In this document: positions 1 to 64,000 of the stretch, in pieces
How the letters are laid out: every line of letters begins with the position of its first letter
Position numbering within the stretch: position 1 is the first letter of the stretch
Source: Rhizodiscina lignyota
Taxonomy: Eukaryota; Ascomycota; Dothideomycetes; Aulographales; Rhizodiscinaceae
Direction of reading: 5' to 3'
NCBI GenBank assembly: GCA_010015805.1
Contig: ML978133.1
Location: 248,001-312,000 of the forward strand
Length of the DNA stretch: 64,000 bases
Program-made: the position numbers and the translations under genes
Notes under the pieces: model-generated
What the model was told of the DNA's origin: nothing
The model's database searches: none
The model's input: only the letters and a program-made list of their open reading frames with translations

Positions 1-292
1 CTGACTTAGCTGTTCTGAATCTCAGCGGCCGCTCATACATTATGTATGTCTGTATCGAGAGTAAGTTGACCGCAAGGGCTGAAATTTACTTTAGCCACCC
101 CTGTTGGCCACGTGAATGAGCGGGGGTACAGCAGGAATCTCATTTACCCTACCCGACAGTTCTCTGTTGTTGCGCTCTCTGTCAGCAGCCATGATCGAAA
201 CCAAAATTCGGCTGCTGATTTCTGTGCTCAATCGCGCCAATTTGATTCTGCTGTCTACATCAAGATGCTAAATCAGTCTTGAGCCTGACAAC
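1..292. other. 5' flank of the NADH dehydrogenase gene
   Basis: No coding potential is seen here. The stretch reads as promoter and 5' leader of the gene starting at 293. I see no clear TATA box. Confidence 0.4.
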
Positions 293-1654
293 ATGACCAA
301 AGAATCTATCGTGATCGTTGGTACAGGGTGGGCAGGCTATACAGTCTCCCAACAACTCGACAGCAAGAAATTTGACATTACCATTGTTTCACCAGAAGAG
401 ACGAGTGCGTACACGCCGCTGTTGGTACGTTCAACCGCCTCACTCCGAGACAAGATCTGTATACTGACTCACCGCCACCAAGGCCAGTGCAGCATGCGGA
501 CTCTTTGACTTCTCTATTGCGGAGGAGCCGGTAAGGCACAAAAGCAAAAACATTGCGTTTTACAAAGCCCGTGTGGAGAATGTCGACTTTGCCGCAAAGA
601 CTTGCAAGTGTCGCGCAGCGTGCGAGATTGAGGGAGGCGACATGAGGGTGTTTGACGTCCCTTACGATCGCCTTATTCTTGCACCAGGGTGAGTACCATT
701 CCGGGAGCTGTTTCAGTACTCAGTTCATATGAATAGAATAGATGCGTATCGAATACGTTCGAAACGGCCGGAGCAGCTGAGAAGGCCTTTTTTGTGCGTA
801 ATGTCGCGGACGCCAAAAAGGTGCAGCATCGATTAAGACAGCTCCTGGAACTGGCGTCTTTGCCTGGCGTGTCGGATCAAGAACAGCGAGACCTGCTTCA
901 CATCGTCATCGTAGGTGGCGGGCCTACTGGTGTTGAGATCGCTGCTGAGATGTCCGATCTATTCAATGATGACTTTTCCAAACTTTATCCGAATCTAAAA
1001 GGGAAGATGCGAATTACCATTCACGACACGGCGCATTTCATTCTAGGTTCCTTCGAAGAGTCGCTGAGGGAGCACGCTATCGAGAGCTTCTCCAAACGGA
1101 ATGTCCAGGTTATCACAGATTCCAAGATCAAGCAGGTCTGCATGGACAGCATTATAACTGAATCAGAGGGAGAGGTAAAGTGCGGAATGGTATTGTGGAC
1201 CGCAGGAAATAAACAATGCGCTCTTGTCGACAGTCTCAATGTGGCGAAAACGGACAGACTTCCGAGGATTCTGACGGACGAGTACCTCCACGTCCTGGAG
1301 ATCGATAGATCCCCGATGCGTGATGTCTTTGCTTTGGGCGATGCAGCGGATGTCAAGAAGTTCTTTCTCCCGACAACAGCCGAGGTAGCAGTTCAAAAGG
1401 CCGAGTATTTGGCGAACACATTGAATACCGACAACTACAGCACCCCATTTGGGTACCGGCAGAGACCCCTTGTAGCGTATATTGGTGGTCATGACGGCGT
1501 CATAAGCGGAAAGCCCGAGTGGTCAGGAAACCGCGCATGGGCGGCATGGAGGAGCAAGAATTTGTTTTGGACAAGAAGTTGGCGGCGCAAACTTATGATC
1601 ATGGCCGCCTGGTTCTTGGACTGGTTCGGTGGGAAAGAAATCGCTCGGGCATGA
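293..1654 (+). CDS. NDH-2-type FAD-dependent NADH:ubiquinone oxidoreductase
   Basis: Predicted 416 aa in three exons: 293-424, 483-688, 742-1654. The protein opens with an FAD-binding Rossmann motif (IVIVGTGWAG, residues about 6-15). A second dinucleotide fold for NADH follows in the middle (IVIVGGGPTGVEIAAE), and the late motif FALGDAAD completes the FAD site. This layout is that of alternative (type II) NADH dehydrogenases, which pass electrons from NADH to quinone without pumping protons. The C-terminus is basic and aromatic (WRSKNLFWTRSWRRKL), as in the membrane anchor of the family. Both introns are short (58 and 53 nt) and keep the frame. Unlike most fungal mitochondrial members, the protein starts directly at the FAD motif with no obvious presequence, so its location is uncertain. 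A related AIF/FSP1-like oxidoreductase role is possible. Confidence 0.8.
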
Positions 1655-2282
1655 AGAAAAGTGATCCCACCTCTTAGATAGCTACAAGTCACGAAGAAAT
1701 CACTGGAACACATTTCTGCTATTTGGGAAGAGAGTACGTGAAAATAAGTCTAGAGATTTCATTGAATGTTACAAGGCCAACTCGGAGCCGATTGGCACAT
1801 CTTTCCTCCAACAATTTGTCCTCTTCTTCCAAATCATCCCTGCTCCCTGAAGTCAACAGCCCTCTCAATTGGGCTTTCATTCCTTCAACGACATCAAACT
1901 TGTCAATATGGTTTTGAAAATGTGTTAATAAGCGGGCCAGTGATACAAATGGTTGTGACTGTTCAATTTTTACGTAGCCCTCTCAACGTTGGTCCGCCGA
2001 TCCGTCCGGGCCAAGTTTCGAATTCATCGCTTAAGGAAGTTTGCTTTCGTCAAGGCAGCTACGCGTTCGCGTACCATTCACTATACTCGAAGAAGCAGTG
2101 GACCGAGAGAATCCTGTGGCTCGCACGCTCGTCTGCAGCTTCTAGATCAGGCACCGTGTCACGGACATGCTCTAATGGAAGCGTATATAAATTGTCCTAG
2201 CTCTCCCTCCTCCCACGAGCCATCAACTCATCTCTCCATCAATACATTCTCACAGCTTCGTCTGATTTAAAACAGTCTCTCA
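1655..2282. other. Intergenic region, promoter of the SDR gene
   Basis: The interval separates the NADH dehydrogenase stop from the SDR start. Open frames inside it have no recognisable motif. Apart from the TATA-like site near 2184, I see nothing else. Confidence 0.4.
2184..2190 (+). promoter_or_regulatory. TATA box of the SDR gene
   Basis: TATATAA lies about 95 nt upstream of the ATG at 2283, a normal distance, and is followed by a pyrimidine-rich leader. Confidence 0.5.
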
Positions 2283-3430
2283 ATGTCGAGCACAACTCCC
2301 GATCCAGATTATTATGTGAAGCTTCTAGCATTCACCAAGTCCAACCACAGGGATGTGTATCCTGCTATCGATCCTACCTCACCGTCGCTTTCTCAGAAGG
2401 GGAAAGTCGTCGTTATCACTGGAGCAAGCCGTGGCATTGGACGAAGGGTATACTTACCTTTCCATTCCATTGCTCTTTCGCATGCACTCACTGTATCTTG
2501 CACATGAAACATCCACTGAGCGGAAGTATCGCTGATAGATGATAAAATCTAGGGTTTCGTAGTTTCCTTCGCGCGAGCTGGTGCGAAGGCATTGGTCCTC
2601 CTAGCTCGGTCGGCATCCGATCTCGCGGAGGCGGAAAAAGAAGCCAAGGCTATCAATCCGTCAATCGAGACGTTGGCTCTGTCTGTAGATGTTGCGGATG
2701 AGGCCTCTGTGTCCGATGCTTTCCGCGCGATCCAGGAAAAGTACGGGAAGCCTGATGTATTGGTCAATAATGCTGCTGTCCTGGAGCCTTTGAGTTCGAT
2801 ACTTGAAGTGGATGCGAAGAAGTGGTGGTATGCTTTTGTGAGTCGTCCGTTATAGCATTTCGTATCGCCGGACTGCCCTCGAAAGACCAGCGTTCTGCCC
2901 TACGCCATGACAACAAAGCTGACGACACTCAGGAACTCAACCTACGCGGGCCATTCCTCCTAACCAAAGCGTTCATGAACCTTCTTGGGCCCGAACCCAC
3001 TTCAGTGCCGCCGAAATCATCCCCGACCCGCGCCACGATTATCAACGTAACAACCTCAGGCGCCCACACGATCGTCCCCAACCACTCCAGCTACTGCATC
3101 AGCAAGCTGGCCCTGAACCAACTGACCGCCTACGTAGCCGCCGAAGACTCATCCATCACCTGTGTCTGCGTTCATCCCGGCGTGATTCCGACAGACATGA
3201 GTAGCCTGGTCCCCTTCCTAAATCCGTTCGCGAAGGACAGTCCGGAGCTCGTGGGCTCAGTGGCGGTTTGGCTGGCGAGCGGGGACCAAAGGTTCTTATC
3301 TGGCAGGTATATCACGGCGAACTGGGACGTAGAGGAGCTAGTGAGGAAGAAGGACGAGATTCTTGACGGTGATAAGTTGACAACAGCGCTTAAGGGCGAG
3401 TTTGGGATGCAACAGTTTGAGAAGAGGTGA
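2283..3430 (+). CDS. Short-chain dehydrogenase/reductase (SDR)
   Basis: Predicted 315 aa in three exons: 2283-2447, 2553-2837, 2933-3430, all joined in phase 0. The classical SDR signature is complete: cofactor motif TGASRGIG, NNAA at the end of the central strand, a Ser in VTTSGAH, and the catalytic YxxxK as YCISK. The downstream PGVIPTDM element is also typical. The substrate cannot be told from sequence. The product is probably a soluble NAD(P)-dependent alcohol or carbonyl oxidoreductase. Its neighbours are an NADH dehydrogenase and a convergent Zn2Cys6 regulator at 3730-6108, which may control it, but that is inference from position only. Confidence 0.85.
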
Positions 3431-3729
3431 TACATTACTTTCTAAGAGAACATCTGAGTCAGGCTTGTCTCACGGACAGCCTATCTCCTTTGTATTTAAC
3501 GCCGACATCATTAGCAAGGAACCAGATTGATAGAGCACGTGTTCTTGTTTCCGTTCATACCAACACTACCATCATCTCCATTCCGTTTTTTTGAAGAACT
3601 TGAACGGTCCAAGTCCAGACGTACTTTTCCATCATATCGTAAAGCGAAAAGAAAGAAAATTATGTGTCCTACCGGAATTTTCTAGATCCCACGATTTTAA
3701 AGCCAAGAACATGCTCTTTAAATTATTAG

Positions 3730-6108
3730 TTAGCTGCGAAACTCATCACTAGAGAGATCCGTCCCGAACACAGCATTCGAAAACTGTTGTTGCTGCTCGG
3801 CAGCCACGCCATAGGCAAGCGGAAGGCTGACGCCCCTCATGAGGTTGTTGTAAAGACCCATATCAACGTTCTGGAATTCCCAATCCTGTGCAGTGGCGGA
3901 CAAGCTAGGGTATAGCGATGTATCTGAGCGCTGAGGGACTGCATACTGAGCAGAATCAAGGAAGGGGGCAACTTCAGCGGTCGCGCCAGAAGCAGCAACT
4001 TCCGTGGCGGACTGGGTTAGAACGTCATTATGCATGGCGCCGGACGCAAACTCGGGCCTTGTCCCGATCGATGTCGTGCTGCCGGAGAGCGTATCTTGGG
4101 GTGAAAATATTGTCGGAGCTTGGTTGACTTCGGCAGATGGTCCAGGCACAGAGTCAACTGCGTAAATCTTGCCCAACGCAGAGTGCACGAACAATCCTTC
4201 AGGGCCAATGGTTACAATACCAAAGTAAGGGATGGTGAGAGTTAGGGACTTGGTGCTGGTTGAGGTGTTGGGAGACGGTGTATGGCCCTCCGCGACAGCA
4301 GCTTCAATATCAAGCAAGCGGCGGAGCAGGTCATGGCTCTCGCGGCTGAGCCTTTCGTCGGTCATTCTGCAATCGGGCTTGATTTGGTCGAGGATAATCT
4401 CAACCATGGCGCGGTCGCCCAGCCGCTGCTGTGTGAGCAAGTTGCCGCTGCCGCGGCCACCGCCCCCAACCTCGTACTCTTGCGGCCTACGGTGGCAGTC
4501 AAGGTGAGCAAGGAGCAGAGTCATGCCTGCCACGTAGACGAAGAATTCGAGGGCGCGGAAGCAGAAGACGATGCGGACAACGGATGGAAGGGAGAGAAAG
4601 CGGCCGATGATATCACGGCTTGCGTGGACGCAAGAGTATCGACTGTACGTATAGCTGTAGCCACTGGGCGGAGGCGAGTGATCGAGCAGATAGGGCAAGT
4701 GTAGCTGATTGACTAGGTTGTAATGAAAGATCTGTCTGACAAGCTGTGTCTCAATCCTGATCGATTCGATCCCGGAGGCACCTTTGAGGCTGGGGGCAAG
4801 CCACCACTTAGGAGGCAATTTGTTCGCTGCATCCTGTAGCTGATGGTCAATATCGAGGGTTAGGGCAATGTCGTTTGGCGAACGGTGCTGGTTGCGCTGG
4901 ATAATGCGTGACGCTACGCTGCTTTGGACCTGCTCCAGCTCGGCTGCGGGACCGTCTTCAAACCTAGGGATCCCACTTGGGATGACCAGCTCATCCGAAA
5001 AACCCTGAGGCATGCCGAGCATAAGGCTGAAATGTCGATCAAGGAAGACAATGCGGCTCCATAGCCAGAACTCGTCTAGACGGGTGGCCGGATCTAGGAC
5101 CTGAACAGAGCTCGAGCCCGCCCGGTGGAGACCGAGGAGCTGTGCGATGGTCATGGAGCGCCGAACCGAGACCCAGGAGCGGCGCAAATTGCCTACGTTG
5201 CAGTGGTAGATGCCTTCCAGCATGACAGTCTCGAGGCCCTCGGCTGTGTCGGTCAGGTGGTCTTTGGACGTGACCAGAACGCTCGCCGCATCGACCAAGC
5301 GGCGCATGATGGACTCGGGCAGCTCTGATAGGTCACGACAGCTTGGTTGCACATAGTGCAACACGATTGCCAGCCTGAGCATCCATCTCGCGAGGAGAGT
5401 CGGATGCGTCGTTGGTGCCGGTATTCCACCCAGGTTGTACTGCTTGTCTCGGTTCCAGCCAGGTTGATTCGGCGCTAGACCAGTCAGGACTTGTGGGATC
5501 AACGTCTTCGCGGCCGTGAGAGCGTCGAGGATCACTCGTACGTCGTCGTCGGATGGCAGGGCAGAGCGGAGTGCCTGCGACGTCTCTTCTAGGTCGCACG
5601 AGCTAGGGGTAGCGGCAACGCGAGCGTTCTCTGCAGCTGGACTATCGAGATATGGCGCACCAAGGCCAACTCGTGGCTCTACACCCGTGGCCGTCGTTGG
5701 CGACGTTGTGGCCAAACCCGTCGAAATGGAGGGCGTCCGCGGCGGGTGATCATCCGAATCATCCGGCGCAGTAAGACTGCGCGAAGGGCCTGAGAAATAG
5801 ACACGTTCCCCGGGGAGGTGGCCATGGATGGTGTCAGAAACCTCAGCTTCTCTTGCTAAGACATCAATCAGAGCGGAGAGAGCCTCCACACGGACGACGC
5901 GGTCGTTGACGCGGACGCCGTCCTGCCGGGGCTCCGAGGAGTCCTCGACATACTCCTGGCCAACACACTTTGTGCCTCGCTGGAGGCAGTCGAGGCACAC
6001 GAGGCCGTCACTTGAGGCAAGGGTACAGCGCACTTTGCGCCGCTTGCAGTTCCAGCAGCTCCGCGTCCCCTTGCGCACCTTTCGGCGGCCGGTGCTATCG
6101 CCGCTCAT
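3730..6108 (-). CDS. Zn2Cys6 transcription factor
   Basis: A single uninterrupted frame encodes 792 aa. The N-terminus has a full binuclear zinc cluster: Cys18, Cys21, Cys28, Cys38, Cys41 and Cys48, with the basic run KRRKVRC. The middle (about residues 180-530) resembles the fungal-specific regulatory domain, including a WSRIVFLDRHFSLMLGMPQG segment typical of Fungal_trans. The C-terminal third is low-complexity and rich in Ser, Thr, Ala and Gln, as in activation domains. It is transcribed away from the DJ-1 gene at 6908 and converges on the SDR gene. No specific orthologue is recognised and the regulated pathway is unknown. Confidence 0.9.
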   Translation of the reverse strand: MSGDSTGRRKVRKGTRSCWNCKRRKVRCTLASSDGLVCLDCLQRGTKCVGQEYVEDSSEPRQDGVRVNDRVVRVEALSALIDVLAREAEVSDTIHGHLPGERVYFSGPSRSLTAPDDSDDHPPRTPSISTGLATTSPTTATGVEPRVGLGAPYLDSPAAENARVAATPSSCDLEETSQALRSALPSDDDVRVILDALTAAKTLIPQVLTGLAPNQPGWNRDKQYNLGGIPAPTTHPTLLARWMLRLAIVLHYVQPSCRDLSELPESIMRRLVDAASVLVTSKDHLTDTAEGLETVMLEGIYHCNVGNLRRSWVSVRRSMTIAQLLGLHRAGSSSVQVLDPATRLDEFWLWSRIVFLDRHFSLMLGMPQGFSDELVIPSGIPRFEDGPAAELEQVQSSVASRIIQRNQHRSPNDIALTLDIDHQLQDAANKLPPKWWLAPSLKGASGIESIRIETQLVRQIFHYNLVNQLHLPYLLDHSPPPSGYSYTYSRYSCVHASRDIIGRFLSLPSVVRIVFCFRALEFFVYVAGMTLLLAHLDCHRRPQEYEVGGGGRGSGNLLTQQRLGDRAMVEIILDQIKPDCRMTDERLSRESHDLLRRLLDIEAAVAEGHTPSPNTSTSTKSLTLTIPYFGIVTIGPEGLFVHSALGKIYAVDSVPGPSAEVNQAPTIFSPQDTLSGSTTSIGTRPEFASGAMHNDVLTQSATEVAASGATAEVAPFLDSAQYAVPQRSDTSLYPSLSATAQDWEFQNVDMGLYNNLMRGVSLPLAYGVAAEQQQQFSNAVFGTDLSSDEFRS

Positions 6109-6907
6109 CTCTCACAAGTTATGAGGGTACGTACGTTGAAACAATTACCGTTCCGGCGACGTTGGATGGGGGAGAGACGTGACGTGCCTTCAATACCAGC
6201 TCTTTAGCCATTCCTCCGCCGAAGCTTTCGGTCGAACAAGCGCAGCACTGGGATAAGCCTGTCACCTTGATGGCATGCTAACAAAGAAGGGGGGAGCATG
6301 AAAATCTTCAACGTTACTAATAGCATTAAGATTTCCCAGAAAAAATTCTCCCTGGTATATCGTACATGTATGCTAGATGCAGCCGAACGTCTACTACGAA
6401 TGTGCTTCAGGGGGAACATGAAGCGAATCCAAGCTGACTAAAAAGCGTGTCAATTATGAGCCCGGCCGCCGTGGGAGCACCCCTAGCCTGGAATTGGTTA
6501 GTCTCCGGTGCCACGAACCTTTGACCAGCCACCGCGATTCCGCAGTCCGTTTCTCTCCTGTTCGACCCACAAGATATCATCCTTACAGTTAGGAGGAGCA
6601 AAGGTTAAATCTCCTTCAAGGGCCAGTGTGAGTTGATATTCTCTGCGGCTATCCTCCATAAAATCACGGAGATGGCGAAGTCGAACGCCCGCTCCGTGCT
6701 GCGATCGGCCACGGCCATCGGTGACTCTGCTCCGTTCCGTGACGGTGACTTTTGACGCCTGTGATGAGTTCGACTTTATGCTCTTAGGTATTTAATCTCG
6801 ATTGTCTTCTATTGAAGCTAGGTCTCTCGATCTATCAAGCTTTCAACTCTCAGCTTTCAACTGTTTCGCAGCGTCCATTGTACCGTTTGATCCCTTCTCT
6901 CCACAAA
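6109..6907. other. Divergent promoter between the Zn2Cys6 regulator and the DJ-1 gene
   Basis: About 800 bp lie between two divergent starts. No convincing coding segment is present. A TATTTAA element near 6788 could serve the rightward gene. Confidence 0.4.
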
Positions 6908-7615
6908 ATGGCTCCAATCCACTGGGGTGCTCTGGCGTTCGACTATCAGGTCCTGGATGTTTTGGGTCCGTTCGACCTACTCAATTCTTCAAGCCAGTTC
7001 CTGCTAAATGCCATCAACGACAATTTCCACCCGGTCGATGAGAAAGCCCTCGCCCGCGCCCCAGAATTCGTATTCCACCATATCGGATTGACACGAGACC
7101 CTGTTCATCTGTTGACCAGCGAGCTCACAATTGTGCCGAGCACCACTCTCGACGAATGCCCCGAGTTGGACTGCCTGCTAATCGGCGGAGCCAACCCGAT
7201 AGGGTTCGAGTTTCCACCGGAGTACATCGAGTTCATCCGCCGCCATGTGGCCGCCGGAAAGCTGCTCTTTACAAACTGCACTGGGGCATCGCATGTCGCA
7301 GCCACTGGGGTCCTTGACGGGAAGAACGCTACAGTCAATAATCAAGAGTTTGAATGGGTGAAGAAGCAATTCCCGAAAGTCAAATGGACGAAGGAGAAGA
7401 AGTGGATTATTGATGGAAATATCTGGACGGGCAGTGGGGCCGTTGCCGGAATGGACATGATTTCGCATTGGTTGAAGGAGAATTTCGGTTTGGACGTTCT
7501 CATTGCGGGTTCCTCGGGGCTTGACTTTGAACCGCGTAATAACGACGGTCTTTTTGAAGTGTTGCCTCAAAGATATGACTCGAATGGCAAGCATATCTCT
7601 ACACATGTCCTTTGA
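6908..7615 (+). CDS. DJ-1/PfpI (ThiJ) family protein
   Basis: Predicted 235 aa in one exon. I chose the ATG at 6908 because of its good context (ACAAAATGGC) and because it begins directly with the family's first strand; an in-frame extension to 6812 is not needed. The glutamine-amidotransferase-like fold is recognisable: PIHWGALAFDYQVLDVLGPF at the start, then the nucleophile elbow FTNCTGASHVAATGVLDG with Cys followed by a nearby His. This is the fungal PfpI/ThiJ type, whose known members include glyoxalase III-like enzymes, isonitrile hydratase-like enzymes and proteins of unknown role. Substrate is unknown. Confidence 0.85.
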   Translation: MAPIHWGALAFDYQVLDVLGPFDLLNSSSQFLLNAINDNFHPVDEKALARAPEFVFHHIGLTRDPVHLLTSELTIVPSTTLDECPELDCLLIGGANPIGFEFPPEYIEFIRRHVAAGKLLFTNCTGASHVAATGVLDGKNATVNNQEFEWVKKQFPKVKWTKEKKWIIDGNIWTGSGAVAGMDMISHWLKENFGLDVLIAGSSGLDFEPRNNDGLFEVLPQRYDSNGKHISTHVL

Positions 7616-7810
7616 AGACATCGCTATTGGACATTCACAGTACCTATGGGTGGAGCCATCGAGTTATAAACCTCAACTCTCATGAATTTGACTGTCTAAA
7701 TTCTGTCGCCAGTCAGCATTAGCCGAGATTTAGAATTTAGCAAAAGTTATTAAACATGACGTTGGAGCTCATCGATTCTGAATTGGCTAAGCCTGCAGAT
7801 GAAAACCACA

Positions 7811-10092
7811 TCACTCATAGCCTGATCGATTGCCGAAGGGCGAGGCAAGTGCATCGCTCATTAAGAGATCGCCCCAGAATTTTTCAAGCTCGATAGTCTC
7901 TAGTTCCATCGTCACACTGTGGTTTATAGTACGTCTTTCCTCGGAGGTCTCATGCGTTGAATTCGCGTGTTTCGCCAGATGGTGGAATGCAGGGCAACCG
8001 CCTCTTCGACTTGTACGGTTGTATGATGATGGGGTGTCCATAGCGCCCAAGTCCTTGTGTGCACGTATGCCGTCTGGAAAGAGGGACGGGTGGTCCCTTG
8101 CCCATACATACGAAGTCTTCACGCTATCCACGAGTTCAGGAAACGTGGCGAAAAGCGTGTTAGCACGGCCAGTTTCTGTTAGCGGTGCGTCGACCTGAAT
8201 CGTCTTAAGGAGACTGATTAGCCGGTTCAGATATTGTTCCAGGTCCACAGTCTGTCTCGCACTCTCCGCGTTCCAGTCAGGAATTTCCGGGATTCCGAGG
8301 CTCAGTTTGTAAATTACGAAAACGGCCAAGATAACGCGATACCACTCCCACGATGGCAAGCTGTTGTAAGGCGTCGCAGACATTGCAAGGAAGCAGTCAA
8401 GATAATCATTGGCGGAATCGACGCATTTCATCAAATTTGCGATGAGCGTTGGATGTGCGGCAAGATTATTTGCGCTCACTCCAGTCTCCTGAGCGAGCAG
8501 GCGTCTTCTTCCCAGTCGATATACAAGACCCATCTCATAGATCCTGATCTTAGTTGCGTGATAGGCATTTTCCAACAGTGCTAAGGCGTTTTTCTTAGAT
8601 ACGGAGGACACTTCAAAATGGCAGAGTCGTACCTGAATCAAAGAGATCTGTTGATGCAGCAGATCTCCATTCGTCCAGGCGCATCATTAATCGCTCTGCG
8701 TGTGTATGTCGACGAGCCTGGGCACTGGCGGCCTTGTCCAAACGATAGATATCGCATGCTTCCTCTGTCAGGTGCTGCAATTTTATCAAGTGGTATATCG
8801 TCCGATCCGTCTTCAACTCTTGATCTCCTTGCAGTGTACTGGCGCATTGTAATGCATACTCTGATATTGGAAGATGGTTTGGCTTTCCTCCCGATAGTGA
8901 GATACTATATCGAACGATGTCAGTCAATATCATTTGAGATGCAGGTGATTTCATACGTGGAAGACAGATAACAACAACCTAAGTATGCGCGCTGGGCTTC
9001 TGGGTTGTATGTATCAACTGAGCTGGGTCGGTTAGATCGGAGAGATGGGTCTCTTAAATACACATCTGCCCGCTGTTCGAGGATGTCGGCAGGCCTCTGA
9101 TCTAAGCCAAGATCAATCACCAAACTGATCGCCATCTGCAAGAATCGGTGTGCTTGCTGATTTCGGGGTATCAAGTGGAAATGGAACCTAAAGTCAGTCA
9201 GCTCATTTCACCGAATTCGGATGAACTATCAATGACATGAATGAAAAGCTTACCATGCAAGATATACAAGTAAACCTTGCAGGAGATCAAGGTCTTTTTC
9301 ACCATCTGCAATGATCCGGTGGCTGATTGTATCTTTTACTTCCTCATCTAGCGCTCGTTGTAGTTGAGGATACTTCGATGAAGCACTTGTGATTGCTGCA
9401 AGTAAGAGAAACGGCCTCTGAGTGGCCATTGATGCAATTGATACATCACTCGGAAGCAAAACAAAAGGAAAGTATAAATTCATTTTCCGGAACTCGTCAA
9501 GGAGATGCTGCACGATGGTCGGGCTGAGGTCCAAGCCAGAGATTGCACTTTCCGTACTGTGCACGTCTGCCTCAATATCGTCGGTCCCGGTCTGCTGAAG
9601 ATGTGATAGGTATTCTTGAACCATGTCACCGGTGTTAGATCCATCTTGCATATGAGTGTTTTCATATTGTCCAGTTCCTGCAATCGACTCGGAGCTTTCC
9701 ACTGTGGAAGCCTTGACATTTGCAGTCGTGCTCGAGCGCGAAAGAAGTTCGAGGATGCCATTGAGCTTGGTCTCGAGGTCAACAATTCGTCTGTTATTAC
9801 TTGTATGGTCAGCGACATGAATCCAGCTGTGCTTGTGGTTTGGCGGCCCAGATAACTGACGGTTTTGGTCCTCCCACTGTTCGGGAGGATCGTTTTGGTT
9901 CTGGAATGACGCATTGGGTTTGCGATTTTGCGCATCTATTCATATCAGAAATAAATACGGACGAAGAAGCTTGTATACGCACTTGACGCAGGGTTGGCCT
10001 TCCTCAGTGCGAACACATTTCACTTTTAGGCCACGACATCTGTCGCAAGCCAGCGCCACACTCTTCCGCTGGTTTTTTTCAACTCTCTCCAT
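7811..10092 (-). CDS. Zn2Cys6 transcription factor, six exons
   Basis: Predicted 664 aa from exons 10092-9983, 9935-9861, 9790-9254, 9187-8957, 8904-8633 and 8580-7811. The zinc cluster spans the first intron: exon 1 gives CDRCRGLKVKC and CVKC, and exon 2 supplies the sixth Cys in AKSQTQC. The linker RIVDLETKLNGILELLSRSS follows, a typical short coiled coil. The Fungal_trans domain covers the middle, with LQMAISLVIDLGLDQRP and AYLGCCYLSSTISL. Introns are 47, 70, 66, 52 and 52 nt; the second has a clear CTGAC branch site but a GTCAGT donor. It is probably nuclear. The adjacent same-strand transporter at 10501-12156 is a possible target, by position only. Confidence 0.85.
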
Positions 10093-10500
10093 TTATCGAC
10101 TCCACGCTCTTTCCATGGCCGCAGGTATCATAAAATTCACGATTCTTGAATAGAAGCAATAGCTTATGAGTCAATAGCTGACAAATACGGGGTACTCGGT
10201 GAAAAGCAATTGCCAAGCCGTTCGGGTGCCCCTGGTGCGGAGATTTTCTGAAGCTTGCTTCGTCTGACGACTCCACAACGACGGAAATGCGAGAGGGCCG
10301 ATCTGCTTTGCAACGTCTCCTGCGGAATATTTGCACTGAGAAGTGGACAATAGTTTTTATCACCAAGTGAGGACATGAGCATTTGATCACGTTCCTGATT
10401 GTTCCTGCTACTTTTCCTTCCGTGGCTATTCACAAACTAGCCACATGGGCACATTCGTATACTTTCTCCTTCCCCTTTACAAATGCATCCTTCGCCCTGC
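10093..10500. other. Promoter of the Zn2Cys6 gene and 3' end of the transporter
   Basis: About 400 bp with no supported gene. Short frames on both strands lack any family motif. Confidence 0.35.
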
Positions 10501-12156
10501 TCAGATCATGTATCTGAATTGTGCATCATGTCCAAACTCCGTTGGGTGCTCCAAATGTATCGTATCACGATTCTCACCATAGAGCTGATCCCTCTTCCTG
10601 TTCTCCCTCATCAAGAGCAATACCTGAGCTGTTCCACATATGGTAGTTATAAGACATCCACCGCAAGATATCCACATTCCCACCCGATAATAAGGCGCAT
10701 CTTTGAGCGGGAAGATGTTCGTCGCAATAAAAGTACCCATTTGCCCAATGGTTGCAAGGATTGTCAGCCCTCCAGCACGTTTAGAATCGGTAGCATGCAT
10801 GTTCGCAACCCAAGAAAGACTCAGCGCAATGGAGACAAAGCACAGAGGAGCCAGGAAGAGCCCAGCGTATCGAGCTGCCACAGAGGTTTGAGTAGCGAGG
10901 AGAATGTAACCAATAGCCGCGATTAATGCCCAACCGGCAATGAATGGTCCTCGAATTTGGATTTTGTCGCTGATGTAGCACGTTCCTACGATGCAAATGA
11001 ACGTCAAAACATATGGTGGTGCAGTGAGACCGTTGGACTGGATGGTGGTAAAGGCACCCATTTGCGATATAATTGTCGGTGCGAAGAGCGGTAGTGATGC
11101 AAATGGGATGGTAGATCCGAAATATCCAAAAGCAGGCAGATAACCTGAACCAAGCATTGTCAGTATTTCCATCACAAGCAAACGCTGTTCCCAGACTTAC
11201 TTCGCCAGTCAAGAAATGCTCCAGCAAGCTGCTTCAGTTGAAGACCCTTATTGCCAGTTCTGTCACCAGGCTGGCGCAACGAAATGTCGACTGCAATTTC
11301 CTTCTCGCGCTCGGTGAGGAATCTGGCGTTGTGCGGGCCATCGGGAACAAAGAAGAAGACGACTGCAGATAGGGCAACAGTCGGAAGTCCTTCAACTAAG
11401 AAGAGAATTCTCCATGGCGCAATTGCGCCTTTGGCTTGACTGATTCCATATGCCAACGCTCCACCGTAGGCGTTAGCAGCAGCGGAACCAGCGAGGAAAA
11501 TGCCCGTCCTGAAGGCAATCTTTTCGCGGGGATAAAAATAAGAGAGGTATAGAGGAACGCCGGGGCCGTAACCGCACTCGAAAAATGCGAGTAGGAATCG
11601 GCAAACCATGAGGCCGCCCCAACCTTGGGCTGCTGCTTGACAGGAGGAGACTGTTCCCCAGCCAAACACGCAGAAGGCAACCCAGATATGCGGAGGGAAT
11701 GCTTTCCAACCGATCTGTATCCATTGAAAGAGAACATCTGAATAGTCCAATTTTAGCAACAGGTAAGAATATAATGCGACGTGGAGGCTCACATCCGATA
11801 TAGAACATTGTCCCCAACCAATTGTAGCGGTTACCATTCAGGTCAATGTCTTTTTCCATACCAGCAATTCGGGCATTACCGAGATTCGTCCTGTCGAGCA
11901 CTGAAAGCGTGTAGAGAGTGAAGAGGAGAGGAATCATATTCCAATCCAACTTGCGGATAACCTTCGCCTCTTCTTCCGCAGTGTATTCAGGTGCGGTCTC
12001 CGGAACATAGCCATCAGTGGTAGACGACTTCGGCAGAGCCTCTTCATGGATGATTTCCGGCTTCTCCTGGCTCATCTTGTCAGATCCTGAGCCAGATGTC
12101 GCGTGCTCTGTGTAGACGGCCTCCGTCTTTTCATTGGTTATTCCTGATGTCTCCAT
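10501..12156 (-). CDS. MFS transporter of the anion:cation symporter (Dal5/TNA1-like) family
   Basis: Predicted 514 aa from exons 12156-11793, 11737-11201 and 11144-10501. The first 65 residues or so are a hydrophilic cytosolic tail ending in EEEAKVIRKLDWNMIPLL, the hallmark entry into TM1 of ACS-family carriers. LSVLDRTNLGNARIAGM follows at TM1-loop. Twelve hydrophobic segments are spread through the rest, and FFECGYGPGVPLYLSYFYPR marks the TM4-TM5 region. The family moves organic anions such as allantoate, nicotinate, pantothenate or tartrate; the substrate is not predictable here. Introns of 55 and 56 nt restore the frame exactly. Confidence 0.88.
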
Positions 12157-13393
12157 CTTGAAGAGACGAGAATGAAAAATTTGACTTGTTTCTGAGGGCT
12201 CCCAAAAGTAAGGATCTGGAAACTAGATTTCCGGGAGGCTGGGTAAGAAATAGAGAGAAGTCATGTCAATAAGAACTAAGGCATACCTACCCCTCCCATC
12301 GGACTTTTCACCGCGTTGGAAGCATACAATCGCATATCAATCGTCTGGGGTAGATGAAGCTCAGACCAACCTAAGTTCCCTGGTTGATGGGTTGCGTCCA
12401 AACGCGCGCTCCAGTCCGCGTGCCTGCACCCCCGCAAATCCTGGTGAAGGAACCTAACTCCCCGCTACTCTACCCCATGGGGCAGCAGCGATGTGCAGCA
12501 AATCCTTTCCTCATTACGATCCAGACCCGGAGGACAACAAGCCGCGGGAATGGTCGGGCAGCGCTATATAAAATCCGCCGTTCTTTTGCGAGTAATGTGG
12601 CGTCCGCTGACTCCTCAAACGATCATAGCTTCATTCGGCAGTTCGTTGTCGTATTGTTTTAGCTTAAGCGTTTCCTGAGCATACCTATATGTACGGCGAC
12701 TTGGCACTTGGCGGTGGACTAAAACCAAGTTTTCTGGTTTGCCCGAGGCGAGGAGCAATCGTACTAAACGTTTATCAACTGAAGAGTGAGCCGAATTGAA
12801 CTCATTCGACGCATCAAATAGGCTTGCGGAGCATTGGCCGAGCATAGTTGCAATTATGACTGTTCGAGTACAATATAATGCAAGCGCATTCTACGTATTC
12901 GTAACGTCAGACTCATCAGAGAATCGCGAAGCCAGTTCACCTCGGTAGCCTGCAATCAATTCCTATCAATAACCGAAACAGCATTGATATCTTCGGAGAT
13001 ACCCCGAGGGCATGGCTCGTAAGATCCGTTGATCAGGTGAATCTCATATTTTGTGAAGTTTCTTTGTGCCGCTCACATGCAGCTTCGTCCGACCGTCGTG
13101 ATTTCATGGCGCCTAGTTGTTTCTAGATCTCGGCATTGAGCTTGTTTATTTGCTTGTTTCAACGCAGATTCTCGTACGAATTGTGGCATATCCGGGCAGG
13201 CGTTCCACAGGCGGCTATAGACCGAGATTGGGCTATCATGTGGCATACAATGCGGCTGCTTGTACAACGCCATCAACTGTGACAGTGATGGCGGCAAGAG
13301 ACCGTAGGTGAATACTGTTAACTCCAGGCAGATGCTAGATCGCAGACTACGGAATACTTAAGTATCGAAGTAGCAGCTGCAGGCCGATATCTC
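12157..13393. other. Intergenic region, about 1.2 kb
   Basis: This separates the leftward transporter from a small rightward gene. A TATATAAAA element occurs at about 12565, but I find no convincing coding sequence directly behind it. Nothing else is recognised. Confidence 0.35.
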
Positions 13394-14008
13394 ATGATGG
13401 CCAGTATTAGTGAGCGGTCACGTTCAATGCCAAAGGCAGCGCGAAGTTCTAAAGACATGCAGAATCGAACCGACCAGCAAGCTGTCAGGAGCATCGACGA
13501 TGCCACTCCCCGCTCCCAAGGCCTTTTCCACGATCCAGTTCAACAGAAACAACCACCGAAAAGGCGTAAGAAGAAGTTCCACATTGCGCGCCTGCCTCAA
13601 AGGGTTCGACGGCGCATCTATGAACTGGCCCTGGTGGAGGTGCTCCCTATCAGGTCGATGTACGACTTCAAGAAAGGGCATAAATCGCACTGGGCTCTAG
13701 CCTTCTTGCATACGTAAGTTCCTGGTCCAACTGGCAACTCGAGCTTTACTGAATAGCTCCGCTGTTGTAGATGCCGAGAATTTCGCTCTGCGGGAACCGA
13801 CATACTTTTCAGCGGGGGGTTCTCAGTCTGGTTCTTTGTTGTGGCCACCCAGGGACAGAGGATGAACCTTCCGCTCGCGATAATGCCAAAGAACTGTCAA
13901 TATCTCTTTGGCCAGGATGACACAGGAACCTTGTATCCGAGGAGAGCACAACGTTCGCGGGACGGCCGGATATCTCTCCCTTTTCGAATTCCTAGCCAGG
14001 GTCGATAG
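13394..14008 (+). CDS. Small hypothetical protein, F-box/2EXR-like
   Basis: Predicted 185 aa in two exons, 13394-13713 and 13771-14008, with a good GTAAGT...GTAG intron of 57 nt. A basic N-terminal region (PPKRRKKKFHIARLP) leads into LPQRVRRRIYELALVEV. The second exon begins TCREFRSAGTDILFSGG. This LPxxVRxxIYELAL...TCREFRS pattern resembles the short 2EXR/F-box-like proteins common in dothideomycetes, whose function is unknown. The gene is shorter than most members. It ends 5 bp before the end of Sen54 on the opposite strand, so the 3' ends must overlap as transcripts. Confidence 0.45.
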
Positions 14009-14013
14009 GCTCT

Positions 14014-15462
14014 TCAACTTCCTCTTCCGCGTCCTCCTCGTCCTCGGCCTCGTCCTCGGCCACCCCGCCCACCTCTTCCGCCCTTTCCGCCTCGTCCTCT
14101 TGGCGCGCTATATATCTTTTCTAGACCGAATCCAGCATCGCTGAGTCGAATGTAACTGGTAATGCCTTCATCAATAACAGCAAGGATCACCCTCCGATAT
14201 CCCTGCTTCAACTTCGGATACAAATGACTCTCCTTCCTCGGCGGGTCATATGGGACTTTGGACATCAAGTCTTCGATTTGACAGAGCGTGGGCACAGAGG
14301 TCGATCGAGCCGGCATCACAACGACGTAGAAATCCGGAGGTGGAGGAGCACGTTTGGTGTACGGCGTGGAAGCTTTGAAAACGTGATATGTAATATCCAA
14401 AGGAGCACTGCCATCTTGCAATTCTTCATGATTATCTTTTGCGGTAGTCTCGGAGGTGTCATTGATCGTAGGAATTGATTTCGCAGGGTTATGGAAAGGT
14501 ATGAGGGAGAGGAGGCGGTAGATGTCACCTATGAACTGTCAAAATTGCTCTCCAGTGCTTAATGATTCAGGGATTATACTGTAACTTCTGTATAGTCCTG
14601 GAGTTACAAGGGGACCGGTGGCCATTCTATTCTGAGGATGAGACGGCTCCATGTTTGTAACCAGTTGCCAGAAAGCCGCAAAGGCACGTGCAATAAGATC
14701 ACTGCTTGTGGTTTCTTTGTCAACCTCTGCCACATGCACGTTGTCTATTGTAGCCGCAGATGACGGCCGTATAACAGTGTATCCCGCTCTCTTTAGTCCA
14801 GCGTAGACAGTATACTCTTCGAGGGTCAGTCCACCAGGCTCGCTCATGCCTACGAACGCGGCATATGCTCCTTGCAGGCTCATGGGTATTCCTGGTTCAT
14901 CAAAAGCTTCTGTTGGTGTCTCGTCAGACGCAGTCGACGTGCTGGCTGGCCATCTAATGTCAAGGTTGCCTCGCTCGAGCAGATACAGCGCTTCCTCTGG
15001 ACGAAGCCAGAGAGCACCATCCTGCCTAGGCTCTGCCTTTCCCCCGGGATTGTTTAGACCGATATCAGCCTCATAATTGCCAGTTCTCTTCTTCCATATG
15101 CCAACGGTGTTGAACATGACTCCCTTAGCCTTCTCCACCCATGCGCCATTCTCCTCCGGATCGAAGGTAGCTACGACATGTCCCTTCGCGTTGTGGAATC
15201 TCGTGTGGTTCAAGGCATCATGCATAGCCTGCCTCGAGGCTTCGAGAGTAGAAGCTTGTAGCTTCGTGGCATTGGCTTCGAAGTCCTTCTCACCGCGCTT
15301 TGGGAGCTTCTGGTGAGTATCGAGTATGACGGAAGACGAAAGCGCAGTGAGGAACCGGAAGTCTTGCGTTTCCTCGGAGAGGTCATTGTCTTGAGCATCT
15401 GATGAGGCAATTAGAGGATTATCTTCGTCCAGGTCGGCCATTGTTAATGTGATAGCCCGCAT
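14014..15462 (-). CDS. SEN54: tRNA-splicing endonuclease subunit Sen54
   Basis: Predicted 465 aa from the ATG at 15462, or 458 aa from the second ATG at 15441; exons 15462-14580 and 14528-14014. Sen54 is a structural subunit of the nuclear endonuclease that removes tRNA introns. The diagnostic N-terminal domain is clear: FRFLTALSS and KLPKRGEKDFE, then AKGVMFNTVGIW and LRPEEALYLLERGNLDIRWP. The C-terminal half carries GLKRAGYTVIRPS and the late PDFYVVVMPA strand. The last 30 residues are an RGG-rich tail (PRGRGGKGGRGG onwards), which is not part of the nuclease fold. Members vary in this tail. The gene converges tightly with the small gene ending at 14008. Confidence 0.9.
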
Positions 15463-17125
15463 GTTCAGGTCATCGATGAAGATTAAAATGTGGCCGAGTC
15501 GTGACGCTAGCCTACCCTGGTTCCTTGCGAGTCATGCAGCTCAGAGCGCGAACGAACAACTTCGCCACCTCAAGCAGAGCTCTCTGAATATTGATACGTC
15601 AAGCACGTCTTCTTTATCATGGAGGACTTTTGTATATACTGTAGTCCAGCTCAAGTCAGTATCGCAGAAATTGATAGCGATTTCACTTGACTTCTCTTCA
15701 ATCATCAATCATATATGCTATGCTATCTAGGTATGGCCATGAGCCGAGCTATGCCAACCAATATGAGAGCCATCTCATCTCACTTCACAAACGGTCAGAC
15801 GTTGTAATATCCATGAAGACTATCAATACTTTCTCAAGTTAGTTTGTTTCACAACAGCGCTGTCAATCAATGTTGCATGGCCAGCCAATGCTGTACAACC
15901 CTTCCCCACGCCCGGAGGGCATGTCAGAATATGTACCAGGTAGCATCTCGGCGTCAATCCTACCTCATTCTGCTTCCGGGACTTGCTGCCTAGTTGGCAG
16001 TATCTCGCAGAGTCGCATGGACTTGAATCAAGGCATCGTATACAGGGGAACAAGTTTCAGCGATGCAGTCTTCTTTCTCCCTCGTCACCTCTTGCATCCA
16101 TGTCCATGCTCGTCAGTTCATATCCAACTCTTTCGAGGGTCGTATGGGGAGGAGATAAGACTCCACTAATAAATGGCACCTGATGCGTCCCGAATGTAGC
16201 TTTGAAGGACAGATATGGTGGTTTGAGGCAACTGGTACTCTTTGAGGACCATTCGCCACAATTCAGGCAGGGGGCAACTACACCTACCTGGTAACCTAGC
16301 CCTAGCGAATTGTGCGCCCCTCCCTGAAAGGACACTGGAGGCGAATGTGAATTTCCCAACCTCTACATCGACCGCGTGGATGTCGTACGACGTGGGCGTA
16401 GGACTTGGACGTTTGGTTCGAGCCGCGGCTGGAGATGGCAGAGCCACAACATGCGAAGAAATCTGCTTTTGAGTTACAGTGAGTGCATTTATGCATCTTC
16501 CCGTTCAGCCTTGCTGTCCTTCAGCTGGACTCGCCTACTCTACCCAACTACGCAGCTCCACGGTAGACTGCTGCTGGCACGTTATGATGAGAATTCAATC
16601 GGAAAACGTAGGAGCGCCGAGTCTGGCTGCGAGAAAACAATATGTTACATATTGCCCAAAGCACGGGTACTAGGGATTCAGAGACGAAGAAAGAGGCGAT
16701 ATGAAGATGCTTTTTATTCAGACGACATCATTTTACAGTACTTCAGTTACTTATCGTATCTCGTGACATTCTCCAGTCATTAGCGGTGTCCCTTCAAATA
16801 TTCCGTGACCAATCCCAGTACAGTATATCGTACAAGTATCCCAGCATAAACAGCTCCGGCGAGCTGTGTGGCAAATGAACCGAGCTAGCGCCATGGGTTT
16901 TTCAGTCTATATTTTGTACACCGCGTACCATATACCAAATCGCGTCGTCCTGAAATGTCCTGCTCGCTAAACCCGCGTACAGCATGATGCCCAACCCTCG
17001 TGGCATCCAAACGGGTATCAAAGATAGTCGTGAAGATCGTAGCCGGTCGTAGAGTGAAACTTGGTATATCTTTATGCAATTTTGCGCCTATGAGGTAGTT
17101 GCCGTGAGCGTGATTGGTCGACCAA
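15463..17125. other. Gene-poor interval, about 1.7 kb
   Basis: It lies upstream of Sen54 and downstream of the small gene at 17126. Short minus-strand frames near 16057-16496 have some protein-like composition but no start, splice pattern or family match I can defend. I see no repeat or RNA gene. Confidence 0.35.
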
Positions 17126-17368
17126 TCAGCCCTTCTTTCCGAGAGTGAATCGCCTCAGTCCTGTCTTGGGCGATGTTGGCGTCGTCGTCGACGAGGAGAG
17201 ATCGCGGTCTGAAGCATTGGTGGGGCTCGAGGTGCCGCTGCCGGAGCCGCTCGATTGCGAATCTGATCTCTCGCGAGTTTCTCTGAGGATATCTTCAAGA
17301 CTGACATTGCGCTCCGAGTAGGAAGGCGTGACGGTGGTGTCGAGCATTTCTGTGAATTTGCCAGGCAT
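17126..17368 (-). CDS. Small hypothetical Ser/Thr-rich protein
   Basis: An intronless 80-aa frame with a good start context (AAAATGCC). It begins MPGKFTEMLDTTVTPSYSER, has an acidic amphipathic segment VSLEDILRETRERSD, then a Ser/Gly/Thr-rich stretch, and ends LRRFTLGKKG. The composition, a short conserved-looking helix plus a basic C-terminal end, resembles small conserved fungal proteins of unknown role. No domain is recognised. I infer coding from its clear start, low-complexity but proteinaceous sequence, and position after a long gene-free promoter. Confidence 0.5.
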   Translation of the reverse strand: MPGKFTEMLDTTVTPSYSERNVSLEDILRETRERSDSQSSGSGSGTSSPTNASDRDLSSSTTTPTSPKTGLRRFTLGKKG

Positions 17369-19057
17369 TTTGACGGTGCAATGATATGTGAGAGGACAGG
17401 TCCAAGAGGTGACGAGAGGATGTGGAGGAATTCGGCCGGTTTTGATAGTGCTGCGGCGCGGTCTCAGAGGTCACGCGAATCGCCGCGTCGTCAGCTGTAT
17501 TCGTGGATGGAAGGCAACGAGAGTACAGAGGACGACGACGACAACGACGGAGAAAACGACTGAATTTGAACACACAAAGGATTCACAGCCTCTGACTCGA
17601 GATAGATCTAGACCGCAGGCATGAAATTGCACTGCTTTCAGAGTTTTCCCAACGTCAACGGGGGTCATGCTCCCTTTTGAGTGCATGAGCGGCACGCAGA
17701 CAGGTGACAGTCTTCTCGATCGTGTCGCCCCTCTGCCAATCCTTCTGGCTGCAAGCCACACCCGTCAAGGTTCGGCGTGGGCTGCCATGCGAGCCGTCGC
17801 ACGGCAGAAACGGCTGCGAAGAGCGCTGGGGTGGCACTGGCACTGGAAGAAGTTGGGGACGGGGTGGGTGGGCGCAGCAGTTTCACCGTGCCCCCCGCTC
17901 GCATCCGCGGCGAGATCTTCCTCCAGACGGGAGCCAGCAGCGGAGCTGGAGTCGAGCAACGGCCATACATGTCGTCGTACGCCTACAGATCTTGCCGCGC
18001 AAGAACGAGTGGTGTCTCAGAGTGCGCAGCGAACAGGCACGCGAACTTGCTGCAATGTGTCTGTCAGGTGCCGTTCCTGGCATCTCTGGCGTCGTCTCAA
18101 TGACGCACCCGGCACCGATCCGCACGCGCTACGGCCGAACAGGGCAAGAATTCGAGCGCGCCGAGGGCAGGAATAGACGCGGCCTTCCACGCCGATCTCA
18201 GGGTCCGAGTCTCGATCTTCGCGAGCCACGAGAGCAGTGGAGCACCGACGTGAAAGGCAGGATCGGCGGCGGCGTCTCTCGCTTGACAAAGTTAGCAACA
18301 GCCATGCGACCCCCTGTCACCTTTTTATGCCCGAATTCATTTCCGGCCTCTGTTCTGGCGCCATTGCGGCGTATCGATATCAGCCCGTTTGGTGAAATGC
18401 TGAACACTTTTCTCAACGCCTTGACGCGGGACGATCACTCCTTGAAAGGCAGTGCGTGATACATGGTGGAATTTATATCCAGCACGCCATTGGAGTCGTT
18501 ATATCGGCTTCATGGCACTTCTCCCTATTTGCGGGCTTCAAGTCAGGCGCCTCTATATATTTGCTAGAGTGCCTGTACCTGGCACGTCATTTCGCAGTAA
18601 GAAGTTCTTTAGCCTCTACTTGCCTCAGGAGGTACCTCAGTAACTTTGCACCGCGACCCAGTCTGTGGAAGCGTGCGGATCAGACAATTTGTCACCTCTC
18701 AGCGCGGGTCCAAGGTGCATTTGCAATCGCATCCTCTTCTAAAAATGCGATTGCATCTCCATCCTTTCAGTCTGCTGGCCCCTTCACGACTGCGTGTGCG
18801 CGAGTGCGTCTGTCCAGAGTGGTCAGAACCATAGCAACCCTTATATAGATCATATTTGATTTCGTTTGATCATCTGCCGCTCATATCTGTGCCTTTTCGC
18901 CGTGGGCATCTTGTCAGCACCTTATTTTAAACTCCATTGATCCAATTCCATCATGATGCATCTGTCAGATTTCGGTTAAGGGACCGAAACGCGTCGACTG
19001 TCTCCGACTCTCCGTTGACACGGCATGTGCATTGGAGCTCGAATATTAGATCCGACT
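17369..19057. other. Gene-free, GC-rich interval, about 1.7 kb
   Basis: The region lies between the end of Dbr1 and the start of the 80-aa gene. Long frames on both strands near 17.7-18.5 kb are most simply explained by high GC content: they overlap in all frames and show no domain. It may hold a long leader or an undetected non-coding RNA, but the sequence alone does not show one. Confidence 0.35.
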
Positions 19058-20867
19058 CTACCATCGCCCACCTCTTCCCCTGCCTCTACCTCTTCCGCCG
19101 GGGAAGCCGCCCCTGAAGCCACGTCCACCACCTCGTCCTCTTCCGCCGCCTCTCCAACCTCCACGTCCACCGCGGCTAAAGGTGGATGTACTGGGCGCAG
19201 GACCGTTTGCCATCCTCTGCAGAGCTTCTTCTTCGCTGATGTTGAACGGATTTGGGATTTCAAGTATGTCGCAATATTGCTTCGTCTGTGGGTTCGCATA
19301 CTCTCTTGGCTGATCTCGCACATTTCTCCAGTCGCCCTGTGACGAATCCCATGCGGGCGCCGTCTGCTCGAAATTCAGAGGAATTACCATTTTGTCTTGC
19401 TTGACAAGGTGCTCGTCCACCCACTCCTCTTCAGTCTCGATCAGCGGACCGTAGAAAGCTTCCCCCTTGTTAGGTGGTGTAGCTGCAGCCGCATTGCCGA
19501 AAGTCCGATATGCAGGAGAGCTGTGAGCCTTTTCAAGAGCTCGTGTGATTGCTAACCATTCAGGGTCGTACTCGAGGCGCAGAGGCAAGACCTCGCTTAT
19601 TACCGTAGATGACGGGATTTCAAGGAGCTGGAGAAAATCGCGATGCTGGAGGCATTTGTCGAGAGCGAGGAAATTAGTGGTCTTGTTTTTGATGTCAGAT
19701 GGAAAAGGTAGAGAAGCAGGTTGTACTGGTCGTGAGAATGCAGCTGGAAGCTCAGCTCGGAGATCGGAGGAAATCTTGGAGTCGCCATTCTGGCTGGCTT
19801 GCGTTTCATCGGGCTTATTTTCAACAACGTCTTCGTCGTCAAGATCCAAATTGATCTCATCTCTATTGGGCTGAGGCTCGCGCTTCTCCTCCTTGGCATT
19901 GACAGTAGCATCGTCGTCCATATCAAGATCAATTTCCTCGGCATTTTGGGGGACTCCAGAAGTCAATGTTTCTGTTTGCTTTGTTGAATCGCGAGTCGGC
20001 TGCAGATCATCTGTGTTGCTGTTCGAGTGGTGAATGGTTGCCGCATACTTGACGTGGTGGTGCGCGCTGAACCAATGCATAGGTCTGAGCCTATTCATCA
20101 CCTGTCTCGCTGCTTCGTTATTTAATCGTCCGGATTGTGCATCCTGCAAGAGGCCATCCTTCCTCTTGAACAACCACTTGTGGTCGCCCTTCCACTCTAC
20201 GCCTTTCGGCCAATCGTGGCTGAGGCCGATGTCAACCTGCGTACGTATCTGTAGCAGTTTCCGCGTGTCCAGCTCTCGCACGTGATAGATACTCTTCACA
20301 TCGTCGTCGTTGTAGGGAAGTCGCTCGTGGTGGGGCTTATTGTAGTCGAAGCCCTTCCATATTCCACTCAAACCTGCTATCCTCAGACCACCCAGCCGCA
20401 ACACATTTGCCGCGCCGAGGTAGTATATGTTCGGTGCCACCCAGCCGCCATGGTATAGCTCGAAGAGGTAGTTCGAGGCTTCGTGGTTACCGCCAATGAA
20501 GATTGTCAGGTAAGGAGCAGTCCTTGCGCCAGAGTAATACTCGTAGAAGTCGGCGAGTTCGCGGTACTTTACGGGGACGGACATGCAATTGAGGTCATGT
20601 GGGTTTCGAACTGCCTGATTGTGTTAGTCAATCTATTCCTAATTGTCCGTCTCAGACTTACCTGAAAGTCTCCTCCAATGATCAAGAGGTCGATGCCAGG
20701 CCAGCCTTTGAGCTTGCAAGACTCGGCGATTGAGGAGTAGATTGAGTGTAACGTGCCATGTCCCTGTTTCTCATGAGCTTCGGTGTAGCAACTTGTAAAT
20801 ATATGAAACTTACACAGCCTTCAACAGCTATACGGACTGGCCTCGAACTGCTGGCCTCGGATGCCAT
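19058..20867 (-). CDS. DBR1: RNA lariat debranching enzyme Dbr1
   Basis: Predicted 570 aa from exons 20867-20814, 20763-20662 and 20614-19058. Dbr1 is a metallophosphoesterase that hydrolyses the 2'-5' bond of excised intron lariats in the nucleus. Metal-binding motifs are in order: VEGCGHGTLH at the N-terminus, GGDFQAVRNPHD, GNHEASNYLFEL, GLSHDWPKG and SAHHHVKYAA. The middle is acidic (DLDMDDDATV, NLDLDDEDVV), followed by the conserved C-terminal DBR1 domain (KCLQHRDFLQLLEIP, PLRLEYDPEWLAITR). The last 40 residues are an RGG tail rich in Gly, Arg, Trp and Phe. The gene is divergent from the Rpr2/Snm1-type gene, with about 260 bp between the starts. Confidence 0.95.
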
Positions 20868-21130
20868 TGTGGAATATCGCAAGGTCACACAATCATATCT
20901 TTGAAAAGGACGACTGTGAGCAAGCTTTGTGGGGAAACTTGAGCCGTTGAAGCTGCATGCTGTGAGACATGTATGGAAAGAGCAAGTGTTGGAACCTAAA
21001 AGTAGCAGAATGTGCAGCGCTGGAAGGTGCGCGTGAAGTCGCGTCAAAACCCTAACCCTATAAAATTATCTACACCTGCACTCAGGGAAGTGCTATGTGG
21101 CGTCGCAACCTATAACTCTCCGTCCCATCG

Positions 21131-21856
21131 ATGCTCTCGACTTCGACGCCTGCCTCAAGCCATGGCACAAAGATGCCATCAAAGGTCGAGGCTAAGCTCA
21201 ATGAAACCCGCTTGAGCTTTCTGCGCGCTTCAGCCGATCACCTCGCCTTCACCGCACCGACGACGTCTGCATTCTTCAACTCGCAAGCTTCTCGCATTGT
21301 TTCTCGGACCGGAGAAACGACGAAGGCCAAAAGGGAGCGCGTAGTTGACCTCAGGCCAGTTTGCGATTCTTGTGGGAACTTCCTCATTTCAGGACTTTCG
21401 TCAACTTCATCCATTGAGAGGAGCCGTGCTCACGAACGGAAGCAACGAAACTCAACGAACACAAACACAGCTTCTCGTCCAACCAAGTCTAGAGTAAAGC
21501 ATCAAGTTATTCAATGCCAACGATGCAACTCGACGACGCGGTTACTCATTCAATCCCCGATATCGAAGAACCTCGGTGCCACTAGTAAGACCGACTCGAG
21601 TACGGCTAAGTTGCCCCCTTCGACAGTCACAGGTCAGGAGACGAAAGGCGTGACTACAAACTCTGGAAACATTAGCAATAATGCTCAAGCCACCGATGTC
21701 GAATCCCAGCCAATGAAGCAGAAAAACTCTGCCAAGGCGAGAGCCAAAGCGAGGAAGCAAGGCGGACTCCAAGCTCAGCTTGAGAAAAGCAAGAAAACTA
21801 CCTCTGGCTCAAGCGGACGAGAGCTTGATCTAATGGATTTCATGAGTGGTGGCTGA
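21131..21856 (+). CDS. RNase P/MRP protein subunit, Rpr2/Snm1/Rpp21 type
   Basis: A single frame encodes 241 aa; the second ATG at 21173 (MPSKVEAKLNE) would give 227 aa and may be the real start. The Rpr2 signature is visible: an N-terminal helical part (LSFLRASADHL, FFNSQASRIV), then a four-cysteine zinc site made of VCDSCGNFL and IQCQRCNSTTR about 50 residues apart. The C-terminus is basic and Lys/Ala-rich (AKARAKARKQGG) and ends in a short acidic-hydrophobic motif, DLMDFMSGG. These proteins belong to RNase P or RNase MRP, acting in tRNA 5' maturation or rRNA processing. I cannot tell Rpr2 from Snm1. Confidence 0.75.
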   Translation: MLSTSTPASSHGTKMPSKVEAKLNETRLSFLRASADHLAFTAPTTSAFFNSQASRIVSRTGETTKAKRERVVDLRPVCDSCGNFLISGLSSTSSIERSRAHERKQRNSTNTNTASRPTKSRVKHQVIQCQRCNSTTRLLIQSPISKNLGATSKTDSSTAKLPPSTVTGQETKGVTTNSGNISNNAQATDVESQPMKQKNSAKARAKARKQGGLQAQLEKSKKTTSGSSGRELDLMDFMSGG

Positions 21857-22718
21857 GGAGCCGTTTTCTTGCTGACAGTGCTGCGGCTTCATGGTTCGTC
21901 GACAGTGGAGGCGCTCGCTACCACATCTAGACATTCGTCTCTCTATGCCAAGCAGTCAAAGCATCCTCACGACAAAAGAGTGCATCTACTCACATGTTTA
22001 TGCCCAGGCCGGAGTTTGGTCACATTTCCCGCCGTTGGCATTAGGGGCCGTCCTCACGTCCAGACAGCGTCAGCTTCGTCAAGCGAAGCCATGGACCGTC
22101 GGACTAACCATATGACTTTGCTATGCTGAAACGAGGTTACCAATCGTAGCTCGGTTGAGATTCAGTAACTACATGTATGCAAGACAACTGACTAGCATCA
22201 TTTGGGGCAAGTTTGGGCGAGTGGTTTTGGACTCATCGATGTCTGAGACATCAAATTCAAATATCGCATGCAACAGGGCTCATCATCCACTCTCAGTGAC
22301 TGGATTTACTCTTAGACACGTTGTAGCAATGCGTTCTGCATGAATTGACGAAGAAGATGCGGCCACGGAGCCTCTATTTGTCAGTTCATCTGTCTTAGGA
22401 GTATCAGGATGGTGGTGACTCGAGTACAGGCTTGTGGCTTGCTGTGGCTTGCTGTGGCTTGAGCTTGTTATCGATAACAAAATTTTGGAGGATTTTTGCG
22501 TGGGGCGGGATTGACATCACCCAACTAGAATGTGGAAGCCGCGAGAAGGCCCTGGTGTCGACTCACAACCTCCTTCGCATGGCACCGGCATATTTCGCTC
22601 TGAGTCTAATTGCTCGTGCGTATATACTCTTCAATCAAATTCTTAAGAGCGCATAAATCACAATCACGTCGAACCGCTATTAGTCGAAGAATATCGCGCA
22701 TTCCACTCCATCTACACC
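21857..22718. other. Intergenic region, promoter of ZPR1
   Basis: About 860 bp without a supported gene. It includes a short imperfect tandem repeat of GGCTTGCTGT-like units near 22430-22460. Confidence 0.35.
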
Positions 22719-24292
22719 ATGGCCGCACCACAGCGAAGCCTCGCTCAAGACCTCTTTGAGGATATGGGCCGTAAGGTTGCTGAGGCAAGCAAATCTAGTT
22801 TTGAAGAAGATGACGAGAACTCTAAGCTCGTGGAAGAGATCGAGTCTCTGTGCATGAACTGCCATGAACAAGTAAGCTATAATTATTTTCTAAGATGAAT
22901 TCGACGGGCGACTGCTAATATATACACTTGTCCTAGGGCACTACGCGCCTCCTCCTGACTCGTATTCCTTTCTTCAGAGAAATCGTCATCATGTCCTTCT
23001 CCTGTCCTCATTGTGGCTTTCAAAACTCCGAAGTCCAGCCCGCAGGGACCATACAAGAGCGCGGGACAAAGTTCACTCTGAAGGTGGAGAGTGCAGATGA
23101 TTTGAACCGGCAGATTATAAAGAGCGATACTTGCACATTCCGGATCGAAGATATCGATCTTGAGATACCACCTGGGAGAGGGCAACTCACGAACGTCGAG
23201 GGTATCCTTACGATGATCGCCACGGATTTACAGAGCAAGCAGGACGAGCGGAAGGAGAAGATACCGGAAGTATGGGCACAGCTTGAAACGGTCATCAAGA
23301 CCGTCCAAGACATGGCTTCCGGCGCGAAGCTGCCATTCACAACCACGCTCGATGACCCGGCCGGTAACTCTTGGATCCAATTCTCCGCAAACGATTCTAC
23401 TACGAAATACTTCAGACACGAATACCCTCGCAGCCCGGCACAAAATGAAGCTTTAGGCCTCGGAGATGGCTCTGCTACAGAAACTGCAGAGACCGGCCCT
23501 AGTGGCGAGGCGCCCGGGACGCAGACGCGCCCAGAGTATCATGCATCACACATGTACCCTGCGATGCCTGCAGAACAAAATGTCAACAATGTGGACGATG
23601 ATGAAGACATTGTTGAAAATCAAGTGTACAGCTTCCCGGCTCAATGTCCAGGATGCACCAAGCCGTGCGCCACCAACATGAAGATGGTGCGGATACCACA
23701 TTTCAAGGAGGTTATCATAATGAGCACTGTTTGCGACCATTGTGGCTATCGGAACAATGAAGTCAAAACAGGGGGTGAAGTCCCCGAACTCGGCCGTCGC
23801 ATCACCCTACGTGTCGAAAGACCAGAGGATCTATCCCGCGATATCTTAAAATCCGAAACATGTGGTCTCTATTGCCCCGAGATCAAGTTGTCCGTCGAAC
23901 CGGGTACGCTTGGAGGCCGGTTCACAACCGTCGAGGGCCTACTCAGGCAGATCCGTGACGACCTGCACAACAACATCTTCTCCGATGACGATGCTGGCGG
24001 AGGAGATAGCATGAACGCTGATGAAAGAGAACGGTGGAACTCGTTCTTTTCCGATGTCGACAGTGCGATCGAGGGGAAGGAGAAGTTCACGCTGGTGCTG
24101 GAGGACCCTTTCGCAGCGAGCTACGTGCAAAGCTACGCGGATGAAGGAGCAGACGAGCAGCTCACAGTTGAAGATTACGAGAGAACCGAACAAGAAGAGG
24201 AGGAGTTGGGCTTGAAGGATATTAAAACCGACCATTACGAGGAAAACAAGAAGGATGCAGGAGAAACAAAGGAAGAGTCCGGCGAGAGGTGA
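22719..24292 (+). CDS. ZPR1: Zinc finger protein ZPR1
   Basis: Predicted 502 aa in two exons, 22719-22871 and 22937-24292, with a 65-nt intron. ZPR1 is an essential eukaryotic protein that binds eEF1A and aids its folding, and shuttles between cytosol and nucleus. The two duplicated ZPR1 modules are complete. The first zinc site is CMNCHEQ plus CPHCGFQNSE, followed by GTKFTLKVES. The second is CPGCTKPC plus CDHCGYRNNEVKTGGEVPE, then GRRITLRVE. Each is followed by the module-specific fold with LTNVEGIL or FTTVEGLL. The C-terminus is acidic (EEEELGLKDIKTD). Length matches the family. Confidence 0.95.
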
Positions 24293-24831
24293 CACCAATT
24301 ATTAGACATGGATAGAGCAGAGTCGTGAGACAGCCACCAGGACATTTGGAGGCGATAATGTCTCAGAATGTATTTGACACTGTCAGTCTGGACAGCATTT
24401 TATGTCCTGACGAATGCAAATTTTGAGAACAGCATAACTTTGATATTCTCTAATCTCTTGTGTAGGATATTTAACGCTGTTTATGTGTCAATGAGACCGA
24501 TTTCCGTAAGGACCGGCCGTTAGTTGCAGTTGGTTGATATCGCTGCCCAGTGGCAAGGGAGTGCAACACCATGCATGAATCCTCCCACCCCATCCCGCGC
24601 CTGGACCGGCCTCTCCGTATCATATTTATGTCCCCGCCCTTTGCCAAGCGGAACTGAAATAACATTCGTTCTTCAATAGTTTCAAGTAACAGTCATTCAA
24701 CTTCTCTCAATTGAAAGTCAAGATGCGAAGAAATAGTCGGGATATGATTTCAAGCGTGAACGCGAAGATCGCAGGCGGTTTGGGCCTGCGCCGGCGCGTG
24801 ACAGCCGACCTACAGGATCAAATGTATCAAC
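24293..24831. other. Intergenic region after ZPR1
   Basis: No supported gene. A short frame beginning at the ATG at 24723 (MRRNSRDMISS) could be the first exon of the next gene, but no splice junction proves it. Confidence 0.3.
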
Positions 24832-26128
24832 ATGCAAATGCCCCCCCTCAAAGCTCACACAGAACAGCTAACCGCGTTCTCAAGTGGTGTGCGAAATGCA
24901 CTTGAATCGCCGCTCCTCCGACTCCCTGCAGAAGTCCGCATGCAGATATGGAAGTACGTGTACAGCGGGCACGTCGTCGACGTCGAGGAGAACCGCAAGC
25001 CGAACACCAGGCGGCTGGTGTTCGCGCACAACATCTGCAACAGCGACCCGCTGTGCACCATCACGAAGCTGTTCCGCGACATTGCCGCTGGCCGGCGCGT
25101 GCGCGTGACGAGCAACGAGAACATCTCGTGCGCGCTGCAGGGCAAGCGAGGCCGGCTGCGCTTCGCGCTCTTCTTCGTGTGCAGGCAGATCTACCGCGAG
25201 GCGAGGCTTCTGCCGTACTCGGAGAATGCGTTCTTCTTCTGGAATGCGCAGGTGATGTACGATTTCATGACGGAAGTGAGACAGAAAGAGCAGGTGGCTG
25301 CGATTGTAAGTTATCTTATATCTTGTACAGCGTATGTCGCCCCGCCTTCAATGCCCAAGGAACTGGACGGATCGAGACTGTTCGCACCGACCGTGAGCTA
25401 TGAGAGAAATATAGAGGCCCGTAGCGACTGTGTAATGTCTCCAACACGAGCGGAGAGGACCTGGGCAAAGCGAACGTACGCAAATTCAAGAGCTCGAGAC
25501 ATCCATCTTAAAAAATTTGAGTGCACATTCCAGCTCCTGTTTATGCACAACAGGATCAGGGATCTCCATAATTTTCAGCAGTCCGTGTAGTGAACCATGA
25601 TGGCCTCAGAGCACAGCGGTTAGCAAAACATGCTCCATCCATCGCACCATCAGGACTCAAGCTGGGTTGGAGATAGGTTGTAGCGCGCTGGCTGCCTGGC
25701 GAACTCTGCTGATTTGTTCTGTGTTCCAGAAAGAGATTGCCGTCGTCGTAGAGGTTGGAAAGATGCTCAGCCTGAGAGACAGCCCGCCGCATTATTGGGA
25801 CCAGAGCAAGGTTGGCGACCTGGTGAAGCTACTGACCAATCTGAGGTGCTTAGATCTGCTGGTGAGGATACCGGTCGAGCACGTCATTCGCGTCAACGAC
25901 CAGCAAGGGAACTGGAAGAGCCATCAGTGGGTATCTGGCGTGCTCAAGCTGAGGGAGGCCGGTCTGAAAGAGGTCCACGTTGTAGGGCATCTGAGTAAAG
26001 ATGCAATGAGGATGAGGGCTGGAGATTTTGCCGAGGGTGAAGAGGCGCTTCGTCGACACTACCAGTTGACCGATGAAGATGTGAAGAGTTACGCAGAAGG
26101 GTTGGAAGAGGCTCTATTGAGTGGGTGA
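24832..26128 (+). CDS. Hypothetical 2EXR/F-box-like protein, intron structure unresolved
   Basis: The first exon starts at 24832 (MQMPPLKAHTEQ) and carries LLRLPAEVRMQIWKYVYSG, then FVCRQIYREARLLPYSENAFFFW, the usual 2EXR layout of small fungal proteins of unknown function. A strong GTAAGT donor sits at 25306. The last exon starts after a TTCCAG acceptor at about 25730 (KEIAVVVEVGKMLSL) and runs to the stop at 26128. The roughly 425 nt between may be one long intron or hold another exon; I could not find a junction that fits. If the donor is ignored, the first frame stops at 25590 as a 252-aa protein. Confidence 0.5.
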
Positions 26129-26770
26129 TTTCATTTGATTGTGAGTAAGTTCCATGATTTAGAGGTACCCATCACTTCCTCCAGCCCTTCGTGTCTCTTC
26201 CACCACCACTCCTATGATAGCAGAATCGAGCACATCAAACGCAAGATTTCAATGGTCCACTTTTCTGTAGTACACTCCAAAGAATGTACACCTAAGCCTT
26301 CAGAGATAGTCCTGCTCACCTTAAAATTCAAGAGCTGTTCGCCTTTAAGCGTCCCGGCGACCAGATATTTGAATTTTGTCCCCTTGGAGGAGAGCAAACA
26401 AAGCCAGTCACTCCGAGCATTGGTCTCACGCCAGATACACCAAAAAGTAGGATCGTATGAATAATAAGGTAGGATTCTTCGGTGCTGGTGGCCAGCTTGG
26501 CCAGTCCAGCTCTCGCAGCGGGAGAAATGGCTTGTACCGCGCGCTATGTTGAACCTTTGAGCACTGGATTTCTGGGATGCCACCCGTAAGAGAGTCAGTT
26601 GTGGTGAAATGGTGGTGTTGTAAAACCATGACTTGGAGTCTCAACGCACGTCCTTTCGCCTAAGCTCCTTTCCACGAAGTTGTCCAGCCGCGATGATGTG
26701 ACGGCCGCACATCGGCCGCATCAGCTCTGGGACAGCTGTCGATGCTGGAAGAGGCAACGTGAAGTGGGAT
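26129..26770. other. Intergenic region between convergent genes
   Basis: About 640 bp with only weak minus-strand frames. No motif, repeat or RNA gene is recognised. Confidence 0.3.
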
Positions 26771-27443
26771 CTATCCCGCCATCGGATTCGCGTGAATCGT
26801 CACGGATTCAATCTTCACGTTCTCCTTCGTACGCCCCTTGGAATCTACCTCAACGCCTTCAATCTTCTCCAGAGTCTCCATGCCATCGTCCCCAATGACA
26901 CGACCGAAAACGGTGTTCTTGTTGCATGTGAGCAGTTGCGCTTCTTACTTTAAAATCAGAAGTCAATATTTACCTTTCCGTCTAAATGGGGTGCGGCGGC
27001 GAGTGTGATGAAGAATTGACTCCCATTAGTATTAGGGCCTTTGTTGGCCATACTCACGATGCCACGGGAACTGTGACGGAGCGCAGGTCGTATTTCATCT
27101 TCGAACGTGTCATTCCAGATGCTGATGGATTTTTTCGACTTAGGGTCGGTTGCTGGGGAGCCGGTTTGGATAATGAAATTTGGAATGATGCGGTGGAACG
27201 GGCTTCCATCGTAGACACCAGAGGCGCACAGAGCTAGAAAGTTCTACAGGTACATTAGCAAGATGCGATGGCGATGCCTCAGCATGACGACTACCTCTGC
27301 GGTTTTGGGTATGCTCTCACAAAATACCTCAATCTTGATGTCGCCGTGAGTGGTTTTTAGCTGGAGTGAGGCAGTCAGCGACTCAGCGGAGGGCGAGATT
27401 AGGAAGACGGCGGCACAGGCGGAGGACTGACAGTGACGGACAT
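26771..27443 (-). CDS. Peptidyl-prolyl cis-trans isomerase, PPIL3/CYP10 type
   Basis: Predicted 164 aa from four exons: 27443-27432, 27360-27295, 27243-26974, 26917-26771. Single-domain cyclophilins catalyse proline isomerisation; PPIL3-type members are associated with spliceosomes in animals. The start MSVTLKTTHGDIKIEVFCE is the PPIL3 signature, as opposed to cyclophilin A. Active-site blocks follow: NFLALCAS, FHRIIPNFIIQTG, SMANKGPNTNGSQFFIT, PHLDGKNTVFGRVI, ending TIHANPMAG. The first exon codes only four residues (12 nt) and uses a GTCAGT donor. Introns are 71, 51 and 56 nt. It is divergent from the arrestin-like gene. Confidence 0.93.
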
Positions 27444-28355
27444 GGCTGTTGTCTTGGCTGGGTGGGTTGGCGTTGGCAGCGACTTTGCCCCATTGTCCGC
27501 GTAGGAATGTTTGCTTGCGTGTTCGTGATCCCGCCCCAGCTGCAGCCTTATGAAAGGCAGTGCAGCGTTGTTTCTGACGTGCGGTCCGGAGTACAGGTAC
27601 GTACATATACACCTCCAGGCCAGAGGCGGGCCGGGGTGTGGATGCTCGCCAAGCCTGAGATTCCGCGCTGCTTGCTCGCTGGCTGGCTGCGCGGACGAAA
27701 GTGAACCTACCTAACAACACGCAGCTTACGAACGCTCTCCCGAACAAATCGCGCGCCCACGCTCCCTACTAATTCTCCGCAGCATACCTATTCAGCTTCC
27801 CCAGCGGCGCGCATAGCTTCACCTCACTTCGCCCAAAGCCTGCCTGCTTCGGCGCTGAGGAGCTCTCGATCGTCCAAGCGTCAGACCCCGTCAGCCTTTG
27901 GGGGCACTTTCGAACCCTTCGCCCACGATACCTACTCGCCGTCCTCGCCTAGAAGCGCAGGCGTGTATCCGTCAGCCCTACGGCCGCCTCTGGCGCTCTG
28001 CACATCCCGTCTGGACAGCCCGACGTCTCGACAGAGTATAAAGTCTAGCGCGAGCGCTGCCCGCCGCTGCAGGAGCCTCGACCAAGTTACGCGGAGAATT
28101 GGTCGAAACGGGTAAACCACGCAGGGCGCTCGGACGGGGAGAGCTGGTCTACGCATACGAAAGTCACGGACCGCATCACCAATCTACATCGCCCATTCCC
28201 CAAGTGCGGCGCAAGCAGCGATACGACGCGGTTGTAGCTTTGGGGGGTATGAGCTTGACGCTGGTATCGTGGATACGACACGCTCGACGGTAGAAGATCG
28301 CGCGCGCGCGCTCTGTGGAAGAAAGAGAGGTGTGGAGGACTGTTGATAGCCTACC
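27444..28355. other. Divergent promoter of the cyclophilin and arrestin-like genes
   Basis: About 900 bp, GC-rich. A long plus-strand frame from about 27840 (RTPSAFGGTFEPFAHDTYSP and onward) has protein-like composition and could be an upstream exon of the arrestin-like gene, but no junction is secure. Confidence 0.3.
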
Positions 28356-29681
28356 ATGGCGGCTTTCGTGCGGGTCTCAGGCCCGCCGAATAGCAACTTC
28401 CTCGTTGGCTATCCCGGCATATCTGCGACTCTGGTATATCTACTTACCTTATTGAAGCATGGCGTTGGTCTTAGCTAACAGGCATCTGCAGCCTCGAATA
28501 GAAGGCAAGGTTGAAATACGCTCAGCAGTCGGCTACTCTGCACCCGTCAACATCTCCCTCGTCACTATCGCATTACACCGCCGAGAAACAATACATCCCT
28601 CTGCAGACTCCATGACCAAGAAGCACCTCGCCGCGCCGAGAAAGGAGATAACGGACATTGTGGGCAAGGAGATGCTGTTATACCGCTGCGCAGGCGGAAA
28701 GGAGTTCGAACCAGTATTATCCATGGACTTGCCATTTGTTATATTCATACCATACGGAAGAGGCGGTGAAGAGGTGGCACGGAGAGTACCTCCAGCAAGT
28801 CTACAACTCCCCTCACGGACAGCGGAGACTTTCTACGAACTGGTCGTCACAGTCCAGCAGGGCGCGCAGAAGCAGGACAAATTCTCATTTCCCGTACCGA
28901 TATCAAGATACGATACCCTCTCGACATTCGGCATGTACAACCGCCCGGAAAGCGCTGAGCGCGTCACAGATCATCTCGTTACACTCGGCATATCATTACC
29001 ACGCTGGAGTTACGGCCCTCTCGATCCTGTCTCCGTCTACATTCGGTTAAGTCCGAATCCAGACTGGTTGAACAAGGCGAAACGCGTCACTATCCAGAAG
29101 ATCACTGTTGGCATAGACGAGGAGGTCATCTATAATCATGAGGGGGACGAGCCGACAAGAAAAGTCAAGACTCTGGCGAAGACGACGCAGGCAGTCGGAG
29201 TAAAGATGCCTGAAGCAGGCTATTTCACGAATCTTGGGCTGGTATTCCCGGCGCAGGATCGAAGAGATAGCGATGGCATCATCCCGCGAGGAAAAGCTGC
29301 GTTTCCCATGTATGCGGTGAGCGGCTTCACGACAACAGGGACGTTGTACAAAATTGAATATTATCTTACTGTCAAGGTATGTGCCATTTCTACATTTCTG
29401 GGTAGGAATTTGTAGTAGCCCTCGTTGACTTTACGAAGGCACAAATGTCATCAGCAAGAGACATCCTCTTGAGACAGCGCATTGTCGTGTGTCCGTTCGA
29501 CCATGCGGGTTGCAAAGAAGAAATGGAGGCAATCGAGCAAGCAGCAAAGGATGCAGCTACCGTCAGCCCTGAGGACCCAATGTTACCAGCTAGCACGATC
29601 GTTCGCGCCAACGAGAAAGATGGATTGAAGGTCTTGGGCATGACGATGGTAGGGGGGATGCGGAAGCCCTTGATCGATTGA
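28356..29681 (+). CDS. Arrestin-like (alpha-arrestin/Bul-type) adaptor protein
   Basis: Predicted 401 aa from exons 28356-28433, 28492-29376 and 29439-29681. The first exon gives VRVSGPPNSNFLVGYPGISATL, which joins in frame to PRIEGKVEIRSAVGYSAPVNISL, the N-terminal arrestin sandwich of a conserved fungal family. The C-terminal arrestin part includes RYDTLSTFGMYNRPESAERV and WSYGPLDPVSVYIRL. The protein ends LGMTMVGGMRKPLID. Alpha-arrestins recruit ubiquitin ligases to plasma-membrane transporters; I infer this role from the fold only, as no PY motif is obvious. The first intron has a clear GCTAAC branch site. An extra upstream exon is possible. Confidence 0.82.
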
Positions 29682-31413
29682 GCATGAAGAGCGCTTGGAT
29701 GTCACCCCGAAAATATGGCATTTTAAGGTCAGCTCAGCAGCAGTGAGGCTGCACGCAGTATCAGGCATCGATCGAACGTCGCAGATACAAAGGCAGTGTT
29801 TTGAAGAGGCATGGGACGTCCACGTGACAGAGTTTCAGACGGACCACTTCAACGCCTTTGTTCCAACTACTGCATGGACTGCTCGGCAGATAGCTAATTA
29901 CGCTCTACGGAATCTGTAGAGCGAGGCTACAGAGCTCGGCGGATCGGACATGTTTGTATTTCTCTTCCCACGCATGGCGGCGGCGTCTGTAACTGCTCCT
30001 GCTACTTCCCTTTCTGGATTGTCTTCGAGTTCTTCGAACCTTTTGGCTTCTTTGGCGGATCTCGACTTTACTATTACTCTTTTTTTTTTTGATCCGATCG
30101 CTTCTGGAGTTGGCGCGGCTTTGTGGGGCCCGCAACTCTCTTGGACCAGCGCGGCGCCCGCTCCCCGGAAAAGATACTCGAACTTGGCTTGGAATGGCCC
30201 GGAGCGGAGTGCAAGGAAACAGTGATACCACTTTCGTGTGCTGAGCAATTGAATTGAAATATATCAAATTTCAATGTGCCCTGCCGAATTGGGTGTATGT
30301 CGTGACCCAAACTACCCCTGTGAGCCTGGCTTAGGTCGAAAAGCTAGTTGGAAGCCTTGCTGTGTGGTAGTCTGGTTCGCTAAGCGCTTCGTGCTATCTG
30401 AATGTGATGTTGATAGCTGGTGGGTTTGTTCTGGTGTTTGCGGGCTGCGGATGTTGGCCGGCAATTTGGACAGGTGCTCGTCTACCATAGCTTTGACCGA
30501 TTGGTATTGAGAGCTTTGCGGACCGAATGTAGCGAGAGCATTGCGGAGATTTACTCGAAGCTACTGTGCTGTCAGTCATAATGATGCGAAATATTGACAT
30601 GGTCACTGGCATGGATGGCTCGATTAAGGATGCACGTGGAAGCACATACTGATATAAGCAGCTCTTCATCAGGTGTCATGCTGGTAACTTCAACCGAGGA
30701 TATACACTGTTCCCAACTTCCGGAATGTTGCACATAAAACGTTCGCTTTCACGAGATGAGGTGTGTCGAGGCGGAAATCTTGACCAGGGGTGGAGATCCA
30801 CAACTTTGGAAGAGAAACGGAATACGGTACGGAGGGCGATCCACCAAGCTACTCCAAATTCGGCTCAGAAAATACAATATTTGGCATTGTTTCGCTCCTT
30901 CCCGGCTTGGAAATTATAATCTCAAACATTATGACTCATTTCAACGCCTACGCTGTGGCACGGTGCGGATGTCGACCGATGGCGAAGAGTTTTCATTCGC
31001 TTGATACTGGCGGTTGAGTAGCAGTCGATTTCCACGGCATATCACATCTTGCGTACATCTCGTCATCATTCTGCGCGACCCAGAGTGCGGTCCCATTATT
31101 TGATATCAAATCTAACTACGGAGTACATCAGCGCCCATTTCCACCCAAGCCACCTCCTGCATGGCCAGTTTCACAGTCCCCATTCTACCCGGGGTCAAGC
31201 CTCCTCTCGCCGAACCATCTCGGCTTCTCTAACAAAAGACACAGTGACGTTCACTAAATACGACAGCACATACATACTTACGCCGAGTGTCAGTGCACTG
31301 TTCTCCCTGGATTCAATAACCTGCGGCACTTCCATGGCCAATTCGTCGAGTCATTCACCGCAACATTGGGCACGTTGACGGCGACGCTCAATGACAAGAA
31401 AAGTTTAATTCAA
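29682..31413. other. Intergenic region, about 1.7 kb
   Basis: No supported gene. A minus-strand frame at 29898-30248 (116 aa) is basic at its middle but lacks any family motif. A 12-nt T-run lies near 30079. Confidence 0.35.
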
Positions 31414-32575
31414 CTAAGCGAATATCCGAAGAGGGTAGTTCGGCAGATAGAAGCCGGGATCGTTAAACCGCAAGTTCTTATCCAGAGCCGATATGGATTC
31501 CAGCTCGCCAGCGGTCAGGTCGAACGAGATAACGTCAAGATTTTGCTTGAGCCTCTCGCTGCTGTTTGACTTTGGAATTACAGCAACATTCCTAGGGGAG
31601 GCCTTTCAGTCAGCGTGCCTGTCACTTGAGACGTCCGCTGACTTTACATACCTTTGCGTGGCCCATCTCAGCAGGACTTGAGCAGGAGTGACCCCGTGCT
31701 TCGCCGCGGCAGTCTTCACCGGAAGAGCATTGAACAGCAATGGGACATCGGCTGCTCGCTCACGAAATTTGTCGGGAAGTTCAAGAAACGATTGCGGCCC
31801 AAAGGACGAATATGCCGTTACAGCGATCCCATTTTCTTGTGCCATTTGAATGAGGTCCGGCTGTACTAGATACGGATGATGTTCGATCTGCAGCGACGAA
31901 ATTGGATGTCTCGCATAGCACAGGATATCGTAGAGCATCTGGGCCTGGAAGTTGCTTACTCCAATGCTCTTCGCGATGCCATCATCGACGAGCTGCTCAA
32001 GGCTTTCCCACGTTTCGCGGACTGGGACACAATCTGGGCTCACGGTGCCTTCATCGTCCATCCACCATGCCTGTTTGTTCGTTAGTATGCCGTGCTCTAC
32101 GAAGCTGCGCAGCAGTGCAGTAACTTACTGGATATCTTCGAACTTCTGGGTCAATGTACTTTAAGGCAGACGGGAAGTGGATCAAGAACAGGTCAATATA
32201 ACCCAAGCCCCAGGCATCATTTTGGGCCTTGGCCATCTTCAGCGCATGCTCTTTCCGGTGATAATTGTTCCACAGTTTGGTTGTTATGAATATATCTTCA
32301 CGTCGGACGAGACCATCGCTGATGGCACGTCGAATGCCTTCTCCTGCCTCTGCTTCATTTTGATAGTCGTACGCTCCGTCGAACAGTCTGTAGCCAACTT
32401 TAATAGCCTGGTTCAAAGAGCATTAATGGAATGTTTTCATCAAGTAGAACTCAGTTATAGAATTTCCTACATTGTATACGGTGTCGGCGCAAGTCTCTCG
32501 AGGTACTTTCCACAGTCCGAAACCAGCCAGTGGCATCTCGTGGCCCGAGGCGAGTTTGACTGTGTTTCTCGACAT
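31414..32575 (-). CDS. NAD(P)H-dependent D-xylose reductase (aldo-keto reductase)
   Basis: Predicted 326 aa from exons 32575-32471, 32407-32129, 32070-31652 and 31591-31414. It reduces D-xylose to xylitol (and often L-arabinose to L-arabinitol), the first step of fungal pentose catabolism, in the cytosol. The start [20 protein letters not shown] and [15 protein letters not shown] match the xylose reductase type closely. The catalytic tetrad is present: Asp and Tyr in [13 protein letters not shown], Lys in ITTKLW, His in [15 protein letters not shown]. The cofactor loop [13 protein letters not shown] carries the Lys-Ser-Asn typical of xylose reductases. The tail [15 protein letters not shown] also fits. 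All introns are 58-63 nt. It is divergent from the Zn2Cys6 regulator at 33004. Confidence 0.92.
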
Positions 32576-33003
32576 TCTGATAGATTAAAGCAAGACGATT
32601 GGAACCTGTACACCCTAATTCTTTATTTCTTCGTTCCGTTTGTATATAAGAGGCTCCATCGCTTAGAATTCCGAATCGGGTCTCGGTGGCTATTATTGCC
32701 AAAACGGGCGTCGAAGTCTTCCCCGTGCCCGCCACAGTCAATTGCTTTGATAGTGCGAACCATTGTTGAGGCTTCCTCAGATCGCCGAAGATTTGGTCTG
32801 GCATTACATGGAATTTCGTCTCGTTTAAAGGAGTTATTTCCGTCCTTCAGATTTCTCCGCGTTTCGCGTTTGTGTGGGGAAGCCCCCCGGCAGAAATTTC
32901 CCGCGGCAATGGGAGCCACCACCTTCCAAGCGGAAGACTTGCCAACTCCTTCAATTCTTGCCCAGTTCTCAACTTCCAATCATCTCAGCATGCTCTCAGC
33001 TTG
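32576..33003. promoter_or_regulatory. Shared promoter of xylose reductase and a Zn2Cys6 regulator
   Basis: The two ATGs are 428 bp apart and point away from each other. A TATATAAG element near 32643 lies about 65 nt before the reductase start. An everted CCG-N3-CGG (CCGAATCGG) lies near 32671, the kind of site Zn2Cys6 dimers can bind. No experimental site is implied. Confidence 0.45.
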
Positions 33004-35104
33004 ATGCCTCAGAACGAAGCTCGTGTTGTCCGGAAACGAGCGCGGACTGGTTGCGCGAGATGTCGGCTCAGACGCCGCAAATGTGTGTAATGTCTTCGTC
33101 CCTGGAAAGCTCGCGCTGTCCTCTGTACTTACGTGTAAAATAGGCGGCGAGGAGAAGCCAAAGTGTCGCAATTGTATTGAGAAAGGGTTTGAGTGTAAAT
33201 ACAGCATACAATTGGCCTTCCACAAGCACAAGGCATTCACTACTGGGCCAGATGAAGCTCCTCCAGCTGGAGCTGTGGGAAGTTATGGCCCCATTAAAGT
33301 ATGAGGTCTCTATAGCCCATACTGGATGATATTGACCATTTACTGTTAGTTCGTAAATGACACTCCCGACAAGAGATCAAGGAATACGAGGTCAACGTCA
33401 GATGGTTCCTCCCGGACAACAACAACTGAGATTGATGTCGAAGAAGTCGGGATTGCGCCTGAACATTTATTACCTACATCCAGTGAAACTCAAGCATCTC
33501 CTACCAGTCAACAAGGCTTCAGAGGCGCTCAATTCGAGGATGTTTTGGATCTTCCTGAATCTATTACCACGGGCTTGGAACATCAAGAGTCTCCGCAACT
33601 AATACGGAGTCCATTGTCCCCGAATGACAATTTCACTCGACATGAATCGGCGGTACACGGTCTACTAGCACTGAGCAATCCGACAACCGATCAAGTTGAT
33701 ATTGGCCATGATCGTCCTGTCACGTCTGCCGGTAGCATTGATGCAATTCCAGAATACCAGCATTCACCGGTGACGGGCAGGAGCGGTTCCTTGGAGACGC
33801 TGCAGTCGTTGCAGACATTTCTATCAGCTCGTCCGCCTAATAAAGTTCATGCGGCAATTAGGCAAGAGTCGTCTGACAATTCCCAGGTGTCTCCCTCCTC
33901 AGAACGAACGGTGCAACTGTTCAGCCACTACAGGTATCATGTGGCACCATGGTTGGATAATTGTGATTTGACTCAGCAGTACGGTGTTCGAGTGCCACTC
34001 ATCGCGAAGGCGTCTGATCCCGTCCGCTTTGCAGTCATGGCGGTAGCTGCGAGGTCTCTTGGCCTGAGCGACCGAGCCCAAGGGACCATCGACTTTGAGT
34101 GCAGCAGGTATTGGAGTTTAGCTCGGGATTCACTCGAACGAAACCCTCTGCATTCAGATGTTGAGCGGCTACTGGTCCGTAGTTTCGAGGCCGTATTCGA
34201 TTTTACGACGCGAAGTTGCCATAGCTGGAAAGAGCTGATTGACGGTCTGAGACAAGATCTGGCTGCATTTCCATCTGTTGCGCCGGGTAGTGAACCCATT
34301 AATGCCATCTCATGGCTCCACTTGCGCTTAGGTAGAGTCGCCTCTTCGTTGATTTGGTTACCTTGTAAATTTGGGCTTCTCAAGCTGACAGTTACTTGTA
34401 TAGCCCTGGCAGCAGCACTTCTCGGAGGGGCCACTGTTAAAACTTCGGTAGCCTCTTCGTCTTCATTCACAAGACCTCCCGCAGTGCACAGTGCCGTGAG
34501 CGAAAAGCTGTCGGAGAGTGCCAACAATGTGCTTCTACTGTGCGCGCAAGTAACGAGGTTGCGGTACGGAGAAGACCATCCAAGCGGTTTTCAAGGAAAC
34601 CTTCGCGGTTGTACCCTCCTTGACACCTGGAGAGCATTTTGGGATGATCTGCAGCAATGGCACGACACTCAACCGCATGAGTTCCTTCCTGTTATCGAAA
34701 TAAGTGCGGAAACCTTTCAATACGACAGCAGCCTTCCTTTTTCAACTGTAGTGTTCTCAACTGGCGCAGCCATCTTTGCAAATCAGCTCTACCACACGGC
34801 GCTGCTTCTCTTGCTGCAATGCAAACCTCGAACACTGCGGCTCAAGGAACAGCGAGGGGCACCAATATCGCAGCTGTGGCATGCACAACGTATCTGCAGT
34901 ATTGCGATAAACAACGACAGCGGCGATAATTGGCACCCAACGCTGGTGGTATCACTTTTGCTTGCAGCAAAACTCATGACGCATGCTTCACAGCAGCAAG
35001 CGATCCTGCAGCATTTGAAGCATGTCAGGGCCATAACAGGATGGGAAATCCAAGATATCGCTCAGATCCTGGAGGAGGAGTGGCATCCAGCTGACGTGAC
35101 CTAG
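33004..35104 (+). CDS. Zn2Cys6 transcription factor beside xylose reductase
   Basis: Predicted 638 aa from exons 33004-33082, 33144-33298, 33350-34331 and 34404-35104. Splicing the first intron (T|GC) completes the zinc cluster: TGCARCRLRRRKC then GEEKPKCRNCIEKGFEC, with Cys17, 20, 27, 34, 37 and 44. This is the GCARCRxRRxKC type usual in ARCA-like/Fungal_trans_2 regulators. The domain starts around RTVQLFSHYRYHVAPWLDNCD and ends ANQLYHTALLLLLQ, QLWHAQRICSIAI and HLKHVRAITGWEIQDIAQIL. The last intron (72 nt) is a multiple of three without an in-frame stop. It may regulate the divergent reductase, which is inference from position. Confidence 0.88.
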
Positions 35105-35116
35105 GCGACTGTACTT

Positions 35117-36870
35117 TCAAGTAGCACCGCTGAGATTATAACCCCAGGCATCCTCGAGATCTGGAATGCGCCAGCAAACACCCCAGCCAGTGGCAGCTTC
35201 GATCGATCTAAAGAGCTTTACAAGCTGCGCATGCTCAGCCTTGTGACTGAGACGCTGACCTGCAATCCATAGTGGCTGGATGGCATTGTTGAGACAACCA
35301 TGGTGCTGATTTGTCCAAGATATTCCGCAGATACGCCTCGCATGCCAGAGCTCTGAGCTTACATTCCCCTTTCCGAGCTCGACAGCTTTCGGGGCAGTAC
35401 TGAGCAGGAGAATGCAGGCAGTGTGATACAGCTGATTGGACGAAATTGCAGCCCAGTGCCCGAACAGAATTTGAGGGAAGGGCTTGCTATCCACGTTGTG
35501 GATGGGAACCATGTCGGCAGGCCGGTCAGCGGTCCATGCTTGAAGCTCGTTCCAAAGCCATAACCAGGTGCTCGCAAAATCGTGGGCATCGCAGCCATTC
35601 TCTTCTCCAAGTTCGACGTACTTTGTGCGCCGAGCTAACAAGTGGCATACCCTAGAGCAGAGATATACGGCGTAGTTGGCATGCATGTCGGAACTTCCAG
35701 AAGCATGGAAATGGTGGCGGAGATCATCGTCTCGCATGCCAGGTGGAACCCAGTTCTCTATCCTCAGTAGAGTGCTCTCAGTGCCATCCGAAATTAGTGC
35801 ACCACAGAGGTCTGCAGCACCATTAGCAAATAGAACAATACGATAGAGACATTTTCCTAATATTAGCGCTCACCCATCCTTGCATAACACCAAAAGACGG
35901 CTTGATCGATTCCACCGCTCAGGCCATTAATGTCGAAAGCTTCAAACAAGGCAGCACATCCTTCAAGATGGCGGCGCCAGTCTTGCGCGCTAGCAGACAT
36001 CATTTCCAGGCAGCAAAGAATAACACAAGCTGGAACGACACTGGGGTCACGAGCCTGGAGGAGAGGGGGAAGTCGGCGTATCGCTTCTTGATATAACTCG
36101 AGGCTGTCAAACGACGAGCCCGGTCGTGATATGCGCTCCATTTGTCGTGCCGATATGGCCAATATTGCATATAGCAGCGCTGGAGAATGTCGAGCTAACG
36201 TTGGAAGTTGGATACCGAATGTTCGTTCGGCATCAAACATATCGAGCTGTGAGGAGAGACATTAGCTTAGAAGTATATTGATTAAACATTGACCGGACCA
36301 TACCCAAGGGGCAACAATTCCGATATACTTTCTAAGATACTCGATTCTTTTAGGAGTTGATATCACATCTTGCATGATATTGTGGGAAAACAGTCCGACT
36401 TCGGACTTTGTGCCCTCGAGCACGGGGCTTGCAGCGCGCGTAGGTGCGTTGGACTGGGCATGATAGAAAAGCAACGAGCGCAATTCCTGTTGCGACGCGA
36501 GAAAACTGGGATCAAATGCAAACTCATCGAAGGTTGCAATAGTGAAGGGCGAGTGAAATGACTCGGCCATCTCGAGGCTGAGCGACGTTGACGGATCTAT
36601 CGTCTGATCTGTTTGGTGTCGGTCCAGCGCGCTGATGGTCGAGGCAGCATAGTTCGAGTCATTGGAGCGAGCTGTAAATGCAGAGGTTATAGACTCCTGT
36701 AAATTGCCGGGCCTTTCGTGAGGCGAGGGTATTGGATTGTGATAGATTGTTGAATGTGGAGAGGTCGCGTCGGCCTCTGCAGCCCGTCCACTCGGGTCAG
36801 GGGCGGCGGGTGGTTGCGTATGCCATATTGGTAAATCTTCGCCGCTGCTTGGAGTAGGAGTAGGCATCAT
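35117..36870 (-). CDS. Fungal_trans_2 (ARCA-like) protein without a visible DNA-binding domain
   Basis: Predicted 544 aa from exons 36870-36304, 36246-35874 and 35811-35117. The N-terminal 130 residues are Pro/Ser/Thr-rich and contain no Zn2Cys6 cluster; I also found none in the 300 bp upstream. The rest is the same domain as in the convergent neighbour: LFSHNIMQDVIS, YLRKYIGIVAPWLDMFDAERTFGIQLP, LYAILAISARQMERIS, then SSNQLYHTACILLLSTAP, ELWHARRICGISW and LFRSIEAATGWGVCWRIPDLEDAW. It is clearly a paralogue of the regulator at 33004-35104 and ends 12 bp from it. It could act as a partner or inhibitor; an undetected upstream exon remains possible. Confidence 0.82.
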
Positions 36871-37638
36871 GTCTGGATGCCAGTTGGCCTCCGACTCTCA
36901 GAACTAGATGCCTCAGATTTCTAGTAGAAGAGCAGTGTGAGAAAAGTTTGTTTGTGGCAATTGCTATTGGGGGCTATTAAATGGGACAAAGTGGCCGCGC
37001 CCATGTTCTAACTTGGTTCATCGATATCGTACAGCCTCGTTGACTCAGCAAAAATACTCTATTCCCGGCTCAACTTCGGCCGAACTGGCTCATACCCTGC
37101 ATATGCTACTGGAAAATGTCAAATCTACGCGACGTGTTGAGGGAGACTGAGTTCCGTGCTGCGCGGTGAACAGACTCCAGGTACTGTAGCATCAATCAAA
37201 CTCGCGCCGTAATGTAGAAACTCCAGGTCTGTTCTTTGTGTATGAGGCAGAGGCAATAAGGCGAAGAAAGCATGACTGCCGTCTAAATGGTGGCTGAATC
37301 TACAGGCTGATGGATTGGCTGATACACGAAGTAGCTGCATGAAGCTGGATTGACCAACAAATACTTTCTCCGGAGTTATCTTTTTTTAGTGGCAACTTCG
37401 GTGAATCCCAACCCCGCACATTTTCACTTTCAGCTTCAGCCTTACGATTTTTGTTCACTTCTCGACCGTCCTCCAACCTTGCTTATTCCTTGCTATCGCT
37501 CTAAGGTCTCTGGTCTTAAGTACGGCGGAGTCTTTGGTTCATTACAAATAACAAGTATATAAATTAGGCTACAAAGGCAACGATTGCTGCTCAGGAACTC
37601 GGATTCAAAGTTAATTTGCATCGTATATTCTATGAGAG
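36871..37638. other. Divergent intergenic region
   Basis: About 770 bp between divergent starts. No supported gene, repeat or RNA is seen. Confidence 0.35.
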
Positions 37639-38911
37639 ATGGTGAGGAACCATGAGGGTGTAGGGACGAGGGAGATGGTGGTGCCGCAATCTATTCCACA
37701 GATCAGGATGAGCATCCGCAATATCATTCATGGGCACCTTGACAAATATAAAGATGTAAAACGGGGAGGGCCGGCGAGGCCTGCCACTTTGATTGTCGTT
37801 GAGTTTCATATCCAACACAACAGCGCGTATCAGCGCGTGAGAAGAGCCGAGATCACCGTATCGTTCGCAACATTGCCGGGGGACGATCCTTCGATCAATC
37901 AGGAAGTATATCGCATTGCTCCTAACGGCGGGTACCTTCTGGTATGTTACCGAAGCAATTCTTTTCTCCCTCATCTACTGGAATCAACATAGTGGCATCA
38001 CCTTAGTGTCTGAAGTCTACAATATTTCCAGTTATGATTAGCTGACAAGTTGTACCAAGCTTCCAGATGAAGACCATCCTGGACAATTCAAGCTGGCGAG
38101 AAAAGATAGTTATGCAGATCATCAAGACGAGATAGCAATGTCGGGCTTTGTGAACTTCTCAGCTCACGCCCAGGTCACTAACAATGACTTGGAGAACGCT
38201 GCCACTTGGCAGATCAACGAAAATAAGAAGACGAAAGTGGGAATCCCTAACCTTATCCAGACTGCGCTTTTGCTTCGACCACCTAGTGATGAAGGAAGAC
38301 TCGAAATGGAGCTGCACACCAAACTCATAACATCTGGATTCTCTTTTGAGCCCGCTGCGAGATTTAACCTCCTTAGTAACGAAACCATAAGCTTCGATCC
38401 GAACCTTCAATTCCCGACCTTAGATGGAGTTAATTCCCAGAACCTTGACAATGTCGATCTAGCGATGTTCTTCAAGGCTGTATTCACTCGTCAAGACTCG
38501 ATCACAGCTACAGGTGACACCGAGCAACAAAGGCAAGGTGCCATCCAAACGGCCCTGGGAGCCATAGCACATAAGGAGGCCAAAAAGCAAAGCCGCTCAC
38601 CCCGACCTCCGAGCGCGAAACTCGATGAAAAGATTCAGCCTGGAGAATACTTTTATGCGGAACTGTGGAGCCGTGACTCCACACGTGCGCCAATTACCAA
38701 CAGAACTGTAGCTGTTTCCGGATCGAAATTTGATCCAGAAATTAAAGCGCTAGACAAGACCGTGCTTGAGAAATACTTCTCTTGGGTGCATGAAGACCCG
38801 CCTCTGCCCTCAACGGTAAGACAGATTCAATTTCATGCTTAAATGCACTGGCAAACGGGAATCCAGCGATTGGCATTTGTTGCTCCCCGAAGGTTCGCAC
38901 ATCTCTTTTAA
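37639..38911 (+). CDS. Fungal protein of unknown function, likely N-terminal part of the following CorA-like gene
   Basis: Exons 37639-37941, 38042-38815 and 38867-38911 join in frame; the last adds RLAFVAPRRFAHLF and stops. The N-terminal part includes ATLIVVEFHIQHNSAYQRVRRAEITVSF and PSINQEVYRIAPNGGYLL. The second exon reads KLPDEDHPGQFKLARKDSYA, then MSGFVNFSAHAQ and KVGIPNLIQTALLLRPPSDEGR, beta-rich with no known catalytic motif. It resembles a widespread family of fungal proteins of unknown function. Just past the stop at 38911, coding-like pieces continue in shifting frames towards the open frame at 39149, so this may be the front of one longer, now interrupted gene. Confidence 0.45.
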
Positions 38912-39148
38912 GTTTTGAAAGTAGCTATTTACAACTTGAGGACACTCCAAACACGAAAACAGCATCCCTTACCCTGATGTCCACTTCTTTTGTTCTAACT
39001 TTGGCTGGCTAGGACCGAGATTCGGCCATGCAACCGGAGCCTAAAATGAAAAATATATGTTCCCTGATGTCAGTTCTCAAATATCTGCCTTTAATGGCCG
39101 GTACTAAACGATAATAGTGGACGTCAAGGTGAAACTGCTGGCTGTCAG

Positions 39149-40153
39149 AATTTGAACGATTTGAATGCCCTCTTCAGTAAGCAAACATGGCTCTCGCTGA
39201 CGGAATTCTTCCAACTACCAACCGAATTTTCCAGTTTCCGTGGGCATGATAGCGGCATCTGGCTGCGAGCGATCTCTAGTCAAGGCCAAGATTTGGCGTA
39301 TTTCTACCAGACCCCATTTTACCCAGAAAAGTTTTGGTCTCTGGTCCTGTTTATCCGTGGAAACTCAACAAACGGAGCTGCTGTACTGCAATCGGACAGC
39401 AAAATAGACTGCCAGGGTGTTCTGCAAAGAGCGAAGGAATATGGCTCCAGGGGCTCACATCCGCTGATAGTACTCGTATTACTTTTCCAAGATCACGTCT
39501 TGGGAACTGCGGATAAATTCAAAGACGTGTCAACGAAAATCCAGGCTATAGATGCCGATCTTCTGGCCGAACTGAAAGCCGCACAGGGCCACAAGACCAA
39601 ACTCAGGGTGTCCGAGTATGGCACGTTAAGCCATCGAATCTACGAGGCTCGGATGGAACTGGTTGAACTTCAGCGACGACGCGAATTTGAAGCCCAAGTT
39701 GGCAAGACTTTAAAGAATGATGTGAAAGAGGAGACATCTCTCATTACCCGTGTGGACATGTTCACGGGACTCTCCGCCAGCCACGAACTCGGCATCCAGA
39801 ACTTTCCCGATAGAATCGAAAGCCAGCGTACGGTTCTGTATAGCTTAATCGCTCAGCAAGATGCCAGAGTTCAGTTCAAGCTAGCCCGAGAAACTACGAA
39901 AGACTCGAAAGCCATGAAGACGCTTGCAGTAATCACCATTCTACTGCTCCCCGGCACGTTCATGGCTACGTTATTTGCCGTTCCGGATCTGATTACGCTC
40001 AAACCCAGAGCGAAAGTCCAGATATACTGTGGGGTTACTGTACCTGCCACTTTTGTGTTGATCGTGTGCTGGTGGCTGTGGGTGCGAAGAAGTGCGTCGC
40101 ACGTACCGGGCGAAGATGAAGAAGCTACGAGGGAGAAGGCGAAATGGCTGTAA
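39149..40153 (+). pseudogene. CorA-like membrane protein, C-terminal part without its own start
   Basis: An open frame of about 1 kb with no ATG at its beginning (in-frame stop at 39092-39094, then no Met before NLNDLNALFSKQTW). It encodes a soluble domain (QLPTEFSSFRGHDSGIWLRA, LAYFYQTPFYPEKFWSLVLF), a coiled coil (YEARMELVELQRRREFE), and two C-terminal membrane segments: MKTLAVITILLLPGTFMATLFAVP and a second starting CGVTVPATFVLIVCWWLW. The KDSKAMKTLAVITILLLPGTFMATLF element is characteristic of fungal CorA-like (Mg2+ transporter-like) proteins. Upstream, 38867-39148 holds coding-like pieces in different frames (for example FFCSNFGWLGPRFGH and VDVKVKLLAV). I read the locus as a host gene with frame damage, or a gene with an unresolved splice pattern. 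Confidence 0.5.
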
Positions 40154-40837
40154 TTGGAGCTCTGTATCGAGAGGGCTTTTATCTGGGCCAGGTCTATAGA
40201 GGGTTGCTTCCACTGTTCCACAAGAGCTGATTCTGAATTATAGCTAGGCATATCGTGACTCCAATTGTTTCTCTATAAATTATTAAATTGGTTATGCCAT
40301 TGTTGAACTTGCCCAGAAAAGAAATCGGTCAGCAGATTTGTGTGAGAAATTATATAGATATTCTCGCTTACGTCGATAATTAGCAATTGTTCCGAGAACT
40401 CTTACCACTTCCGCTCTATCTTATATATTCTCGATCTGTGCAAAGTCTTCTGGTGAAAAATTAATCTCTCGATTTTAAGGAATAGCATATATAAAATGGT
40501 GTGGCCGGAAGAGTGTATCTATGACCGAGTAAGTTCGCTTGCTTCTTTTGTGCAGCATTAGCTGTAATCCGTATCAAGGCTACGATGCGTCACACTTAAT
40601 TTTCCTGTTCTGGCACTCAGTACCAAACTGCAGTCCCTTATTCTATACCATAGGTTTAATAGAAGTGGGAAGTCTCCTTGCGTCATGGAATCACGTTATA
40701 CTAGCTCTAGTTCGTGGTAAACCTTAGTGGACAAAACCGCCATCATGGTATCTCCACATAGCATAAATACGATGCAAACTTTACTTCATACTCTGCCAGT
40801 CCTAAAACCTTTCCGATCTATTTTCTGTTCCTCCAAA
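40154..40837. other. AT-rich intergenic region upstream of the uS14-like gene
   Basis: About 680 bp, visibly richer in A and T than the neighbourhood. It includes an ACCTTAGTGG element at about 40721, which partly matches the fungal zinc-response consensus ACCTTNAAGGT, about 110 nt before the next start. The match is weak. Confidence 0.3.
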
Positions 40838-41110
40838 ATGGCGCACGACAAAGTCTGGTACTCCCTCAAAAGCAACGTCAACTACGGAAAGGGCCAGCGC
40901 AAATGGTTGCAATCTATAGTACACCATTTTGCAAACTGTGAGCGCTGATTCTTGATCAATAGTCGCGTGGCGGGCGAAAAGGGTAATGGCCTTATTCGCA
41001 AGTATGGCCTGAATATGTCGCGACAGGCTTTCAGGGAGAAAGCTGAAGACATGGGCTGGAAGAAGGTTCGTGTAGAAGCGTACTTTTTGCTGGAAGAGAT
41101 TAGCCATTAA
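40838..41110 (+). CDS. uS14/eS29 (Rps29) paralogue lacking zinc-binding cysteines
   Basis: Predicted 71 aa in two exons, 40838-40905 and 40963-41110. The start [10 protein letters not shown] and YGKGQRK match the N-terminus of ribosomal protein uS14 (yeast Rps29), and the second exon carries the core [20 protein letters not shown]. Normal eukaryotic uS14 binds zinc with CxxC...CxxC (CRVC and CRQC). Here these read CRVA and SRQA, so three of four Cys are replaced by Ala or Ser, and the first exists only through the splice junction (TG|T). The donor, GTTGCA, is weak. The tail is about 13 residues longer than usual. It is either a zinc-independent paralogue or a decayed copy; the intact core argues for selection. 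It sits 519 bp before the CobW gene, same strand. Confidence 0.6.
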
Positions 41111-41629
41111 CGACGGATTATACAGTATCGATAAACCATGAGGATGGGATGAAGACCCTTGGATAAGAGTGATCATTGAGGATCTTTGGATAGATTGGGA
41201 TAAAACTGGTGAAGCGCGCGACTCGACTAAGCACGTTACCAGCATATTGACCTGTGACGCCTGCTTCAATCAACTGCAGCTTAATCATCTGAATCCCGCA
41301 CACATTGCGACACTTTGTCTAGTTACGTGCAGATTGCCTTTATCCTCTCACGAGCTTTGTGTTTGAATTTTGTGGCCTAGCATAATGATGATCAAGAGCA
41401 TTGTTAATTTGTTAGCATGACATTCCGAGCCTCCAGCCTTGACCATTAGGGTGAGTATCCACAGCATACCATGATGGCTTATTATGTTTGTGTTTGCAAA
41501 AGAGACAGATATGATTGGCCCCTGCCTTACACCATGTTAAGTAAGAAAATATATAAAGCTCTTTCGCGCTGAAGCTTTAATCCACTGTCGCCAGGTGCTG
41601 ACTTCTTGAGCAGCAAGGACGGAGCGAAA
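41111..41629. other. Intergenic region between the uS14-like and CobW genes
   Basis: About 520 bp without a supported gene. It should contain the 3' end of the uS14-like gene and the CobW promoter. No clear zinc-response element is seen. Confidence 0.3.
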
Positions 41630-43472
41630 ATGGTTGCCACGCGATCCATCACGAAGCAGAACAACGTCCTCAAGGTCAAGTCCCTTGCTGTCACGGAAAA
41701 GTCAAAGAGAGAGCAAGTACAGGTATTGCCCGTTACTTTGCTGTCTGGGTTTCTGGTCAGAAGTCCTAGCATCAATCAATGGAGAATACGCTGACAACGA
41801 AAATTCAGGGAAGCGGAAAGACTACACTTTTGCAGCATATCCTACGCAGCAATCATGGCCTACGTATCGCTATGATTGTCAACGATATCGGCTCGTGGGT
41901 CTAGAGCCGCCCACACATAACAGACTTCCACTAACGCAGATTCCCAAGCATCAACGTCGACGCATCTCTCATTCGCAGTACCCATCACCTCACCAAAACA
42001 GAAGAGAAAGTCGTAGCCCTCCAGAACGGCTGCATCTGCTGCACGCTCCGTGGCGATCTACTTGAGGAATTAATCCGTCTCTCTGAGCTCGCCGAGTTCG
42101 ACTATGTCATAATTGAGAGTAGTGGGATCAGCGAGCCAGAGCAAGTTGCTGAGACCTTTGATGCGAGGTTGGCGGAGCAACTAACTATTGTTGGAGGAGC
42201 TGGGGCCGAGGGGAACGGACTGGATGAGGCGACACTTGCTGCGCTCCAGAGGTTAAAGGATGCTGGTGGGCTGGAGAAGTTTGCGAGACTGGATACGACG
42301 GTTACGGTGGTCGATGCTTTTACCATATTTAACGATTTCGACACCGATGAATTGCTGTCCTCACGGCGGGATGACGTTGTCCCCGAAGATGAGCGGACAA
42401 TTTCTGATCTCATGGTCGACCAGATCGAATTCGCCGATGTTATCGTTCTCAACAAAGTGGACATGGTCAGCAAAGACACCAAATGCCGGATCAAAGACCT
42501 CATCAAAAAGTTGAATCACCGCGCCAAGGTGCTGGAGAGTGAGTTCGGTAGGATTGAGGTTGAGCAGATCGTCAACACGGGATTGTTCAATATGGAGCTT
42601 GCGCAGACAGGTTATGGGTGGTTGCAGGATTTGCATGAGATGATGTTGCGAGAGGTTAACGGGAAGAAGACGGTCACACCGAAGCCTGAGACAGAGGAGT
42701 GAGTTTCATTGATGAGATGTTCGAAGCTGTGGGAAAGCTGACAGTGCGGTGCAGATACAATGTGCGCAACTTTGTGTACACTCGTCATCGACCGTTTCAT
42801 CCTCGTCGATTGTTCGAGTTGGTGTATGATAAATTCATCCTGCGACAGCAGTTCGACGATGATGGAGAACTCGAAGACGAGGATGTTCCCGAGGAATGCG
42901 ATGACGATGAAGACGATGAAGACGATGACGACCCCCTTTTCTCTCCCCCAAGCAACGAAACCATTCTCGCCAACAAAGCCGCCCACCCTCTATTTGCAAA
43001 GCTGTTTCGCTCAAAGGGCGAGATATGGTTAGCGACCCGCCCTGACCGCGCCGGCGAATGGTCGCAAGCTGGTGCCATGCTGACCTTACAAGGTGGGCGG
43101 CCTTGGTTCTGCGTCACTGATCCTGTTGAGTGGCAGACGGGAAACAAGGAAATTGATGAATTGGTGGAACACGATATAAAATCTGGTGGTGTCTGGGGTG
43201 ATCGGAGACAGGAATTGGTCTTTATCGGGGAGAATTTGGACATCAAAGGAGTAGAAAAGGAGCTTGATAAATGTCTCTTGAACGACGAGGAGTGGAGAAT
43301 ATGGCAGGGAATCATGATGGATGGTGAAAGGCCGGATGGTGGGGACCAAAGTGAGAAAGAGGTGAAGTTTGAAAGACTGGCTGAGGCATTTGAAGATGTA
43401 TTTCCGGACTGGATTGATGATAGGCATGATCACGATCATACGGACGGTGATCATCCTGGGCATGTCCACTGA
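41630..43472 (+). CDS. CobW/COG0523 (Zng1-type) GTPase metallochaperone
   Basis: Predicted 559 aa from exons 41630-41755, 41809-41894, 41949-42698 and 42755-43472. COG0523 proteins use GTP to deliver metals; the eukaryotic Zng1 branch passes zinc to methionine aminopeptidase. The Walker A motif GFLGSGKTTLL forms across the first intron. The metal-binding CxCC motif is in NGCICCTLRGDLLEEL, Walker B/switch in DYVIIESSGISEPEQV, and the guanine motif NKVD in VIVLNKVDMVS. The C-terminal CobW domain starts RNFVYTRHRPFHPRRLFELV, is interrupted by an acidic run (DDDEDDEDDDD), and ends in a His/Asp-rich tail (DDRHDHDHTDGDHPGHVH), a probable metal-binding segment. Donor 1 is GTCAGA, which is unusual. 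Confidence 0.93.
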
Positions 43473-43552
43473 ACATTAGCGACACTGACAAGTCCGCTAA
43501 GATCTGATAACCTACACAAATACACGCACCATCCAACAAGTCTGTTAACCAC

Positions 43553-44673
43553 CTATCTAGGCAGCAATTTGTGATTCTGCTTCCCCCACTTCATCTGATT
43601 ATCCACCTGATCAAACTTCTGTGAATTTGCCGCCTTTGCATAGACCCATTCCCTCGCCCGGCGAGCCACCGCCTCGCTCCTCTGTGCCTTCTTCTCAGCC
43701 AAGACGAGCGCCTGCCGCTGTTGCACCGAAACGCCTAGTATGCTCATCTCTTCACGGCGCGCCAGTTGTCGGCCCGACGGCAGCTGCGGTCCGACGTCCA
43801 GTGGCAACGATTCTGCATCCTCGGAACCCGAGGGCAAAGCTTTCATCGTCGATTCCGCGAGACTCCGTCTCCTGGACGCTTTCTTAGGCGCGGGAGCAGC
43901 ATGTCTCGAGCCGATCACCCTACCAGAGGCGAAGCGGATCTCCGTCGCCGACAGGTTAGTCAGGCGTTCCTGCTCCAGCGCGGCGGCGCCGTCCCCGTCG
44001 ACAGATGGCGGGGTCTCCCAGAAGTCGAGCAGTTCCGGTTCCCTGTCCAAGTTCAAGAGACAGTGTCCCTTGTCTCTCATGTGGCTCTGTATGCTCAGGG
44101 TCGAGGGCTTCGTGGCGCCGCAGTAAAGGCATTCGTGCCACGCCCGGACCTCCGTGGCCAGGTAACCCACGAAGCTCTGCATGTCTATCACCATCTCCGG
44201 GTCTGGGATGAACATCCCATGAGCTGTACGCATGTGCTCGAGGTTCGTTGCAAAGCCAGCGTCGTCGCTTGCGAAGCCCCGGCTGCAGAACAGACATTGG
44301 AAGGGCGATGCGCTTTCCTCGCACTCGTTGTCCGAGGCCTCCTCGTCGCTGCTGCTACTGCTGCTTCTGCTGCTGGTAGATGCCTTGCTGATGTCAACCT
44401 TTTTCTTGATCTGTGTGTCGAACGCATCGAGGGGGATCGGCGGTAATGATGCAATGCGCCGCTTGATGTTGTATACGCTGTTCTGATGTCAATTCTCATG
44501 ATCTAGACCATAGTTGTGTCGGTTTCGACGTACTGCCATGGCTCTTTCATGTGTATGCGCTGCTCCTGCCCATTTTGGAAAGAAATGTGGCACGTAGTGC
44601 ACAAGTAGGTTGTTGATGGGAGTGGGAACGGCGATTGCTCAGCATCCAGGTTGGAGGACGTAGCGCTTAGCAT
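43553..44673 (-). CDS. Cytoplasmic 60S subunit biogenesis factor Rei1/Reh1-like zinc finger protein
   Basis: Predicted 354 aa from exons 44673-44534 and 44477-43553. Rei1-type proteins act on late pre-60S particles in the cytoplasm, releasing export factors. The first finger (YLCTTCHISFQNGQEQRIHM) is followed by EPWHVYNIKRRIASLPPI across the intron, a family hallmark. Two more C2H2 fingers follow: CLFCSRGF...HMRTAH and CLYCGATKPSTLSIQSHM...H. The C-terminal part includes LLNLDREPELLDFW, FASGRVIGSRH and the ending MKWGKQNHKLLPR. It converges with the CobW gene with 80 bp between stops. Confidence 0.92.
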
Positions 44674-45177
44674 TGCTTCAGTGATAACTAAGGAAAAGAA
44701 GGATCAATTAAGATGTTCGCGACCACAGCGGTGAATTGATTGCTCGTTCCTATTGTCAATCACGATTGAAAAGAGTTGATTGAAGGAAGAAAGCTCACTG
44801 CGGGCGGTGTGATATATACACACGGCAAAGGCCGCTAAGGCTTAGCGAACACCCTCCGGTACTTACATACTCTAAAGACATTGTGTTACGCGCGGATGGG
44901 CAATTCCGAGTACATCGTAGACACAGCCGACTGAATTGAGTCATAATTAGTGGTTGGAGGACTTGCGAGGCTAACTGCAGGCAGAGTTGGATATCAAACT
45001 TATGTCTCAGAATGATTCATTCGCACTACTGCACAGCCATGGGATGGGACCCACAAACTTCCACATTAGGAATGGCGTTGCTCCACGCCGCGATAAATAT
45101 GGGGTTCTAAACTGGGTTCCGCTTCCGACAGACGCTCTTTGCGGAGAATATATTAATTAATTACTTCGAAAGAATAG
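44674..45177. other. Intergenic region, promoter of the Rei1 gene
   Basis: About 500 bp without a supported gene; it also holds the 3' end of the transketolase gene. Confidence 0.35.
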
Positions 45178-47492
45178 TTACAGCTCTACAAATTCCCTCC
45201 GCAAGATTTCGTCGGCTTTGATCATGTCCAGATACTTGCCCACCTTCTCAGTCATGACTTCCCTTTCGTACCCGAAGAGCTTGTATACCAATTTTCCAGG
45301 GAGGCTGTGTCCGAAGCTCTTCATGCTAATACTCGCATCTGCGTAGCGCTCCCAGCCATTCGACACATAAGGCTCAATGACTACTGCAGGTACACCCTTG
45401 TGCCGTTGCAAGACTTGCCGCTTGTAGTCAACAGGCTGCGCTTCAAACAATCGTTGGCAGGGGAAGCTAACGACTCGTGCTCGAACTCCTCTTGTCTTAT
45501 TCAGATCCTCTGCAACTTCAAGTGCAAACGACAATTCTGCACCTACGCCGATGATAGTAATATCTGCGGGTTCAGAGCCCGGGGCTTCTTCTAAGACGTA
45601 TGCGCCACGCCTAACACTCTCGCGCTTGGTTTGCGTAAGTTGAGGAAGCGCGTGTCTCGATGTCGAAATGATAGTCGGAGTATTCTTCGATTCAATAGCC
45701 ATGACCCAAGCGCCAGCAGTCTCCTCGCTGTCGCCCGGTCGGATGTAGAAGAGATTAGGCATGGCTCGATATAGCGCAGCCAGCTCGATGGGCTGGTGCG
45801 TGGGTCCATCCTCTCCCATACCAATCGAGTCATGCGTTGCGGCATGTATTACTTGTAGCCTCTGGAGAGCTCCCATTCTGACAGCAGGTGCAGCGTAGAG
45901 GTAGAACATGAAGAATGAGCTGGTGACCGGAATGATTGTGTTAGGGGAGAAAGCCGCAAGTCCGTTCGATATGGCTGCCATGGCGTGCTCGCGTACGCCA
46001 TAGTGAACATATCGGCCTTGATATGTCCCGTCCAGACCACACGTGGTCCTAAGGTCCGGATGCTGGAATGCAATTTTGTCTGGATATGCCATATGCACGG
46101 ATGGCGACAAGTCTGCCGTACCAACCATAAAACTCTTCACCTTTGCTGCCACCGGTTTGAAAACAAGCCCCGAGGCTGCTCGGGACGCTGTGGGTTTGCT
46201 TGGAAAACTTTCTGGAATGAGCTTCTGCCAATCCTTGGGCAGCTCTCCTCTCATTCGGCTTTTAAACTCTTCGGCTAGCTCCGGATGCGTTTGTGTGTAT
46301 TCCTCAAGAAGCTTGTTCCAGCTCTTGACGTGTTCTTCTCCACGCGATGGGCATTCTGCGAAGAAGTTGCGCACAGCATCGCTGATGATGAAGTGCTTAT
46401 CAGGATCCAAGCCATACAATCGCTTCATATTTGCGACATCTTCCACACCAAATGGCGCACCGTGTGCAACACCTTGGCCAGCGACCTTGCTTCCGAGACC
46501 AATGATGGTCCTGATGTTGATGAAAGTTGGCTTGTCCTTTGAGCGGCGTGCGCGTTCTAAAGCGTCTACTATGCCACGGATATCGAAGCAACCATCTTCA
46601 ACATCGATAACATCCCAACCACAAGCTCGCATCTTCATGTTGACGTCTTCAGAAAATGTGATGTCCGTTGTGCCATCACAGGTCACCCCGTTGTTGTCGA
46701 ACATAACTGTAAGATTGTTGAGTTTCCAATGTCCCGCCAGTGAAATTGCTTCTAATGCTACTCCTTCTTGCAGACAAGCATCCCCTATCATACACCATGT
46801 ATGGTTCGAAACGACATCGAATCCGGGGCGATTGAAGGTGGCACCGAGGTGCTTCGTAGCGGCAGCCAGGCCAACGGCGTTTGCAATACCTTGACCAAGT
46901 GGGCCCGTAGTAACTTCAATTCCCTCGTGCTCTATCTCTGGATGGCCAGGACAAGGGCTGTCAACCCGATCGGAATGGTATGACTGCAGGTCCTCCAGCG
47001 ACATTGCTTTGTAGCCTGTCAGATGGAGAAATGTATACTGGAAGAGACATGCATGGCCTACACGACGATATCAGCCGCCCAATCTCACATTACAGGCGTG
47101 GTGATAACAGACCATTCGAAAGGACAAATCGATCCCGATTAAAGTAGTCTGGAGTGTGCGGAGCATATTTCATTGCATACTTCCACAGTGCAACACCAAT
47201 CGCTGCCATTCCAATGGCACCTCTTTGGAAACAAGTCAGCCTTCACAACTTTCAACGATTGTAGAGGAAATTTGCAAACTAACCCTGGATGGCCCATATT
47301 AAACTGCTGGCAGAGGTCCGCAATTAAAATCCTGAACGTCTCCAAAACGTGTTCCTCCTCTTTCGTCAACGAGTTTGGGGCTTTAGCCTCCAGATTGCGC
47401 TCCTGCTTGAGGCCATTGACGACAGCATCGCCATACGCCTTGTGGCCATTTGTGTCCGCAGGTGCGGTGGTTTGACTTGTCTGAATTGCCAT
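45178..47492 (-). CDS. Transketolase / dihydroxyacetone synthase-like enzyme
   Basis: Predicted 732 aa from exons 47492-47284, 47222-47113 and 47057-45178. The enzyme is thiamine diphosphate-dependent and moves two-carbon units in the non-oxidative pentose phosphate pathway. The motifs run in order: FNMGHPGGAIGMAAIG, SNGHACLFQYTFLHL, then TTGPLGQGIANAVG. The thiamine diphosphate motif follows as MIGDACLQEGVALEAISLAGH...DNNGVT, with GDA in place of the common GDG. Further on are GLDGTYQGRYVHYGVREHAM and HDSIGMGEDGPTHQPIE. The length and some changes suggest a paralogue of the dihydroxyacetone synthase type rather than the main transketolase, but I cannot settle this. The end FVEL is not a standard peroxisomal signal. 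The second intron uses a GTCTGT donor. It shares a promoter with the polyol dehydrogenase. Confidence 0.88.
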
Positions 47493-48050
47493 TGTATGTC
47501 AAAGTTATGTCTCTGCGTGAAGCCGACAAGGAAAGGAGTTTGCGAGACATCGAGCTCGTTTTGAAGGTCTCTTCGATGTCTGCCATTGACTTTCCGCATC
47601 TTCTGCATACCCTCTCGGACCGTGTCTGTGGAGGAGGTTTCTTACCGAAGTCGGTCGGCCGCGGCACTGGCATCACCACTCTCTGGGAAAGGCAGTTCGA
47701 GGCACAGTGGTCAAAGGTGGAGTTGGTGGCTAAGTTGCTGTTTTGGGATGGGTGGAAATAAACCGGCAACAACCCCTGTAACGCCTCCGCCGAGGGGTCC
47801 CCGACGACCCTTAGACATCAGTGTGTAGCAATCCGATGGACGAAAGAAGGTGTTCGGTATGGAGGTAAGCGAGCGTTCGAACTCTTCTGCTTGAAGTGAG
47901 GTGCCGGCTCTGGTTTCCTTGTGCGGAACGATGTGCTCATTATCCCAAAGTTCACTCGCCAAGTTCCATTTTCTGTACTTTTGATTTCCATTTCACAGAC
48001 CTTTCCTCTTCATTGCCTTCTCTCATTGTGTTTATATATTCTTTGAAATA
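47493..48050. promoter_or_regulatory. Shared divergent promoter, transketolase and polyol dehydrogenase genes
   Basis: The starts are 558 bp apart and divergent. A GGCTAAG element at about 47728 fits the GGCTAR site of XlnR-type regulators, and a CTCCGC (reverse SYGGRG, CreA-like) occurs near 47785. Both are short motifs and may be chance. Confidence 0.4.
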
Positions 48051-49503
48051 ATGTCCCCTTCATTACTGATAGACCAGCCGTCACAGAATGGTACGGCTCA
48101 GCCCTTGACAGCAGCGCCATATGGTGCTGGACCTCCGCTAAAGAATGGGTTCGAAATTCCGACGACCATTGAGGACGTTGCTCAAACAAATCCAGAGCTG
48201 CGAAACAATCCGTCTCTACAAGTAACAGCCGATCACCGGATCAAGATGGTTGAAGCTCCAATACACGCACCTGGGCCCGGGGAGGTACTTCTTCATATCA
48301 AAACCACAGGAATTTGCGGGTGAGCATTCTTCTGACTTATTCCGCCATCTGTGCAGCTCTGATACTAAGCATATAGGTCTGACATACATTTCTGGAAATC
48401 TGGGGCCATTGGCTCGCTCAAGGTCGAAGGCGACTGCATTCTTGGCCATGAGGCTGCAGGCGTTGTTCTGCAGTGCGGAGAGGGAGTATCAAGCCTCAAA
48501 AGAGGTGCGCTGTCAACTGAATGGCTCTAAATCTGACATGCTGATAAGTTCGCAGGCGACCGGGTCGCCGTAGAGCCTGGTGTTCCTTGCGGCCAGTGCT
48601 TCTTATGTTCGGATGGCAGATATAACCTATGCGAAGATGTCCAGTTTACAGGCGTTTATCCATACCACGGTACGCTACAAAGATATAAAGTGCATCCGGC
48701 AAAGTGGTTACACAAGTGCGTAGGATTTGCACGCTATCCCCTAGACTTGCTAATATATCGAAGGATACCGGATAATGTCAGCTTCGCAGAAGGTGCTTTG
48801 CTGGAACCGCTCTCTGTTGTATTGCACGGCATTAACCAGGCAGGCCTGAGTCTCGGTCGTGGGGCTGTCATCTGCGGAGCAGGTCCAATCGGATTGATAG
48901 CTTTGGCCGCCGCCAGAGCTTCCGGAGCACATCCTCTGGTTATCACCGACCTCGAACCTCGACGGCTCGACTTCGCGAAGAAATTTGTCCCAACCTGCAG
49001 AACATACCTTGTGAATCGCAACTTGGGCAATGAGGAAAACGCCGCCGCGATACGTCAGCTCTTTGGTAGCGATGAATACAGTGCTCCGCCAACAGTCCTC
49101 GAGTGCACTGGTGTCGAGAGCAGCATCTGCACAGCGGCATTCAGCGTCAGAAGAGGTGGGACTGTTATGGTCATAGGGGTGGGGAAGCCGGTGATACACA
49201 ATATACCATTCATGCACATATCACTTGCAGAGGTGAGTGATACTGAACTGGGTTGGAACGCCGCAAGAAAGAGCTAATGTCAATTAGATCAATCTGAAAT
49301 TCATCAATCGATATCGAGATACCTGGCCAGCAGGGATTTCTGCACTCGAGGGAGGCATTCTGGACCTAGGGCCCTTGGTTTCTCACGTATTTCCACTAGA
49401 CGGTGCCCTGGATGCTATGCAAATGTGCTCCGATCTCAGCAAAGGTAGTATAAAGGTGCAAATCGTCGACAATGTAGATGTACTTTCAGCAATCGATAGA
49501 TAG
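48051..49503 (+). CDS. L-arabinitol 4-dehydrogenase/sorbitol dehydrogenase-like zinc enzyme
   Basis: Predicted 413 aa from five exons: 48051-48319, 48377-48504, 48556-48715, 48764-49232, 49288-49503. It is a medium-chain dehydrogenase oxidising polyols with NAD. The catalytic zinc ligands are in TGICGSDIHFWKSGAIG and LGHEAAGVV, and the structural zinc site is intact with four Cys (PCGQCFLCSDGRYNLC). LEPLSVVLHGINQAGL and the cofactor motif GAGPIGLIALAAARASGA follow; ECTGVESSI and FINRYRDTWPAGI are typical of L-arabinitol and sorbitol dehydrogenases. An N-terminal extension of about 60 residues precedes the usual start. The substrate (L-arabinitol, xylitol or sorbitol) is not settled by sequence. 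It is divergent from the transketolase-like gene and followed by a sugar transporter. Confidence 0.88.
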
Positions 49504-50052
49504 TATTGATACACCCTTCTCCGAATTTTTTGAAGTTCAGGTACTATACTTCGTAGTTCGCAACAATCGAAGTCGGACGGAATGCCGCCGCACGTCGGCG
49601 GAAAAACAACCGAACCAACCTCATGCCCACTTTTCCACCACAAAAACTTTGATATGCGTTTCCATTAATTTGGTTTCGTCACAAATAATAATTCTTTCCC
49701 CAAGAAGGCAATTAAACCCACCTAAGGGTTTCAAAAGGGCAAGTCAAGCGCCGCCACTTGTCGGATAACCTATCGGAGATGCCACCGTAAATTTGCGTGA
49801 GATCTACATTGGGCAGCTCATCCGACACGAAATAGTCAATCTGGGGTACGGAGACGTGAACAATCTGGGGAAAGGGTTCGGCAAGATGAAGCCGCCAGCC
49901 TGTGGGTCCGTAGTTGGTGTCGTGATCTGAAGCATGGGATACTCTGCCAGGGCCTTGGCCACAGATATATCTCCCGGTTCTCGTCTCCAAAATCACGGTT
50001 CCAAAATCTCTCATCACTGTTTCTTTCTTCAGCTGCATTCTCAATTCGCATC
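49504..50052. promoter_or_regulatory. Upstream region of the sugar transporter
   Basis: About 550 bp between the dehydrogenase stop and the transporter start, with no coding evidence. It contains the perfect inverted repeat listed separately at 49585-49601. Confidence 0.4.
49585..49601. promoter_or_regulatory. 17-bp everted CGG repeat, candidate Zn2Cys6 binding site
   Basis: CCGCCG, five bases (CACGT), then CGGCGG form a perfect inverted repeat. Zn2Cys6 dimers bind paired CGG triplets in direct, inverted or everted order, so this fits. It lies about 450 bp before the transporter ATG and is preceded by a further CGGACGG. Confidence 0.4.
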
Positions 50053-51854
50053 ATGAAGTTCGACATCTTCGGACGTGGGTTTAGCCTACGCTTGGCCATC
50101 ACGGTGGCCTGCGAGATGGCCTTCATCCTCTTTGGTGTGTCTATAATGCGTCGCATGGTATCACAGAAGTATCTAACTGCTGTCGAAAGGCTACGACCAG
50201 GGTGTGTTCTCTGGGATTGTTGGCAATACCGACTTTCTCAACGTTATGAATCACCCCAGTCCTGGATTACTAGGTATCATCGTCAGCATCTACAATCTCG
50301 GGTGCTTCAGCGGATGTATACTTAACTTCTTCTTTGGCATTTACTTTGGTCGGCGTCTTTGCATGTGGATTGCCATGGCATGGATCATTGTATGTTCCAG
50401 TCTCGCTGTGCAAATGCTTCGCTAATAGTACCAGGTGGGTGCTGCTTTACAAGCTTCGGCGTTCTCGGTGCCACACCTGATGGTCGCTCGATTCGTGACC
50501 GGCATCGGAACAGGCATCGAGACGTCCACTGTGCCAATGTACCAGGCCGAGCTTTGCAAAGCCCATCAACGAGGCCGCCTTGTTTGTTCAGAAGCCCTCT
50601 TTGTGGGTGTCGGAATCGTCATCGCATATTGGTTTGATTACGGGTTTGTCGCTATGCGCCTGGAGAGAGCTTCTGTAATATTAATCTGTACCAGGCTGCA
50701 TTTCAACGATAATTCAATCGCATGGCGAGTGCCTATAGCTTGCCAAGTTGTGTTCTGCTTCGTAAGTACCAATGGTACGGCTTGCCGACGACAGTTGCTG
50801 ATTTTCCAGGTTGTCATCGTTCTCGTATTCGGTCTCCCAGAATCACCTCGATATTTGTACGTGAAGGGCAAAAATGAAGAGGCCCTCAAAGTCCTTTGTG
50901 ACGTGTACGACCATGATCCAAATCACCCGGATACCGTCAAGGAGCAGAATGACATCCTTGAAGCCATTGCTCTGGAGTCGCAACATACCGCTACCTGGTG
51001 GGATATCTTCAAACAGGACGAAGTTCAGACCGGAAAGCGCGTTGCCCTTGCATACGGCATGCAGTTTATGAATCAAATGGGAGGCATCAACCTGGTCGTC
51101 TACTTCGTTCCAACCGTCTTGCAAGAGAACGTGGGTCTAACGCGGAACTTATCCCTACTTCTCGGCGGTGTTATCCAGTGCATGTTCGTCATCGGTTCCT
51201 TTGTGCCGTCTCTACTCGTCGACAAGGTTGGCCGCCGGTGGCCCATGATGATTGGTTCTGCTGGTTTGGGCATCTCCATGATGCTCATATCTATCCTGCT
51301 AAGCTTCAAAGGAAGTTCCAACGAGAAATCCACGTCCGCCGCCAGCGTAGCATTCTTTTTCACATATATGCTGATATTCGGTGCGTCGGTTAACTGTATA
51401 CCCTGGGTTTACGTCCCGGAGATTCTCCCGCTCAAGGCTAGAGCCAAAGGCACTGCTGTCGGCATTTCATCGAACTGGCTTTGGGTTAGTACTCAGTCCC
51501 ATCATGTCTCCACTTACGTACCTGACAATTCCGCAGAACTTCTTCGTCGTCATGATTACTCCTGTGATCATCACAAACTTGCAGTATAAAGCTTACATAA
51601 TATTCGTCTGTACTAACTTCGCTTTCATTCCACTGATTTACTTCTGCTACCCGGAGACAATGAACCTCACCCTCGAAGAGATCGATTACTTGTACACGAA
51701 GCCTGGAGTATCCGCGCGTAAAGTTGCGGACGAGTTACGGAAAAGCCATAAACAGCATGGAGCGAGCCCCGAGGAGGCAATGATAGAGCAGGAAGAAAGT
51801 GGGAAGAGTACTCCGCCATTTGACGTTCATGAAATAAACCACGAGAAACTGTAA
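50053..51854 (+). CDS. MFS sugar transporter
   Basis: Predicted 516 aa from six exons: 50053-50134, 50190-50389, 50435-50643, 50695-50761, 50810-51484, 51537-51854. It is a twelve-segment plasma membrane carrier of the sugar porter family. Motifs run in order: GYDQGVFSGIVG after TM1, FGIYFGRRLCMW, VARFVTGIGTGIETSTVPMYQAE, IAWRVPIACQ, LPESPRYLYVKGK at the end of TM6, VDKVGRRWPMMIG, and PETMNLTLEEIDYLY after TM12. It lacks a signal peptide, as expected. Introns 3 and 4 (51 and 48 nt) are multiples of three without stops, so an unspliced form would keep the frame. Intron 3 uses a GTTTGT donor. Hexose or pentose specificity cannot be read from sequence. Confidence 0.92.
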
Positions 51855-52237
51855 AGGCGATATGCCGGTTTGGGCATAGTCGCCCTAAATTGGGACTAGT
51901 GTGGATTAGTCATCATACACGCAATCCTCTATGTCTACACAACAACTCTTGTACTTAGAACCTCCTCCTAGCAGATTGAGTTAATTTAATACCACTGCTC
52001 CTCTCTCTCCTTATTGACAGCCTATTATGAGTTGTCCCCTTCCCGGCCTGTTACGGGCCAGAAGAGGGGTGAATGCTGATATGCTGTGTCTTGCTCGTCG
52101 TACGATATTGTATGTCGGACCGACGGCGATGAAATAAGAAAGAGAATCAGAGCATTCATCACTAGTCAAAGAACATTTCTGATTTTCATTCATTCATATA
52201 TTCTGAATATCTACACTTTGCTGCTGCCGTCCATACG
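51855..52237. other. Convergent intergenic region
   Basis: About 380 bp holding the two 3' ends. No gene or terminator structure is recognised. Confidence 0.3.
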
Positions 52238-53053
52238 CTATGAAACCAAAGAGGCGATGAAATCGGACGCTGCCTGTGCATGATTTGGAACTTCATTGGA
52301 GTGCACGGTGTCGTCGTCGCCATCGGCGCAGAAAGGATCGCCGCTATCACAGTAACTCTGGATGACGCTGGCGTACGTGTTCAAAAGAGCAAGACTAGCA
52401 CCATCCGAGGAGCGAGCAAAGATTCCAGAGCTCGTTGAAGAACCAGCATCGAAAGACTGGCCAACGGTAAAGGTTGGATCACCGAAGACAGCGACACCGA
52501 CGACTAGTTCAGACCGTTAGGACCTATTTTCTACCAAATTTGACCTGAAGAAACATAACCTTACTTACTATTTGACTTATAAGTGCTGCTCAATGGAGCC
52601 GGCTTGTCGACACCTCCAGCAAGTACATCGGTCATAACATTGCCTCCCTGGCTGTAACCCAGGAGAACAATCCGACTCGAAGAACCGCAAGCGCCAACAT
52701 ATGCGGTTATCTTGTCGATAGTGTCGTTGATTCCGTCTGTGACCGACTCCGGATAGATGGAATCTGAGACCTCTTGTCAGTTTTCGGAACATCTAGAAGT
52801 ACATTGGTGGTCTCTTACCATCGCTGATGATGGCAGCTGGATAGTCAACCGCAACGGAGGTTGAGCCCGGCACGGCGTTCTTGATCAATGTCGACACTTG
52901 TGCCATCTTGCCTTCTCCTGGGTCTTCGTTGGAGCCGCGTGCACTGATGATATAGACACCAGACACGCAAGTGACTTGGCGAGGCTCCAGAGGAAGCGCA
53001 GCGACACCCGCGGCCACGGCCAAAGCGGCAAATGAGGACGAGATTCGGACCAT
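52238..53053 (-). CDS. Secreted CE5 esterase (acetylxylan esterase/cutinase family)
   Basis: Predicted 231 aa from exons 53053-52819, 52763-52569 and 52503-52238. The N-terminus is a signal peptide (hydrophobic core AALAVAAGVAALP) followed by a short propeptide ending in PR. The mature part starts VTCVSGVYIISARGSNEDPG. The nucleophile elbow is GYSQGG in RIVLLGYSQGGNVMTD. The acidic residue lies in CDSGDPFC, and the histidine is in DDDTVHSNEVPNH. CE5 enzymes remove acetyl groups from xylan or hydrolyse cutin. The sequence fits the acetylxylan-esterase side somewhat better but this is not firm. The enzyme would act outside the cell, supplying pentoses for the nearby catabolic genes. Confidence 0.88.
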
Positions 53054-54703
53054 GGTGTCGATTGCCTGTGCCTTTTGCGCTTTGAAGAGCAGGATGCAGA
53101 TTTAATCTCACGATGCTCCGACTCTATTATATACTTCGTAATCTCGTTCCCATACTAACCTTCTGGCAACAGCAAAAGCCGTCAAATGGGCGAATCAAAC
53201 TCACAAAGTTAGCCATGAAGCCCGAAGATGAGCTATGAAAGGCAGTCGGCTAGGTTTCTTCGAGTCCGTTTCTCGCTACCACTACGCAAGACGAAGATCT
53301 GCTGCACAGTTGTAGATCTTTCCGCCGAGGTATATTGCTATATGAACGAAGCTCCTACTCTATTGCGTTGTCTTTCCGGGCCACGCTTGTCGCGACATGC
53401 GAGAGAGTTCTCCACCGTATGGATTTAACACTATTTCAATGATTTGAATTAGGCAGAGGTGTCCGGAATCTCACATAAGGGCAAAGTTCTACTTGCTATT
53501 GGGAGGATAGCATAGCGAAGTGTGTTTTTGCTTGCCACGATCTGCATTTTAAGGTTATGCAAATGCTAGCTTTAAACAGGTAGGTGATCGTTCCAAATCG
53601 GCAGGTACCAAATTCGGTGCCGTTAGCTGCCGTTGTTCCAGTCGAGTGAGATCCAATAGTTCAACCTCTTCATAGCATGTGCAATAGTAGTATGTTCACA
53701 CTGCTGTAAGAGTGCATTGCTGGCTCGTGGGGTGCGCAAACTGCTCATCCTCGGGGATTTGTTGTTCTGTCTGGCGAGCGCCCGCCGCAAGCACGGGGTA
53801 GGGGCCTTCCAAATGCGGTATCCATCCATTGAATTGATCACTGATTCGTCCATTTTGCATTTGCCCTTCTGCTCGCTGCTTTCTAACAATGTGCGCAAGG
53901 CTGGGTATGTGTGTTCATTAATGTTACTGTTCGTAATACGAAAGTCTGCAGGCGATGAATCCAGAAGCACTTCCCTGGGCTTCTCTAGACGATAAACGAC
54001 TCTCTCTATCCAATGTAAGCGGTTGAATAAGTTCAAATTTATCATTATGTAGCTCGAGAGCAAATGGGATGGTGTGCGCTGATATGTATCACCACATCGA
54101 AAATATCACTACAAGATAGAGTAGTAGCCCACTTATTAAACCGTACGGTGATAATGAGAAACGATGGTTCTCCATCGAATTTAACTGCGGGCGTGATGTC
54201 TATAGAGGTGTGCCATTTCTGACTCTGTGTTGTGAGTTTCAAAGTTGGCCCAAGAAGTACTTTTCTCCTCTTCCACAAGAACGAGGGCGTTATTTTGTTT
54301 GTCACAAGGCCAGCTACACGAGCAGGTTGAGCTTTGAAAGGTATGAGAGATCTATTCTATTAACATTTGATTCATCAAATAAGTTTACTCATCTCCATGA
54401 GCATTGATCATCCATAGAATCAAAAAGGTATCGTTAAAGACGAATTTCGACATTGGTTCATCTCCAAACCAAGAGGTCGATTTGGTATCATGACCATACG
54501 CCAGTTCTATACATGTCCCTGCTCCTGCGTCTATCTCTACGTAGCCTCCCATGTGTCCCCAAGAATACAGTATCATTTCGATCAAGCTTCCTTTCCAGGA
54601 GAAGGAGGCTTCGAGTTCGCCGCAGAGTCGGATTGCGAGGAGTACGCCCTCAGCATGGTCTGGTGAGCCAGTCAGCGAAATCATGTCCTATGAATCAGGA
54701 GGT
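53054..54703. other. Gene-poor interval, about 1.65 kb
   Basis: Only weak minus-strand frames occur (see the low-confidence entry at 54189-54681). The 53.1-53.6 kb part is AT-rich and appears empty. Confidence 0.35.
54189..54681 (-). CDS. Possible small hypothetical gene, or 3' extension of the thioesterase
   Basis: A frame from the ATG at 54681 reads MISLTGSPDHAEGVLLAIRL and SWGHMGGYVEIDAGAG. Splicing GTAAAC (near 54392) to the GTGTAG acceptor near 54322 would continue it as LVLVEEEKSTSWANFETHN to a stop at about 54190, roughly 143 aa. No family is recognised. The ATG lies only about 20 nt past the thioesterase stop, so this may instead be a spliced extension of that gene (GTAAGT donor at about 54722, acceptor at about 54685) or non-coding. 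Confidence 0.2.
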
Positions 54704-55716
54704 TCAACGTGTGGAAGTACTTACAGCAGCGCCCTTTGGCTCAACGAAAAGAGCCTCTGCTTCCACGAGCCTCACGGGGTCCTTGCCCTTCTTCTCCCCA
54801 TTCAACCCCTCGACTTCCCACTCTTCAGGAGCCGGCAGCGTCTCTATCCAGCCCTTGACCCAGGCCTTGCGGCCCTCGACCTTCTGCGTCTCTGCTCGCA
54901 GGACCACATACTGCTCAGCCCTACAAGGTACCCGGTAGTCTATCTTGAGACTCGCCGTGACTCCGACCTTGTTCGGCAGCGCGGGGAAGCAGCAGCGTGC
55001 CAGGCCCTCGTCCAGCAGTGTAGCTAGCAAACCACCGTGTATGATGCCTGGATGCCCGCAAAGCGCTGATCCCAGATACTGTATGGTGACATACTCGCTT
55101 CCATCGCGAGTGGTGAATGCCAGCGGTGGAACCTCGACCTTCCTCTCGCCAAGTAGCGTGCCGCCAGTGAGGTTGAGGGGTCGTAAAGCTGGCGGGATCT
55201 TCAAATGTGGTCTCGAAGGAAGGAATTTCGGGTTATCGTAGAGGGATTGTGTGAGAGGATGAGATTGTATGTACGCTTCCGCCTCTGCGGCAAAGGACTC
55301 TGGCTCTGGATCGAAGAGCAACAGTGTCTCCTCGTCACTGGGCACCTTGACAATGCCATTGGCGTTGATGGAGACTTGGCCGGAGGCTGCTACGGCCATG
55401 ACGAGACCGAGCGTGGAGTAGAAGATTGCGGCACCAACCCAACGAAGAAGTCGAAATCGCGGAGGCGGAGGAGGAAGAGGAAGTGCGAAATGCTGAGGAC
55501 CTTATATGCCTAGTAATTAGTAAGAGGAGATGTCCGAGGCTCGGGCGAGGTACCTGAAGCTGTGCTCTGCCGCCGAACCTGGGGCGCGTTTATGTGCACA
55601 TTTCTACGATACTGGAAGCTCTTCGGACTCAAGATAAGCGGTGAGGTCGTGGACAAGCGGGGGCCTGCTCGGAAGTGCGAATAAATTGATCGAGTGGCGT
55701 AGGAAGGAGTAGTCAT
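54704..55716 (-). CDS. HotDog-fold acyl-CoA thioesterase-like protein, probably mitochondrial
   Basis: Predicted 319 aa from exons 55716-55554 and 55500-54704. The N-terminus is basic and rich in Ser, Arg and Thr (TTPSYATRSIYSHFRAGPRL), consistent with mitochondrial import. A single hydrophobic segment follows (LLRWVGAAIFYSTLGLVMAVAAS), probably a membrane anchor. The HotDog domain is late: HPGIIHGGLLATLLDEGLARCC is the PaaI-type signature, followed by KIDYRVPCRAEQYVVLRAE. It ends VEAEALFVEPKGAA and a short tail. Such fungal proteins are conserved, membrane-anchored thioesterase-like proteins of unsettled substrate. The intron acceptor is a rather weak ATATAAG. Confidence 0.82.
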
Positions 55717-56080
55717 TGGCAGAAATTTTAGAGTGGGTATGTCGAATTTGTCGTGCGTGGACCTTAGTCCGTGGTGGTTTGGCGTGTCGGGGGCTTCGCG
55801 GAAGCTTCCTGACCAGATTTGTAGCCGAGGCTCAGATACATTGAGACTTCCAGTCGGCCGTAGCGGTTGCTATTGTACACTCACCACGACGAATTCACGG
55901 GCATGCTTCAGGCAGCAGCTTTTGCACTCAGTTCTCAATTTCACGGATACTGACATGTGAAGTGGTGATGCTTGTCTACTGTGGAAGGCCAATTGGTGGT
56001 ATGATTCTAGTGTAGTTACTGTCCTTCTACAATGCCCGCAAGAATGCGAGTCCCTAGGGGTTGTTTGACACGCAACCATC
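55717..56080. other. Intergenic region
   Basis: About 360 bp between the thioesterase start and the Mak21 stop. Nothing recognisable is present. Confidence 0.3.
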
Positions 56081-58877
56081 CTACTCGTCATCTTCATCCT
56101 CAAGAAGCTTTGCATAGTCCTCCGCTGATGCAAATGTTGGGAGCTGCTTCAGCTTCTTCCGCCTGCTCCGTTTCTGCTGGGACTTGCTTGGCTCCTTCGC
56201 AGATGGTTCCTCATCAGAGTCTCCTTGAGCGTCTGGTATATCCACGGGCACCTCCTCATCGCTACCCATCATTGCATCGTCTTCGCTGTCCAGATCGGGT
56301 GCATCAAAGTCATCAGAACCTTCTGCCCCTTCAGCTTCGCCTTCTTCTTCACCAACGCCTTCCTCATCGCCCGCCTCATCAATGCCATCGACACCATCGA
56401 CCTCATCAGACCCATCTGACATAAGCCCTTCCATGTCGGAGAATCCTTGTTCGTCTTCATCGTCCTCATTTTCAATCTCAGGTCTTGAATTAACCAGAGC
56501 CTCCCAGATTTCCTCCTCATCACCTTCGCCATCACTACCAGCCTCATCCTTCCGCTTCTTCTCCTTCTTCTCTTTGGGGGATTTCTTCTTGCTCGGCTGG
56601 TTGAAGTACTGGTGGAAAAAGACTTCGTCCGGCGCCACTTCCTCGGCCTTCCTTAGCCAGAACGACTCTGTGTTCAACGGCAGCTCCGTTTTACTGCCGT
56701 CTCTCTTCTTAATCAAGAGGTCGGCTGCTGCACTTCCGACCATTGGCTGCATGATTGAGCTTCCACGTGTGACGTCAGTCTTAGTGCGGGCATTTCGGTA
56801 CACAAAGCGGTCCAAGAAATGCATAACTGTATGCAATGATGGATCTGGTTTCGATGGCATTTCCCCAGAAAGAAGAAGCCGGGATGCGAAGAGTGAGACT
56901 GAAGGATGGAAGTGAGACTGAAATGGTAACTGCGCAAGTTAGCTTTGAACCCATACGAACCAAGGAAACTTGAACGAACCAATTCCCATAAACAGCTTCT
57001 TTCTGCATTGCTGTATTCTGGATCTCGCTTTCGGCCGTCGTATTGAATGTGAGAACCCGTAGTTGTCCCATTATGGCCGGTCTTGCCATCCTGTACTGGG
57101 CTGACACCCTTATCGGCATCTACGAAGGTCTCCTCGTCACCTCCTGCAGCCTCTTCAGGTTGATCCAACATGCCCTTGATGCTCGGGAACGTCGTTTGTA
57201 GCTCGCCGATTAGATATAATACCCCACACGCGAAAGGCGGTTCGTGAAGGGTGATAATTTGCAAGAGCCGCTTGACAAAGGCCTTGACTCGCTTTATGCT
57301 AACGTCCGACTTCAGGGACCGATAGAGCAGATTCAGATACAAAATTTGCTTTGAAGAAGTTAACAAACGAGGATCCAAGAGTGACTCGTAAAGGACTCGA
57401 TAGAAACGGTCCGCAGAATGGTGCTTTGATGACGATATCTGTTGGATGAGCAACAGGGCTTGGACGCTGGTATTGAAATTTGCTGAGTGCGTGATGCGAA
57501 AGAGCGTATCTAGCTGCTCTACGAAGTGAGCATCGTCAGTCCTGGCGAAAGGATACGCTCTGTTGACGCCGGTCAGGACCTGGGCAATAATCTTCTCGTT
57601 GAGCTCCGCGTTTGCCACGTGCACTTCCTCTTGCATTTTCTCCTGCATTTTCTCTTTTTGTCTGGATTTTTTGCCAGGCGTGCCACCACCTCCCTGGACC
57701 AAGTCGCTAGCAGTTGAACCAGGTGCGGAGCTCTGGGGTTTGCCAGGATCTGTCATCTTCAGGAGGCCCACAAAAAGTGCAAAATAGATGTTCAGCAATT
57801 TGTTGGCCACTTCTTGCTCTCTTGCGCTCAAGACCGTCTGGTTAAGAGTGATGACCGCATAGTACTTCGCATGCGAGTTCAGGCCAGGCCGTAATAAGCA
57901 TTCCGATTCAATCGCAGAAATTATGACACCTTTCATGACCGGGTGCGTAACTTGGAGCTGCAACAGCAGGTAGGACGCTCGTGAGGCAATTTTCCTGTCC
58001 TTGTCACCTAGCTTGTTGATGAGAAGTCTGAGCAAATTCTCCTCTTGCTCTGGCTTCTCTTTCAACAGTTCCCAAACATACGTGACGGCCCGACTCCGTG
58101 CGTACTCAATCTCGTCGCTGCACCATTGTTCGAGGACTTTCAAGAGGTCAAAGTACGTCCTCTTGAGCCAGTCTTCGTAAGCCCAGGAGATCAGGTGCAC
58201 ATCCTGGAGATTCCCAGGTAATGGCCACCCTTTGCGCCATTGCACATGCTTCCCCTGGAGTGCGTTGATCAGATCTGGCTGTTTGGCGAAGGCCTTCAAC
58301 TTTCGATCCGGAGGCAATACAACGCCTTGACCGAGAAGGTCCTTGAGAGCGCTCAAGGCCATAAGTGCTTGGTTCCTGCTCTTCTTCTTCGCCAATCCAA
58401 CCAAGTTCTCAAATGCCTTCGTAGTATGTAGAGGAGATTCTTGAACCAGCAAGGTCAGAGCGGACACCTTGTCCTCGAGAGTACCAGATGACATGATTGT
58501 AGAGAGAAATTTATGCGAGGATGAGGACTTCAGGTGAGTGCCAGAGTATTTCGTATTCTCCTCCTCAAGTAATGCCTCCGCGTACTCCTGCAGTGCATTG
58601 ACTATGCCAGAAGGTGGGACGACAAGTTTTTTGACCGAGGGGAGGGCAGGTAACTCAGTGGCATGCCAGTCTGGCCGCGGTGCAAACTAAGAATTTCAGA
58701 GTCAATGACGCATTTCCACGCATTTGCTCGAGGACGTACAAGAAATGTATTGCCGCGCTTCTCCAACTTCTTGTCAACTGGCAGCGAGTTGGTCTCCCCA
58801 CCCGCCTGCTGTTCTTCTCGTTTAGGTCTCTTTCGGCCTCCATCGTGATGTCCGGGTCCAGGGCGTTTCTTCCCCAT
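56081..58877 (-). CDS. MAK21: Ribosome biogenesis protein Noc1/Mak21 (CBF/Mak21 family)
   Basis: Predicted 897 aa from exons 58877-58740, 58686-56980 and 56929-56081. Noc1/Mak21 acts in nucleolar 60S subunit assembly and pre-ribosome transport. Family blocks are clear: FAPRPDWHATELPALPS near the N-terminus, LKDLLGQGVVLPPDRKLKAF, ISWAYEDWLKRTYFDLLKVLE, DKDRKIASRASYLLLQLQ, HAKYYAVITLNQTVLS, FYRVLYESLLDPRLLTSSKQ, CLWELLPFQSHFHPSVSLFA across the last intron, and MHFLDRFVYRNARTK. The C-terminus is very acidic, ending with a Lys/Arg patch (QQKRSRRKKLKQLP) and EDYAKLLEDEDDE. The last intron uses a GTTCGT donor. It is head-to-head with the prolyl-tRNA synthetase gene. Confidence 0.95.
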
Positions 58878-59078
58878 TGTTGCGTGAGGTTGTTGGCTGC
58901 TTTGTGGCTTGCGTACAGGTTCTGACGATTTGAAGAAGTGGAAAGTTTTTGTGTGGAGATATCCCTGCCCGGAGCTCGAGCCAATCAGAGCGCGATCACG
59001 CCGCAGCTTCTTGAATCACCTTGTTGGCTATCCACCTACAAACCATTTCCCTTTCAGCGATATTTCTCTCTTGTACAT

Positions 59079-60596
59079 ATGTCAACCATTTTCACGCCGT
59101 CTAGAACTTTCTCGTACAGGTGGTCTGCTAACCCACTTGGGCACATTCGACACTGGACACCATCAGGACCGTCAAATGCAAAAAGGAGGCGGCTTCATGA
59201 TGGCAGAACAAGATGTTCGAACTTTTGGGCACCAACCGGGGGAATCGCTGTTGCCGAGGAAGGAGAAGACAACTCGACGGCAATGCTGAAGCGGGCAGGC
59301 TTCGTACGGCAATCCCACTCCGGCGTGTTCCATCTCATGCCACTCGGTCTCAAAGTTCAGGAGAAGTTGGAGCGCCTCATCGACAATGCAATGCAAAGCA
59401 TTGGAGCGTCAAAGCTCTCCCTTTCATCCATATCATCTGAAGGGCTCTGGGAGAAAAGTGGAAGGCTTGCTAAGTATCCTGAACTTCTTCGAATCAAAGA
59501 TAGAAAAGATTCCCGCTTCATTCTTTCACCTACGCACGAAGAGGAAATCACGGAGCTCGTTTCTCCGCTAGTAAAATCATACAAGGACTTGCCACTTCGA
59601 CTCTACCAGATATCCCGGAAATACCGTGATGAACTCAGACCAAGGCAAGGCCTCTTGCGGGCCAAGGAGTTTCTAATGAAGGATCTGTACACTTTCGACA
59701 CCACTCCGGAAAACGCCTTGCAGACCTATCTGGAAACCAAAGCGGCATATGAGAGATTCTTTGACAGCCTTGGCCTTGGATATGTTGTAGCTGAAGCTGA
59801 CTCCGGAGCCATGGGCGGAACCCTCAGCCACGAATATCAGTTCATCTCACCGATTGGGGAAGACACAGTCGTCCGGTGTACTAAGTGCGACTTCATCGCA
59901 AACGAAGAGGTTCTCCCTTCGGACTTATCAGACGGCATAAGATCAGCGACAGCGACAGAGGAACCTAGATGTCCAAAGTGTTCCAAGGGGTCACTCCGAA
60001 GCGAAAGGGCGATCGAGGTCGGCCATACCTTTCACCTCGGGACACGCTACAGCGAACCGCTTAACGTAACTGTTGCAGATCTATATGATCAGCAAGTACC
60101 ACTTCAGATGGGATGTCATGGGATCGGCATCTCGAGAATCATCGCCGCAGCAACATCACTATTGTCCACCGACAAGGGGCTCCGATGGCCGTTTTCTCTC
60201 GCTCCGTTCAAGGTGGTAGTCATGGATACCCATGGTACGGAAGACGATGCGATGGCCGTGTACGACGCCTTGTCTAAGCCTCACCCTGACCTTGACGACC
60301 CTGGTGTATTGAAGGACGGCGAGATCATACTGGACGATCGCGATAAGTCACTAGGATGGAAATTGAAAGATGCAGATCTGATCGGATACCCAATCGCAAT
60401 TATCCTAGGCAAGAAGTGGAAGGAAACGGGCTGCGTTGACATATCCTACCAGCTACCTCGGCAAGAGCATTGGCCAAAGAACTATGGTGCAGCCCTTCGC
60501 TCTATCATACAATCTATGGCTCAAAGCATGGGAAAGACGGGCTTCCGGGCCTCACAGGTCTTTCTTGGTAGTGAGAGTCACAAGATTGAGTTTTGA
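59079..60596 (+). CDS. Prolyl-tRNA synthetase, mitochondrial
   Basis: A single exon encodes 505 aa. I chose the ATG at 59079 (MSTIFTPSRTFSYRWS), which gives a basic, Ser-rich leader suited to mitochondrial import; the open frame continues upstream only with non-ATG codons. Class II motifs are complete: motif 1 around SGVFHLMPLGLKVQEKL; motif 2 in SRKYRDELRPRQGLLRAKEFLMKD; motif 3 in LQMGCHGIGISRIIAA. THEEEITELV and the HLGTRYSEP segment are typical of bacterial-type ProRS, as is the C-terminal anticodon-binding domain. The cytosolic enzyme is a different type, so this serves the organelle. About 200 bp separate it from the divergent Mak21 start. Confidence 0.92.
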   Translation: MSTIFTPSRTFSYRWSANPLGHIRHWTPSGPSNAKRRRLHDGRTRCSNFWAPTGGIAVAEEGEDNSTAMLKRAGFVRQSHSGVFHLMPLGLKVQEKLERLIDNAMQSIGASKLSLSSISSEGLWEKSGRLAKYPELLRIKDRKDSRFILSPTHEEEITELVSPLVKSYKDLPLRLYQISRKYRDELRPRQGLLRAKEFLMKDLYTFDTTPENALQTYLETKAAYERFFDSLGLGYVVAEADSGAMGGTLSHEYQFISPIGEDTVVRCTKCDFIANEEVLPSDLSDGIRSATATEEPRCPKCSKGSLRSERAIEVGHTFHLGTRYSEPLNVTVADLYDQQVPLQMGCHGIGISRIIAAATSLLSTDKGLRWPFSLAPFKVVVMDTHGTEDDAMAVYDALSKPHPDLDDPGVLKDGEIILDDRDKSLGWKLKDADLIGYPIAIILGKKWKETGCVDISYQLPRQEHWPKNYGAALRSIIQSMAQSMGKTGFRASQVFLGSESHKIEF

Positions 60597-60732
60597 TGAT
60601 CGCTTATATCCAAATGTACTATTACAATCATCTTGCTTGCAAATGTCAGCGGGAGTATTGCTTAAGTCAGCTGAAGAGCACTTCTTTAGCAGTTCGCACT
60701 CCGCAAATTTCTGATGTTGCAGAATCGTAACC

Positions 60733-62432
60733 TCATCGCTCTGCTCGCCTCTGGCGAGTCTTCTTGCCAACGGTATTCGCCTCCTCTTCCTGCTCTTCTT
60801 CGCCTTTCTTAAGTGGAACCTCCAATCCCCACTCTTCTATGTCATACCAGTCCTCGCCATCACTCATCTCTCCAACATGACCCTCTGCCTTTGCCCACTT
60901 CAGAACGTTCTTACGCTTCCGATTCGCAAGTAGAAGGCCGTTGTGCAGCTCCTCGACGCCACGAACAATCTCTTCCTGTTTTGCAACATACATTGACAGC
61001 AACGTTCGCGCGTCTTCAGCTTCCTTTCGCGGAAGACCAAAATCGGCATCCGGTGTGGCAGCTGGCGGGAAGAGAAAGAGAGGGTGTACGGGCGGAATCT
61101 CCTCTTCGTTTAACTGGGCCGAGGTGATTGTTGGTGAGGATTGTGAGGATTGCTTGTTCGCTTGAGCTCGTGTCCTCATACGGTGAGAAGTTGGTTGTGA
61201 GGTGGAGTCCTCGTCTTCTTCGCCGTGACCCGATCCCACGTCCTCGATATTTGTCGTAGTTTGTCCATTTGATGGAGTTCCCTGTTGGCCATCCTGCATG
61301 CTTTTGTCGAGCCCCGTTTCTTCATTCGATTCTGTAGCTTTGCCGGGACCACCAAGCTCTTCATCCGCTTTCTTTTGGTCGTTTGGGCTTATGCCTGGGG
61401 CACCATATCCTTCGGTTTGCGCATGAATTGCTATCCCTACCCCATTTTGGCCGGCTTGGATATCGATTGCTTGTTCCGTCCCATTAGTCAGGGTAATGCC
61501 AGCTCCGTCGGCCATTTCAGTGTCAGTATGCCTTCCAGCCGCCGGATGCATGGCATCCCCTGCTTCTTGTGCACCAACCAAGTTTTCGCTTGATCCATTT
61601 CCACTTTTTGGGTTGCTAGTGTGCGAGTCGAGGCCAACAAATGGTTGGCTATGTCCTAGGTTCCCAAACCAGCGGCCGCCCAGCAACAGATCATCAAACT
61701 CTGTATGCATCACTCCGCAAGGCGCAAAAGCAGGGTCGCCTCGCAGAGTTGTCAATAGCCTCTTCAATTTTAACAAGTTCTTCTGTTCTCGGCGGAGGGT
61801 GTCGGAGACGTCTATGATCATTTGGTCGATGGCTTTAGACTTGTAGGCAGGCGCCATACCAATGTGGTTTGGAAGGTCGGATGCAGTTGTCAGAGGAGCG
61901 AGGATTTCTGCAATATGAAGCATAAGCACTGTGCGCAGGCTGGGGAATCAGGTAAACTGACCTTCGATTTTGATGTCTCCATATATGTTGTCTTCAGCAG
62001 GTGATATCTCGGCTTCCACATCATCATTATCATCCTCCAAGATCAGATCTCCGTCTTCATCGTATCGAGGTGGGTTGCGGTAGATTATGTTTCGTTCGTA
62101 ACCCGCGTGGTTTATCTTCTGAGAGGATTTTAGCGCTAACAACTCAGTAACCATCCTGTCCACATACCCTGGAGTAGACGGATGGACCTGTCCCAATGTT
62201 CAAGCGACCCTCCTGAACATAGCGCGCATCATGCCTCAGTTTGTTGCCGCGATTCGTTGGTCGATCGATCGGGTCTTCGCCGTCCGAGTCTGCCAATTTC
62301 AGAGTTAGCATTTGCTTCAATTGAAGGGCATGGAACTTGAGGGTAGAGAAATGTCTCACCATCATTCAACCGAGCCAAAGTCCTCTTCATCTCGACAATG
62401 GTGTCGACAATTCGCGCTTGTGCTGCTGCCAT
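60733..62432 (-). CDS. Rpd3L histone deacetylase complex subunit Rxt2-like
   Basis: Predicted 508 aa from exons 62432-62360, 62289-62168, 62118-61962 and 61907-60733. Rxt2 belongs to the large Rpd3 deacetylase complex, which represses transcription. The N-terminal RXT2 domain reads across three introns: MAAAQARIVDTIVEMKRTLARLNDD, RGNKLRHDARYVQEGRL, INHAGYERNIIYRNPP. Then come IKIEEILAPLTTASDLPNHIG and the helix DTLRREQKNLLKLKRLLTTLRGD, followed by FDDLLLGGRW. A long disordered Gly/Gln/Glu-rich part follows, then a second helical piece (AEDARTLLSMYVAKQEEIVRGVEELHNGL) and a basic end. Introns are 70, 49 and 54 nt. It is divergent from TRAPPC11 and convergent with the prolyl-tRNA synthetase. Confidence 0.88.
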
Positions 62433-62907
62433 GTTGGGTGGTGGGATCGGAGAATCTGCGAATGCGAGCTATTGGTTTTGGGTGAGGGACATGAAAAGCA
62501 GCGCAATAAGCGCAGTCTCGCGATGATTCAAATGGCTAAGTTCGAAAGTTGCATAAAGAGAAAGTGGGCGCGGTGATGGAGGAGAGATCTAGTCGGTCGC
62601 GGAGCTCCACGTTCTTGAATCTGGAATCGCGTTAAGTGCAGGGATATTCGCGGTCCGTGCTCCACTGACGCACCGAAGTCTTGGCAGCCTTTCGGGACTT
62701 GCCATATTCACCTTCCCGTGACATCGCGTCTGAAAGTCCAGCGATATAGCATAAAGACCGAGTGAGAGAAACACGAAACTACTGGAGAGGCATCTCTGTG
62801 GCTAGCTGCACCCTGCCCGAAGTCCGCGTTTTCGCCGAATGTACCTACTTCAAATTCATCATGCATCGATGACCGGTCTCACCATCTGATACGTCGAAAC
62901 CACGGCG
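62433..62907. other. Divergent promoter of Rxt2 and TRAPPC11
   Basis: About 475 bp between the two starts. No coding segment or clear TATA box is seen. Confidence 0.4.
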
Positions 62908-64000
62908 ATGGACGCATATCCTGAGGAATATGTCGAGCACAACCTCCCATTCATAGTGTTGTTTGGTCTTGAACAAGAAGATGGGTTCGAGGATGATGCC
63001 TATGAAAGAGCTCTGTTGCGAACTGGTGGCTTTATCGTCAAGTCAGAACTACCTCCTGTTTCGGGAGACCAAGCGCAATCCCTCATTCGAGAGCTTCTGA
63101 AGACCGATGCAACTGGCCAGGCATGGAATGGGAGAAATGGATCGGGCCAGAGCACTAATATAGGATTCAAATTTCATCAAACGGGGAGGGTACGTTGACC
63201 TATGCTGGAAAGACTCCTTTCATTACTCATGCTCTGGACAGAAGTATGTTCTCCCTCCTCGCAAAGCCAACCCGCCTGAAAGTTCCTTTGGAGCCTCATC
63301 ACCTAGAAGTCCCAACTCGTCGCCGCCAGCATTGGTCTTACATTCTCCATTGTCTCCACTTTCTCCAGACTCCCCTATTTTCCCAGATGGGCTGATGTCC
63401 CATCTATGGCTCAAGAAGCACCAGAACTACGTGCCATCAACTTTGGTATCGTTCTTCAACTTCACATCAAACGCAAATCTCAATTCGCTGAACGACAATC
63501 AATTGAAATCGGATATCAACCAGATTAGCAGTGCGCTGCGAAGCTCAGGCTGCAAGACACGGCACGTTGTTGTTTTGGTCAGCGACAAAAGCATCGCAGC
63601 AGCTCCTGATGTTGAGGAACGGCTTGCAGGTGTCAGACGATCGACTGGGTTGGATCCCAAGAATTCATTATTCTTCTTCCCTCCAGCCACGTCCAATGTA
63701 GAAGTTGCAGCCTTTGCAAGTTCGTTGTTGTCCGCGCTCCAACCGTATTGCGTCGAGTATTATCGCGATCTCACCAAGCACTCGCGGCGAAAGAAAGCTC
63801 GCGGAACCATTCCGCCGCCAACCGCTCCACCAACGAAGGGAACGTCTCAATCACTGTCTGCACCGGGTTGGAACGTGCGCTACGAATTCAAGCTCGGTGT
63901 ATTTGCCGAATTTCGCCAGGAGATGGACGCTGCAGGCAGACACTACAACTTCGCGCTTGACGCGCTGCTGAGTGCTGATGGGATGTTTGAGACTACTGCC
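62908..64000 (+). CDS. TRAPPC11 (Foie-gras domain) trafficking protein, 5' part
   Basis: Exons 62908-63189 and 63242 to the window edge; the gene runs off the right side, giving the first 347 residues. TRAPPC11 is a subunit of the TRAPP tethering complex in ER-Golgi traffic. The N-terminus MDAYPEEYVEHNLPFIVLFGLE is the family start. It is followed by a Pro/Ser-rich stretch, then HLWLKKHQNYVPSTLVSFFNF, RHVVVLVSDKS, ERLAGVRRSTGLDPKNSLFF and PYCVEYYRDLTKHSRRKKARG. The Foie-gras domain begins at NVRYEFKLGVFAEFRQEMDAA. The intron is 52 nt with a GTACGT donor. Confidence 0.9.

Follow-up and report, generated by a model that had tools for sequence, protein, structure and literature searches.

The window analysed here, by which we mean the whole 64-kb stretch of DNA, has the gene content of a fungus, with spliced genes that include ZPR1, DBR1, one for a CBF/Mak21 protein and one for a fungal Zn2Cys6 factor, and on its forward strand it carries side by side a gene for the ribosomal protein uS14 (Rps29) and a gene for a COG0523 GTPase. 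The uS14 gene begins at 40838, as an initial annotation of this DNA had proposed: its product matches the Pfam family Ribosomal_S14 (PF00253) with 39.2 bits against a cut-off of 27, over residues 7-58 of the protein and positions 2-53 of the 54 in the profile, and its best solved relatives are fungal uS14 proteins. Our gene model has three exons (40838-40905, 40963-41065 and 41126-41134) and gives a protein of 59 residues that ends in the canonical KYR. Exon 1 ends with the first two bases of a Cys codon (TG^T). Intron 1 (40906-40962, 57 nt), which we confirm as annotated before, has a weak donor (GTTGCA) and the acceptor AATAG, and the frame ends if it is retained.

The 3′ part of the gene differs from the earlier reading, in which two exons ended at 41110 with a 12-residue tail. 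That tail resembles no uS14 and is most likely a second intron, so that the gene probably ends at 41134. Removal of the inferred intron 2 (41066-41125, 60 nt, GTTCGT...TTATACAG) links exon 2 to TATCGATAA, which is the whole of exon 3 and encodes Tyr-Arg-stop, the usual end of fungal uS14, and the protein then closes with GWKKYR-stop. Of the 28 splice-site combinations listed for a second intron, 41066/41125 is the single one that yields both the canonical length and the canonical end after the Lys codon. The phmmer score against Kluyveromyces lactis uS14 rises from 64 bits with two exons to 67.6 bits with three, with an end-to-end alignment, and the Pfam score rises from 36.9 to 39.2 bits; the two-exon model was rejected. 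No RNA structure was found at the second intron (z-score 1.0). Compared with canonical uS14 the protein has two insertions, both of whole codons, which together add three residues.

A scan of genome contigs for uS14 yielded 59 loci, and 58 of these carry archaeal record titles. The remaining one, L046, is a 3218-base contig (JAMDCW010000143.1) filed in a Chloroflexi metagenome-assembled genome, and because it holds a gene for DNA polymerase alpha subunit B beside its RPS29, it is eukaryotic (fungal-like) contamination. The L046 protein has four cysteines and groups with those of C. thermophilum and N. crassa in a 12-row tree (support 89/95). Intron 1 of the L046 gene (GTGAGT, 76 nt) splits the same Cys codon, TG^T, as intron 1 of the window gene, and after the last Lys codon L046 has the donor GTACGA where the window gene has GTTCGT after the same Lys codon. 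No third exon was found with confidence in L046, where the only candidate requires a 31-base intron and ends in HR-stop. With L046 as the one comparison gene, the window gene thus matches the structure of a filamentous-fungal RPS29, and because these introns are shared it is, on gene structure, a descendant of an intron-bearing RPS29 and not a retrocopy. At the protein level the four-cysteine uS14/Rps29 sequences of L046, 7olc (which we take to be C. thermophilum) and 7r81 (which we take to be N. crassa) belong to the same family and share its core residues with the window protein; 33 of 54 aligned residues are identical in L046, and 7olc likewise ends in KYR. Compared with these four-cysteine proteins, the window protein lacks three of the four cysteines, has three more residues and is changed at four other invariant positions. 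A search of viral contigs gave no relatives for the 71-residue uS14 model, for the C-terminal half of the COG0523 protein or for alignment A1. The COG0523 protein had no hit in the assembly to which L046 belongs, a negative that carries no weight.

As had been noted from the motifs CRVA and SRQA, three of the four zinc ligands of the window uS14 are replaced (C24A, C39S and C42A) and only the first Cys is kept; the codons concerned lie in exon 2 and are GCG at 40970-40972, TCG at 41018-41020 and GCT at 41027-41029, all on the forward strand. The earlier statement that each is at least two base changes away from a Cys codon also holds, the numbers being three for GCG, two for TCG and two to three for GCT. 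We think that the protein can probably neither hold nor need a structural zinc. With 11 four-cysteine eukaryotic uS14 sequences as reference, 27 columns are invariant (4 ligand columns and 23 others), and the window protein departs from seven of them, namely the three ligand columns and P11K, S18Q, I50M and F52W. Change is thus concentrated in the ligands (3/4 versus 4/23 of the other invariant residues; Fisher p 0.042). The contrast between the other invariant columns and the variable ones is weak (p 0.13 when only residues unseen in the 11 sequences are counted, 0.04 in comparison with C. thermophilum). The core, GLIRKYGLN and RQxFREKA, shows no change other than at the ligands.

That the gene stayed intact while its ligands were lost, another point of the initial annotation, agrees with the open frame, and its bearing on selection can be gauged by simulation. 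Under neutral drift to the observed amount of change at codon positions 1 and 2, with substitutions only and no indels, 0.46% of 200,000 simulated copies kept an open frame, the start, the stop and all four splice dinucleotides, a figure to be read with the knowledge that intact genes are noticed more easily than broken ones. A check by dN/dS, which had been suggested, gave a pairwise ratio of 0.20 against L046 (dN 0.355, dS 1.74). Because dS approaches saturation and constraint on the canonical branch is strong, the ratio cannot settle whether selection acts on the window copy, and we do not use it as proof. The window uS14 appears to have been under constraint for most of its history, which is no proof of constraint today. 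It could, on the other hand, be a once functional copy that is now being lost and whose place beside a COG0523 gene is coincidental. The weak donor of intron 1, the four further changes at invariant positions, a long branch, the codon use of an ordinary gene and an upstream region free of the ZafA core (the last three are described below) would all fit such decay. Yet the frame is undamaged and runs to the canonical KYR end, 19 of the 23 invariant residues outside the ligands are kept, and very few neutral copies survive intact in the simulation; we consider decay a possible but rather unlikely explanation.

The zinc-poor state has precedents in solved fungal ribosomes. Among the alignments listed (about 60 chains matched per search) there were 18 distinct PDB uS14 sequences, of which 15 have four cysteines and three only the first. 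These three records, two from K. lactis (CRIS..DRQS) and one from Schizosaccharomyces pombe (CAHT..SRQS), have lost the same three ligands and kept the same first Cys as the window protein (CRVA..SRQA). One more chain, 4v92_Bd, had a score similar to that of the four-cysteine yeast sequence. The K. lactis (3j80, 6fyx) and S. pombe (9axt, 9axv) proteins are chains modelled in their ribosomes; 6FYX and 6FYY were made with K. lactis 40S subunits according to the available part of PMC6298780, and 9AXV and 9RVU are linked to S. pombe in that of PMC13345908. Since three of 18 sequences have a single cysteine, the four-cysteine site is, as far as these chains represent it, not defining for the fungal uS14 family. 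Zinc-poor uS14 is already present in fungal ribosomes and that state alone is not new, so that a zinc-free fungal uS14 is in itself no novelty. Common origin of the three losses is neither shown nor excluded by the trees: with the ligand columns removed, the window row of the 12-row tree sits on a long branch whose position lacks good support, and ligand loss takes three changes on the best tree and a single change in 6% of bootstrap trees.

These precedents raise the question of whether the fungus might have the zinc-poor form as its sole uS14, in which case there would be no switch but simply a zinc-free ribosomal protein. The ribosomes of K. lactis and S. pombe do carry such a protein, and neither species is known to have a second, four-cysteine uS14 gene. 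Both proteins are otherwise well conserved, however: with three of four ligands changed, K. lactis has no change among the other 23 invariant residues and S. pombe one (R22A), against four, together with three gained residues, in the window protein, which is strongly diverged and, unlike them, is encoded beside a COG0523 gene. The end branch of the window uS14 has a length of 0.7 compared with a median of 0.068, a tenfold difference in the 12-row tree, and AAA is used for four of its nine Lys codons but for none of the five in L046, a comparison of small numbers. Its Lys codons are thus less biased than those of the four-cysteine L046 gene and unlike those of a top-expressed gene (again with small numbers), and its codon use is like that of the ordinary genes of the window. 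Because of the branch length and the Lys codons, the window uS14 is likely not the main copy, and adding the three extra residues and the four other invariant changes, which set it apart from K. lactis and S. pombe, we infer an extra copy with modest expression. A sole zinc-poor uS14 is accordingly a quite unlikely alternative. A tblastn search found no second uS14 in the 64-kb window.

The neighbouring gene (41630-43472, forward strand) is intact, with exons at 41630-41755, 41809-41894, 41940-42698 and 42755-43472, three introns and a product of 562 residues. It had been called a COG0523 GTPase with a CxCC motif and a His-rich tail, and this is borne out by the motifs GFLGSGKT, GCICC, VIIESSG and NKVD and by matches to the Pfam families cobW (161.3 bits) and CobW_C (61 bits). 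An acidic stretch, DDDGELEDEDVPEECDDDEDDEDDDD, lies in its C-terminal half, and the His-rich C-terminal part reads HDHDHTDGDHPGHVH. Between the uS14 stop and the COG0523 start codon lie 495 bp (41135-41629), not 519 bp as first given. The same layout of COG0523 motifs, acidic stretch and His-rich C-terminal end is found in MchC of Aspergillus fumigatus (AFUA_8G02620), a likeness that we draw from the legend of Fig. 1 in PMC12584730, in which the acidic domain is given for MchC alone. Of the three A. fumigatus genes, just mchC is reported in the available text of that paper as directly induced by ZafA, about 2600-fold, and GTP cyclohydrolase I is the proposed client of its product; a table in PMC6070888 gives its induction in zinc starvation as 1155.6. 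The neighbour therefore looks like a zinc-starvation chaperone of the MchC type, as far as domain layout can tell, and the earlier claim that the uS14 gene sits beside a zinc-handling GTPase can be sharpened: the neighbour has the layout of the A. fumigatus chaperone most induced by zinc starvation. The string 'ribosom' does not occur in the text of the MchC paper (PMC12584730). Immediately beyond the COG0523 gene, a gene on the reverse strand (43553-44233) matches zf-C2H2_2, and for this reason the genes around the pair do not form a set that is zinc-free in general. By eye the product of this adjoining gene resembles Rei1, which is a 60S maturation factor.

The upstream DNA of the pair does not point to known zinc regulation. 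We found no ZafA core, CARGGT, in the 1200 bp upstream of either the uS14 or the COG0523 gene, by a consensus that is that of A. fumigatus and may not be the host's, and the intergenic stretch is likewise free of it; for A. fumigatus, at least three ZR motifs are listed in the promoter of mchC (PMC6070888, available part), compared with none at the window gene. The weak ACCTT element pointed out before does not survive inspection, as the two occurrences read ACCTTA (40721) and ACCTTT (40807) and neither is CARGGT or its complement. Zap1-like sites with up to two mismatches occur in the window at the frequency expected by chance (21 found, 21.5 expected). The missing core speaks against control of the pair by ZafA or Zap1. 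The ZR consensus of ZafA from A. fumigatus is matched in full at 37732 (reverse strand), 39408 (forward) and 55340 (reverse), the first about 400 bp upstream of an ORF at 38138; in 60 shuffles such matches averaged 0.57 and never numbered more than 3, and none of the three lies within 1.2 kb of the start codons of the pair. A 13-mer, GCCATCATGGTAT, occurs at 40739 upstream of the uS14 gene and as its reverse complement at 41466 upstream of the COG0523 gene, and nowhere else in the window; the observed number of 11-mers common to both upstream regions was reached in 6 of 200 shuffles. We regard this shared element in opposite orientations as a weak lead. An upstream region free of the ZafA core would also suit a role that has nothing to do with zinc, be it specialised (stage-specific, say) or non-ribosomal, in which the ligands went as a side effect of relaxed structural demand, and so would the changes and inserts that lie outside the ligands. 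The core, altered nowhere but at the ligands, argues against such a role, which we think improbable.

That the window gene encodes an intact, diverged, alternative and zinc-independent uS14 is the reading we prefer, and we would give it about an even chance of being right. We do so because intron 1 splits the same codon and the donor follows the same Lys codon as in L046, because the KYR end is reached through intron 2, the insertions are of whole codons and few neutral copies survive, because ligand loss is concentrated (3/4 versus 4/23), and because the neighbour has the acidic stretch reported only for MchC together with the His tail. Against this preferred reading stand the poor GTTGCA donor of intron 1 and P11K, S18Q, I50M and F52W, which are more changes outside the ligands than K. 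lactis or S. pombe shows; against a role in zinc physiology stand the missing ZafA core, that same donor, the ordinary codon use and the long branch.

A more specific and tentative proposal is that the zinc-free uS14 and the MchC-type chaperone have been retained as neighbours and work jointly when zinc is lacking, as a zinc-sparing ribosome module; we hold this to be less likely than its being wrong, though worth spelling out. Ribosomes are considered a major store of cellular zinc, and bacteria that run short of it replace zinc-binding ribosomal proteins by zinc-free copies. In bacteria, zinc-independent paralogues in Zur regulons occur beside COG0523/yciC genes, and C-minus S14 is among them (Haas 2009, PMC2770081; PMC13090322; available parts of both). 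The zinc-free version of a zinc protein that lies beside, or is co-regulated with, a COG0523 gene in these Zur systems has a counterpart here in adjacency and in a copy from which zinc ligands are gone, three of four being lost; the bacterial systems are, however, controlled by Zur, whereas the window gene is a eukaryotic gene that comes from RPS29, and no zinc-response site was found for it. Such a module might parallel the bacterial clusters of C-minus S14 and COG0523 genes and might have evolved independently from the fungus's own RPS29, a suggestion about which we are similarly doubtful.

In the reading we prefer, the gene arose from an intron-bearing RPS29, by duplication at the DNA level if a four-cysteine copy still exists, and its product would be bound to 18S rRNA in the head of the 40S subunit, where K. 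lactis and S. pombe have their zinc-poor uS14. Its synthesis would be low or conditional, and it would serve in place of a four-cysteine uS14 whose gene lies elsewhere; should the neighbour act as MchC does, zinc shortage would be the most probable condition. Rps29 and other ribosomal proteins with a double CxxC fall in zinc-deficient yeast (PMC13090322, available part). In a shortage, the four-cysteine uS14 would compete poorly for the metal and its unmetallated form would limit 40S assembly; zinc-free uS14 could fold on rRNA without zinc, so that 40S assembly continues, and the MchC-type chaperone would meanwhile send the scarce zinc to other clients. Expression of the window uS14, its incorporation into ribosomes and its control by zinc are what we infer in this scheme.

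In the open-licence literature of PMC we found no report of a zinc-free copy of uS14 in a fungus or another eukaryote, nor of a zinc switch of ribosomal proteins in a eukaryote. A zinc-poor fungal uS14 is not new in sequence, and in this literature we found no paper that remarks on it; the combination of a zinc-poor uS14 copy with an MchC-type gene appears to be new to the literature searched. If the window gene were induced in zinc shortage and its product found in ribosomes, eukaryotes would have their own, independent version of the bacterial switch, tied to a zinc chaperone. Among fungi, K. lactis, S. pombe and the window gene have each lost the zinc site of uS14, with the same three cysteines missing and the first one present, a pattern that makes the function of this zinc directly testable.

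Some further observations concern zinc ligands in other uS14 loci and the remaining genes of the window. Halovenus salina has uS14 with two of the four cysteines (CPDTG/CLDTG..CRQS) on a plasmid (L053, 3001-3111) and on the chromosome (L058, 3001-3132), and its assembly has four PF00253 matches over the cut-off. Two cysteines are likewise present in L059 (Halovenus sp.), L014 (Woesearchaeota) and L038, which brings the two-cysteine form to five of the 58 loci with archaeal titles. In the window, an ORF at 39152-40153 (forward strand), shortly before the uS14 gene, resembles a fungal CorA-like membrane protein by eye, with no Pfam match at 0.001. About 18 kb upstream, the ZPR1 gene (22991-24292, forward strand) encodes a zinc-linked translation factor with two zinc ribbons and two jelly-roll domains.
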